This document shows, one piece after another, positions 1 through 64,000 of a DNA stretch of 64,000 bases; within the stretch, counting starts at the first letter, position 1, and each line of letters begins with the position of its first letter. The DNA comes from Paracyclopina nana. Taxonomy: Eukaryota; Arthropoda; Copepoda; Cyclopoida; Cyclopettidae. A program made the translations under genes and the position numbers. The DNA lies in contig JAGUCH010000005.1 of assembly GCA_019096065.1 (NCBI GenBank), forward strand, positions 5,456,001 to 5,520,000, read 5' to 3'. The notes beneath the pieces were generated by a model, which saw only the letters and a list, made by a program, of their open reading frames with translations, searched no databases and was not told the DNA's origin.

Positions 1-469
1 GACAAGAGTAAGTAGCTTCTCTTTTTTGTCTTCTCTCTCTCTCAGGTGAGAACTTTTTAATGGCCCATTTCCTCCCCAGGTGTTTTATATGTTAGGAAGG
101 CAACTTCTTGAGAGAAGATGGTTTTTTCGCGACTCCAGTCAAGAAGGCAATAAAAATTGCTGGTAATGTTTTGGAAGAGCAGCAGCAGCAAGGAACTCCA
201 GGATTAGTGTCAGCCTCGGTAATTGGACAGTCCGGAGCTTTTGAGCACTGCTAATCTGATGATAGGTCCCACAGTGATGGGTCAAAACTCAAATTAGGAC
301 TGACAATGCTCTCGCATCTGCCGCTTGAGAAACAGCTGTTTTTGCCGCCCGCACACTGAGTTTCTTATATGAGTCAGCACTAAAGTTATTCTTATTGTCA
401 AGTGTTTTCACTAGGTGATTGTTCTCACAAGTGTGAATATCTCTTAGGTCACAGAAGACTTCATTTTCA

Positions 470-660
470 TTGCAATAACGTACGTACGCGGCTGAAGTCT
501 CACTCAGACTGATCGGGCTTCAAGCCGCCCAGTGTGCTGCTTACAGTAGCTGTAGTAGTGATGCGCAACTTTGCGTTCTCGCGCGTCGGAAAGTTGCCAC
601 GAACGGCGAGTGGAGCCGCAAACCTCGGTTGGCTTGTAAACTTTGGTAAAACGACACTTC
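470..660. promoter_or_regulatory. CpG-rich patch inside A+T-rich intron
   Basis: This 190-bp patch holds many CpG dinucleotides (ACGTACGTACGCGG, TCGCGCGTCGG, ACGAACGGCGAG). Its surroundings are A+T-rich and nearly CpG-poor. No ORF is present. It could be an alternative promoter, an enhancer, or an unrecognised leader exon of the AGAP gene. Only composition supports this. Confidence 0.25.
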
Positions 661-3600
661 CCGAAACCTAATGCTAGTTAAATCGAAATTTTATAGTTGG
701 TTTGCGGCTTGCCAGATCAAATAATAAAAACCAACAAAGAAGCACGTTCTTACGTTATAATTCCGCGCAATCAAAGTCATTGTTCTTTTTTTAATTGAGG
801 ATGCGCATCTATTTTTTGAATATCACAAATTCAAGCCAATTTTTAGACTTGTTGTTGATGTATGAATAATGAATGAATGGAAGGAAGCATTTGTTTAGGC
901 TGAAGCTGCCAAGAAAAGACGCCAGCATCGGTGGTCGTCTGGTGAGAAAAAATGTACCCAATCAATGACCAAAGGAAGTGTAAACAAAGCAGTTTGCTGG
1001 AAAATCTACAACAGTTTGAGCTGGCACACAAAGCAAGGAAGAATTTTTATAGACTTTTGCAAAGCTGTGCACACCAGGGCACGTAAAGTAAAATTCGTTG
1101 GAGTTGCAAAATTCCATGTAAAATCTTGCACCAACAACTCATCTGATTAACAGCAATGTAATGCGATCCACGCTAAATAAGCGACTACTGGCTATGCTCA
1201 TTTCTTGACACAATGAACGTCGTCTTTTGTTGAATTTGGGTCAAGTAGGTGTCAAAAATTTACGGGGGGATTTTCCCCGCCCATCTTCAAAAAATGTTAA
1301 CACTTGTTTCCTGACCACTGGCTCTCTGCCTTCGGGCTGAATTTTGACCAAAAAGAAAGTTTTTACATACCAAAAGGGTTGTTAAAAGTCTCATATGTCA
1401 CCCAAGCCTGAGAAAGAGAGCTCTGAAGTCGTCGTAGATAAGCGAGCTCAACTCTTTTTTTTTCGAAGCCAGATGACGAATTTCGGGATCAGTATATATA
1501 CAGTTGCAGTAAATCACAAATCCTGATCGGGATTTTTGCTGCTGATTGATTTACTGATACGGATTTGGGTTTCTCACTTGTGACTGCAGATATATAACTC
1601 TTCGTCGTATTATTTATGGGCATCAACTAATCCTCTTGTCGCAAAGGTCATTTATTTTAGTTCGAAAATTGAATTCGACCCCTCTCGCTCGCGATCAAGT
1701 TTTTTGTCATCAGGTAGCAAATCAATAGGAATTTCGCAGACCGTTGGCCCTCACGGCATCATCGAGAAGACACAATTTGCCAATTATTTGTTCGTTTTGA
1801 CACCTTCAGAGGCTGGAAAAGATAAAAAGAGCTGGCTGGGGGGCATTTTTTTCTCGAACTTCCAAAGTGGCAGTTGGGTTAATTTCGGGGCCCGTAAAAC
1901 TAACAGAAAAGGGCACTGTCATAAATTGGAAGCCAATTAAGGAGGCTCAACGTCGTCATTACAACTACTCCTCCTCAGATACAACAAATTGCCATAACCT
2001 AAAGGTGAGGTCTAATTTTTAGCTCTACTGCAGCCAGGATAATTTGAGGATGGAGCAAACGGTTGAGATTTTTTGAGCTGATCAACTGATGTTGGTAATA
2101 TTTTTCCGATCATTTTCAAGCAGCGAAGGAAATGGGGACCACTTTTTACTCAATTGCGACCTTGACAACTCTAATTGGATTTCTAATGCTGCTTTTTAGC
2201 CATTTCTTTCAATGCACATAAATCCTCAAGAGCTGCTGGCTGCAATGACATTTACGTGACTCTTCGGGCCCTTTACAACTCGTTACAACAAAACGACTTT
2301 GACCCTGCACGGTGTCTGCGCAAGTTGGGTGAAAAAAAGCCCACTGTGTTCACCAAGTCACGACCACAAGCTTCAGCATCAACCAAAAGGCGAAAATGAA
2401 AGAGCGATAATTACACAGGAAAAGGGGTTCGCTCTTGTCGGTTGAAATCGAACAAACTTAGAATGCAACGCTCCAGCATGATAATAACATCATTATTACA
2501 AGGAAACGACAACAACATTTCAGGTGCAGAAATCAAAGGCATTGCTAATTTGCATAATATGCAGATGCGGCGAAAGTGATCGAAATTCCGCCGTCGAAGC
2601 ATGACCCATTTTTAGCGGAAAAATGATCGAAACAATAATGCCGAATTACTGGTGCAGAACGCATAACTTTTTCTGCTCCCCTCTAATATCATTTGCATCT
2701 TCTTCAATGCTACACAATATTGCAACTATGCGCCATTATTCAGGGAACGTTTGACCCTAGTGCACTTGTCATTCATATGCACAATGCGAGAATGAATGCG
2801 AGAATGAAAAGCGCGTCAAATCGGGCACAAAACAAACAAAAAAATCGGGATCGACTTACCACACATCAGTGCCATTCAATTATCGGCTTGTTCGTGCATA
2901 AAATAAACACAAAAGTAGGGGCGGCAATTGAGACGATGCGCATAACAAATGCCAACAAAAAAAGCTGGCAGAAATTACGTTTTGCCTGCTGCGGAGTCGA
3001 AGCAATCGCGTGCCAAAAAAGTAATTTCATGCTCCGCAGTCAGTTTGAGAAATCAATAGGAAAAATTCAAAAATGGCCATAATTAAGCTATTTGAGTATG
3101 AGCAGGATGTGACTTTGGCTGGGAAGTGCATTTGCAATTTTTTTCTCGCTCACTTTTCAAATTTGCAAGGCTTTTTGTTTGCTGCTGCTGCTGCTGCCAG
3201 GAAAAAAAAGATGAGGAAAGCTGGCAATTTTACGGGAAACGACGCAGCTGAAAAAGTAGTTTGTTTACGTCCTGAAATTGCTATTAGCACTGTTTGTCGC
3301 CATTTCAGCCGCAAAAGTCATTATATCAATGAGATCATTTTTGTGACCCCCTCAAGTGTCGATAAGGATTAATGACTCTCCATTGTTTGTGTCTGGCTCA
3401 AATCCGTTAAACCATGAATGAATTTGTCAACTTTTCCAAAGAACAATTAATTTTGGGCTGAAAGCAGCAGCTGAAAAAGCTTGCAAAACGTATGTGATGA
3501 TGCTTCAAGTGACGAAAAGTGACACATAACACTCACATCTTGAAGCAACATGGAGAAACTGAAGGCAATTTTGCCGACGTAAATCACACGTATTTCCTAG

Positions 3601-6600
3601 GAAAACCAAACAAAACAACAGAATTGTTATTTACAACGTTTTTTCCTTGGCCAGGATTTACTATAAGCAAATATGCTAGCCAAGCTGCTGCATATTCAAT
3701 TTTTGATCTTATCATGAAAATATCATTAAGAAGGATTTCTCGTGTGCATGACACGTAATTTGCCCCAGATCTGGATAAACGATTCCCCGAGCAATTTGGT
3801 GATGGATCGTACATTTTATTGACGAAAAGATCGATGTCAGGCTAATCCCAATTTGGTTGGATGGGAGTTTGTGTTTGCACGAGTGCTCTTGTTGTTTGAA
3901 CGATTATTGCTGTTTTTACATCATCCAAAGTCTCCCCAAAAAGAAGAGTCCCTTAATTATTAGCAGCTCTCATTCTCCCCCCGCCGAATAAAGTGCTACG
4001 CATTTAGGGTAATTTTTGCCTAGCAGGAAATTGCAACAGTTTTTGGCCCTGCAATAAGAATCTCAGACTTTTTTCCCATCCAAGGTCTGCCAAAATTATT
4101 CATGGTAGTTAATTTCCTCCAGCAGTAGAGCAACACAGCGCACAAAGGATTTGTAATTAAAAGAGTAAACAATAGTTGATCCGGACATGACAACAAATTG
4201 AGGCCATTACGAAAACAAAAGATTTACCAAAGGGGCTGCGCTATTCATGGTTTGCTAATTCACAGAGAGCAGCCGCATTCAAGTGTAGTCATAACTTTTC
4301 GACTGCACGAAAACAAACAAAGATGGAATTTATGACGGGAAAAGCGAATATCACACAAAAGGAGGTCAAGACGGTTTACGAGATGCTAATAAATTCGAGC
4401 TTTTTCTCTTTTCACTTTTTCCTCTGCGTTCCTGTGCTAATTTACATTTGCGGATTTGACAGCTTTAGATTTTTCATTTTTCTTTCTTGTATGAAATGTA
4501 CCGACAAAAAGTCCTTTGCAAGCCAGACTAGACGACCAATTGAGTCTGCTCCCGTGCGTCGTTGAGTGTTAAAAAGTCAGATGTAATTTTAAGGAAGGAT
4601 GTTTGTTCACGTCAAAGTGCAACAGGTGGTAAATGTAGGGATAGGAAATTCCGTGAATCGGCATGTTTTGTGAGAAGCGGTGGGAAACGCTCAAATGGAA
4701 GAACCAAAGTTGATGAAGAAAAAAATTACCTGTCACAATTTAGTAGGGCTACCAAGAGCATTATGCAAATGCTCCTCCAACTTTTTCCTCAATTCCCATA
4801 AAACCAAACAGCATTATTCACCCCCTCTTTTACTTTTACTGTTGTGGCTGTCCCATGTTGGCTTGGCTAATTAGACAGCTAACAAATGAACGGTGATTTG
4901 TCTGCTTTTGCGTGAAATGTATCAATTTTTGTGCAGACCCATTTTTCTCAATCAGTTCCCCCCTTTTTGGGATAAAAGTATCTGTACCCCACCGGCCGTG
5001 CTGGTGCAGGGACAATTACGAGCAGCAGCCACAAAAGGGGCACTTTTCTGGTCGGGCAGAAAAGTCGACCTGAACAATGACACTTTTTTGGCATCGCCCT
5101 TGCCAAAGGAGCTAAATCTTTGTCAAAGGTGCTGCTCTGGTTTGCCCCCCTGATTTTGACAATAAATGTGCACGAATTAACATTCGGCCATTAATTATAG
5201 AAGGACTGTGACAAAAGGTGAGCACGGAAAAAAGCAGCGCCTCTCTTCTGACGGTTTTTCGACTGAAGTAGCAAATCCCCCAAAATTGTATCCCAACAAT
5301 GGAAAGCTCAGTGTATTCGTCTATCTGCAAAATCAACGAGTTTTCCTCATTCCTAAGTCAATACTTTTATATCAGATGGAATTGCAATCAGGACGAATGA
5401 CTCGCGAGATTTCAACGCCTCGAGGTTCATAATCAACTTTTTTCTCCTCTTTTATGATAAGCCAGCTTCTTTGGTGCTCAAAAGGAAATTAGTACAATGA
5501 AAAAGTTTTTTAAGCTCGATTCTGCCTCGAATTCACAATTCGCCTCGGTTACGCTTGATCAATTTCAGTCTTGTTTTTTCTTTGGCAAAAAAACGAGGGA
5601 GAACTGTCAATCCTTTTCAAATCAATGCAGTTTGAAGGGATCAAGAGAGATCAGATAAGAACATCATCCCCTCCATAGCTGAGCTGACCCTGCATTATTG
5701 TAGCAGTAACCTTTTGTGTTTCCCCAAATTTTCTAATAATAACATTGAAAAAAAGAAGGCGGTTTGCCCTTCCAATATCGGATTAAGTTTTGCCACGCTC
5801 TCTTTTTCCCCCAAAAAAGAATTCGCCTTTTTTGATGGATTGATCAATCGCCACGGCCAGAAATGTGTAAGAAAAAAAAAACTGGCAAAAAAGTGCCAAA
5901 AGTTAATCAGATAATCAATACTCCAAAATGAGCAATTCTGATCAGTTTTCCTATAGTTGGCTGCTAGCTGTGGTCTCATTAGAGCCAGTGAGTCTATAAA
6001 CTCAGTCTAATTTAATGAGATCAATACGAGACTGGCTGACGAAATGATTGGCTTTTTATGGACATGATGGAAGGGTAAAAAACAATTAATAGCATTACAC
6101 ATGAGGCTGCTGTCACGTGGAGGACAACTCAAACCTGCAACTAATCGATCACAGCTCACAACAATTAGCGTCGCCACAGCTAAATTACTTCCGTTATTTT
6201 AATTTCCAAAAGCATTAATAACCAAAATGGAGCCATTTTCCCCCCCTAAATGACGGTAATGTCCTAAGCCACTTCTTGCTTCTAGGCATACACACTGCAG
6301 CGGCAGCTAGAAGGGGTTAATAATGAGATAATGATAAGTAGCTTTTTTCCGTGACTTTTTGTCTGTTATTTGAAAATTAGCTCCAGAGACCTTAATTAGA
6401 GGGCCTCGCCCCCTCCGTTAATAACAATTGATGTCAAACTCGTGAGCATTATGGGGAATCTGCATCTGCTCGCCGTGTCACGAGCCACAAATAATAATAC
6501 ACACATCTGCTATTTTCGTACTACAATACTTGAATGAATCGGGCTTATGATCTTCTTCGCAAGACCTTCCCCATTCTTCCCTTTGTCACCCAGAGACAGC

Positions 6601-7356
6601 TCATATTTTCAACAGGGGCCTCCAAAACTATTATGAAGCTACAGTAGGCTTTCTTATTCTACTAAACACGTTTGGAGTCACCCAGTGAAGTGTGCTTTCA
6701 CTTTTTTGCCAGTGTGCAATTTTTCCATGCTAAATGTCAAGTTCCTTTCAAAAATGATATGGCATGACAAGCCAACAATTAGAGCCGGAGGGGGCAACTG
6801 TGCCTTTGAACAAAAGGTGAATTTTTGAATTTCACTACTTATTAAAGCACAATGCTAAATTCACAGTTCAAACTTTTCCTACGGAATTTCAGATCAGACT
6901 TCCCGCAGAGTTCGCGGTTGCATATGGAATGTTTGCGATTGCTCTCGCATTGATCGAATATTTCAGAAAAAAAGATATATTCACACTGCTGCTGTGTGGC
7001 ATCCCAAAAAAACGTTGCCTTCATAACCAGGACAATTTATCAAATGATATTTGAGGTATTTCATTCTAAGCCCTACATTTAGATCTCTGTGGCAGGCGTA
7101 CGTGTGACAAACATATCCCACTGCAGAGCAATTTGCGTCCCCCCATTAATTATTGTTGTCGGAGGCAAACAATAAATAGATTTCAAGCATGACTAAATCG
7201 AGCTTTGAAATGGGCGTCATCGACAATTTCGGTCTCGTGCTCCACGAAATTCCACGGTTAGGTCAATTTCGACCAGTGTAATATTGACCAAACTGAGCTT
7301 GGATATTCGACGACGAGACAGTCATCATCATTTTTTCGAAAGAATTCGAGCCATTA

Positions 7357-7392
7357 GAGCTGGCTGGTGAGCTGGCTGGTGAGCTAGCTGGC
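7357..7392. repeat. Three-copy 12-bp tandem repeat
   Basis: Three consecutive copies of GAGCTGGCTGGT, the third with two changes. It lies in the presumed AGAP intron and has no visible function. Confidence 0.8.
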
Positions 7393-8473
7393 ACGCCGGT
7401 CACGCATCATTATTTTCTTGAAGGATTCATGCTATGATTGGGCTGAATGAATTTCACATAAAACGCGATGCAGATGTGACGTTAATACAAATTTCAGGAA
7501 TTTCCAGCTCATTCGAAACAGATGCGTGGCGAAAAAATGGTTCACTTCGTGCATGCCTAAATATATATTCCAACTAATTTTTTTCCCCTAAGAAAAGAAA
7601 GTGAAAATCAGCACTTCCTCCACTTCACTTTGCAAGCATGATTTTTGAGGTTTGATTTATGCGCGTCAACAGCTTCGACTTTGGCTACAATTAGATAGCT
7701 ACTTTTCACCCTCGTCCGAAGCAAAAGGAAACAATTATCGACGTTTTCCAACAGCAGCACGTGGGCCAAGGGAGCATGGCTTTTAATTACTTCCTAAATG
7801 GCTAGAACTGATTTCTATCAGTTTCTGTTATTTCAGTGAGAAAACAGCACAAAAATGTCAACGGATTTGGAATGTTGCTGCTGTCTCTTGGGATCTGCTT
7901 TTTCAAAGTCAGCAGCGGATTTTGCGTCTTCTGCGGAAAAACATCTGCTTGTATCAAGTGATGACATTTTTACAACCAAACCAGATTGGCCGCAACACCA
8001 CCAACTAGCAGACAGACAAAACTATCAACAACAAAAGAAGAAGAAGAAGAAGGGAGGGAAAATTCTGCTGCGGCTTTTTTACCCCGAGAAACTCAGCTGG
8101 TTTTCTCATGGGGTGATAATTGCCTTGGAAAAACCTCAATAATGATGAAAGAGCATCAAGCTGGGGGGTTTCTAACGACTTTTTGACTGACAGCGAAATC
8201 TCAAAATACCATTAAAAAGTTGAAGAAAAAAGCCATGATGAATTCACGAAACAAGCCTAATTAGCAGCAGCAGAGTTGAGAAAAATATGAGGTTGGCACA
8301 GGCAAAAAAATAAGAGGAAAAAGACGGTCATCTGTTGCATCTGGCATCATTTTTCATACAAAGCTGTTTGTAATAATAATAAGCCAACATTTTTTGTAGC
8401 AGGCAAATTAGTTCGTTTTAAGTGTAGCAAAGCAGCAATTATTCCAGACAAAAAGCTGGCATAAATTCGAGTT

Positions 8474-8485
8474 GCGCGCGCGCGC
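8474..8485. repeat. (GC)6 alternating purine-pyrimidine run
   Basis: A run of six GC dinucleotides in A+T-rich DNA. It is a short potential Z-DNA tract and nothing else is associated with it. Confidence 0.7.
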
Positions 8486-11400
8486 ATATGCTTTATTTTT
8501 CAGTTAGTGCAACAGCAAAAAGGGTTATTAGAATGTCTCTCTCTCCTTGGCCGAACTTTATTGCCCGTCATTAAGGCTGGTTTTTGCTCCGAAATGGGCT
8601 GGTCCTTGCTTAAAATTCAATTTGGAAGGAACAAATATGCCAATAACCCTTTCTATTTATCTCCCTGCTTGTCCAGGTAATTTGCATGGAAATTCGTCGT
8701 CTGCTTGGCAGCCAACAATGGAACGCTTAATTTTTCTGTGGCGAAATGTGAGAAGTCCTTTCTTCTACCTTTTGTTCAGGGATGTTACGTTTTTTCGGGG
8801 CACAGTCAGCACAGTGAACATTGTGAAAACGTTAATCTCGTCATGTCACTGCATTGTCCGCCAAAGTTAGCGCTTCGTATGTAAAATTCTCCACGGTTGC
8901 ATCTCATCCGTCTTTTGTCATTTGATTCAATTATAGAGCATATACCCACCAAGTCGTTGAGAACCCAAATACACACATGCATCCATGAAGGAAGTATCAA
9001 TATTTTCCCAAGCAGAAATTCCTATCTGCATTTGCTTCGCGCGTTTCCATCGACAAAATTTAGAGCTACTTCTCTCACTTATATCCCGTTCATGTGCAAA
9101 GTTGCTTTTCGGAAAGTAAAAAATTGTCATAAGGCAAAGGAGTTTTGGTATCAAACCACTTAAGAAGGGCTTCTCAACTAGTTGAACCAGGAAACGAGTT
9201 AACAAATTTAGGGCAAAATTCAGAAAAACTTTGATTATTACAGCTGTATCTTAGATGTAACAGCTCTGCAATTTTTGAGTTGATTCATATGAATTTGTGT
9301 GAGACATTTTGATTCAGAAGTAACCAGTTTGGCACTGAAATTGAAATAAGCTTTGTGAGTGTTTACTTTTCAATAGTCTTAAAATTGACCCGTTTTTTCC
9401 AAAGTGTTAGCATCAACAGAAGTTTACTTTTGTGTTTGTCATAAGACAATTTTTCTCCTTTCGGTAAGGCGTTCGGCGTGCATTATCGTAAGGAATTTGG
9501 GGGCACATGAACGGGATATTAGGTGTCCAAGCGCTGCGACGCCGATAATTCGAGCGGAGCACTATTTCAACAAATCGGCATTTTCATGTGCACATTTCAT
9601 TAAGAAAATGTATAAAAATTCTCCTTTTTCAAAACGGCCAATTTTAAATGGGGGTGAGGGAGAGGGGAAATGAGCAAGTCGATGCTAAGTTGAACGCCCC
9701 AAAAAATAGTGGGAGCAAAGCTACTACATAACATAATGCAGTTGGCTTAGCGTAGAAAGCAGATACTACGATGATGACGCATCAATGAGCTCAGAAGCGA
9801 GGCATTTTTTCATCCGATAGATTTTGGCCAAACACGTTAAAATCTCTGGGAAATTTGCATTGTCAACCTAATGGAAATCTTAATCAAGGCACCCAGGCAG
9901 AGACGAATAAAAAATGCGAAAAATCGCAGCTGACGTCGACGACAACGACGACGGTTTTTCAGCGGAAAACTCCATTTTACACATTGTGTGTAACCGATAC
10001 GAATCACTATATATGCTGTTGCTTGAGTTTCGTCACACATTCATTGAATGATATCAATAGATATTCCCCTTCTCAATCACAGACTTTTAGACATGGTTCT
10101 CAATAGAGATGATATTGGGACCCCCCAAAAAATACTGTCATAAATACTTATTCTTAACGACTCTACTATGTTCTCCATGATCATAATTAACGGCGCTTAT
10201 GGAGTAGAACGAAGCGAATGGCGATCCATTATTTTTTCTTTCCTTTTTTTGCCAGTGCACATACCTGAAAAAGAGAAGAAAGAGGAAAATGTATCAAAAC
10301 GAAATGATACGAGTGTGCATTGATTTTTTTGCCTAATTTAACGCCTAGTTAAACACGGAGATAATTATCAGTTTCTGCGACTGCTGCAAAGCTAAGCGAG
10401 ATTTGCGTTGCATTTCGCTATCAGCCAAATGAAATCTGGCATTTTTTCCACCACCACGTGCATGGAGCTGACGAGGGATGACAACTTTTTGTTCAACAGC
10501 AGAAAAGACCTTTCAACAAAGTGACCTTAAGGCTCATTCATGGACTGCTTTCCGGATGGTGACGATGCTACTATTGTTGTCACAAAGAAACAAGAGGATG
10601 AAAAACACTTGGTAAAACACTTTGGAAGTCGCATTCACAAGATTCGGTAATTTGAGGCCCTTGCAAAAGATTTCAAAAGAAGTAGCAGCTAAGCTAAAAA
10701 GGACAACGACACACACACAAACTTAACGACTTTTTCGGACACAATAACATCGACTCCATATTTTTTTTGGAAATTTTCGTTTTTATGATGGGCGCCAGTT
10801 TTGGCCTGGAAAAAATGCTTGAGAACTACTCGTCAAGTGTCAATTACACGCAAGAGATGAGCGCGTAAAAGTCAATTTGTCTTGTCAATCATTGGCCATA
10901 AAGTCCAAATTTACGGATCAACAAACACGAACAAGGGCAACATTGAGAAATTATTGCAGATTAGGGACTTTTGTCGTGCAGTGTGAGAATCTGTTGTACT
11001 TCCATAAATTTTGGCCCTAAAAGGGTGGTGGCGGTGTAAAAATGAAAGCTCTTTGTTGAAATCCGATTTCCCATGAGACACAGGCAATTTTAGCCAATAA
11101 ATCCTGCCTCAATTAGGGGCGGGAAATTAGCCGAAAACTGTATTCCCTACCAGGAAATTTTCAACTGATACCAAATTTGTTTTCCCTTTTTTTGCACTCC
11201 TACGTACTTCTATATGTATTCAGAAAAAAGGTTTCACATTTCTGAATGGATTATTAATGATTTTTACGACCGAACCTTTTTTCCCTTTTCAGTTATTAGT
11301 GAGCCACTTTAAACGTGCTAGGGTAGAACGGAACCGGGAATAATTCAAAATGGCATCCGTACACAGAAGGAAATAAAGATTTTGCCCAAATAATGGCGCA

Positions 11401-14400
11401 CATCAAAGCTCAAAAGCCCCGACTTTTTTCCCTCGATTTATGGACTGTTCTGATAAAGAGAGAGAGAGCGACCAGAGCATTAAAATCGAATTGTCATTTT
11501 GACACAATGGCAGACGAAGAAAAAAAGTTCACACAGCATCATTAAACTTTCTGGTTTAGCCAGCAAAAAGTGTGGCTTAATTTCAATATCAATCAATCGA
11601 AATTCAAAGATTAGTCACGGCTGCACTTTTTTATTTCCCGGATTTTGGTGACGCCCTAGCCCCGGTGATTTAGCTGCCAAACCGTTATTGGCATAATTTA
11701 ATGTAGATCAAGGTATTGAAAAGGCCATTTAGGCCAATTTATGAGGACATTTTGGCCTCGACGCTCACTATTTTATGGGGACAGCAATTTATGGCACTTT
11801 GGGTTTTTGTAAGCAACAGCTTCCTCATAGGTCAACATTTGGGTCATTAGGCTGAGAAGAGTTGAATAATCAGAATCTGGGCAAATTCGGGGGCCATAAA
11901 AATGTCAATTACTGCTGCTGCAAAATGGAAAAGGCCACACCAATACGAGCAAATAGAGGAGCCGAAATTGGCCCATTTTACACAGCCCATTTAAACTGCA
12001 TTTCAATATCCTTCTATGCTCTCGTTTCAATAAGCCATCGCAATGATGCTTGAAATATCGATATGATTTCACACGAATATACGTTCATGACTCATTGCGT
12101 GCAAAATTAGACAGAAAATCAGAATAGCGATGAATGAAAATCCGTTCACTGCCACCGAAGTTATGCTAATCAAAAAACCGATTTTCGTTCACTCAGCCAA
12201 AATGGCCATGATTTTTGGCAAAAACGCAAAAAAAAGTTTCGCTTTGAATGCGCGTTGATTAAGCAAATTTTCCTATTTGTCATTCGAGGTCAATTGGGAG
12301 CAGCAGTGATGATGATAGCCAGGAAATTCCCACGAGAACACTCAGAAAAACATTTGAAAAAAGAGGCCAATAATTTTCGCGAAATCAAACGGATGATTTT
12401 TGGAAATGAATGCGAACAATGGCGTAGGTAATTCCACTGATTTCGGAGAGCAACGTTCATGCAAAGTCCGTTTTCAATGAGGTCTTGTCCCATAAATATT
12501 CATTTTTTGAGCAAGCTGCTGAGCCGAATTTATCGACACAAAATAATCAGGGAAAAATGGCATGGCACGCGACCAGACTTTTTAACGAGAAAAACGCGCG
12601 CTGCTGAATTACTGATGACGGTGAAAGCATGTTTTATTGATTGAATTTCCCCATCGGATTCGTGCATATTGAGCCTTAAGTTGATCCCTATTTGATCTGT
12701 GCTGTGTGAGGCTGACAAAACCGCAAAAAGCCATCGATTCAACTTTTATAGTAGCAGTAGGAGTAACACGCAATTTTTCGAAAGCCACCACCTGGTTGCG
12801 GTGATGGCATGAAGTTGACGAAAAATTGACTGACAGCTAAAATCATTTTTTGAAAAGTGGGAACAACTCAGCATGGGTGCATCCAATTATTTACCGGTGA
12901 ATAGAAATGAAAATATGTCTGGCAGACATTTTTACAAAGATAAATGTGACTACTGCAGAGTCAATGAATAAAAAAGTGGACTAAAGTGAATCCATCAGCG
13001 CAGCAGCGTTCATTGAGCTTTTCCGTCCCTTTTCACGATAGGAGGTCAAAAAGTGATGCTACTATTCCTGCTAAAATCCCCGGTTGAAGCGACGACCACT
13101 TTTTTTTCAATGCGAGCAAATCGCAATATGACGTGAACTTTTTTACCAACATTTCTCATTGTGTGCCAAGCTGCCTGCAAAATCCCCATCCAGGTCCCAA
13201 AATTCAGTTGGAAAGTGGTGCTTTTCACGCATGTGGAATTTTGTGCCTTTGGACGCCTAAAAAGTTGATCACACTCAACAAACGATGAAACAGCGACGCG
13301 TCCGGATGTATTGTAATAGTGACAAAATTCACAGTGGGTGGAATATCGAGTCTATCAATGGGTTAACGAACCAAGTGCAAATTTGGCACGTGTGCTAGCA
13401 AATCCGAATTTTGACATAGAGCAGAAAATCTAATTTGGATGTGACATGGTCAGTAGAAGAAGCCCTGTCAAAAGAAACTAAATGTCTTGAGGGCAGCACC
13501 TGCTCACAAATGTCAAGTTTTGACCAGTAAAAGCAATTTGCAGCCAAGAAGAAGAAGTCGCAAAACTTGTGACAGCAGACACTACTTGAAAAAACAAGAC
13601 CGAAACCTTACGAATGAGAACATATGGCAAGTCCAATTTCTGAAATAACAGACAGGCTCACAACACGTGCCCCTATTTAATTGAGGTTAATTATAGACAC
13701 GCTGCGAAGAGCCATTTTTAGACCGGCCAGGTTGACATTAAAGTGTCAGGAATAAAGATGTGACACATTTTTGACGAGTTGACCTCTTGACCACCAGATG
13801 TCCACGTCGCAAAACTTCAAGTATGTGGCGACAGACCCATTAAAGTTGGCAGGGCTAAAAATTGATTTTAACGGACTTTCCAAAAGTAGGTACACGCACG
13901 TGTAAATCTATGATTTAGTATTCTACTGCTCTCTGATTTATTATCAAAACAGGAGGAAAAATTGTTTTCCTTTCTATTGTTCCCTCGCCCGCCTCGAGAT
14001 GAGCGTAATTAAAACCTTTTAGAGCAGATGGCTCAATTTTGATTTAGGGCCACAGGAAAATAAATCTTCAAAGTGGTTGGCAAATATTTATGCTGCTGTA
14101 GTTGCTCTCCAAAATAGAACAACGCGCATTACACAATGGAAAATGGGCGAAAGGCATCAAATCCCCCCTGTTTTGATTTACGGGCTGAAAACTTCAAAGG
14201 TTTGCGGAGCAAAAATTACTAGCGTAAAAGTTGTAAGGTTGTAATAGTACAACTGAAGCTAGAAAGGTGGCGCTGCGTTTTTATAGCGAGAAGCGCGCCA
14301 AAAACTGAAACCAACGGAAGCGCCCTCTATAGTGCAATGTTCGAACTAGGAGCATAAGTGAAATTGGCTTTATATAGCGATATAGCGTGCGAAGGTGTGC

Positions 14401-15214
14401 AGAGAAATTTCACGGGCTCAAAGGTAAGCAATCGATCATGATATGGTGCGTGAAGAAAAAAGGGAGCAGCAAACTTTCAGAAGCAATAAGTAGATCATTG
14501 CCTAGCCAAAAGCGGAAGCTGAAAACTCCATTCAAATCTCATACCAAACCGCAATGACATTTTTAAAACACAGCACGAAAAGCTGAAGAGAAATTTCACA
14601 AGACAAACAAAAATCTGCCACAAAATGGCCATAAAAGTAAACGGAGACAATGGAGATATGGTTGAATACTTGAAACCACTTCAATGGATCTTATGGAATT
14701 TTTTAAGCTTCGCAAAGGGCCGAAAGGGTCCATATAGTAATTAGCATTTCACAATTCTATTGTCAAGAAAGTTTGGGAGTCAATTACGTGAGACGCACAT
14801 GACGCGGTCATAGTCAGCAAATAGCATTTTAATTGAGGGCTTTTCACCAAAATAATGATGAAGCGAGGGGTAGAAGCACCTGCAGAAAAAAAAAACTACT
14901 CAGCCTTCCAAAATGGGCTTGGCTGACAAACATTTACACGCTTTTCGCAGCATAAACGATGCTTCTTTTATGCATATGAGGAAAACCTCTTGAAAATCAA
15001 AGAAGATGAATAAAAACCTACTGAACATAAAAATAGACTCTGCATTCAGTGGAGTTTGTGCAACGTCATCCAAGAATAAGGAGGTCGTGAGGAAAACTAA
15101 TTCAGTAGAGAGAAAATTCGATAATTTCAGCCAGGTCTCCTCTTACCTGGTTGACATTAGCAATAATAACCGAGGAAAATCGATGGGAAGAAGAACAAGC
15201 AAAAGAAGCCTTAC

Positions 15215-15473
15215 CTTCAATGCAGACGACGTGCTCCCGGATTTGCTGGGAGAGCAGTTGATCTGGAATCAACTCGATCAAGTCGTAAATCGCGTAGATC
15301 GAAGGATGAACAGACTCGAAGCGTTGGATTTCGTGCCGAATCGACATCGAGGTCGAGTATTGGCCTCCATAATTTTGGTAGATACTTCCACCACCAGGAG
15401 AGGGGCTGGAGCCTCCCAAAAACGTGGACAAGTTCATTGAGGATGGAGACGCTCCGCTCGGAGATCGATCCAT
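15215..15473 (-). CDS. AGAP: AGAP/centaurin-gamma family Arf-GAP, first coding exon (partial)
   Basis: The exon starts at ATG 15473 and reads [20 protein letters not shown], a Ser/Gly-rich leader. It continues into [20 protein letters not shown] and then [10 protein letters not shown]. That second part is the characteristic N-terminal segment of AGAP1/2/3 (centaurin-gamma) proteins, which in known members directly precedes a Ras-like GTPase domain followed by PH, Arf-GAP and ankyrin domains. AGAPs regulate Arf GTPases and endosomal trafficking. The exon ends GAA G|GTAAGG in phase 1. The exon extends upstream as 5' UTR to an acceptor at 15601 preceded by a long pyrimidine tract. Only this exon lies in the window; the GTPase, PH and GAP exons must lie beyond the left edge. 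The family call is confident. The exact start is less certain because an internal Met (MNLSTFLG) is also possible. Confidence 0.85.
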
Positions 15474-16198
15474 GATTATTGTCCGGAATGAAGAAGATAT
15501 TCACTTGATTTGGTTGCAGTCAAAGTCAATCGATATTTTCAGCACTTTTCATTCGCAGTCTTTTTCTCACATTATTCCAGAGAACAGTGGACCACAGAAA
15601 CCTGGAAGAAACAAAAAAAGGGTGAAAGTGTTAATGGCAGCCAATAAATTCAGGGACTTTTTAACTGGCAACGATTTATATATGTAGAGCTACGACAAAC
15701 AACAACAATGGCAAAAGATCACATCAATCAAGTCAGCCCAGTTTTTTTGACGTCTGATCTGTGAAATGAGCGATAAATCATGACGATTCTATTTAATGAA
15801 AGAAAAAAACTTGCAACACTCAACGATGTGATGAAAGTGGAAACATTTCAATTTAAAGCTGCATTTCGAGCAAAATGAAAAGCCAGCTTTAAGAAGCCAA
15901 GCAAATTCCTTTTCCCTTTTTACTTATCAAAAAAAGAGCTTAAATGTGTGATTCAATCGAGAGATAAGCTGATTGAGATGTGATTGCTCACCAAAAGGTT
16001 GTAGGCGTGAGTTAAGGCTAATGAAGATTTCCAATTGACAGGAATCAAGACAAATGGCCATCATCAAAATTCAAAGCGTGAAAAACCATGCCGGCTGCCA
16101 AATTGAGTCTGAATTCACGAAAACGAAGAGTTCGAGGCGCGAAATTAGGCGCTCGCGTCAAGTTTCGGCAGCTACAGCTTTTTATTAATTTCACTCAC

Positions 16199-16350
16199 CT
16201 TGGAGGGCGACATCGAGAAACTTTTCCATGCAGTAATTTGCGATTGGCAGAGCCCACTGTGCACCAAAATCTTCTTCTCAGCAGTGTTCAAAATCGAGTT
16301 GCTCGATTGTCAATCCCATTTCCGGCCCAAAAGCTCTTAATAAAGCCAGA
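16199..16350 (-). other. Putative 5' leader exon of AGAP with a uORF
   Basis: On the minus strand a strong donor (CTCCAAG|GTGAGTG) ends at 16199, and a pyrimidine-rich acceptor lies at 15602-15603. Splicing the two gives a 5' leader upstream of the AGAP ATG. The leader contains ATGGAAAAGTTTCTCG, an upstream ORF of 18 codons that stops before the main ATG. The upstream (right) boundary of this exon is not determined; 16350 is a guess. Confidence 0.45.
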
Positions 16351-16399
16351 ATGAAAACAAACAACACCACGTGGCAGAGTAACGCGTTGTGATTTGACG

Positions 16400-19300
16400 A
16401 ACTTTTTGAACAAACAATTTAAAGACATTTGACGAAAAGATTTATTCAATGCTTGTTTTGTTTACCTTTTTCGGTTATCATAGAAAAACACTTCATTGTC
16501 TAAGGTCACGTTAGTCTGGTAACGCTCGCTTTTTTGTTAGCTGAGAAGTGGTTTGTGTATTATTTTTCCTGGCCGAATTAGACGTGGGCAGACGGAGTGT
16601 GGCTGACGCGGCAGAATTGCAGACGCGTCTGCTCCTGAGAAAAGTGAAAAGGCGCCAAAACTTGAATTCCAAAATGTCCCGCTTTTATTCTTGGTCTGCT
16701 AACTCCAAAGAAATGTAAGTATAACTTCATTTTGAGCTCCCAAGAAATCATAGACTCCTCACTCATAACAATAACAATCAACTAGCGAGGCAGCTATCGG
16801 ACGTTCGTCATCAAAATAGTAGGTGAAAATCTTGCCATTGAGGGATCGAGATATTACTACTTTTTAATTTTGCCTTAAAAAAGGTACATCGCCTTTATTC
16901 AATTTTCGCCTAAATTACGGCCCGAATTTTTCCGCTAGGCGTCGCTCGAATGTTTTGAATGAGGAGTCAATTGGTTTGTTAAGAAATGAGGCAATTTTAT
17001 GGCAAGACTTTTATGCATGTTGCCTGGTTTTTTTTAAGATTAATAGGCTTAAGCTTTAGCTTGTTTTTGTAAACATTGTAGCATGGGTGACTAAGCTTCA
17101 ATTTTGTTCGTTTTTTAATTAAAGTGCAGGTAATCCAGGATTCCGGATCTACTTTTCATGAGCTCAACCTTTGTACTCTGAGGGATTAAAAGTTAGTTCA
17201 TCTTTTATCATCTTGACTCAGCAGGCTTTCACGGCTTGGAATCTAGAGCTTTTTTATGATGCCCATAAAATAGCTTGCTCTGCCGCAAACGCATCGCAAC
17301 GAAATTGCTTAGCAGTTGGTTCTAATGCATAATTCAAGCATTGGACTGAGGCCAGGTTTGGAGGCTGGACAGCCATTAGTTGTGTCCCATTGGAGGGAAA
17401 CTCTTAGTTTCTTTCTCGGCCCCTTAAAGTACTTTTTTCCAAGTTGCCAGAACCAGAAAAAATCTCCCTAGTCTTGTCTGGACTCTTTCTCTCACTTTTC
17501 AATAATGTGTTGAATTGTCACTTTTGAATCTTTTAAAGAAGAAATGTGGTTATTTACAGGCTTTTGCTTCTTTTTGGAAATCATGCCTGAGAAAACTTCT
17601 ACCCATGACGTTGAATCATGGGAGCTCTCATATAAATAATAAATCCAGCTTTCATTTTCAATGCTCTCTCTCAGGGCTTAGCATTCATCGCAAAGTTAGT
17701 CATGTTTCTTATGTCGGTGGTACCTACATCAGCTTTGTGATTAAACCAATTTCGTGTGCAAATCAAAAAAATCTTCTTTCTGATTTCAATTACTTAAAAG
17801 CTGTTAAAAGTGATCAAATTGGTGTGTACTGACAGAAAAATGCTTAAATTAGACTTGAGTGAAAACATCAGTGCAGTGGTACAGTCAATATTTACAGCCA
17901 TCTAATTAGGCCTAGTTCACCTGCGATATTATGATCAAAATATCGAGCGATATTATGCTGATATTTGCAAATATCAGGTACTTCCCAAATCATTTTTTAC
18001 ATTTTTTCTTCTGATTAGGTCTTTTAGTACCAAAAGCCATCCTGCAACAGTGTCTAAATTCTCAGTTTCTCAGTATTTCGCTCCGATATTTTGACAAAAG
18101 ATCAGATATTATAAGCAGGTAAACCATGTCTAAACAGTATTGAAATGCATCAATGCCTGAGATATCACAGAGACTCCAAGAACTGATTAAAAGTCAACAA
18201 TTCCCATAGAAAGCTCGAACTCTCTGAATTTAGTTTATGGCCCTTAGAAAAAGATTCTACGCTGATTTCGCCAAGTCTTTCGTATTTAATAAAATAAGGG
18301 ATCCTTCAAAAGCATTCAGTACATCAATTAAAGAAAAAAATCGACTTTTTTATGCTAAGGAAGCTATTTAAGAGCAACTCTCACATTTATCTGAAAAAGA
18401 GGACATTTTCAAATGACATTTTCAAATGAATGGCTTATTTCATTGGTCAAATGGTTTACCTGGACAAAGTTGATTGGACGATTCAAATATTTAAATTTGG
18501 CAGTTTGAAAACGTCATCAAAAATCAACAATTTTCCTGAGTACTATTTTGCTTTTGAATTTTAGCATGCACATCTATGCAACTTTGAAGCTTAAAGAGTG
18601 TCCCTTTGAAGATGTCAAGAGCTAGTTTTTATGTAAAGTTGAAAGCCTGTATTTTTGAAACCTGCCCACGCAATCCACGCAATTCTCATACGTATGACAT
18701 TGTAGTTTAAGGTTCTTTAAAGAACATGTATTAAAAATGCTCTTTATGTACATACGTACGCTTGTCCAATGGTGCATAAACGATGTTCACGAGCAAACTT
18801 TATGCAGCCCACGTATTTAATCGAGGCTGCCATCATCGTGAAAATATCTTGAAAAAAAAAGTAAGTGGAATATAAAACAAGTGGTGTAGCAGCAGTCTGT
18901 GGATTTTAAATTGATCCTCAAGGTTTTTTACGCATGTCACATTTGTTATTGCTTTTTATGTGGACATGTGCCATTTCGCGAGCGTGGCCTCGTATATGCG
19001 TTTATCTTCCAAATGGAGCTTTGAAAAATGAGGCTGCTCTTTCCCATGAGTTTGAAGCACTTTCATGTCGGCCTTGCTCCATTTTCCATGGAATACTTCA
19101 AGTATCTGGATTAGAATTGGCTCATCAGTTTCAGCTAGAAGGGCAGAAACTTCGAGAATGAGTGCAGTATCAAACTGCATGATGAAAGCAGAAAGCCCAT
19201 ATCCCACAAGGTCCTATTTTCAGCGAACCGCACTTTCAAACGAACTAAAGTTGAAAGTTCACCTTATGCAAAGTACTGTCCCTTTTTTTGCAGGCTTTCA

Positions 19301-22300
19301 TGAGAACTTCCAATGCATCCTTTTTCTTCTCGGTGCATTTATCTCGATTTAGGGGTTGGAAAAAGCGGAGAGAATTGACGTTTATTGCGTCCTTTTCCTC
19401 TGCATATCTCAGTGGTCAATTCCAGATCAGCAGACTACCAAACATCCCTTGACGCCAGCGAGCGCGCACTCCAAAGAAAGAGTCCTCATCGATGATTGAC
19501 TTTTATGGTGGTTCTCAAGGGATGTAAGATTATTTTTCGCCAGAAATGAAAAACACCTGCCATCAAAATAAGAAGAAATTTTGCCAGATTTAAAGATGGA
19601 GTCTCGCGACAGACACTCACACACTTCTCTAGCTTTCCCATTTCAAGTCAATATTATTGGGAAAACATTTAATAGGGTGTTCACCTATACCACGTTTCCT
19701 TAAAGTCTTACGGCTTAAATGAAATGCGTAAGTTTTCGTACTTCTGATTGCTCAAACACTTCAAACTCACATGACCAAAATATGTGGGAAAAGTGGTCTT
19801 CTTGAAGCTATCAAAAGTGAGAAAAAAATGATCAGTACTGAAATAGGAGGCTTAAGTAAAACGCAATTTAACGGATGGAAAAAAAATTTCTTCATATGTG
19901 AACACAGCATTCAATACCGATTTTTGGGTAGAAAAAAATAAAGGACATTTTTGGGCTTATTGCTTCAATTGGAACACTAACGCTACTCATTTGTCTTATC
20001 GATATTTTTATGCTGAGTTAAAACTCTTTATTGATGTTCCTTTTTTCCCCTAAAATTATTCGGAAAATCTCATATTTCGTGGAAGGTGCTAGAATCTTTA
20101 GGACACTATCTTCCTTGTAGCTAGATGCAAAATCCCTTGACACCTTCGCGTCCCAAAATTCTTGATAGCTCCCACCAGTGCAGTGGGACATTTCTGTGCT
20201 GTGCACGTGAGAATGGCCATCAAATTCATGTAACGCAGCCCGTCCTCTTGCGGTGATTAAAATGCTAATCTTTTGCTGTAAACAACCACCGACAACATTC
20301 TTCATCCTCGCGATGTAGCCATTGTCTTTGTTGTCTGTCTGTCTATCTCTTTAAACCTTTTAAAATGTGCTTACGAGGATGAGGATGCTGGCTCTAGATT
20401 CGAGGCATTTCTGTGCAAACAATGCACATAAAAAGGGCGAAACAAAGCCGTAATTGTGAACTTTCTAAATTAAGCAGAGAGAAAGCTACCTTGCATTGCT
20501 ACTTAAGAGCCTTTTGCAGCGTTCCATCTTTACTTCTATCTTCTTTGAATTTACTTCTCAATTCCAATATTCTCAATTTTCGCCCGTGAAATAATCTTGC
20601 TAAAATACTTGGATATAATTTATGCGTCAATTTGCGTACGTTTCATGTATGACCTTCGAAGTAGGCTTCATTACGTTCCTTTTTTATACTATAGGCTGTA
20701 AGAAAAGGACAAAGGCTGAAACCAAGAGGAAATTGGGCTGGGTAATTTAAAAAAAAATTTCGCATTTGTGATCTAAGCAGCGAGGGACAAGCATTTTTAA
20801 AAGATGGCAATTTTTGAGCAAGTATTTTTGAAAGTGTCGCGCACGAAGTTTGTCACGTGATGACGAGCGGCAATTTGATTGGCTGATCGGCAGAGCCAGG
20901 CTGGAATTTGGTTTCAATAGCGAAAAGCTTGAAAATTGGCCGGAGATGCATATGGTCTGACGGCTTGAAAGAGCGCCATTTTATCTGCTGATATTGTGGT
21001 ATTAATGAAGTTTTTGGCAAAAGTACACCAAAAGCCGGAAAATGGGCAATTTTCGGTCGCATACGCGCAGCAAAGCCATGCCAAATGTACAAAGTTGGTA
21101 GGCTTGAGCTTCCTTCTGCTTACTAGTGAAGTAGGATACTATTCTAGCATATTGCCTTTTTTCAGACACTAATAGTTCACATTTGAATTAATTTATTCAT
21201 TTCTAAATCATAGAAGTACTACATCGGCGTTTCTTCTGGCTTGAACATTTTGAAGCAATTTTTAAGATGGACTTTTCAGTTTCCTTCTTGCTTTTCAGTA
21301 CTTGATATTTTTTTGTAAATGTACATATGAGAAAGAGAATCGTTCAATTCGTGTATTTATCCCTCCTCTTCATCTTCGTAGTAGCATTCTATCGACGGCG
21401 TCTGCTATTTTCCTGACTCTTCGCGCCATTTTTCAAACCATTTTTCCCGCCATTTTGTTCGGCCCATTTTTGGCTTTTTGAAGCCTTCATTTGCTAATAT
21501 GTTTTGTCACACACACTGAATATTGTCATTTTAAAGTACAGTCAACTTTTGAAGGCTTCATAATATGAAAAAAATGGTATTTTTGGCAAGAATCCGAGCA
21601 CAGCTCGTGGAGCTCGACCAAAAGATAGCTGGATCCGAGGCCGGAGCCACTCCAATATTCGAAATGCAATTTTTCTTTTCTAACATGACAAAGCATTTTT
21701 TTAAACAGTTTAAAAATGTGGGACTTAAAGATTGAAAAGTCGAGCTTCTGAAACAAAATATTTGCCGTAGGAAAAAAGCCAAAAATAATTGAGAGCTAGA
21801 ACAGTAAAACATAAAAAGCAAAAAAGGAATCTTGAATTAGATATTTTTTCGAGCATTTTCTAAATTGCCAGGCAATTAACTTCGTGGCCTATTTTTAAGC
21901 CCAGTCTGTGTATGTACTTGGATGACTTGACGATTTCCATAAACTAGCCAGAAAGGTTTTTGTAAAAGCTACACTACGATAGCTCGGAAAAATGTAATTT
22001 ACAAAAGGCTGCCTGAAAAAGCCATGAAATCATTCGAATTTTATAAGCATACGAAAGTTAGTAACTTGGGCCCTGCACACCTAGCTGGCCCATGAATTGC
22101 GCTATTTCGGTTGAAATAGCAGCAAAGGCAACCCATTTTGGCCCATGCAATTTGGCCTTACTTAAACACTTAATATGATCGCAATTGCTATGAACATCGA
22201 TACATTTTGGGAAAATTGCTTAATAGTCAAGTTTTTGTTACTGTCAATGGAAACTAGAGTTTCAGGCACATTTCGGCCTTTCAAAATTCCCAGAATACGA

Positions 22301-22985
22301 AAATCTTTCTACATTATTACCCTCATCTCCCGAGTCTATGCACCGCGTGGTCAAACTTTGGTCTTTCAAACATTTCTCCTCAATAGCTTTGGTTTTATAG
22401 GCAAAATGTCGGCAATCTTATTTCCAGAATTGGGCGAAATGGCAACTTTTCTTCCGGGCAAGAAAATCTTTGAAAAAAAGGTTTTCTTGGGGCCTAACTT
22501 TTGCAGAGGCAGTATATATAGGGAACTATTATTTTGGCGTCTTGTCGAGAAAAGGGAACACCCATTCGCATTTTAAGGCTACTGGGCATACCTCTTATAC
22601 TTATAGGTCTGCATCATGGTTTTACAAATAATCGTGAACAACTTAGTAAGTGGATTAAAAAATGAAGTTAATATTTCTACATATAGTGTATATAGCCACA
22701 GAAACTACGAGAATTCTCCTCTGGGTATCCATCATTAATCATTAGAAAATGGTTTTCGAAGCTTGATATGAACAAGTGCAAGAAGGAAAATTCATTTTGT
22801 CCCGAATTCGCTGCATTAGCTTTTGATATGCAAATTCACTATTTCAAGGACTTTTAGCTTACTGAAGTCAATCCTAAATATACATAGCATAATTTGTAGA
22901 AGGCTTTTTAAGATGGTGCTCGTTGGAATTTGCTTCATTTTTCCATAAAAATATTTTAATAAGCCTTGTAATCAGCTTGAATCGA
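16400..22985. other. Intergenic stretch between AGAP and the zinc-finger gene
   Basis: About 6.6 kb with no supportable gene. Short frames at 18934-19207, 20018-20305 and 22175-22576 (133 codons with a true ATG) show no recognised domain and no convincing splice signals. The DNA is A+T-rich and contains one palindromic MITE-like element (17915-18124). It probably includes the promoter of the minus-strand AGAP gene at its left end. Confidence 0.5.
17915..18124. mobile_element. MITE-like element with terminal inverted repeats
   Basis: The left end (GTTCACCTGC, then a GATATTATGATCAAAATATCG-like core) is mirrored at the right end (CGATATTTTGACAAAAGATC, then GCAGGTAAAC). This gives about 40 bp of imperfect terminal inverted repeats around a roughly 210-bp A+T-rich element full of GATATT motifs. 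No ORF is present. No clear target-site duplication could be fixed, so the family is unknown. Confidence 0.5.
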
Positions 22986-22986
22986 A

Positions 22987-23270
22987 AATCGGAAAAAGTG
23001 GCAACGATTCAGCTTCAAGCGAAAATCCAAAAAAATAGCAACGATCTGATATTTTGTTGAGTATCTGAAAAAATTGAATCGATCGTAATATTAAGCATAA
23101 TAATCTGAATAAATAACAGCGAATCCTATCATTTGCTAAAAATCTAAAAAAAGTAATTATAATTCTGATATTTTGCTGAAAATCTGAAAAACTAGAAACG
23201 ATCGCAATATTTAGCTAAAAAATATGAAAAAGTAACAGCGATTCCGATCTCTTCTTAAAAATCTGGAAAA
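22987..23270. repeat. Diverged 39-bp minisatellite, about 8 copies
   Basis: The block AATCTGAAAAA recurs with variants at about 22987, 23024, 23062, 23102, 23140, 23180, 23221 and 23260. The spacing is 37-41 bp. Each copy is followed by related text (AACAGCGATTC, then GATATTTTGCTGA). The array ends a few hundred bp upstream of the putative first exon of the zinc-finger gene. Confidence 0.75.
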
Positions 23271-23734
23271 GACAGCGAAGATCCCATTTTTCATCCAAGG
23301 AGAAGAAGACGCGCGAATAAATTATCGAGGTGATCGCCCAAATTAGCGGGAAAACTGACCCCGGTTGTTCAATCAACCATCGTTTACGCGTTGATTAACG
23401 GTTTACTAAATGAAGTGGGTGGAGGCGCTGAAAGCTAAGGAGGTGATCGCAGTGCCAAGAATTTATCAGTCCGATTTGGAACTCTGCAAAGATCAGTTCT
23501 CCTTAATCGCTCGCTGATATCCTCAGTGAATTCTACGCCGTCGTCGTACTCAGGTGAAACCACGCACGCGCAGTCAACGCTCAGGGCGCCCCAACTTTCC
23601 GAACTTTCCGAAAGTCATCAGCTACTGAACCCTTTATTAGGCTCAGTACCGCAAAGCGAACCATTCAGTTGAATTTTAACTCTTGAGGAACTCGGTTGTC
23701 ATCTGCCCTCACCAGGAACCCCAAAGCTCTCAAG

Positions 23735-24097
23735 GTAAGATAACAATATTATTAAAGCTAGGCGCGCGTTTTTAGCGCAAACGGCGGTAAAACGCCCTCT
23801 TTAGTCTTTGTTTTTGCACCTTCAATGTATCAGTTTTCGATATCATCTTGGAAGTAGTCGGACGTTCTAATTTTAGCAAATACGGTAATATTGTCCGCGT
23901 AGACTTTGTAGTACTTAAGGAATATCCTTAACCATGTCTTGATCAGTCTTCGATATCATCTTGAAGTGTTCGGACGTTCGATTTTCTGCTCTTCTTTAAC
24001 AATAGGTAAAACACTCCGCGTAGGTCCTGAAATGTATTCAAGAAGGTTAAAATTAGTAGGTCTTACACACATCTAATTACGATTTACCTCTTGGCAG
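23735..24097 (+). other. 5' UTR intron of the zinc-finger gene
   Basis: The donor CTCAAG|GTAAGA is at 23734/23735 and the acceptor TTGGCAG|AAGGAT ends at 24097, six bases before the ATG at 24104. The exon upstream of the donor has no in-frame ATG after its last stop, so it is non-coding leader. Inside the intron an approximately 114-bp segment is tandemly duplicated: TTCGATATCATCTTG and TCGGACGTTC occur near 23836-23869 and again near 23950-23980, each followed by a CCGCGTAG block. Confidence 0.6.
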
Positions 24098-24103
24098 AAG
24101 GAT

Positions 24104-25938
24104 ATGCTAGACAAGTGGTGCAGGCTCATGATGTTGGCTATCGTGTGCAGCTACAAGTTGCGCTTTCCGGACTTGCCCCTTGATGAGCTGAGGAGGAGGT
24201 GCATAGCGGAGTACAACGACTACTATGACCTCGTCATTGCTGACAAGGTCAAGAAGGATGCAGCGGAGAAGAAGTCGGAGGGCGATGGCGATGTCCAAGT
24301 GCAGGATTCGGGCAGCTCCGAGTGGCCAACTGCATCACCGCCGAAGCCAATGTCTGCATTCGGCTCCAGGACGGTCAACGCGCACCTGGAGAAATTCGGC
24401 CGGGTGCCGATCATTGTCAGCAAGTCCAATGTGGAGGGGGATCCCATGCAGCTCCTCTACCTGTTCAAGGTGTCCAGAAGCGAGGTCATCTACAAAGGCA
24501 TCAATGATGACATGCTGGACATCATGAAGACGGAGCCTTTTAAGAAGTGCCCAAGCGCTCAGTTTGGCCACACCTTCGACGCTCCACTCACCGAGGAGCA
24601 ATTGAAGGTGTGCATCTCAGGTGTGCAGGTGGCGTACGAGGCCAAGCAATGCGACGAGAAGATGCGGGCAGGTGCGGAGAATGACATCGTGGTCGACCAG
24701 GAGATCCTGACTGCGGCGCGGACCGAGCTTGGCAGGCTGAAGGAGCTCTTCCAAAAGGGCTTCAAGAAATGCTCCATTTGCCTGGGAGACGCCGCGAAAA
24801 GGGACGAGGACCGGAACAAGGAGTACACCAACCGGAGTACGTTGGCGACCCACATCAAGTCGATCCACATGGGGATTCGCGAGTGGAGGTGCTTCATGTG
24901 CAACCAGTCCTTCACTCGCAAAAACAGCCTGATATACCATATCAGCGTGCACCTGAACGTATCCAGGTACCAGTGTCCGCACTGCCCGGGGTCCAAGGCC
25001 TTTCGCCACGCGGAGCATTTTCGCTCCCACTTGACGACTGACCACAACTTGACCAGAGCCGCGATCAAAGCGGTAATGGAGTCGTTTCAGTCGAAAAGTG
25101 ATGAGAACCTGCTCATCAATGTTGTGGCTCACGCTAATGAGACTTACTCAATCGACCCCTTTCATGGGCTGGAAAAGGTAAATAATTGATTTTCGCGTTG
25201 TCGAATTAAATAATGACGGCTATTTTTTCGCAGGTCAAAGTGGAAGAAGATGAGGAGATGGTGGATCAGGAGAACCTCATTCCGGAGACGATCCTGGAGA
25301 TCGGCCAGAATAAGAGAAAGCGGTCTCTTTCACCTAGGCCAAGCACTTCAAACGCGCCGCTCGCTGACATCACCAACCTTGGCGCGGCTCCTAAGAAGAG
25401 AGGTCGACCTGCCAAGAGGATCAAAACTGAGGGTGCCACAGCCGCGCAAAACAACCCTGCCAATGTGGTCTTCCTCCTCCCTGATGACCGCGAAGTCGTG
25501 AGGGTCCGCGCTGGCACCAATTCATCTCCTCCAGCTGCTCCAGCCAAAGCTCCGCCTCTGCCAAGCCACCCACTGCCAAAGGATCAGTTGCTAGCCAACC
25601 TGCCATTGGCGAGACCCGGGCCATCCACGTCGGGAATTGGCCGCAACGTGGTCAAGGTGACCACGACTTCTGCTCCAATCAAAAATGTGGCTCTACCAAG
25701 GATGATCCTCAAGACACCTACCAATGCTACGCTCAGGAAGGTGTCTGGATCCAGCGCTCCACCTCCACCTCCACCTACAACACTCATCGTGACTCGTGGA
25801 GTTTTCGATGCTCGCGCTACTCCGACGCTCCAAGGAGTGACCATTTCTCCATTCCGACCCAATTGGCCGGTCAAAAAAGAAGAAGAGGAGGAAGAAAAAA
25901 AGAAGAATGACAAGAAAAAACCGGACACCGCCAAATGA
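24104..25938 (+). CDS. C2H2 zinc-finger protein with AT-hook, two coding exons
   Basis: Exons 24104-25177 and 25234-25938 join in phase 0 (GT...TTCGCAG intron of 56 bp) to encode 592 residues. Residues about 224-320 carry three zinc-finger units: an atypical one (C-x2-C, long loop, H-x4-H, starting KKCSICLG), a classical one (WRCFMCNQSFTRKNSLIYH), and a third (YQCPHCPGSKAFRHAEHF). Exon 2 carries an acidic stretch, a nuclear-localisation-like KRKR, an AT-hook core (KKRGRPAKR), a long Pro/Ala/Thr low-complexity region and a Lys/Glu-rich tail. This suggests a nuclear DNA- or RNA-binding regulator. The N-terminal about 220 residues match nothing I recognise. The coding sequence is clearly more G+C-rich than its flanks. 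The 3' UTR is long, with AATAAA at 26972. Confidence 0.85.
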
Positions 25939-26225
25939 GTGAGTTTGATTCCATAATTTACAAACGCCCGAGCTTTCCTGTATGCATATGCATTCTTATA
26001 TATTTATGATACTTGTAAACTTATGAATACCTTAAAAGTAGGAAGGTAACTAATTCAAAGTGTGCCACTGCGGGCACACATTATCATAGTGATATTGTGG
26101 GCATGTAAGGCTAAGTGATACATAAGCCAAAAGTATTAGTCTAGAATTATAGTCGCAGAAGGGCGAGAAATCATTTTCACACTCCCCGCCGTTCCAAAGT
26201 CTTTCAGCTTGCACAAATCTTCTTT

Positions 26226-26372
26226 CCCCTGATTAAACTGCAGAAATTCTTTCTTTCTCACACCTGGTTACAGCAATGCTCAACTCTCTTTTCCCTGGTT
26301 AAACACAATGCAAACTATCTTTTCCCTGGTTAAACACAATGCAAATACCCCTTTTCCTGGTTATACACAGAC
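26226..26372 (+). repeat. About 31-bp tandem repeat in the 3' UTR of the zinc-finger gene
   Basis: The core CCCTGGTTAAACACAATGCA recurs with variants starting near 26226, 26261, 26291, 26322 and 26354. Two copies are identical over 30 bp. Between the stop codon and the poly(A) signal it would be transcribed. Confidence 0.7.
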
Positions 26373-26971
26373 AGCTTTTTTCTTTCCGGATAATCGAAAA
26401 ATTGCCCCAATATGGAAATGAAAAGAAATAGTATACCTGCAAGCAATTCAGGTTGCTTATCTTACTAGAAAACTAGCATCAAATAATCGACTCCCTTGGA
26501 AATCGATGTTTTCCAAACTAGAATTTATTTTCAAATGTAGTACAATCATATTTTACGATATTTTAATGTTCTCATGACCTTTTGTCTTTTTTCCTTGTAT
26601 GACGCATCTTATTTTGTAATTTGTATTTTGATATGTCATAGCATACATTTGATCAATTCATGTGCCAAAAATAATTACTTTTACACCTAGCCATTAATTG
26701 ACTACTATATGTTATTTTTGATGATATTGCTGCAAATCAAAGGATTTCCCCCACACAAAAAAAATCTTTTGCTCTTCATTTAATTTCGATCTTTAATTCA
26801 TGTACTTATGCATTTATGATACGAAAATGTATTATGCCACCATATTTAAATTCGATAGAATTTTGTTTCTGAGCAAATACTCTCAATTGTCTCCCTTTTT
26901 CAACTTTTATGAATTATGTGCTTTTAAAGTATGATGATTGCTTCCTGTATTCATGTGTTCTTTAGTACTGA

Positions 26972-26977
26972 AATAAA
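26972..26977 (+). terminator. Poly(A) signal AATAAA, zinc-finger gene
   Basis: This AATAAA hexamer lies about 1 kb after the stop codon and is followed by TG/T-rich DNA (TCTCGCGTTACTCTCTTGG). It is the first clear canonical signal downstream, implying a 3' UTR of about 1.05 kb. Confidence 0.6.
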
Positions 26978-27997
26978 CGTTCAAGCTAAACATCTCGCGT
27001 TACTCTCTTGGTTAGTTAATTAGCTTTTTTCTGGGCTTTATTCGCGATGAGAAACTTGAAGCTTTACCGAGCTTGTTTAAAGTCGAGAATCTCCACTAAA
27101 AGCAAACACCGCAAGTTTTTAATTTTTAGCCAATTTATGGGGATTGTGCATGTATTTATGTGTGAAAGCTTCATATGATATGACAGCATCAATCATAATG
27201 ACTCCATAAATGGATATCTCAGTTGGAGCTAGAAGGCGAGCATGACAAACATGATATTGCTTTCTATAAGGTAGCTTTAGATCTGCCCAAATAATGTGAT
27301 TATTACAAAAATGGGCGTAATGACACAATATGGTACTATACGTACCTAAAAGGCAAATATAGGAGCAGTTCTAATAAAAAGCAACGTTAAAGAGATACGC
27401 GGTTTTTATTGAACCTTTTTGCAAGCATGCAATTATCCAACGAAGCTCACTTGACTTTAATCATTTTTTTGCTTAGTCGAGAATAGGCTCAAGGCCTTTT
27501 GATTTAGTCCCCAGCTAAATTAACGTTGACGAGAAAATGGATGGCTTGACTAGGCTTAAGACCCATCGTCAACTTTAGCAGTGGAATTTTTCAAAAATAC
27601 ACTAGACCATAAAATGCAGCATGCCATTTTGGTCAGCCTCCGTTTTGCGGTCCTCAAAATGCTGTAAACTATTGATCTGAGGTTCAGTCCACTTCTGCTA
27701 CTAGCTATATTTGAAAGCTTTTTTCCTAAGGCATTTTCTTGATCTCATGACTTTTTCATGGCGAGCAAGAGGAAGTGTGTTTCATTTTGATAACTGTTCT
27801 ATAAGTGGATTTCTACTTAATAACGGAATGGAGAGTGAATTATCCCTGCTTGGAACTTGGTCCAACTTTCAATTCAAAGATTAACGTGTGATGAGATTGG
27901 TGCTTTTAATGCAAAGAGCTTCTACTAAAACGGGACGAAAGGCCGGCCGTGGCCTTGCCGCTTCCAACGCTCTACTACTATACCTTGCAACTACTAT

Positions 27998-28028
27998 ATA
28001 GTATACCACTATACGAGTGGTATACTAT
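27998..28028. repeat. Perfect 12-bp inverted repeat with 7-nt loop
   Basis: ATAGTATACCAC at 27998-28009 is followed after TATACGA by its exact reverse complement at 28017-28028. It is a strong potential hairpin. Flanking GC-rich CGGCC/GGCCG motifs near 27945 and 28070 suggest it may be the core of a small palindromic element. Confidence 0.6.
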
Positions 28029-29597
28029 TGTGCTCCTCTCCTACCTCTTCAGTAGCTAGTGGTAGACGGCCTCAGCGAGGCCAGACTAAGCTTCTTCTTC
28101 AAGCATGACACTTTTCTATGGCTCTCAGTGAGCAAGCTGTCGGCCTCGAGTTGCTTGAAACATCAGAATTACACTAAATAACCAAAATACGAGGTAAGCC
28201 TTTTATAATAATTATTTTTTAAAAATTGGACTGTATGTAGCGTGGCAGAAGGAGATAGGTTTTTCCACTTGGATTGCTCAATACTTTTTCATTACGTATC
28301 TTGAGATTGCTTTTACACTAGGCTTGTTATAGCACATTGTGGCCGCAGTAAGAAACAACGTACGTATGCTGCAGTGAGCTGGAAAATACTTTTCGATTAA
28401 CATCCGGAGCTACTGGACCAACTACCAGCATCTCATTAGGCCTACTTAGTATACTGCAGACTATAGGCTTGCATTTCGAGGCCACAACGCAGCATTGCAT
28501 TAACCATTTAAAATACAAATTTTTGTGAGTCGTTTGAGCAAATAAACGGATATGTTGCAGTTGTGCTCATGAATCTTCATAAAAAGCTTTTTTCATTTAC
28601 TGAAGGCTTTTTGTGTTATTGACCAATTTTGTTAATTACGTTGTTTTGAAAAACCACGATACCCACGACAAATAATAGAATCGTGTGTGACATATAAGTT
28701 TGAAAGCCTACTGGCTTGGTTCGAATCGATTATACGGATAATATGCTAGAACATGGCAAAAGCTAGTATATGTAGCTGACAATATACTACGCACCGCAAG
28801 CAATAACTGGCATTAGCAATTATTTAGGCCACACGCTTGGTGCTTACTGACCTCGTGTAGTATCTTCATGACATGTACTATTTGACAGAAAGCAATGACA
28901 TATTCCCGGAAAAATGGACCTTTTTTTACTTAACAGAAAAATTAATAAGCAAAGCTCTGCAGGTCTTATGCTATGGCGTGCTTAAAAGTAGGCAGATAAA
29001 TGTGTGCCTTTTATAACCTCGTGATGTAATCCGGATACAGCCTTGTTGTGTATCTAATTTGGCTTCAGTAGTAATGTGCATCACATCACCTTGTTATAGG
29101 ATCAAATGATCGGGTTTTTTCGTCGCCGAAAGAAGCTACTACGCAAATGATGATATGCTTTTATAAGTATTGTGAGTCAATATGCTGAAAACCACATTTG
29201 CCAGATCAACTGCAGATAGCTTTGGAATGATGAAAGTTTGAATATCTGACTTCACATTTGTTTGCATAGGAAATTGAGGCTTTATGCCTGACAAACATGT
29301 GGCCTCTAGTCGGGACCTTTATTGGCAATTCTAAAATATTGCAGAGCAGAAAGGCTGACGTGATCTCATGCTGCCATAAAAAGGGGATATAGGTTGCAAC
29401 AGCTAGCAGCTTAATGTAGAATTCCCAGTTGTTTTGGCCCAACTTGCGTTTTTGCCACTGCTATTCTGAGCGTTCTACAAGTACATAAAAAATAGTGAAG
29501 GCTGCGGAAGTTTTCCATTAAAAAGTTTCGCATTGAAACAGTCATCATTTTCTCTATTTTTTCCGGCTGCTTTTTCGACATATTTTGCAATGCCATT

Positions 29598-30014
29598 TTA
29601 CCTGTTTAAGAATTCAGAGAGTGCATCTTGCAGCAAAATACGCGTATCGAACTGAAGCTCGAAAGTTCCTCTCGAAACTTTGAATAATGTACTAGAACAA
29701 AGCTCAGCCACGAGAATCCTTGAAATGGAGAAAATCTTCTCAAAAGGGGCAACCAAACTGAGAAATGAACGGCATGATGTTGTTAGCCTTTTCTTGTCTT
29801 TTTGGGAAGGGAAACAGTATTGATTCAATTTTATATAGGCAGAAAAAGGCTGTTTCTTTTCCACATGTCTTTCAGGCCATATATTGTACCATCCACATGC
29901 ATAAGCAATTGGTAGCACTGCTTCTTCGCTTGTTGTAACTACATAATCTTTCCTTGTAGATACATCTATCTGGGGGCTGAATTGAATACAGAACAAAGCG
30001 CTAGTAATGAGCAA
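29598..30014 (-). CDS. Unrecognised ORF, 138 codons
   Basis: An ATG-initiated single-frame ORF starting MLITSALFCIQFSPQ, with a weakly hydrophobic start that could act as a signal sequence. The rest is mixed, with five cysteines and segments such as ACGWYNIWPERHVEK. No family was recognised and no convincing splice partners were found. In 4.8 kb of non-coding A+T-rich DNA a frame this long could arise by chance or be a decayed gene. Low confidence that it is translated. Confidence 0.2.
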   Translation of the reverse strand: MLITSALFCIQFSPQIDVSTRKDYVVTTSEEAVLPIAYACGWYNIWPERHVEKKQPFSAYIKLNQYCFPSQKDKKRLTTSCRSFLSLVAPFEKIFSISRILVAELCSSTLFKVSRGTFELQFDTRILLQDALSEFLNR

Positions 30015-31887
30015 GTAGATCGATATTACATCCTACTAGAACAATGATGCTTCTACTTTATAATGACTACATTGATCATTAACTTTAATAAGAGGCCTAA
30101 TTATGATTGCAGTGAAAAGGGGCCTCCACGAGAAAAAGTCTATATTTGGCTGCTTAGACTCTACGCGCACGTTTTCACAATAACACACATTTTATAGCTA
30201 AAGCTCTTAAATCTGATGTCGCAGATAATGCTTTATATCACATCAGTCATGCACTGTGTATTTGCACTGCCTATCATGCATACTGAATGTGTACTGGGAA
30301 ACTGCATTAGATATTTGGCTTTCCCTGTTTGCTCCAAGAATTCCGGGTTAGATTCGCTAAATCAGAGTGGATTTATCAGTTGCCTAGTTTTCAAGTAATT
30401 ATTATTAAAATGCTCAAAATAAGGGACATATCAAAGTTTAAGTTATTTTTTAAGCTTTTAGCGTTTTAAGGTTTTGTCCTTCTATTCAGAGAGTGTGGTA
30501 AATTATTAACCCTATTTTGTCTAGTGCAGCCATGATCCGAGTTTATGCTATGATGAAAGGCATCTTTTGATCTTTTGCTTGCTTCAATGTAAAAGTATGT
30601 GATAGAAAGCGTTCAACAGAATTTTTATATGCATCATCATCAATTACATGCAGCATTATGTTTTAATCATGTAAGCCTTTTTCATTCCCCAAAATGCTTC
30701 ATTTTTTCAAGTATTTTTGCTTTAACGAGTGTTTATTATTAGCCGGCCCAAATTGGTGGGAAAACAAGCAATATTGGAAATTGGTATATGTTGTTTTCCT
30801 CTCTTGTTATAATGGTAGTTTTTCTCATTGTTTGTTAGGCCAAATCATTAGGCTCGAAAAAAGAAAGTTATCAGCCTAATTATTACAAGAACGGCTTGAT
30901 CACAGCAAAGCACCAATTTTTGGGTGACCTGGAGCTTTTTTCGTCATGTCTTTTTTTGCCCCCTTTTTCAGATGTCCCACGGGAAATATCGTGGACTTTT
31001 GAAGAATTAAGCTAACATCAGGAAGAGAACGAGGCTGTAAGTTTGGAACAAGAAAACTTCGACTGGATCATCAAAGTCAACATGATGATGATGATGGAGT
31101 CTTCTACCAAAGGGCGTTATTACTAGACCTGATTGACAGGCAGCTTATGTATACATCGATCTGAAAGCTGGCAGCAGTCAGAGAAAGGTGAGAAACTTTG
31201 CACTAAACATTTGGGAAAATGTGCTGCGTTATTCAGCGCATTAATTAACGACATTAGTGCAATAATTCGTAGAATGTTCTTAAATAGATTAGCCAGACAA
31301 TTATCACTCTCGCACCTGCGTCTGTCTTCCCCTCTGCAGTGAATTGGGGTCGCCTTGGCAATTTCGCGAGCATAATCCAGCAGCAAGGAGAAGAATGTGG
31401 ATGTAAGAAGTGGGTGGAGATTTCGCAACTCCCAGCGGATGCAAAAATTGCAGAATGGTTCTTCTCATGGCCAAACATTATTCAGAGTGCAGAACAGCGC
31501 GAAAATTGCAGAACTGTTGTAAACGGGTGCCGTTAATTTAGATCGATTATGTCCGAACTGGAGATTTTGATACCTTATTCAAATTACACTAGAAATTGAA
31601 AAATCCCTTTTGAATTTGCCTTAGTACTTCGAAGTCAACTCACCAACTAAAAATTAATTTAAGCTGAATTATTCTCCTGAAAATAATTCTTCTTAAAACG
31701 GAAATTCCTAAAATCTAATTGCCCTAATACTAAGATTTCTTAAAAAAAAATTCCCCACCCAATCAGCCATCATAGTATTCAAACATCAATAGAGTTTACA
31801 TATATCTTATAAAACTACCGCTTAATCTTACGCTACATTTCAGCCTCAACAATCACGCAACCTTTCTCGAGCGAAAAGTGAATAAAT

Positions 31888-34800
31888 ATGTCTTCTGCCT
31901 CGCGGTCCCTAGCCACCACACCTGACGCCACCACTCACACGAGCAGCAGCGACAAGAGCTCTGATGGCCATCTGAGGCCGCCGGGTGGCAAGGTCAAAAA
32001 AGGCCCAGGGCCCGCGGAGTCGGGCCAGTTGATTCCACGCAGCATCAGCGCGACGCGATGCAACTCGGCCTCGGCGAACAGCCTCTCACCTGTGAACAGC
32101 AAACAACCCTCGGAGGCAGCGTGCAGCCTTCGAGGCCGCTGCGAGGAGAAAGCGGCCTCCGCCAGCTCGCAAGTCGGGCATTTCGAGCGCTCTCGCAGCA
32201 GTGGTCGTTTGGCTGTGGCACCGTCGCTGTTGGCTCCAGGAGAGTTGAAAAGGGGCTCGGCGGCCTCGGCCTCTGTCCTCCCCACGTCCTCGCTGGCGCT
32301 GGCACCACCACCACCGACCACGTTTGCAAACAACAGTAGCACAACAGTTGCAACAGGGACTTTGCCATCGGGTGGATCGAGTAATAATGTCAATAAGTCG
32401 ATCCTGCTGAACAGTGACGGTAGCAGCCGCAAATTTAGTAGCAGCAGTGCCAATGCCAACAGATCTGGCCAGGCCAAATTTGGCCAAGGCTCCTCCACCA
32501 CCAACAACAATTTCAACGCCGCTCCCAATGCGAATACGGTGACGTTTACGAGCGCTGAGCATCGCAAGTCCAAAAAGTTTCTCAATCAGTGGAGGCAAAA
32601 GGCATCCATGTCCAAGTTGGGCAAAGGCACGAGAAGCCTGGTGAGTACATGTTCACATATTCCCAAATTGTGCGTGAGAGGCTTAAATCGATCTGATTAT
32701 TGGATGATGATGAAGAAGAAAGAGCTAGCTGATTGGTGATCAGCAGACTTGCAGCATTCATTGTAGTGACATGAGCGAGGAACACCACTCGTGTTTGCCC
32801 TCTTTCAAATTCCCATTAAATTTGCAGCTGGGCAAATGGAAGACGCACTCGCAAAGCGTGGACGTTGTCACTGGCCACGGAGGCCAGAAGAGCAACGCAC
32901 CCTCAGACTGCCTGGACATTGGCCTTGGTCACGTTGGATCTGATCCTGGAAGCACAGACGGACATGCATTTGCAGTTGACAAGACGACAGCAGCAGCAGC
33001 AGCAACTGCGCAAAATGGACGCAAAATCTCGGGGAAAAACGCAGGGAAAACCTCCACCAGCTCCACGCCTGGACAACAGCACTCCAAGGATATTCCTGAG
33101 GAAACTGCGCCAAAACCGAAAGCCTCGTGGAGTGAACACGTTTGGAGTAAGTACTGAGCATCCTGAAAATGATAGGTTTTCCCTATATAGCTGCTGTACT
33201 ACTGCAAAAAGCTCATTATTTAGTTCGATGCGGTCTGCTGAAAAAAAAAAGCGCTTCTATGGGCTTTTTCATATTATTATTATTTTATGGCATTTGCTTT
33301 TTGAGCTAAAATGCCTTTTTATATACAGTCTGTCCCGTAGATTTCTGTACACTTTGAAATCAAAAGTTTGTGCTACAAATTCGGGATATATTAGAGACAA
33401 TGGATATCATTGGAAAGCTTGAATCGTTTGCCATCTTTTTTTGCTTCAATGGATAAAATAAATTAAAAGTAAAACAATGAGAAAACTTTATTTTCCTGAG
33501 GTACCCTTAATTTTTCTCCCAAAAAAAGCAAATTTGCCAAAACCGGCTATTATTGACCAAATTTTCAGCTAAGCTAATCCTGACTATTTTTTTTACATTT
33601 TTTCATGAAAAAAATCTTGCAGCACTGTGCTGGCTCATCAAAAAGGTGGATGATTGGAAAGGATATTTTTCAGTAAAATGAAAAAGACAATAAGGCCACT
33701 GCCTGCTAAAAAAGTTTAAAAATTAGTGTTTTAAACATCACATCTTAGGGATTTTTTGCTTATGAAGATCAAATGTTTAACCAATTTTATGTAAAATTGA
33801 ATAAATAATTTTTTTGTGAAAGTGACTTTTCATCAAAAAAATCAGTGAAAATGGGCGTGAATTTGGAGTAACTATCAATTTTGTGGTCTAAATCAAAATT
33901 TGAATTAATACTTTTTAAAAATCTCAAAACTAAAAAAGATGGCTTAAGTTTCAAGCTTTCCAACAGTATCCATTGTGTCGAGTATTTCAAGAAGTTTTAA
34001 CACAAACTTTTCATTTCAAAGTGTACAGAAACCTACGGGACAGACTGTATAGTATGTATATTTGAGTTCAGTTGTGATCCAATTTCGAAAATTGGTGCGA
34101 GAGAGAGTCAAAAATGCATTTTTGGCCCTCGTTCCACTTTCTCATTAAATTCAATGGTGAGCACTGAGCAGATGGAATCCGCTCACTGCTCAAACGAGTT
34201 CCAATGTGTTGATGACGTCATATCTTCCAAGCACTAATCATTGGTTATTCTATTCAACTGTTGGATTGTCCTGGGCGGGGTCAATCCCCGCCGAGGTCAT
34301 AAACGAGCATATATTTTCCTGTGTATAACCTGTATCCAATTTGGTATGGGGTAATATTAAACTCCGATCAACGACAATTGGTGCAATTTCCCCTTGTTAC
34401 GGTGCTTTCACTGGCATTACTGCAAGCTTATTACGTCAATAAGGAAACTTTGCTACAGAACACATCTTGTATACCTTGGTTTTTCTATCAGGAAATTGCA
34501 TTACTAGAATATGCTTTACGTTTATACGTCATATATAGTACACTTAAAAAGAGCCAAATTGATTGTGGTTGCCATATATGCTAGAATGCTGGCTTCTACT
34601 TGTAAATACTAGTAATACTTTGAATATGCTACTTAGTCTACGAATCGTTTTTTTCGTACAACTTGTGCAAAGGAAGGAAAGCTATGCATAGTATCGATTC
34701 ACTCTTTACTGTAGAAAAAACCTGCGTATTATCACTAATTCGCTGTTTCATCTCATTGTGGAAATTCTGGTTTTTCCCCACAAAAAAAGTGCACTGCTCA

Positions 34801-37800
34801 GTATCAAGAGATTACCAATTTATTTAATTAATTTGAGCAGCTGGTTTTCGTAGAATTGTTAATCTAGTCCTGATATGCCGTATAATTAATTATCCTTGCG
34901 TTAAATCAAGCTCTCCTATATGGTAAAATAGGAATAATCACAAAAGCTGTGAGCCTGCATTATTGTCTACATTCCCTGGTGTTTTCCATTAATTTATAGG
35001 TTACTCTCTGCAAAGAAAGTTCACCCTGGGCTGAGTAATGCTCTACACAACTTCTATGTTGAAAATGTGTGTACGTGTTTGAGTACGAAGTAGCTTCCTT
35101 CGTAAGTGAAATATTAATGGTGCTTTTATGCCATTCACAGCATACAGTGTGGAGTCTACGACAACATTCCCAAAGGTCTGACTAATTTCATTTTTTACCT
35201 CCAAAAGTAAAAAATACTTTCTTGCATTTTCTGGGAAAATATGCAGCCACGAATACGCGTAAAATATCATCTACCATTTTTCCAAAAATAGGCTAAATCC
35301 AAGGTAAATTGATTTCTATGGCAAATTTTCATCTTTATCTGTCAGTGCACACTAATTTGGACACTTTTGATAGCCTAGAAGTCATTAAAATAAGAAGCTG
35401 AAAATCGGTCTTGAAATGAGAATTTGGCAATTTGACAGAATACTTATGAGCGCAAAAATGGCTTTTTTATCCACTGTGCGTTGCATCTTGCGACCATGCC
35501 GTGCCGGCTCGTTTGGCCATGGTTTTTAAGCGCTTGCTCCTAGCAATTTTTATAATCAAATTGATGGCTTAGAGGTAGAGCGTCGGCGCTCTACCTGGGT
35601 GACCATGGTTCGATTCTTGCTGCCACCTTCATTTTTTAACAATGATATTTAAAAAAGATAGATGGCGCAAGGATCAAGCGAGGCGTAATGATCATTATCC
35701 ACTTGTAGATGCATAATGTTCATTATCCTCCTCTACATCAAACAACAATGAAAAATCATGGAAATTATATGGCCGGAGCTTATGTACTGCTCAGCCGTCT
35801 CAGCTAATAGTTTTGAGTACGAAGTAGCTTCCTTCGTAAGTGAAATATTAATGGTGCTTTTATGCCGTTCACAGCATACAGAGTGGAGTCTACGACAACA
35901 TTCCCAAAGGTCTGACTAATTTCATTTTTACCTCCAAAAGTAAAAAATACTTTCTTGCATTTTCTGGGAAAATATGCAGCCACGAATACGCGTAAAATAT
36001 CTGTTTTATTACACAATTGGCTGTTTTACTAAGGCTTTTTAATATTGATTGTCAGAAGTAAGGAAAATGGTCAATCCATTTGATTTACGTCATCAGCGTG
36101 ACTTGTTGCTATTTTGAGCATTTTCTCAGCTGAGAGTGCTTGTTGATGCTTGGTAATCAAATTACGAGCTAGCTTTTGGTGAATAATTCAAAAATGTGAG
36201 CTTCAAAGCTGACATTTCTCACGAAATGATGGAGGTTTTTTTCTACCAGCGTTGTGGTAATTGGAAAAAAAGCCACGTTATTCTAAGCTTGACTGTCGCT
36301 CGCAAGGAAATGAGATTTTCGAATTTTTTCTATTCTCTCGTCTTCTATCTGAGAATTACCTAGAGCATAAATGTTGTGGAACACGTTTGCAGAAAAAATG
36401 CTGTTCTAGATGACGTGACTCTTTTCCTTGTTCCAGTTGTTATTCTTGAGGCCTCTTTTTGCCGTACAATGAAATATTCAATTGTCTGCGAGATGGAAGC
36501 TTGCCATCTATCTTTGAATTCTTTATAAGGTGCAGGAAAATTAAGGATTCCGTTGTTGGCTCTGCTTTGCTATTGAAACGTATGTGTTCGTCCGACAGCT
36601 GAGAATTGAATTTATTTCTAGCTGCTGTCTTCATTGTTTTCGAAATCCAATAAGAAAAAAGAAAGTTTACGATATTAAAAAGCTAGGGCTTTTCACCACC
36701 GAGGCCATCAATCATGGTTCTTTCTGTGCCCAAGGGATATTTCTTATCAAAATAGCACACAAGCCTTTTTATGTTTATATAGCTTTGATGTAAATACAGT
36801 CAATCTAATAGAATGGGCCCAACTTGTTTTTGTGGTATGCTATTTTTACCCATTAGCACTCAATTTTCAGAGATATTTCTACTGGCAAATCCTTAATTCG
36901 ATAGAAAGCTCATATTATGCATTCGATTTGAGACCCACCCACGTTAGCATGCAGCGAGGAAACACGCAATGAATTATCTGATATTTTTTCCTTCTTTGCT
37001 TTCGAAGGTGGGAAAAGTTACCTTGAAGTTAAAAAGGCACGACAGGAAGTAATTTCAAGGCAATAGCTAATACCTCGGTATATGGCATTTGGATTACTCA
37101 GCTTAATAAAACCTTGCGAAGCAATTTAGCTACCACACGAAGTACTACATAAAGTGGCTTTTGAGATGACACACGTTTTTTGAAAGATCGTATATAATGC
37201 CATGTTTTATGCTACTCATATGTGCTCCAACTTTCCAGTTCCTCGTATTTCACAAGTGGAAACATCGGAAGACAAATATTTGGCAATAAGCCGAATTCCT
37301 GCTCGTTTCTCTCTCCCTTTTTCGTATTTACCAAATGTGAAAATCATAATTTGGCGTGGTGTATTTGTCTACGCACGCGCGCGAGCTATTTGTACTTCCC
37401 TTTGGTTCATATAGCATATAAGCTAATTCTTGCATTAGGATGATGTTTCGGTATAATCGAAAACAACAAAAGCCCTAGCTGTTGGTGGCATATTATTACA
37501 AATGGCATGTCTTACACCCAAAATAACTGGCATAAAGAAGCATGTTTGTAGTATAACTAGCCGTGATTTCCACAAATGCAGCGCAGTTGGCCAAGTGCAG
37601 TCGATTTGAGCATTTCCTCGAAAGTAAATCCTGGCACCTTCAACTTGTTTAACCCACGCTTCAAATTATCCTAGTTAAGTGGATAAACAGTTTATGAGCA
37701 GAAAGCTCTTCTTCCTATACTGCTTTCGTCTTGAGATATAGATATATACGTGAAAACAAGCAACTCGGTGTTTCTCTGACAACGAGTTGTCCATTTACGA

Positions 37801-40800
37801 AAGCCAGGTAGCTCTTCCAAATAAGTATACCAAGACTGTACCACTAATACCACCAGTGATATTATGACTGTGCTCTTTGGCGGAAGAATGCAGGAAGGCC
37901 AATCTCGATGATCATGACCAACCTTGCCAGTCCTCAGTAGAAGGACCACCAAAGCAGCTACTAGAGCTGTGGAAGTCCCGACGCCAAAGGGGAAATATAG
38001 GAGAGGACTAACAGTTGCCCAGTACGTCGTTCTCTATGGGACATCCTACAAATATTAGTTTGGACCTGAACCTTGAGAGGAGAACAGCATCAACGTCTAT
38101 TCCCAAAATGGCAACATCCACGCAGAAAGACTCCGAGCACCAACTGGAATCAGCTACTACTGGCAGCAGAAGGCCCTCAGTCTGCACCTTTTTTGACCTG
38201 GTGCCAGAAAGAGAATTTGTGCAATGTGGTTATGAGCCAACTGAGGCTCCACCCAAGCAGCCAAGGAAGAAATCACCCTTTGGCACTCCGGAAATCAAAA
38301 TTAGAAAGCCATCAGTGGCTAAGCAGAAAACTCTGGATTTTGGGGGAGTCTATTTGGGCCCTTCTACTGAAGAGGAGGAGGCATTGGCACCAAAAGAACC
38401 TGTGGTGAGGAGGAGAAGCACATCAGAACGAAGATCCTCCATTTGCACTGTGTTCATGCAAAACGAGCAGGAAGCAAAAAGTGAAAGCAGCAAACCAGAT
38501 GTGACGCCACGCAGGAAATCAATGGCACGCAACCTCACGCTTCCAAATGAGGATGAGGATACCAACACAGACTCTGAAGAAATGTACTGTGGAGTGTATC
38601 TTGGGCCTCGAGAAACACAGAAGACTTCTGTGCAGCAGCAACAACCTCGTCGAAGAAGCTTCAACTGTTTGGGTACAAATGAAAAGCCCAGCAGCTCTGT
38701 TTGTGCTCTGTTTGAGAACATTCCTCAACGAGAATTTATCGAGGCTGGCTACGATCCACCTGAAATTGGAGGCTTCACTCACGCCAACCTCGAGTTACCA
38801 TGCACATCATCCTCGGCCCGGAGGCCGTCGTTGACCTCGACGGCTGTCGTTTTTTTGCGTGCTCCGTCTAATTCTGCTGAGTCAAATAATGCTACCTCTA
38901 AAACCTGTGAAAAAGCTGACCGTAACGAACGTAAGAAAACGGAAATTATGCCAGCATGGTATCTTAATCTAAAGTTTGACTATCAGCAAAAGTCAAATAT
39001 CACAAGCTCGTGAAACACAAATTAATTGAGCTCAAAGAAATCCGTGTATTGCGCTAGTTTAAAGAAAGTCCCTAAGGCTTTCTTTCGCTAAGGCCAATTA
39101 AAAATGCACCTTAGAAAGCCTATACAGCATGCAACATCAAATTATTATTACAATGAAGCCTAGTACGTACTTGAGAGCAAAAAGAGTCTCATCAGAGTGC
39201 TTTTACAGCTTCCGCGCGTGCATCGATGATATGCATCTTGCTTAAACTTATCGGAAATCTTGGATACAAAAGAAGCTCTCTTCTTCTTCTTCTTGTGACG
39301 TTGCTGATGCTTCCATTGAAATTGGAGCCTCCAAGGATTTCCTTTCATACACCTACAACGTGCTGCCGCAGCTTTTTCCTTAATACTACTATTTATGTAT
39401 TTTTTATGTAATTGCAGCTGCTTGGGTGCACCGAGGGTTCAGTGATGACGTCACCGAAGTCTCCACGCTCCAGCCTGGTGGGGATCTCCTCACCGACTTC
39501 CAGAAGGACAAATTCCGCTACTTTTTCATCCATGTGCTCGACCTGAATGGAGACAATGTCATTTCTGCAGAGGACTTTGACAAACTCAACGACGTACGTA
39601 GTTGATCTGACTTCATCTTATTTTCATATGCTCAAATTGCTTCTCCTCTCTTTTCTGCAGAGAATGCGTCATTACATGGACTGGTCATTAAATAGCATTC
39701 ACTATTTGGCACTAAAGGAGCTGCACGAGACATTCCTTGAGTGCTTTCTCTCCACAGCATCCAATTTTGCGAAAAAGGATGACGGTAAGCAAACCTTATT
39801 TTTCACTTTTTCTCGCGTCATACTACTTAGAGCAGCATATAAATGTTGCAATAGGGATATGCGAGTTGATAAAAAACGTAAATTAGATACTCTAGCAAAT
39901 TAGTTTAGCAGCATAAAAGTTTGCTTGATTTGCCATTTATTGGATACTGCCAATGCAATGTAGCATAGTTTTGTAATCGATAGCTCTATTGACTTTTCTC
40001 CCACGTCATAATTCACTCTATTAAAAGCAAGTACAATTGTAGCATATACTACATATAAACGCGTGTAAAATAAAATTATTGTTGTAATTGGCCTGTCGGG
40101 GCATGTTGTCCTTCAGAACCAAAACACGAGCACACAACAATTAAGGCTTGATTTTTCCACTAAGCAAGAGAGCATGATTTATAACAGAGCAACTGAAATA
40201 AATTGAAAGCTGTCACAGTCTTTCTATGCATATAGTTTTGCTGGATTTTGAACTGGTGTAGCCTTAAGGAAAAAGAGCTAGATAGTTAATAGAGGCAAAC
40301 AACAACCTTTCTTATTGCCTAGCAGAACATAAGTTGTAAACAGGGAATTAGGTTACCATAAGCAGTTGTAGTTGTTTGGCTAAGTGATGACTGGCCCTGC
40401 AGCAGAACTGAGAGCTTACTTCAGTTAGCTTGTAGGGCTCGAAAGTATAGTAGTATAACAAGGCCATAGAGAGGCCAATTAATTTGATTGTGCGCCGCTG
40501 TTTTTGTTTTGTACAAATACATGAAAACGACGCAAGAGATCATGAGTGAATTCCTCGTTTTTACAACCAGCCAGCCCATCAAATAACATCACGACTTCTA
40601 ACATCCAAGCAAATGCACATATTAAGAGCATGAAAAGGGCCAACATCAAAGGACATCATTACTAAGCTTGTTTGTCTTCTGGATGCTGGTCCTCTCTCAA
40701 AATGTATCCTTAAAAATAGCTTTTTGGCTGCATGTAACTTAAAACTTGGTAGGAGCCAATGATAATTTCCCCGTTTTTGCCCCTAGTGACCCCGTCGTAG

Positions 40801-43800
40801 CTTACTACAAACATTTGATTCCCATAGAAAATGAAAAATAGAAGGCAGCCTTAGAATTTATTAGTGCCATTTTGTCCTGCGTCAATTTATGCACAGAACT
40901 ACTACAATACTACAACATGAGAAAATTGAGCCACATTATCATCCTGATGGAATTTTTACATTCTACTGTTTTTTTCTGCTTCCTCCCAAAAATCCAACAT
41001 CCACAACAATTACAACAAAAAGGTGACAATACACGCAACCCCGAACAAATGTTTGAAAATTGGAAACTAGGTTTCCCTATTGGATCTGTTCCACGTTGCA
41101 ACAACGAGCACAGTAAGTTTGCTGCTTACAAACAACCAACTGATACAGCAACATTATAAATACTGCTACCCTTACATGTTACTTTCTCTTTCTCAACCCT
41201 CTTCTGAAAACAGAATTGTTATACTTCTCTAATTGCTGTATTCAGGCAAAATACTAATCCATTCTTGTACATTGACTAAAAGTCTATTTTTGCATTGGCC
41301 CTACATTTACCTTTAATTTTCTGAAGACGTAGTAGCAACATGAATTTCTCTAGAAGCAAATGATCTGCTGATATTCTTTTGTTGGCTTGCAAATACTAAA
41401 ATAACCTCATTTGAGGAAACGTCTCACAGCAACAGATCATAATTTTGGTCGGATCAAATTTGTTGAGCTAGGTCTGACATAGGCCTTACAAAAATTGACT
41501 CGCTTCATGAAACCGAAAAGTCAATAAAATTCCAGCTTCTGATTGGTCCTTGCGAAATTGCTCCAAGAATCCGATTGGTCTAATAAGTCACCTCTCTCTT
41601 ACTTCATGTCGCGTCTTTAGAAATCCAAATCATAACATTATGTCGCTATCTAGCGAAAAAACCTGAGCATTATTGCTAAGGGAACGGATTCTAGCACAAG
41701 GAACCGATCATATTTTTTTGAGCTCACTCTCTGTGGATTGCTCTTGCAATTCTCGTTTCCCTTGAGAATGAAAAATTGAACTTAACTATCATATTTAAGA
41801 ATTAAATGGAGACTTCAGTAATTGTTTGTTTTTTTAATTAAAAATCAAAGTTTGTGGTGGAAATGTTAAATTATAACCATTGATCGGGCCCAAAATTCGA
41901 ACCGTAAGCTTCTGCAGGCCATTTTTTCGTCATTTTATGTTATTACTGAATTTTAATGCATTCAAGCTATCGCTTGGCGAAAAAGCCAAATTTGTTGCGT
42001 TTCCTAAGCCAAAGATAATTTTCTGGTAGCGATGACTGTTCTTCCGCTAGATTCGCAATCTTGTCCCACAAAATAAGCTTGGAAGACCCTATGTCAATGT
42101 TATTGTTATGATTTGGTTTTCTTTATTCACCAAGAACTGAGATTAGTTGAGAATCCTTAAGCTCTAGCTCAGCTTGGCAATTTTTACCACGATTTCCCAG
42201 CTGAGAGAGGGCTTCATCCCAAACTAACAAAAATGTAAAGAATTCTCATGCGCTCGCACTTAAAATTTTTCTTGTAGTTGATGTTGATGTTTGTATGCTT
42301 TCATCTTTACTGTAGTCGTTTTTTGTAGTTAATTTTGTCCGTGGAAAGCACATTTTTTAATTACAAAAATCTGCTCTTTTTAGAAAATTTATTTTTCACC
42401 ACACAAGATAGCTCCTCTTAAAATCTTTGTTGTTGTCAAATTTGAACAAAAACCTTTAGTTTCACACCCTCACTCTCTAAAAATAAGTCTATAAACATCC
42501 TACAATATGTTATTCTAATGACTTAGAAGTACTTCAGTTTCTGCTGTTGGATGTTTTCTTCACTTCATTTCTTCATCTCTATATGGCTAAAAGCGTAGTA
42601 GATTAGAAGCCCCATGTTCTATAACTTACAATAAATATCGGACATATGCGTGAAATTGCTAAACGAGTTGCTTATTTTTGTCATGCCATTTTATCCAATC
42701 ACCAGCTGAAAGGGGCAAAGTTGAAGAGTGATTGATTTAACGATAATGTGGTGACATCATATTATGTGCTCTGTCATGTTTTGTGTTCTCAACAATCCAC
42801 CATATTTTCTCAACAACCTTTTTTTCGTTCCCTTGCAGGATTCGATTATTGGGACCCATTCAAAAGTGAGTCGTTTTATTGAGTGAATAAAGCTGCTTCC
42901 ACTTGCCTTAACAATTGCTCGTTTTCCTTGCTTATCTGCTTGCTAAAAGAAGTTTTTTTCAATAGTTTGATGTGTTTTCATTGCAGAAAAAATACTTTTA
43001 GTGTAACATCTTAGATAGCCAGCTTAGCTTACAGCAGATTACGCCTTGATCTCTTTTTCACGGGCAAATTGAAAATGCAAATGCACTGTAAATAGTCCGC
43101 TATGTGAAATGTCCAGATAAGCAAAGTCCGGTTGAAAAAAGACCTGATACTAAAAGTCCGCTCAGATAAAAGGGCGTTCTCATATCGCATTTTAGTTTAA
43201 CCAAAACTGAAACTGGTTAGACCAAACTGACTTTTGTCCGGACAAAAGTCAGCATTCCTGTAGTGTTTAGTTTAACCACAATCAGCGTGGTTTAACTAAA
43301 ATCAGTTTTGGTTAGACCAAACTGCGATATGAGAACGCCCTAAAGACAAGATATATCAGAAGTCCTTTTGAGTCCCAATTTTTTTAAAAGACCACATATG
43401 CCAAAAGGCTGCGTCCCTTTTGCCCTTGGCCGTTTGCCCTTGGCCGTTTGCCCTTGGCCGTTTGCCCTTGGCCATTTGCCCTTGGTACTTTTGCCCATTG
43501 AACTTTTGCCCATGGAGACTTTTGCCCTTGAAACTTTTGCCCATGGACACATTTGCCCTTAGATACTTTTGCCCTTAGGACTTTTGCCCTTGAGGACTTT
43601 TGCCCTTAGGGACTTTTGCCCTTGGGGACTTTTGCCCTTGGGGACTTTTGCCCCTAGGGACTTTTGCCCCTGGGGACTTTTGCCCCTAGGGACTTTTGCC
43701 CTTGGGGACTTTTGCCCTTGGGGACTTTTGCCCTTGGGGACTTTTGCCCTTGGGGACTTTTGCCCTTGGAGATATTTGCCCTTTTTGGACTTTATTTGAA

Positions 43801-45601
43801 GTTCTGATAGTTTGCTTTTAACATACAATTAGAGAATAATGAAAATTAAATTTGAATTTTGTCTATGTGCGTGTACAAGGCCCTTTGATCTACTGGACAT
43901 AGTAAAAGCAACCAATAGAAAGTCCTGATGGGCCAAAGTCCCCACAACCAAAAGACCCACAGCCAAAAGTCCCAAAAGGCCAATGTCACAAAGGGCAAAA
44001 AGTTTAGGAGGGCAAAAGTTCTCAAGGGCAGAAGTCTCAAGGGGTTAAGTCCCCAAGGGCAAATGTCCCCTAGGGTAAAAGTCTCCAAGGCCAGGGCAAA
44101 AGTCCTCCAGGGCAAAAGTCCCCAAGGGCAAAAGTCCCCAAGGGCAAAAGTCCCCAGGGGCAAAAGTCCCCAGGGGCAAAAGTCCCCAGGGGCAAAAGTC
44201 CCCAGGGGCAAGAGTCCCCAGGGGCAAAAGTCCCCAGGGGCAAAAGTCCCCAGGGGCAAAAGTCCTCAGGGGCAAAAGTCCCCAGGGGCAAAAGTCCCCA
44301 AGGGCAAAAGTCCCCAAGGGCAAAAGTCCCCAAGGGCAAAAGTCCCTAGGGGCAAAAGTCTCAAGGGCAAATATCCTGCAGGCAAAAGTTCCCAAGGGCA
44401 AAAGTCTCATGGGCCAAAGTTTCTACGGGCTTACGGCCAAGGGCAAATAGACCAAGGGCAAACGGCCAAGGGCAAAAGTCCTGAGACCATGCCAAAAATG
44501 CCAAAATACTTGCAATTTTGACGTTTTTTGCCGAAGTTGCGTACATTTTTTTTAGTTACGACAACTTTACTTGGTCTTGTGGTCAACTTTTTTACTTTAG
44601 GACTTTTGACAAAAGGATTATATTAATTAGGACTTTTGACATAGCGGGCTTTTCACAGTATTCCCCTACTATAAACAGCAAAAAGCTTATATGCTCTATA
44701 TGTACCATTATTTATCTTCATTTTGCCTTTTTGCCTTTACTCCTCATGCATATCATCAAATCAGGACTGGATTCTCTCTATGACAAAATGGAGCACGTCA
44801 CATTATCCGATGTTTTGTACGGTGAGTATACACTTATTTTCCTCTGTGATGAGAAAAAAAGATAGCCCTCAAAAAAGAAGGTTTTTTTATATATCAAGAG
44901 TTTCCCATCAAAGAGCAAAGTAGTTGGGAAGAAAATGACATAAAAAACGAGCAGCTCCACTATTTTCTTCTTCCATCGCAGATACCAGCAAACCTGAGAT
45001 GAAGACCTGTATTTCCATGGAAGAGTGGATTGACGTGTGGGGAATCGTGGTGGGGAAGGCCAAGCGAATGGACGACTTTCCCATGTGGTTACAATACTAT
45101 CCGAAAGTGCTCTTCGACATCATTAACCGATCGGGTGAGTTCCTCAAACTAAAGTTGACTCAACTCCTGGCTTTTGATACACACTTCATTTCAGGAACTG
45201 GAGTGATCACAAAGAGTGAGCTAAAGTATTTCTACACTGCCTTTATGGACGTGGGAAAGCTGGGAGAAAGCAAGTTGGACGAGATCACCAACAATGCCTA
45301 CACAGCCCTCACATCGGTACATAATTCGACACATGCAGACTATAATTATAATAATAATTTTCTTGCATAGAGTGGTGATGTCAAGTTGACCTTCCATATT
45401 TATCGGCTGTCATTTCTCAATTTTCTGCTGGGAAAGCAGCCCAACGGACCAGGCCAGTATTTGTTTGGAACCGTCGTTCCACACACCTCCACGTGCATGT
45501 TCCCCATTGATTACTCGGCCATGAATTCCACAGAGGAAGACCTCGAGCCATTTCGACCTGACAAACTTGAGAAAGGATCGCGACGCTCTGTGCTTGTGTG
45601 A
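31888..45601 (+). CDS. Calexcitin/sarcoplasmic-type EF-hand protein with long N-terminal extension
   Basis: Exons: 31888-32640, 32828-33146, 39418-39593, 39661-39784, 42839-42865, 44765-44821, 44982-45134, 45195-45316 and 45371-45601. All junctions are GT-AG, phases agree, and the total is 653 residues. Residues 1-357 are Ser/Ala/Asn-rich and basic with polyQ-encoding and polyAla tracts, probably disordered. From about 358 (TAWVHRGFSDDVTE) it matches the four-EF-hand calexcitin/sarcoplasmic calcium-binding fold: loop 1 DLNGDNVISAED (399-410), degenerate middle hands, and loop NRSGTGVITKSE (534-545). Such proteins buffer or sense Ca2+ in neurons and muscle; family members are normally about 200 residues, so two thirds of this one is extension. 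An acceptor at 31843 implies an upstream leader exon. An alternative first exon lies at 38036-38930. Exon 5 is a 27-nt microexon. The EF-hand call is strong; joining exon 2 to exon 3 across 6.3 kb is inferred from phase. Confidence 0.75.
33326..34047. mobile_element. Tc1/mariner-like non-autonomous element (MITE), 722 bp
   Basis: The left end CAGTCTGTCCCGTAGATTTC is mirrored at the right end by GAAACCTACGGGACAGACTG (one difference). Similarity continues inwards for about 120 bp on each side (CTGTACACTTTGAAAT, then GTTTGTG, GGAAAGCTTGAA and GCCATCTTTTTT). Both ends abut TA, the target duplication expected of Tc1/mariner. There is no transposase-sized ORF, so it is a deletion derivative or MITE. 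It lies in the intron of the EF-hand gene. Confidence 0.85.
35081..35268. repeat. Left copy of a 190-bp direct repeat
   Basis: This segment (GAGTACGAAGTAGCTTCC through ACGCGTAAAATATC) is repeated at 35815-36001 with only about three differences: two substitutions and one T indel. The preceding bases TGTTT recur immediately after the right copy, as a 5-bp target duplication would. The arrangement resembles terminal direct repeats of a small LTR/TRIM element, but the ends are not TG...CA. No primer-binding site was found. Confidence 0.85.
35565..35627 (+). repeat. Degenerate tRNA-like sequence (possible SINE head)
   Basis: It carries a good RNA polymerase III A box (TGGCTTAGAGG, 35565-35575) and B box (GGTTCGATTC, 35607-35616) at tRNA-like spacing, and ends GCTGCCACC. 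The acceptor and T stems do not pair, so it is not a functional tRNA. A perfect GTAGAGCG/CGCTCTAC hairpin replaces the normal anticodon arm. It sits between the two 190-bp direct repeats. Confidence 0.5.
35815..36001. repeat. Right copy of the 190-bp direct repeat
   Basis: Nearly identical partner of 35081-35268, in the same orientation, about 546 bp downstream. It is followed by TGTTT, matching the five bases before the left copy. On the minus strand this copy keeps a 70-codon open frame, whereas the extra T in the left copy shifts it. That frame is probably incidental. Confidence 0.85.
38036..38930 (+). CDS. Alternative first coding exon of the EF-hand gene with SxC-F repeats
   Basis: An open frame of 332 codons runs to a stop at 39013. 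Inside it, a good donor GAAC|GTAAGA at 38930/38931 is in phase 1, exactly the phase required by the EF-hand exon at 39418. Joined there it gives a 594-residue isoform (start ATG 38036, MGHPTNISLDLNLERR). Internal repeats include RRPSVCTFFDLVPEREF, RRSSICTVF and SSSVCALFENIPQREF, followed by CGYEPTEAP or AGYDPPEIG, and GVYLGP occurs twice. The many RRxS sites fit basophilic-kinase targets. The domain is not one I know. Alternatives are a separate unspliced gene ending at 39013, or an exon entered through the acceptor CTAACAG at 38014. Confidence 0.6.
42839..42865 (+). other. 27-nt microexon of the EF-hand gene
   Basis: The exon lies between CCCTTGCAG and GTGAGT and encodes GFDYWDPFK across its junctions. 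It is flanked by introns of 3.05 kb and 1.9 kb. Its length is a multiple of three with phase 1 on both sides, so it could be skipped without a frameshift. The frame on both sides and the family's spacing between EF-hands support its inclusion. Confidence 0.65.
43085..44659. mobile_element. Foldback element with inverted 16-bp minisatellite arms
   Basis: The left arm (about 43410-43790) is a tandem array of roughly two dozen units like GGGGACTTTTGCCCTT. The right arm (about 44000-44480) is an array of the reverse complement, AAGGGCAAAAGTCCCC. The outermost units of both arms share the variant GGCCGTTTGCCCTT. Outside the arrays, ACTGTAAATAGTCCGCTATG on the left matches the reverse complement of CATAGCGGGCTTTTCACAGT on the right at about 80%. 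This organisation, long inverted repeats built of short tandem repeats around a small spacer, is that of Drosophila FB-type foldback elements. It lies in the intron after the microexon. No target duplication was found and there is no transposase. Confidence 0.75.
43171..43341. mobile_element. Nested 171-bp palindromic MITE
   Basis: The ends are GGGCGTTCTCATATCGC and its exact complement GCGATATGAGAACGCCC. The whole element is nearly self-complementary, with GGTTAGACCAAACTG/CAGTTTGGTCTAACC-like arms, and its flanks share AAA or TAAA. Near the left-centre is a perfect 26-nt palindrome (43227-43252, core TTTTGTCCGGACAAAA). It interrupts the left outer arm of the foldback element, so by position it inserted later or was captured. 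Confidence 0.75.
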
Positions 45602-45764
45602 TATATACAAAAACCCTGCCTTACAAGCCCTTTTAAGAACTATGTACTATTATCGTCATAATTATTCCCACCTTTTAATATATATACTATATTATAGCCG
45701 ATTGAATGTGCCCTTCAAGATCTATTTCATTGCTTGGTATAAGCTCCATATCATCAGTTCCCAA

Positions 45765-45770
45765 AATAAA
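45765..45770 (+). terminator. Poly(A) signal AATAAA, EF-hand gene
   Basis: A canonical hexamer 164 bp after the EF-hand stop codon. The convergent LDLa gene has its own signal at 45805-45810 on the other strand, so the two mRNA 3' ends must nearly touch or overlap. Confidence 0.8.
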
Positions 45771-45804
45771 TACTCTGTGCACTTCTTTCATTTGAAACAA
45801 TTAG

Positions 45805-45810
45805 TTTATT
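45805..45810 (-). terminator. Poly(A) signal AATAAA, LDLa-domain gene
   Basis: On the minus strand AATAAA begins two bases after the TGA stop (45813-45815). Cleavage 10-30 nt downstream would fall at about 45775-45795, abutting the 3' end of the convergent EF-hand gene. Confidence 0.75.
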
Positions 45811-45812
45811 GA

Positions 45813-47423
45813 TCAGTGACAGCAAGCCCTGATGCAAAGGATGAAAAATGCCAAGGCTATGAGGAAGACCAGCTGAAACTCAATCTTCTCGAGGTTTTCA
45901 AAGAGTTCATGACCATAATTGCCGGTCTGAAACTTGGTATCCTCTTCAGGTCTCCTGTGAGGAAGTAAGCCCATTTAAATTCAAAAAGGCTTCTTCTTCT
46001 CCTTCCGGCAAAGTTAAAGAGCTTAATTTAGATCAACTTACTTCAAATTCTGACAGAGGCTGTCAGCCTCATCTGAGCCTTCATAGCAATCCTTAAATCC
46101 ATCACACAATTTCTCAGAGGTTATGCAGCCCAGGGTAAAAGAATTGGAGCTGAGCTTGCACAAAAGCTCACCTTCATTGGGACATTTCCTGGTGCAGTCA
46201 GCCTCGTCTCTACCATTGGCACAGTCATTAAAGCCATCACATACGAGAGTTGGAGGAATGCACTCTAATCTGACGTCATTTGTGCCATTATTGCACAAAA
46301 ATGAGTGCTTGCAGTCAGCCTCAGCTCTCAATTGCCTCTGAGCTGAAATCATCATTATTTTGGTTTGCTGCTTATATTGGTAATAAATTGTACTAACTGG
46401 TTGAGATAACCGGTTGTTGCACTGCTGGTGAGGTCACCAATGAATTGCCTCTCTTGGGACCTTGAACAAAGTTATGGCACACTGTGGCATTTTCATCCTT
46501 GCCATTTTTGCAATCAATCATGGAATCACAGACCCAAGAGATGGGAATACAGTCAAAGGGTTGGCACTCAAATTCATCTGGTTTGCAACTGCTGTTTGAA
46601 AAGACTTTGCTACAAAGGATTTTGTCTTCATCAGACTTGTCATGGCAATCTATGGTGTTGTCACAGACCCACTGCAATGGTATGCAAGCGCCTAAATTAT
46701 ATAAAAAAACTCAGACTGTGGATTCACTTGAAAAGAAAGCTAGGTTATTTGAAGCTCTTTCCTGAGAGGCAAGAAAATTCATTCTCTTTGCAACGGCTCT
46801 GAAATCTGCACGAAGTGGGATTCTCGTCGGAACCGTCTAAGCAGTCAGCTTTTCCATCACACTTCCACGAGATAGACACGCATCCATTTCCTACATGTGA
46901 CTTTTCATAATTTTTTCCCTATATTCATTTCTTAACTATGAATACCATCTTTGCAACGGAAGCTGCGAGTGGTATTTTTGCACACTCCTACTCTGCAATT
47001 TGCTTCATCCGACCCATCTTGGCAATTGAGATATCCATCACACTTAAGAGATGCTGAGACACATTGCTTGCTATCAGCACCTAAAAAATTCAAGCGGTGT
47101 ATATAAAAAAAACTGCCGGTTGGGCCACCCAGAGCTGTATCCTTTTGGGAAAGCGCCATCTACAATTTTATTTCAGTACCTTCCAAAAAAGATACCTGCA
47201 GAAAAAGTAGAGGGCGCTTCATTTGAACATAAAAACACATAAATTGACCCAGCAAGGCGTCTATTGTATCTCTAGTGCGATGAAAAATGATCTTACATTT
47301 GAACCATTTATTCGGGTCGGAACAGTCTATTTCCAGTCCTTGAGCAAAAAGTTTTGATATGTCATGCAAGAGGCTCAAGAGAATTAGGATTCGGCCCAGA
47401 AATCCACAAAGTGTGGCTGTCAT
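45813..47423 (-). CDS. Single-pass membrane protein with six LDL-receptor class A domains
   Basis: Exons (minus): 47297-47423, 46946-47080, 46762-46890, 46398-46691, 46042-46342 and 45813-45954; 375 residues. The start [19 protein letters not shown] is a signal peptide. An in-frame ATG at 47471 is an alternative start. Six LDLa modules follow, with the six-cysteine pattern and acidic Ca2+ motifs ([56 protein letters not shown]). The C-terminus has one hydrophobic segment ([20 protein letters not shown]) and almost no cytoplasmic tail. No EGF, propeller or protease domain is present, so the role is probably extracellular ligand or Ca2+ binding; the partner is unknown. One junction (46762/46761) needs a GA-AG intron because the expected GT is GA. 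All other junctions are GT-AG and in phase. Confidence 0.8.
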
Positions 47424-47650
47424 GCTTCTAGTCAAAGGACAAGCAACAAGTAGCACTCCTACTACATTCATAGCCACAGTTCATGAAAAATTTGCCATAA
47501 CTTCACGTGACATTGCTAATAGTGCAGTAAAACTGATTGATTAATGAGACTAATTGATTGCTTTGCTTACGTGCTTGCTTCATGACTTGGCTGCTTAATA
47601 AAAGTGGGCAAGTTGGACAATAAATGAATTGCAATTTATTGATAATTGTT

Positions 47651-47656
47651 TTTATT
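47651..47656 (-). terminator. Poly(A) signal AATAAA, BIN3
   Basis: The minus-strand hexamer lies 23 nt past the BIN3 stop codon, in the 255-bp gap before the LDLa gene's ATG. Confidence 0.65.
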
Positions 47657-47678
47657 GCAAGCTTATAAATACATTTTT

Positions 47679-48473
47679 TTAGCTACTCACGATGGAGAGA
47701 GATTTGATTGTGCCCAACTGCTTGTCCATCTCCTCACGAAACTCGTCGTTGGACAAGTACTTGTAACTATGACTATTTGAGGACACCAGGTGCGTAAAAA
47801 GTCTCGTTGTTTCGCCATAGTAGTCCACCTGAGCTCGGATTAAAGCTTGCAAGCACGGCTGGAAATAATCTACACGTTTCTCGTAAAATTGAGGCAGCTC
47901 GAGGAGCAGAAGCCGGTTCTGATTATCAAAATCCTCTCTTGATTGTAGGTAGGCTTTCTTCGCCTGCTCAATTTTGACGAGGTTCCCGCTCGTCTTTTCC
48001 AATTTGGATAACTTTTCCAATTTAGCTTGACACTTGAGGCATTCGGCGAGAGCAGCATCTCGCTTTTTTAGGGCGGCTGCAATGGCGCCGAACTCCGCTG
48101 ACAACTTTTTCATGGGCTCAACCACAGTTTTCTGGCTAAGGTGGGTCAAATCTCCGGTCGCGTGTCCCAACTGGTACACGACAGATTGGTAATCTTCGGC
48201 AATTTTGCGCAAATCCTCCGAATCTTCGTATTCTCGACACAGCGGAGAATTGGACAAATCACTAGACATTTTCCGTTCGAGCCTTTGCAGGCCGTTGGCA
48301 CATTCTTCATGGCGCCTCTCTTCTTTGTACAACTTTTTGCAATGATCTTCGAGGTCACGCAGGTTTTTAAAGGCCAGCTCCAGATCTCGCTCTTCTGCGT
48401 GAGTTGCGAGTCCTTGAGTGAGTTGTGGGCGCTGAGACAAGTACGGCTTCCTCAACAAATTGTTCCACGCCAT
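47679..48473 (-). CDS. BIN3: BIN3-like N-BAR domain protein, intronless
   Basis: A single uninterrupted ORF of 264 residues, close to the roughly 250 of vertebrate BIN3. Family-defining stretches are KTVVEPMKKLSAEFGAIAAAL, REDFDNQNRLLLLELPQFYE, KRVDYFQPCLQALIRAQVDYY and the C-terminal LSIV. The whole protein is one BAR domain of long amphipathic coiled-coil helices; there is no SH3 domain, as in BIN3. BAR dimers bind curved membranes, and BIN3 is linked to actin organisation and cytokinesis in fungi and vertebrates. Start ATG 48473 (MAWNNLLRKPYL) is close to the family start. The gene is oriented head-to-head with LUC7L. A GTGAGTAG overlapping the last codons looks like a splice donor, but the native stop gives the expected family C-terminus. 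Confidence 0.88.
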   Translation of the reverse strand: MAWNNLLRKPYLSQRPQLTQGLATHAEERDLELAFKNLRDLEDHCKKLYKEERRHEECANGLQRLERKMSSDLSNSPLCREYEDSEDLRKIAEDYQSVVYQLGHATGDLTHLSQKTVVEPMKKLSAEFGAIAAALKKRDAALAECLKCQAKLEKLSKLEKTSGNLVKIEQAKKAYLQSREDFDNQNRLLLLELPQFYEKRVDYFQPCLQALIRAQVDYYGETTRLFTHLVSSNSHSYKYLSNDEFREEMDKQLGTIKSLSIVSS

Positions 48474-48949
48474 TTCGCGATATATTTATTCCATCACCTT
48501 ATTTTTCATTACTTTGACAGATTCTCAATCAATAGCTGAGCACCAAGTAGTTACGCGGAGTCATATAAGTAAGTACTGTTTATATTCTGGCGCTTTCTGA
48601 GTATATTTGGCGTTTTCACAAAGCAAATTCTCCTAAAACATTTTTATAAATAGAAGTACTGTCAACTTAATCTAAGGCATAAAACGTAAAACAGCTCTCC
48701 TTTAAGGATAAGAATTTGTAATAAATAGGCTGTAAATGCGTTGAAAAATTGAAAAAACATATTTATTAACGATTTAAAATATATTTTTACACTCACTTTT
48801 GCAAAAAAGGTCAATTTGTCTCTTACTTAAAACATGGATAGGCATAAAATCGGTCCGATTTTTTACCTTTAGGAAAAGTGAAGAAAGCAACTAGCGTCAG
48901 CGGATAAAAAATTGAGTTCGAAAGGGAAGCAAATTGAACTTTGGCGAGG
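48474..48949. promoter_or_regulatory. Shared BIN3-LUC7L intergenic region (probable bidirectional promoter)
   Basis: 476 bp separate the ATGs of two divergent genes. No TATA box is obvious and the DNA is A+T-rich. The region must hold both 5' UTRs and transcription starts, so a bidirectional promoter is the simplest reading. Confidence 0.55.
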
Positions 48950-51900
48950 ATGTCGGCATCTGAGCAAATGCGAGCCATGCTCGACCAGCTGATGGGAACC
49001 GCCCGAAACGGTGAGTACTCCGCTACCTTTGAATCCGGCCATTTTCATTTTGTTTACCACAAATCATCAAATAAAAACAAAGAAGACGAAAGAAAAACGC
49101 TCAGCGCCCTGAACGAGTTTTTTGAAAAATGGCTCCCCGTTCCTTTCTAGGAGATCCGAGTTTTTCTGTTGTTCATGTTCAGGGCAGCCGTCTCGAAGCC
49201 AGAATCTGCCATGTAACGTATTTCTCAACATAACTTGCAGTGCACTGACCTCCGAAAAGCCCTTTATTTTTGCTCGTTATCTTTCTTGGCTTTCGTGTTA
49301 AGTGCAGTGCACTGTAATCATTCTTTTGTTTTTCGTCTCGTCGTACTGTTAAGCAAGGGTCGAAAATCAAAGTAAATTATCCTCCTTTAATTGGTGCCAT
49401 TCGAGATTCGAAGTCTGCTTGCTGATCGAGTTGGGATGAGTTGCTGACAGAGACAGTCGTACGTATTTTTAACCTTTTTCTTGATGAGACAATACGTTTC
49501 TCTGCAATGAAACTTTTCTTCACAAAATCTGCCGTTGTCCTGGTAAGTTGGGCAAATGTGCAGCTCAATTTCATTTACTGTATTGTTACAAAAACTTCTC
49601 CTGAGGTCGAGCTCCATGATCAGCATAAAAAATCCAGGTGTTGGTGAGTCCAAAAAGCTATCATACTCTACTATTGTCCATTCATGATGCATACAATCAT
49701 TTAGATCTGCCATATAACAACGATATGTCATAATTACATGTGCTGGTCACTTCTGTAACGAAAAAAGGAATCTTTTAATTTCAAATTATTCTTTTTTCAA
49801 CTTGTTCTTGAGAAAGTGCAACTTCTGCTGCAAACTAGTACATATTTACTGCTTTCTGTACTACACTCGGACAGCAATTGCCGCTTGCATTACCTAATGC
49901 TCTCTTTCCACTTTCAGGTCCTGACGCCAGCCAGCATGGAGTTAAATTTACCGACCACAAGGTTTGCAAATCATTCCTCTATGGATGCTGTCCCCACGAG
50001 ATTCTTGCTTCTACGGTAAGTCCCCGCCTAAGGAGAATGATTGGATTAATAATATGTGGCTTTCACAGAGGATGGACTTGGGAGAATGTCCCAAAATACA
50101 TGACTTGGCTCTGAGAGCTGATTACCAACAAGCAACAAAGGACAAAGATTACTTCTATGATGTTGAGGTAAGCAAAATAATTTACTCCTCCTAATCCAAT
50201 GGGATTCGCCATCTGTTTTTTTTCCATCGTAGGCTACAGAGCATTTGAATGCGTTCATTCAAGATTGCGACCGTAGGACAGAATTGGCCAAGCAGAGGCT
50301 TGCCGAGACTCAGGAGGAGTTGTCGGCCGAAGTGAGTTCAAAGGCAGAGAAAGTGCACGAATTGGCTGAACTGATTGGCAAAAAGTTGGCTCAAGCCGAG
50401 CAAGCTGGCGCCGAGGGCAAAGTCGAGGAGAGCATGAAATTCATGGAAGAAGTTGAGGAGATTCGCAAAAAGAAGGTTGCTGCTGAACTCGAGTATCGCA
50501 ATTCTATGCCTGCGTCCTCGTACCAACAGCAAAAGTTGAGGGTCTGTGAGGTGTGCTCGGCATACCTGGGAATCCACGATAATGATCGGAGGCTGGCCGA
50601 CCATTTCGGAGGCAAATTGCACCTTGGATTTATCAAAATTAGGGAAAAGCTGGATGAACTATTGGTAATAGGGTTTCCATGCCCCAAAAGCATTGCTTAT
50701 GCCTAAACTTTTTGCAGAAAACGTATGAAACGCGCAAGGAGAAGCGGAGGGAGGTTCGCATCCGGGATGGGCTGCCGCCAACTGGAGCCCCTGATTTCAG
50801 CGTGACTGGAGATGCTCCTCGTGATCGCGAAGATCGGGACCGTAGGCGATCCAGATCCAGGGATAGGGATCGTCATCGTCGCCGTCGCTCTCGTTCCCGT
50901 TCTAGAGGTTGGTAAAATTTGAAAAACTATAAAAACCTGTGTAAGAATTCGCTCTTTCATCCTTAGATCGTCACCGCCATCGTCGCCATCGACGATCTCG
51001 CTCCAGAGATCGCAGGAGGTCCAGGTCTAGATCTCGGGATCGAAGGTGAGATATGCAACGAGGATTGTAATATAACTGAGGACTCTTGTAACGTGTTTCG
51101 ATTTTGTTCTCCTTTTCCGCCATCGTTTCGTTTATTTTGCTCTCTTCTGGGATCTTGTTAAACTCAATCGCACTCTCGCAGAAGGAGATCGTACTCCCGA
51201 TCAAGTTCTGAATCCAGATCGAGGTCCCGCTCACGCGAAAGGAGGTCAAGGAGGTAAAGACTGCATTAATTTGATTTCCGCGAAGCTTTTCTTACCCCTT
51301 TGAAATTATTCTCGTGAGTTGTCCTCGTTTCAAATTGACGCCATTTTGAAGCACTAAAAGCATATGAATTCGTTTCAGCCATCGTTCCAAATCCAAGAGA
51401 ACAAGCCGATCCCGAAGCCGTAGCCGGGAGGATCGTCGCGGTTCAAGAAGCCGTCGGTCTCAAGACCAATCTCCAGAGAAGCCCATTGATCCGTAAGTTT
51501 ATTGCAATTTCAACTGACACCAAACACTCAAAGTAAACAATTGCATTGCTATCAGGCCGATAGCGGCTTTGAAGTAATCATAATCCGAGGCTGCTCCAGA
51601 TGTCGTGTTGGGAGGTCGTTTAGTCGAGCTCGATGGGTATTTCGTTGTAGTTGTAGTGGAAGTGAAGCCCGGGAACGTGCAAATGTCGTCGTAGCTTCCC
51701 CAATATTTGTGCATCCATGCCACAGCTTTCACCAGCAAATGATTGTTTGTCTCCAAGCCATGCAACACGTGGCCTTCACCTAAAAAAAATCATTGAATCA
51801 CTGATACTAGCTAATTACTTGCTAATTACCAGGGTAGTGGTACAGTGAAGTTGGGGCTGACATCTGACTCCTCAAAGCTTTGTAGAATGGGATTCCTTGG

Positions 51901-54900
51901 GCTTCAGGCAGAACTCGTTTGTCTTCAGTTCCAACGAAAATAAGGGTGGCAGCCTTGATTTGGTTCACCTTGTTAAGCGGTGACTTTTCCCAGGCTGATG
52001 ACAAAATTTCGGTTGGCACACTCGCTGAGCTGTAATTCACTCCCATCACGTGGTATGGCCATTCGGCTAGATCGACAGAACTCGACATGGCTCCAATATC
52101 GGCGATCGGGTTAACCAGCACGGTCACGTTGAATCGACTTTTTCTCTTGAGGGAAAGTTGCACCGCAATCGTAGCTCCATATCCTTCCCCGAGCAAGGCA
52201 ATTCTAGTCTCATCCAGTTGGGTATTGTTGGTGAGCGTGTAGTTGATTGCTTGCTCAACGTCATTGACGTCAAACTAGAAAAGTTACAATCTGAATTTCC
52301 CCCAAAAGTTATTGTTTAAGTTGTGAGCAGATTTATTACCAGTCCAATGTTGGAAATGACCGACTCGAGTGAATTGTCTCCCATGCCTGTGGATCCTCGG
52401 TAATTGACCAATAAAACGGCCATATCGAGGGCCAAGAACGTGTTGGCCTTGATGTCGAAGCCTCGGCTAAACTGCTCATGTGGGCCATCATGGATGAACA
52501 CGACCAAGGGCATTTTGTCTGCGTGGTCCAAGTGGGGAGGAGCAGCGAAAATGGCGTTGAAATATTCGCCTTTTTGATGGGCCTGCGACCATCGTCTCAC
52601 GTTGCGGCCCTCCAAAATGTAGTCTTCAATGAGGATCTCCTTGTTGAATTCCTGCGTGAATGGGTGGAATTGGGCAAAGGCCCATGGTAGAGGATAAGTA
52701 TGAGGATGAATTGTGGTCGTGGTGGTGGTTGTGGTGGTTGTCGGCTCAGTCGTTGTAGGAGTTGTCATGACAGCGGTGGTCGGAGTTCCCATTGTGGTTG
52801 AGTGCGTTTCTCCGTTGTCGAGCTCAAGCTGTTGGAGCATATCGTCACATGGGTCTGTGGTGGTGGTGAGAGGAGTGGTGGTAGTCGTGGTGGTGGAAGT
52901 GGTGATTGTGGTGGTTGGGATTGTGGTTGTGGTCGTCGTGGACGTTTGGGCATGGAATGCAACGAAAGCAGCTGCGAGCCTTGACGGGAAATTGAGGCTG
53001 TTTTTCTGCACCAGGACCAAGTCGTCCGTGACGTCCATGATGATCACGTCAGGTTCAGGGTGGATTGTGAGCTAGGAAAAGTTTTCGATTATTTCACATA
53101 TATGCTAGTATATTGCCAACGTACTTGTTTGGTGTTCAAATCAACTGCGATTGCTCGGAGTGATCCGGCTTGGTAGATGGTCAAGTACATGACGTGGTCA
53201 TTGGAGAAGCAACGATCCGGCAAGGGGAATTTCGGGTACAGTCCGTAGAATGTTGTGCCATCGTGCATGGTGACAGCCTCTTGAACGTCGTCAATGACAA
53301 GTTCAGACGCATCAATGCCCAGCTGTCCGCTTTGAGCAGCCTTCTTCGACTCCATTTCAGCCTCGGCCAGAACGAATCTCTTGAGCTGTCTTGACTTGTC
53401 TTGCGGGCCGGGTACCAAGTATCGATCTGCTGTGCTCAGCTCGTTCTCAAAGTACACGATGGACAAGCCGTCATTTGTCAGCCTTGGTGAGGCTGCATGG
53501 CGATCCTCCGGAGTCAGGAGCACAAAGTGGTCTTCAACTAATGAGCTAGTTTTGAAAAGGTCAGCTGCAAACACCTAAATAGCATAGGAGACATAAATTA
53601 TTCATCAACGTTTCGCAGAGCTTATTTCTCACTTGGCTTTTACGATTTGCACAACTTGGGCAGCCCATTGGGAAGGGATGGTTCCACCAGACTAATCCAA
53701 TGATTCCGGAGCTGTCGTGCTTCCATGACAACTCGCCAGCTGAGTAGAACTGTGGGATGGTCTCAAGCCCTTGAAAGCTTAGATTTTCAATATCATAAAG
53801 CACCACAATTGGCCTCGCTGCTTTGGGCGATTCTCCGAACGTTCCAAGGTATAAATATTTTGACATTGGGTTGTTCGGGCTTTCAGCAGTATACAATAAA
53901 TATCTGGAATGGCATGCAAACAATGTACTTTACCGGAGCAACTAAAAAAGCCCTGCTTACTTTCCATCCGGGCTGAACTTGAAGGTGCCAAATGTGTCAT
54001 CGGTGAGAACTTTGCCATGTATGTTGCTATACATGTTAAGCCTCAAAGTGCAGCTCGTTTGCGCATTTGACGTGTTGACTGTCAAATACTGCTCGCCATA
54101 TTCGTTCACTGACAGCTGAGCAGAAGCTCCTGTCTCCCTATGAAAATCCATCAATTGCACGTTATCCATGACTGTCAGCGCCCCTTCGTATGAGTTGACC
54201 AGTTCGTGATCAAATTCCACAAGGCTGAAGGTCCTTGCGTACTTCCTGGTCCTTGCGTTGGCCACGTCAGCTTTCGTCCACCTCACACTGACGTCGAAAG
54301 TGGTTTCTCCGGAAGCCTCATCTGTATGCTGTCCCAGCACTCGAGCAAAGTTCAAAATGGGAGTCTCCGCCACACTCTTGAATTTTTCGTTGAATTTCTG
54401 ATGCAGCTCCTCAAATTTGAGATCAATGCAGGTGTCATTCAAGTGGGACTTCAAGTCAGCCTCGGAGGCTTCTATGAGGTATAGAGAAACTAGCAAAATT
54501 GCCAACTTCATTGTCTTGGGGCTGATCATTGGCAATTGATGATCTGTTGTTGCACTCCAGTTTGCAGGTACAGCAGCACGGCCTCGATTATCATACAATG
54601 GATCACACATCCTCATGCTCAGCATTAATTAGTGGCCTTCTGGCTCAGCACAGTTTCGTTAATGAGTAGGAATTTTCTATTGTAGTACTCTCCTACTCTC
54701 TTCTGCAGGATTACATTTGCTAAAATCTGGATTGAACGCACGCAATCCTGGTCGAGTCTGATGCCGAGTACTGATGCTGCATCCGTAATATCGAATAAGC
54801 TAGCCTGCACCCTTCTCCTTGTATCAATTTCAGAATCCGAAGCATTTTTCCTCGTTTTTGCTGCGTCTGCCAATCAGCAATCAATCATTGTTTTTCCTGT

Positions 54901-55033
54901 CTGTCCATCAATAATCAGACAATTATGCTTGAGTCGAAGCCTATTAATTGCGATTTTTTGTTTCAGGGCACCCAAACCGGAGTTGGACGCATCTGGAAAT
55001 GGAGCTGAAGCTTTTCCGGAGTACGATTACTAG
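48950..55033 (+). CDS. LUC7L: LUC7-like U1 snRNP-associated splicing factor
   Basis: Nine exons: 48950-49010, 49918-50015, 50069-50167, 50233-50664, 50718-50907, 50967-51045, 51182-51253, 51379-51492 and 54967-55033. All introns are GT-AG and in phase; 403 residues. It begins MSASEQMRAMLDQLMGTARN, the near-invariant LUC7 N-terminus. The CCCH-type finger uses C37, C45, C60 and H64 (SFLYGCCPHEILAST, GECPKIHDLALRADY). A coiled coil spans about 90-180. The C2H2 finger (VCEVCSAYLGIHDNDRRLAD) is at about 191-216. From about 265 there is a long RS/RD/RH-rich domain, ending in the short tail APKPELDASGNGAEAFPEYDY. LUC7 proteins bind U1 snRNP and help choose 5' splice sites. The last intron (51493-54966) contains a complete antisense gene. 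Poly(A) signal at 55128. Confidence 0.93.
49387..49731 (-). CDS. Unrecognised Cys-rich ORF antisense in LUC7L intron 1
   Basis: An ATG-initiated ORF of 114 codons in the first LUC7L intron (49011-49917). It contains nine cysteines, six of them clustered near the C-terminus (ICPTYQDNGRFCEEKFHC, then TYCLIK and YDCLC), somewhat like an EGF-type or small disulfide domain. There is no clear signal peptide and I recognised no family. It could be a small gene, one exon of a larger minus-strand gene, or chance. A second nested gene in the same host would parallel the one at 51499-54511. Confidence 0.3.
   Translation of the reverse strand: MTYRCYMADLNDCMHHEWTIVEYDSFLDSPTPGFFMLIMELDLRRSFCNNTVNEIELHICPTYQDNGRFCEEKFHCRETYCLIKKKVKNTYDCLCQQLIPTRSASRLRISNGTN
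51498..51503 (-). terminator. Poly(A) signal overlapping a stop codon and abutting a splice donor
   Basis: The minus-strand AATAAA contains the TAA stop (51499-51501) of the nested peptidase-like gene. On the plus strand the same DNA lies in the donor region of LUC7L exon 8 (exon ends at 51492, GTAAGTTTATT). Cleavage 10-30 nt downstream would fall inside LUC7L exon 8. Confidence 0.7.
51499..54511 (-). CDS. Secreted acylaminoacyl-peptidase-like pseudoenzyme nested in LUC7L
   Basis: Six exons (minus): 53961-54511, 53633-53903, 53125-53574, 52340-53071, 51830-52274 and 51499-51779. All GT-AG and in phase; 909 residues (915 from ATG 54529). MKLAILLVSLYLIEASEA is a signal peptide. A beta-propeller-type region (FSPDGKYLLYTAESP; LVWWNHPFPMGCPSC) is followed by a Thr-rich, mucin-like stretch at about 467-550. 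Then comes an S9C alpha/beta-hydrolase domain resembling APEH: PLVVFIHDGPHEQF, AVLLVNYRGSTGMGDNS, IFVGTEDKRV. The nucleophile motif, GGSHGG in APEH, is GEGYGA here, so Ser is Gly (about 699). The Asp (about 786) and His (about 820, GEGHVLHG) are kept. The C-terminus is another Thr/Ser/Pro stalk and a hydrophobic end (AAIGLIAMQLFTLSVWC), suggesting a GPI or membrane anchor. APEH is normally cytosolic and active. This one is probably an extracellular non-catalytic binding protein, by analogy with DPP6/DPP10. Confidence 0.82.
54625..54873 (-). CDS. Hypothetical 82-codon open frame without ATG
   Basis: An open minus-strand frame in the last LUC7L intron, about 100 bp upstream of the nested peptidase-like gene. 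It reads RRRVQASLFDITDAASVLGI and QDCVRSIQILANVILQKRVG, helical and protein-like. The frame has no ATG and follows a stop directly. A possible acceptor (TTGGCAG|ACGCAG) precedes it, so it may be an exon of an unlocated gene or chance. A remote resemblance to the small helical MZT1/MOZART fold is speculative. Confidence 0.25.
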   Translation of the reverse strand: MADAAKTRKNASDSEIDTRRRVQASLFDITDAASVLGIRLDQDCVRSIQILANVILQKRVGEYYNRKFLLINETVLSQKATN

Positions 55034-55127
55034 CTATGCTGGCCAAAGGAAATGACTTGCTGTAATAACTTTCTCAATATATTACTTCGCATTAATGTCA
55101 TTTTGAATATTTTCGTTTCTCTTCATT

Positions 55128-55133
55128 AATAAA
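55128..55133 (+). terminator. Poly(A) signal AATAAA, LUC7L
   Basis: A canonical hexamer 95 bp downstream of the LUC7L TAG. The convergent minispindles gene stops at 55788. Confidence 0.8.
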
Positions 55134-55787
55134 GAACTCATCTCTCAACAAATGAGCTATTTGAAAATGTACACTGATTTTGCCACTCGACTCCTTTGCT
55201 CTGAAACTTTGTACCTCGGTCGACAAAACAATTGTGGAGCTAATTGAAATATACCTATAAAATGCAAGGAAAAAAATGGTATAGTATGGCCTAAAGTAGA
55301 TTCAAACTCATTAATTATAACATTTAAAACAGATTTCTCCCATGACAAAAAACATTTTATAATTTGCTTGAGAAACCATTTTCATCAGAAAATAATGGGC
55401 ACACAAGTCTTCAAAAAATAATTGTTAGATGACAAAAGTTTAGCAAAAACATGGAATAAGTTGATTTGTGGCCAGGCTTCAAAAATGGAAAAACTTGTTA
55501 ATCGGACCTATTTACAGATGAGGTAACTACAAGAAAATTGTAAATATGTAGGTCAATTTTTAATGAGCCCTAGTGACCTGTAGCTGCATATGCATTAGGT
55601 TAAGCAATTAAAGGCCGAATGAAAACAAAAGAATTTAGAAAAATTGTCTGATGTCTCTGTATTTTTCTTTGTTATCATAAATATAGTCACGGAAAGTGAT
55701 CTATTCTAGAAGTAGTAGAAGGTAGAGTTTGGGGTTATCAATGCACGCTTAAAAGTTGGTTTATACAAAAAAAGTAATCATCAGAAT
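55134..55787. other. Convergent intergenic region LUC7L / minispindles
   Basis: About 650 bp between the LUC7L poly(A) signal and the minispindles stop codon. It should contain the minispindles 3' UTR. No canonical AATAAA was found on the minus strand; an ATTAAA variant lies near 55558-55563. Nothing else is visible. Confidence 0.5.
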
Positions 55788-58700
55788 CTAGAATGCTGAT
55801 TGCTTGATCCGCTCAAGCCGTTTGCGAATCGCATCCACATCTGGAGCACCACCAGCATTGGCGCTGGACTGCTGGCTCGCTGCTGTCAAAGTTGAAGAAG
55901 TTGACTCGGTTTCAACCTCAGCAGACGAGGAGGAGGCCGCAGAATAAGCACGACTGCTGCTTGAATATGTCTCCACCGAGGACGAGGCAGAGGTTATTTT
56001 GTAGACACTCGACGAAGATCCGATGCCAGAGGTCATTGCCGAGCTGCCCCCCGAGCTCCCATCCAGACCAGCTTGAGCCCTCAGCTTCCTCAGCCTGTCC
56101 AAGTAGAGGAGATGTGGAGCTGCCCCCGATTCCCCAGAGTTGTTGTCCATGGCACTTCGAGTGGTAGAATCAGCCAATACGCGGCCCTCATCCCGGCTCG
56201 TTTCAGCCTCTATGGACTTGAGGCCGCGCTCAATGTAATTCCTAAAGTAGTCCGAGGATTTCTCCAGGAAAGGCTCCAAATCGGCGTGCGGGTTTTGCTG
56301 CTTGAAGTTGTACAGCTCCTGCAGCCCCTGTTTGGTCAAGTCCTTTTGGCCGATCTTCTTGAAGATCTCCGCCAACGCATCGTGATCCGATTTGGTAAAG
56401 CGTGGGATTTTCCCCCCGCCGCCCGAATTCGCTTTGTTCCCGTTTTTCAGCGCATTCTCCGCATTGTTCTCCTTGCCAATGCCATTATTGAGAAGCTTTC
56501 TGAGATAGGCGACAAGCTCGGAATTTTGGGGGTCATTGATTTGGGTCAGGTTGTCTAAAATGGCATCGCCTCGCTCCTTCACCATTGCGTGCAGCACCGT
56601 TTTGACAGTTCGCAAGGGGGTGTCCGAGTCTTGCTTTTTCCAATAGGAAGGTGGATACGTTTTGAGGAAGTCGTGCAAATCTGACAGCACGAGGTCAACA
56701 TCCAGGGGTCCAACCTCGTCGGCCATCCAGTTGGGCAGCAGTCGGATGATCTTCCACATGCACTTCATCACGGTCTCTGAGAATTTCGGGTTCAAGCTGG
56801 AGTTGGCAACTGCATCGCTCAGCAGCTTAACGATGGCAGAGGTGATGTTGGAGTGGTCGCTCCGATCAATCATTTTCACAGTGAGCACATTGAGGGCCCG
56901 CAAGACTTGAGCTCCGTCCGGAAGTTGCTCCATTTTGGGCTCCAAAAGAATGCTAATAATGACATGAAAGAGGTCATGCAATGCAGCGGTGGAAGCGTTG
57001 CGCGTCAAATCCGCGTGATGGTAGGTCGACATCAGGACCATGGTGAGATACTGGAAAAGCCTCATGACCTCCTTGGCGTTGCTGGCAGCATTGTCCGTCC
57101 GCATCTTGTTATTGAGGACATGACGGTACTGCATGTAGCACGCAGTCAACAGCTGGTCCATCCTCGAGCCCAGAAGAGCCACCTTTTGGTCATCTTTGAC
57201 AAACTCGTCCAATTGGGACAAGGCTGTGATGCAAGCAGTGGCATCTTTGTTGAATACCTGGGCAAGGATCACATCAAGGGCTTCGTGGGCCTCAGTGTTC
57301 TCAGTGAGGGGCACCACCATGGTGGGGCTGCCTCCCAAGGGAGAAGTGGTGATATGTGTCCTCGAGGGAGAAGGTGGGAAATTTGGACGGCGGCTTGAAA
57401 GCGTAGGTGGCACGACAGGATCGTCATTGAAAATGGAGTCCAAGTTGTGATTAACCAGTTGGTGCATGGCAGACGAGACCCAGGCACTGCCATCAGTGCT
57501 GCCAGACTCGATCTTGTCCAGGTCAAGTGTGAAGGCCCCTGAAACGGGTCGGTCCCTGCCCCCTCCACCTCCACCCACAGGACTGGTCTTCTGGGGCATT
57601 TGCGACTGTTGATATCTCCTCTGAAGGGCTGCAAGGCCACTGCTGGTACCTCCTCCTCCAGCAATGGGAATACCACGGGTTGCAACGCTTCCAGGTCTTG
57701 GGAGGCCCGAGTGAGAAGGAGCAGCTTCTGGAGGTGGTGCAACTGGAGCTGGAGGCTCCGACGCGCCCATACCAGCTGGCCTCCCCTTGGATGTACGCTT
57801 GATGCGCTCCTCCAGCATTGCCATTTCACGTTCAGGCAAATTTCCAACCATCTTGTACATCTTTTCCCCAGCCTGAAAAATAATTCACGCATGTAAGCTG
57901 CAGACATCTTCATGAATAAAAGCAACGAAAATAGAAAATGGGAGGCTAAATCGCATAACTTATCAAGTCTTAAAGTCGGCTCGGAATAAATCAAATTTTC
58001 ACAGATTTCCCAATTGAATGAATTTTTAAAATAAAAAACAACAACCGACCACTTACTTGGAAATACGCTTCGGTGATGGCATTCAAGGCTGCATTTCTCA
58101 CAGCAGTATCTCGATCAGCAATCTGCTTGGCCACTTCTTTCATGCTCGCAGCTGGAGACGGCTGCAGAACATTGATTCCGAAATCACAGATCATGGCGCC
58201 AATATCATCGAGACACTCGGTACGCTGCTTTGCATTCTTCGACTTGATCCCCTCTAAGATGTGGGGGCAAAACTTGGATACTGGGTACACTTGGCGCAGC
58301 TTCTTGAACAAGCTTTTGATGCTATTGCGAACTTGGTCCTTGGGATCCCCAACTTTGTTCACCAAGTAGGGGATGAAAGAGACAGCCTCGATATCATGAA
58401 GGCTGTACGAGTCCACGGCTAGCGCAGCAAAGACTTCGTTCAAATATTCCAAAGCCTTGAGCAGCACCGACGGATTGGTCTCGAAGAAGCGCAATGTGAT
58501 CCACTTGAGCAACAAATCCAGGTTGGCAATCAGTCCATCCAGATCTGCGTCAACGTACTTGGACAAAGACTCGATCGCCTTCAGATGCTGCTTGAAGTCA
58601 GCATGGAACATTTGCGTGAAGAGGGTTCGGTTGAAATTGGCCGCAGTCATCTGCTCCTTCAACTGATCGATGAATTCACCGCGAGGCTGGGCGAAATTCC

Positions 58701-60667
58701 ACTTGAGTAGCTTCAACTTTTGCTCGTCCTTGAACCTCTGATTTTTCAAGTTAATCGTGTTGCTATAGGGCGGTCCCATGTCCACATCTTCGCTTTTCTT
58801 GCGAGAAGCAACTGAAGTTGCTGGCCTCGCCGCGGCTGCGGCTCTGGTTGTTCCCCTGGCGGAAACAGCTCCTCTCCTTGCCGGAGCTGAACTTGTCTTC
58901 CGGACCGGAGCAGGTGGTGGTGGCAAATCATCGTCATCTCCCATATCGTAGGTTTCGGGAGCAGTCTCCTTTTTCACCACCGAAGTTTTGGCCCCAGGCC
59001 TGACAACCTTCTTGGCAGCCGCACTTCCACCTCGAGACTTGACCACTTTGGCCCCAGATGATCCAGCCTTTTCGCCAGCCTCCTGGCTGGTGATTTTGGG
59101 CATTTTACCAGTGAGGACCGTTTTGTCGCAATACTCCTTAACTTTGGCCATTTTGATGGCGTCCAAATCGGGCATCAACTTGGTAAGCGTGGGCTCGCCC
59201 AGAATTTTCATGAGGACTCCTAAAGCCTCCGAGGCCGCCTCACGCACCCCTCCATCAGCATGGTTGAGGCAATCAAGCAAGGCCGACACGTAGCCTTTGA
59301 CCATTTTCTTGTTTGTAATCAGTTGAGGAGGGCAACGAGCAAAGCTTCGGCCCAAATATTTGGCCGTCTCAGAGACCACGGAGGGCGTCTTATGTTTCAA
59401 AGTGGCCAATGTATCCTCCTGAATGGCCTCAATTCCTAGGCAAGGGTAAATGGCATCGACCGCTTCGACGAGGGCTGCTACCACGTTGACCTTCTTCTCC
59501 TTGAATTTTTCCAATATGGTGGGCAAGCATTGAGAGGCTCCGTTTTTGAACGTGGCTCGCAAGCCTTTCGCCAATCCAGCCAAGCACTGAGCTGCTAATG
59601 CAACAAGCATGACATTCGTGTCCTTGCCGATGAACTTTTTCAGTACTCGAGTGAGCTCATTGTAATCCCCATTTGGTGAGATTTTGGGGGATTGAGATAA
59701 TGGTAGCAGAGCATCGAGCGCTTCTTTACGCAATTGCCACTTTTTCTCCTCGACGAGCTCGTAGAAGTTTTTGGGCAATTTATCCAGAATGTCGACCGGA
59801 TCGATCAAATCAAACGGGTCCGCAGCCTCGTCGACCTCTTCGTCCTCTTTCTCTTGCCCTCCATTATTTTCTTGGTCCTCATCTTCAGCAGCTCCGCCAG
59901 CAAATTGCTGCTGAGACCGCAACAGCCTCTCCGGCTTGGCTCGTTCGTTGGCGAATTTAGCGAATTCGGCCTCCAATTCCGACATCTGAACCGGCTTGAC
60001 CGAGCTGAGCTGCTGCTTCATGATATCTCCAACCCATCTGTAGGCCTCCACAATCAGAGCCTTGCCCTCCTCACGGACACCTTTGTCGCGGTGGTCAAGC
60101 AGTGGAACGACAGCTTTCAGCAGGGGCGAAATCTTGATCACTTTGGCACCAAACGAGTGAAGACACTCTGTGAGAATGTTGATGCATCCAGACCCGACTT
60201 TGGGGTTTTTGTGTGGCAAGCCCTTGAGCAGTTCCTCAATGGCCTTCTCGAAGACTTCGATCTCGCAGAACATGAGCACGATTTGCTTGGCGAGGTCTTT
60301 GGTCTTGGCCTTGGGAGCAGCCACGCATTTTGCGACAATGCCTTCGACACAGTCGGAGACCACCTTGGGTGCAGCATCACAGTTTTCGACGTAAGCCAAT
60401 GCGGCCTCGAGGCCTTTCTCCTGAGCCACCGCATTGCTGTCAATGATGAACTTTTTAATCTGGCCATTGAACTGCAAAACACGAAATCTTTTCAAAATCC
60501 AATCATTGAATTAGCTATTTAAAAATTACCTTTTTCCAATTGGAGTCATCTCCGTCCCATTGATTGAACAGCTTGATGGCTTCCTCGTAGCCAGAGAGAC
60601 GAGCCTTCCACAATTTGTGAATGCATCGATCTTCCACTGGCAACTTTAGATATTCGTCCTCTTCCAT
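55788..60667 (-). CDS. msps: XMAP215/ch-TOG/minispindles microtubule polymerase, shortened TOG array
   Basis: Three exons (minus): 60530-60667, 58057-60471 and 55788-57872, all GT-AG and phase 0; 1545 residues. MEEDEYLKLPVEDRCIHKLW starts TOG1 (residues about 1-230). TOG2 (about 265-500) has DPVDILDKLPKNFYELVEEK and GKDTNVMLVALAAQCLAGLA. A basic Pro/Ala/Lys linker (KKVVRPGAKTSVVKKE) follows. The third TOG (about 610-870) has KLLKWNFAQPRGEFIDQLKE, SKNAKQRTECLDDIG and EREMAMLEERIKR, matching TOG5 of metazoan orthologues. Then come a low-complexity linker, the conserved C-terminal helical domain (about 1050-1430) and a Ser-rich tail. Orthologues in flies and humans have five TOGs and about 2030 residues; TOG3 and TOG4 appear absent. 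The family drives plus-end microtubule growth at spindles and centrosomes. A leader exon lies about 2 kb upstream. Confidence 0.93.
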
Positions 60668-60682
60668 TTTGAGTCAAGTCGT

Positions 60683-62626
60683 CTAGAAAGTAAAAAAGGA
60701 GAGCAAAGTTCAAACCACACACAATTTCTCCTCAGTTATTTTCCCAGCACTTTTGAATGAGAGACTGAGACTCGGCACAATTATTCTTATTGGTTAAATT
60801 CAGAAGAGGGAATCGAGTCCGACGACCTATCTTGCGAGACTGAAGGAAACCAGATTCGAGTAAGGCTCGCGCTCCTCTGCATGACCCATCACAATGGGGA
60901 TATCTGCCCGAAAACCCACTCAATTTCCTAAATCACAAACCAGCCCCAAAGCCACTTGCAATTAGCATTTGCACTCTTCCCATCAGCAAAACGTGCAGCA
61001 AAGAGTCCTTCGCCCGCTGTGTCCTCCTTATTGTCCTTATAGAGCCGCATTCTCTATATCTACACTATTCTACTTCCATAGCATAGCCAAGCAGTCCTCC
61101 TCGTTTTTGTTTGGCTGTGGGCGTCAAGGATTACCATGCGGTCTTTTTTGCATGAGAGAAGAAACCATGACCGAAGGGGGACTGAATTATTTATCGCAAC
61201 TTCTAGCTATTCGCTTGAGACACATTACTCGGGCTAATGGAGCAATGCTACAGCATTGTGTACACATATGTGAGTGTGTGAGAACTGCCATGAGGCTTCA
61301 CCCACACGGGCACAAAGGCAATAAAGGCAGCCTAGCAAAGGTAGACAATATGTATGTCAATCAGGGGGAAGCAATTACATTTTCTCAAAGCTCTTTATCA
61401 AAATGCAATAACTTCCTTTTGCCAAAAATCCTCATGGCTACACTATTATAAGTAGCTAAAAAAGCATGGAGAGGAAAGTGTTACAAAGAAAATGCAATAA
61501 AACACATCGATCAGGGAGTGATGCCAGACACTCTTCTGTTTCCCAGAACAATATATGTAGTGTGTATATTAAAAAAGAGAGCAGAAGGCCTTATGGGATT
61601 AAGGAACTTGCTTGATCTTGTCCAAGCCCAAAAATGGCCAGATGTAGTTCTATATCATGGTGACTTTGTGTGACACCCCCCACGAATTTTGTTGTAGCGG
61701 CAACAATGAAACAATATGCACATGCAGCTGAAAATTGCCAACTAGAGCCGAATTTGGGTTTGGCGCCGAGCAAAATATTACCGCTAGCTGGGTTCTTGAA
61801 CTAGTACCGCAAACTGTAACACTGTATTACATATGCGCTGCGTTGCTGCGCACGCTGGGTACTTATTTAGGTGGTGAAGAGTTTTAACACCATCTGCTAC
61901 ACAATTTCCACAGATGTCTTTGTGTGTGTCGACGACGACAGCCCAATGCTTCGCTGCCCAAACCGAGCAAGACATGTAATTTATGTAATTCCAAACAGGA
62001 ATTGAAATAATCATAAAAAAAAGGCCATCAGTGCGATAAGAATCGGCGAGATTAGCTTAGTGACAAAAGGGTGTAACAAGAAAAATTAAACCCCAACCAA
62101 ATTCCGCCCACATTTTCGCTCACTGGCATTCCAAAGGCATTGACAGCCCTTTAGCCTAAATGCACTTGTACAGATCAAAGGGAATTTCGCTGGAAATTGC
62201 TTTATGCGTGGGCTAAATAATATATGATACGTGAATCTATCTTGAAACGGTAATTATATATATAAGGAGACTGATGCAAAAAATGATGCTCACAAAAAAG
62301 AGCCATGAAGCATAACGACGGACGCTCTGTGCACATCTGGCAAGTGAATTTCCTGCATATTACATGGAAAAAGAGAAACAACTTGAACTTTTCGTGAGCT
62401 GACAAGATTTTCAGGAAATGCACTTATCTAATTTCCAGCCGAAAATTGAATGGCATGACAAATAGGGCGTTTTCCCCATCGATTATGCAAAATAAAGATT
62501 CATTGGGAGTGAGTAATAAAAGACACATTTTGGAGGTCACCACATTTGGTTTGGCCACAAAAAATGGGCCTACTCTGGTGACTGCAGCTATGGGCCAAAA
62601 TGGCGGCTTGGAAAGTGTTGACTTAC
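60683..62626 (-). other. 5' UTR intron of minispindles
   Basis: The minus-strand acceptor CTTTCTAG|ACGACTTGACTC ends 15 nt upstream of the ATG. A matching strong donor CTGAAG|GTAAGTC is at 62627/62626. The 1.94-kb interval holds no supportable gene; a 160-codon plus-strand frame at 60969-61451 starts on TTG and looks incidental. Confidence 0.6.
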
Positions 62627-62900
62627 CTTCAGTCAGATGTCTGCAGCCTTAAAATCTCGTTGAAGCCAATCGCAGTCTCGAAATCGGCCGCAATCGATGA
62701 GAAACTTGCAAATCCGAAATTGTGACGGTTGGCCTCGATTTTGAGTGTTAGTACCTGAATGCAGCAAGTTTTCTCCTGCAAATGAGTCGAAAATAGTCAA
62801 ATAATGATTGAAACCGCCAATTTTTTTGATATTTCACAACTCTAAAAGTTTAACGTCTGGTAACACTTTTCATTGCAGAGATGTGACGGTTGCTCACACC
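62627..62900 (-). other. Putative non-coding first exon of minispindles
   Basis: The exon ends at the donor 62627 (CTGAAG|GTAAGTC, minus strand). Its upstream end is not determined; 62900 is a guess. From about 62900 to 63548 the DNA separates it from a divergent plus-strand gene and probably holds both promoters. Confidence 0.45.
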
Positions 62901-63548
62901 GACCGATTTTTTTTCTGCTCCGAAACGATGCAGAGGAGGGCCTAAGCTAAGCCTGGCATCTGAAACCTGCTCAGAAGATCAATGATGTCCTTCCTTTAAG
63001 AACCAGCCACATTTGACTCTATTATCCAAATCGGCTGCAGAATGCAAAAAGTGCGTAATATTATGGGAAAGCAGGTCGTTACAAAATTAGTAAAAAAGTC
63101 GCCAAATGAAATCATTCAAATTTGTTATTCTTTCAATATAAATGTGCGAGAATTTTGATGTTTTCGGGAATTTATGGGAAGTTAGCTTCTGTTTCGGGCA
63201 AATATATCGGGAAATTATAAGTGAAATTTAAATTTCCCGGGGTGAAACAAAGCGGCCAATCAGAAGTGGACTTTAATGCTCCTGTCACCAAGTTCGCTAC
63301 CTTTCTAAAAAGAGACGAATGTCAATTTATCTTTTTCAAGCTAACGCACCACAGCCGGCAATCACGAACAGCGTAGCTTTCTTTGGCTTGTTTCGGCCAT
63401 AAAATGGTTAAAAGTGGCATTTTCTCACAAACTATCTACAGTTTTACTGAAAATAAGCTGGTAACTTTGAAGTGCTACTGCCGCCGTGTAAATAACAAAA
63501 GCTTCAATTTTTTTCTATTCTGAGTAAGCTACATTTTGTTGTGTTTCG

Positions 63549-63965
63549 ATGATGGCTCTGCCCAATTACCGCCAAGCGGTCGTTGCCGGACCAGGAGGAA
63601 TGTCAGGAGCTCGTAAGCATCGAAATTCCACCTTATTTTAAGACTACCAAATGCTCGCATGAAATTCTAGAATTTATCATCTGCATCGCATGGAAATTTG
63701 ACCCGAAGTAAAGTTTCGAACCTTGATTAGCTCGTCGTAGTCGTCGACCTTTTCCAATTTCATTTTCATCCTTCATTTTGAGTTTTGTTTTTCATAATTT
63801 CTTTGTAGAAACTATGACGGCTGGAACTCCCGTTTCCTTCAATATTCTTAAAGGTAATGTGCATGATATTTTCTCAAAATTTCACGCCAAAGAATGACGT
63901 TTAAACTGTGAATATTTGTTCTTTCAGAGCGTTTGAGAGCGTCGCCATCCTCAAGTCCCATGGGC
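63549..63965 (+). CDS. Unrecognised gene, first three coding exons, runs off the right edge
   Basis: Exons 63549-63612, 63809-63853 and 63928-63965 splice in phase (1, 1, 0) with good GT-AG signals (GCTC|GTAAGC; TTTGTAG; AAAG|GTAATG; CTTTCAG; GGGC|GTAAGT). They encode MMALPNYRQAVVAGPGGMSG, then AQTMTAGTPVSFNILKERLR, then ASPSSSPMG: a Gly/Ser/Pro-rich N-terminus probably leading to a nuclear or cytoplasmic protein. No family was recognised from 49 residues. It is head-to-head with minispindles. The start ATG could be either of two adjacent Met codons. Confidence 0.6.
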
Positions 63966-64000
63966 GTAAGTAGTTTCTCATCTGTCATTGGTGGAAGAAG

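Follow-up and report, generated by a model that had tools for sequence, protein, structure and literature searches.

The window analyzed here, a 64,000-nt stretch of Paracyclopina nana DNA, carries a minus-strand gene that probably represents an old S9C acylaminoacyl peptidase (APEH) paralog that has been remodeled into an extracellular pseudopeptidase tethered at its C terminus. The original prediction of a secreted APEH-like protein without its catalytic serine held with respect to the loss of the Ser, the presence of separate APEHs, the age of the lineage, and the motif likeness to DPP10. The gene has six exons running from position 54511 to 51499, exactly the ATG-to-stop interval that had been predicted, with 909 codons plus a stop and no internal stop codon. 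All five introns are GT-AG and 50 to 65 nt long, the splice sites having been set from consensus and frame in a single assembly. Exon 5 is flanked by introns of just 65 and 50 nt, which leaves little space for an alternative version of it. The protein starts with a signal-like N terminus and ends in a hydrophobic tail; between them lie, in order, a propeller, a Thr-rich insert, the alpha/beta-hydrolase, and another region rich in Thr and Ser (Table 1).

Table 1. Features of the APEH-like gene, in window coordinates
Feature	Position	Strand	Description or basis
Exon 1	53961..54511	-	Start codon, signal-peptide-like N terminus, first propeller part; donor GTAAGC
Signal-peptide-like segment MKLAILLVSLYLIEASEA (residues 1-18)	54458..54511	-	Read from sequence
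Exon 2	53633..53903	-	Propeller region; with exon 3 aligns to pig APEH propeller (domain 2, residues 199-316)
Exon 3	53125..53574	-	Propeller region
Exon 4	52340..53071	-	Propeller end, Thr-rich insert, hydrolase domain start
Thr-rich insert, residues 467-544	52712..52945	-	Composition
Asp619 codon, oxyanion loop (pig Gly508)	52487..52489	-	HGGP to HDGP
Exon 5	51830..52274	-	Nucleophile elbow to strand with catalytic Asp; one open frame, 150 codons
Gly699 codon GGA, nucleophile position (pig Ser587)	52182..52184	-	Alignments
Asp786, catalytic Asp retained (pig Asp675)	51921..51923	-	Alignments
Exon 6	51499..51779	-	Strand bearing the catalytic His, then second stalk, hydrophobic tail, and stop codon
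His820, catalytic His retained (pig His707)	51769..51771	-	Alignments
Second Thr/Ser/Pro-rich stretch FTSTTTTTKYPSSSTKRPPNTTSGA (residues 855-879)	51592..51666	-	Composition
Hydrophobic C-terminal stretch AAIGLIAMQLFTLSVWC (residues 888-904)	51517..51567	-	Possible GPI signal, or membrane anchor with a short tail
AATAAA	51498..51503	-	Overlaps stop codon

Sequence and fold comparisons identified the gene as an S9C homologue across both the propeller and the hydrolase. The best match among solved structures was pig APEH (E 5.4e-54, 186.7 bits), compared to 34.5 bits or less for the DPP4 and FAP structures. Pfam Peptidase_S9 matched the protein with an E of 1.6e-24, and the APEH_N profile was barely over its cut-off (24.3 versus 23.1 bits, E 2e-5). 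Judged by sequence comparison, the homology to APEH is far in excess of chance. A structure model covering exon 5 alone (pLDDT 85.6) had the layout of a nucleophile elbow, with a strand at residues 25 to 30, Gly699 at residue 31, and a helix at residues 32 to 43; its top six Foldseek rows were mammalian AAP (best E 1.5e-11, TM 0.83 over the query). Mammalian APEH/AARE (S9C; PDB 7px8, 7qun, 9gne, and 9gou), which shares the propeller and alpha/beta-hydrolase, was the best match in both sequence and exon 5 fold. In the alignments examined, pig APEH had no counterpart of the signal-like N terminus, the Thr-rich insert, or the hydrophobic tail. Descent from S9B (DPP6/DPP10) was rejected because the best match was APEH and because the tree, which had no S9B row, grouped the gene with APEH.

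The substitution of Gly for Ser lies in the nucleophile elbow itself, as had been predicted, in both the alignments and the exon 5 model. The elbow reads GEGYGA, compared to GGSHGG in pig APEH and in two other APEHs of the same genome, C9 and C7. The Ser nucleophile required in GxSxGG is thus missing, and no Ser, Thr, or Cys aligned at the elbow position, nor did an alternative serine, which could have overturned the prediction, align elsewhere in the elbow. The best solved matches do bear the Ser, as homologues and not as the same protein. In the oxyanion loop, HGGP is changed to HDGP, such that Gly620, equivalent to the hydrogen-bond donor Gly509, is retained and the neighboring Gly508 is replaced by Asp619. 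Ser587 and Gly508 of mammalian APEH/AARE are here Gly699 and Asp619, whereas the catalytic Asp and His persist as predicted and an Arg788-Asp736 pair corresponds to pig Arg677-Asp624. The pig residue names (Asp675, His707, etc.) and the assignment of Arg677-Asp624 as the P2-binding pair follow PMC12514842. This pair is not general among the prokaryotic relatives (Arg in 15 and Asp in 7 out of 32), so that its presence here says little in favor of a binding pocket. The nucleophile Ser, the Asp, the His, and the loop Gly were each present in 32 out of 32 of these relatives, which were retrieved by patterns that did not include the nucleophile Ser position. With S9 homology and an essential catalytic residue absent, the protein would classify, on its sequence, as a pseudopeptidase.

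Other conserved positions were also affected. Of the 36 hydrolase columns that are invariant in five other S9C sequences, 25 were kept and 11 lost, and 4 of the 11 fall in GGSxGGF. When each of the five sequences was left out in turn, it lost 3 to 6 of 39 to 42 columns, compared to 12 to 15 for the APEH-like protein at the same columns. Hand-chosen motif columns gave no clean control: the APEH-like protein kept 14/25 of them versus 26/47 of the others (P = 1.0), and they were kept better in C7 (P = 1.8e-4) and pig APEH (P = 4e-5), but in C9 just at P = 0.08, and were not enriched in two presumed-active bacterial enzymes either (16/25, P = 0.32).

A separate canonical APEH, which the original prediction suggested looking for, was found twice. 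The genome-wide Peptidase_S9 profile gave at least 21 matches grouped into 12 places, of which 10 were taken as S9 genes; the other two (C4:6985192 and C4:3874391) were read as other alpha/beta hydrolases and excluded. By reading, the nucleophile Ser is present in nine of the 10 S9 genes found, and two of the nine are APEHs (C9:5835170 and C7:2509992) with intact GGSHGG and HGGP. The remaining S9 genes are presumably, to judge by their motifs, DPP4-like, POP, or similar. Pig APEH was the sole match to C9 and C7 at an E of 1e-40 or less (1.7e-86 and 3.6e-71, respectively). Over the hydrolase, C9 and C7 are 29% and 26.5% identical to the APEH-like protein, compared to 45% to each other, and the open frame of C9, unlike that of the APEH-like protein, has no hydrophobic N terminus. 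The APEH_N profile, run exon by exon in the genome, found C9 and C7 and missed the APEH-like gene. Separately, a LUC7-like gene was identified by a single-exon Pfam match, and TTAGG runs, which suggest an arthropod, were present in five of the eight contig-end stretches examined.

A scan of genome contigs, in a collection without eukaryotes, returned relatives that were all prokaryotic, and viral contigs scanned with the exon 5 and exon 4 frames contained no relative. For the tree, 38 rows were reduced to 30: L081 to L084 were left out because their motifs resemble those of other hydrolases, and a further four, of Sphingobium type and almost identical (L055, L057, L058, and L059), were also removed. 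The APEH-like gene fell inside the animal APEH clade (support, 100/99) and outside the group of pig, C9, and C7 (92/83), on a long terminal branch (1.37). A six-row FastTree had placed it closer to the bacterial rows (0.825), but the 30-row tree did not. Pairing with C9 alone (P = 0.0046) or C7 alone (P = 0.006) was rejected, whereas neither a union with C9 plus C7 (P = 0.10) nor one with the pig sequence (P = 0.18) was, and the deeper order is not firm. Its placement among the animal APEHs and the rejected pairing with either intact paralog mean that the gene is an old paralog, not a recent dead copy, which agrees with the distinct lineage originally proposed.

The regions outside the two domains would fit an extracellular protein. 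MKLAILLVSLYLIEASEA, as read from the sequence, has a short hydrophobic core of 11 residues, and small residues precede a possible cleavage after SEA. The Thr-rich character of the proposed stalk between propeller and hydrolase was confirmed by composition: T, S, or P occupies 53 of the 78 positions of the insert, and its 44 Thr residues use all four codons (ACC 21, ACA 10, ACG 7, and ACT 6). Against the extracellular reading, N-glycosylation sequons were not enriched in the protein (8, versus a shuffle mean of 7.4). The hydrophobic C terminus is likewise real, AAIGLIAMQLFTLSVWC being the most hydrophobic 17-residue segment of the protein (Kyte-Doolittle mean, 1.82), and is followed by QLKLQ.

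The comparison with DPP10 holds at the level of the motif but not as kinship. According to PMC4350108, DPP10 has GKGYGG with Asp and His retained and is an S9B, type II membrane protein, and the likeness is therefore one of analogy. Both DPP6 and DPP10, described as noncatalytic surface partners of Kv4 channels (PMC4350108, PMC4873792), share with the APEH-like protein an S9 fold minus the nucleophile Ser; their anchor is N-terminal and type II, whereas the candidate anchor here is C-terminal in an S9C protein. Fly DPP10 is active, as stated in PMC4873792, which makes the mammalian loss lineage specific. Most likely, the nucleophile was lost in the APEH-like protein independently of DPP10.

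Other explanations differ in how they read the tail and the altered active site. The same pseudoenzyme could be soluble and secreted, as a Thr-rich secretory or gut-lumen component with a tail that is no anchor. Although the moderate hydrophobicity of the tail and its polar end agree with this, anchored ectoproteins are typically built in this way, with a stalk and then, at the very C terminus, a hydrophobic segment (here of 17 residues), and a soluble form is unlikely. It is quite improbable that the gene is a decaying pseudogene or an outgoing allele without protein function, as might be suspected from the joint loss of several conserved positions and the long terminal branch: 909 codons are free of stops, five introns keep their consensus, 25 of the 36 deeply invariant columns remain, and the origin predates the C9/C7 duplication, too long ago for a neutral frame to have remained open.

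Residual catalysis, with water or some other residue serving alongside the retained Asp-His pair, would draw on Asp786, His820, and the oxyanion donor Gly620. However, Gly is no nucleophile, no Ser, Thr, or Cys replaces it, the oxyanion loop and the elbow neighbors are altered too, and DPP10 is inactive with its Asp and His in place (PMC4350108), which makes this highly improbable. An assembly or gene model error at the elbow could arise with one assembly and a model built from consensus and frame, but it is the most improbable of all. GGA is at least two changes away from every Ser codon, so a single base error cannot account for Gly699, and exon 5, confined by its two short introns, is open over 150 codons with adjacent substitutions within the motif.

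APEH is known as a cytosolic enzyme. In the tethered, extracellular pseudopeptidase that we favor, the N-terminal signal would route the protein into the secretory pathway, and the Thr-rich, probably O-glycosylated stalk and the tail anchor would hold it off the membrane. Such a protein would be unable to form an acyl-enzyme. With a glycine in place of the cutting serine, it probably binds something rather than cuts, and since the fold, the Asp, the His, and the Arg788-Asp736 pair are retained, its cleft or propeller would most likely bind a peptide or protein partner, as a scaffold, a receptor part, or a decoy. We also suggest, tentatively, that it may belong to a lineage of APEH pseudoenzymes tethered at the cell surface, long established in arthropods (or in animals more widely) and with the Gly conserved across species, recognizing extracellular N-acylated or other peptides via the old substrate cleft as the S9C counterpart of DPP6/DPP10. 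A literature search, with subscription papers mostly outside its reach, found no secreted APEH pseudoenzyme. Retention of the fold with loss of the nucleophile is already known for S9B (DPP6 and DPP10). A case in S9C, if true, with a distinct topology of cleavable signal, Thr-rich stalk, and C-terminal tail, would mean that family S9 made the switch from peptidase to surface binder on two occasions, in the S9C case starting from an enzyme known as cytosolic, and would provide an independent system in which to ask what a dead S9 fold binds.

The window gene encodes a probable S9 pseudopeptidase from the acylaminoacyl peptidase (APEH; AAP, family S9C) branch, and its predicted topology is different from that of the known ones. 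Our literature searches, which covered open papers, turned up no description of such an APEH-branch pseudopeptidase. Splice sites read from the DNA gave six exons, which join in a single frame of 909 codons across GT-AG introns of 57, 58, 53, 65, and 50 nt. GC content at third codon positions was 57%, compared to 26 to 44% in the introns. The chosen start is preceded in the same frame by another ATG, 18 nt away, and by more beyond it, so the N terminus could be slightly longer. Pfam identified Peptidase_S9 (E = 1.6e-24), and APEH_N barely passed (E = 2e-5; 24.3 bits, cutoff 23.1). The closest solved relative was pig APEH (E = 5.4e-54), with aligned stretches in the propeller and hydrolase; the second best had an E value of 8e-15. 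A structure model of exon 5, built on a 14-sequence alignment, had a mean pLDDT of 85.6, and mammalian AAP filled its top six Foldseek rows.

Features of the window gene, its protein, and the surrounding sequence
Feature	Position	Description
N-terminal segment		Short, hydrophobic, ends in SEA; read from sequence
CPSC (CxxC)	Residues 265-268	Exon 2, propeller
Thr-rich insert	After propeller region, before hydrolase	78 residues, 53 T/S/P
Alpha/beta-hydrolase	~Residues 566-845	
Second T/S/P-rich stretch	C-terminal to hydrolase	
Hydrophobic stretch	5 residues short of C-terminal end	17 residues
Window gene	54511-51499	Minus strand
Gly699 codon	52184-52182	GGA
Host intron	51493-54966	LUC7-like gene, plus strand
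BAR-domain (BIN3-like) frame	47679-48485	Minus strand, unbroken
XMAP215-type TOG-domain frame	55788-60510	Minus strand
16-base-unit arrays	43417-44476	Two arrays
Array 1	43417-43783	CTTTTGCCCTTGGGGA, ~24 copies
Array 2	43964-44406	CAAAAGTCCCCAAGGG, ~28 copies

The original prediction that glycine replaces the nucleophile serine was borne out: the nucleophile motif (elbow, GxSxGG) reads GEGYGA rather than GGSHGG, and Gly699 aligns with pig Ser587. In the exon 5 model, a strand (residues 25 to 30), Gly699 (residue 31), and a helix (residues 32 to 43) form the usual elbow. The Gly699 codon is at least two changes away from every Ser codon; this is more than a one-codon typing error, and the observation is real. 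The catalytic Asp and His persist as predicted, with Asp786 and His820 in the places of pig Asp675 and His707. For pig APEH, the amides of Gly509 and His588 are described as holding the oxyanion, with the loop at 508-511, and Arg677 with its partner Asp624 as binding P2 (PMC12514842). The alignment places Asp619, Gly620, and Tyr700 at pig Gly508, Gly509, and His588, and Arg788 and Asp736 at the P2 pair.

Prokaryotic contigs were scanned with two patterns, neither covering the elbow, which gave 32 loci, 4 of them resembling other hydrolases. The nucleophile Ser, the catalytic Asp and His, and a Gly at the Asp619 column were present in all 32; the P2-pair positions were variable (Arg in 15, Asp in 7). 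In the genome that holds the window, at least 21 Peptidase_S9 matches occur, grouped by us into 12 places, two of which are other hydrolases. Nine of the 10 S9 genes found carry GxSxGG (GWSYGG in five, GGSHGG in two, GVSYGG and GGSNGG in one each), the window gene being the exception. The two with GGSHGG, C9 (C9:5835170) and C7 (C7:2509992), provide the separate canonical APEH. Across pig APEH, C9, C7, and the S9C sequences 8wt1 and 5yzm, 36 hydrolase columns are invariant, and the window protein lost 11 (4 in GGSxGGF, 1 in HGGP, and 6 elsewhere). When the five were left out one at a time, each lost between 3 and 6 columns out of 39 to 42, compared to 12 to 15 of the same columns for the window protein. 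A second test, comparing motif columns of our choosing with the others, was less clean. The window protein kept 14/25 motif and 26/47 other columns (P = 1.0), compared to 25/27 and 47/88 for C7 (P = 1.8e-4), 25/26 and 47/86 for pig APEH (P = 4e-5), 25/27 and 47/63 for C9 (P = 0.08), and 16/25 and 23/47 for two bacterial sequences (P = 0.32).

A 30-row tree placed the window gene within the animal APEH clade (support 100/99) and outside pig, C9, and C7 (92/83; branch not starred). Topology tests rejected pairing with C9 alone (P = 0.0046) or C7 alone (P = 0.006); therefore, on this tree, its origin precedes the duplication that gave C9 and C7. Neither a window-C9-C7 clade (P = 0.10) nor pairing with pig (P = 0.18) was rejected, and the gene may or may not predate the arthropod-vertebrate split. 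Its long end branch (1.37) lowers trust in the deeper branch order. A neutral 909-codon frame would not be expected to survive so long.

The entire coding region lies antisense within a single intron whose donor and acceptor were read from the sequence. By its LUC7 Pfam match (E = 1.7e-45), the host is a LUC7-like splicing-factor gene. The window gene's stop codon, which an AATAAA overlaps, is 7 nt away from the host exon, so this gene's transcript probably ends inside that exon, where the two transcripts may overlap head-on. The neighbors are ordinary looking, and the two 16-base-unit arrays appear to be the same satellite in opposite orientations. Elsewhere in the genome, on C3 (11000000-11009500), a 381-codon open frame, glycosyltransferase-like by appearance, sits between a prolyl-oligopeptidase-like nucleophile exon and a later same-strand Peptidase_S9 match and is perhaps another nested gene. 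Degenerate TTAGG arrays with TTGGG-type variants occur in five of eight contig-end stretches (L043 to L050); in two others, L043 and L046, a satellite with the five-base unit GGCCT/AGGCC runs for thousands of bases in their place.

The signal-like N terminus, Thr-rich stalks, and hydrophobic tail suggest that the protein is exported and anchored. A Thr-rich insert is present where the stalk separating propeller from hydrolase was predicted, and its 44 Thr residues use all four Thr codons. The N-terminal hydrophobic core, at ~11 residues, is short for a membrane anchor, which makes a cleaved signal likelier than a type II anchor. The propeller CPSC, where pig APEH has IRFC, is possibly a disulfide of an exported protein. 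Sequons were not enriched in the window protein (8, compared to a shuffle mean of 7.4). Because the nucleophile is missing, no acyl-enzyme would form. The closest precedent is DPP10, of the S9B branch, also named in the original prediction: its motif is GKGYGG, its Asp and His are still hydrogen-bonded, its elbow conformation is unchanged, and it is inactive and a partner of Kv4 channels (PMC4350108). Fly DPP10 remains a peptidase (PMC4873792). Since Arg788-Asp736, Asp786, and His820 are kept, a peptide ligand in the old cleft is conceivable, although the Arg-Asp pair varies among the prokaryotic loci. By analogy with DPP10, the window protein would most likely work through binding at the cell surface.
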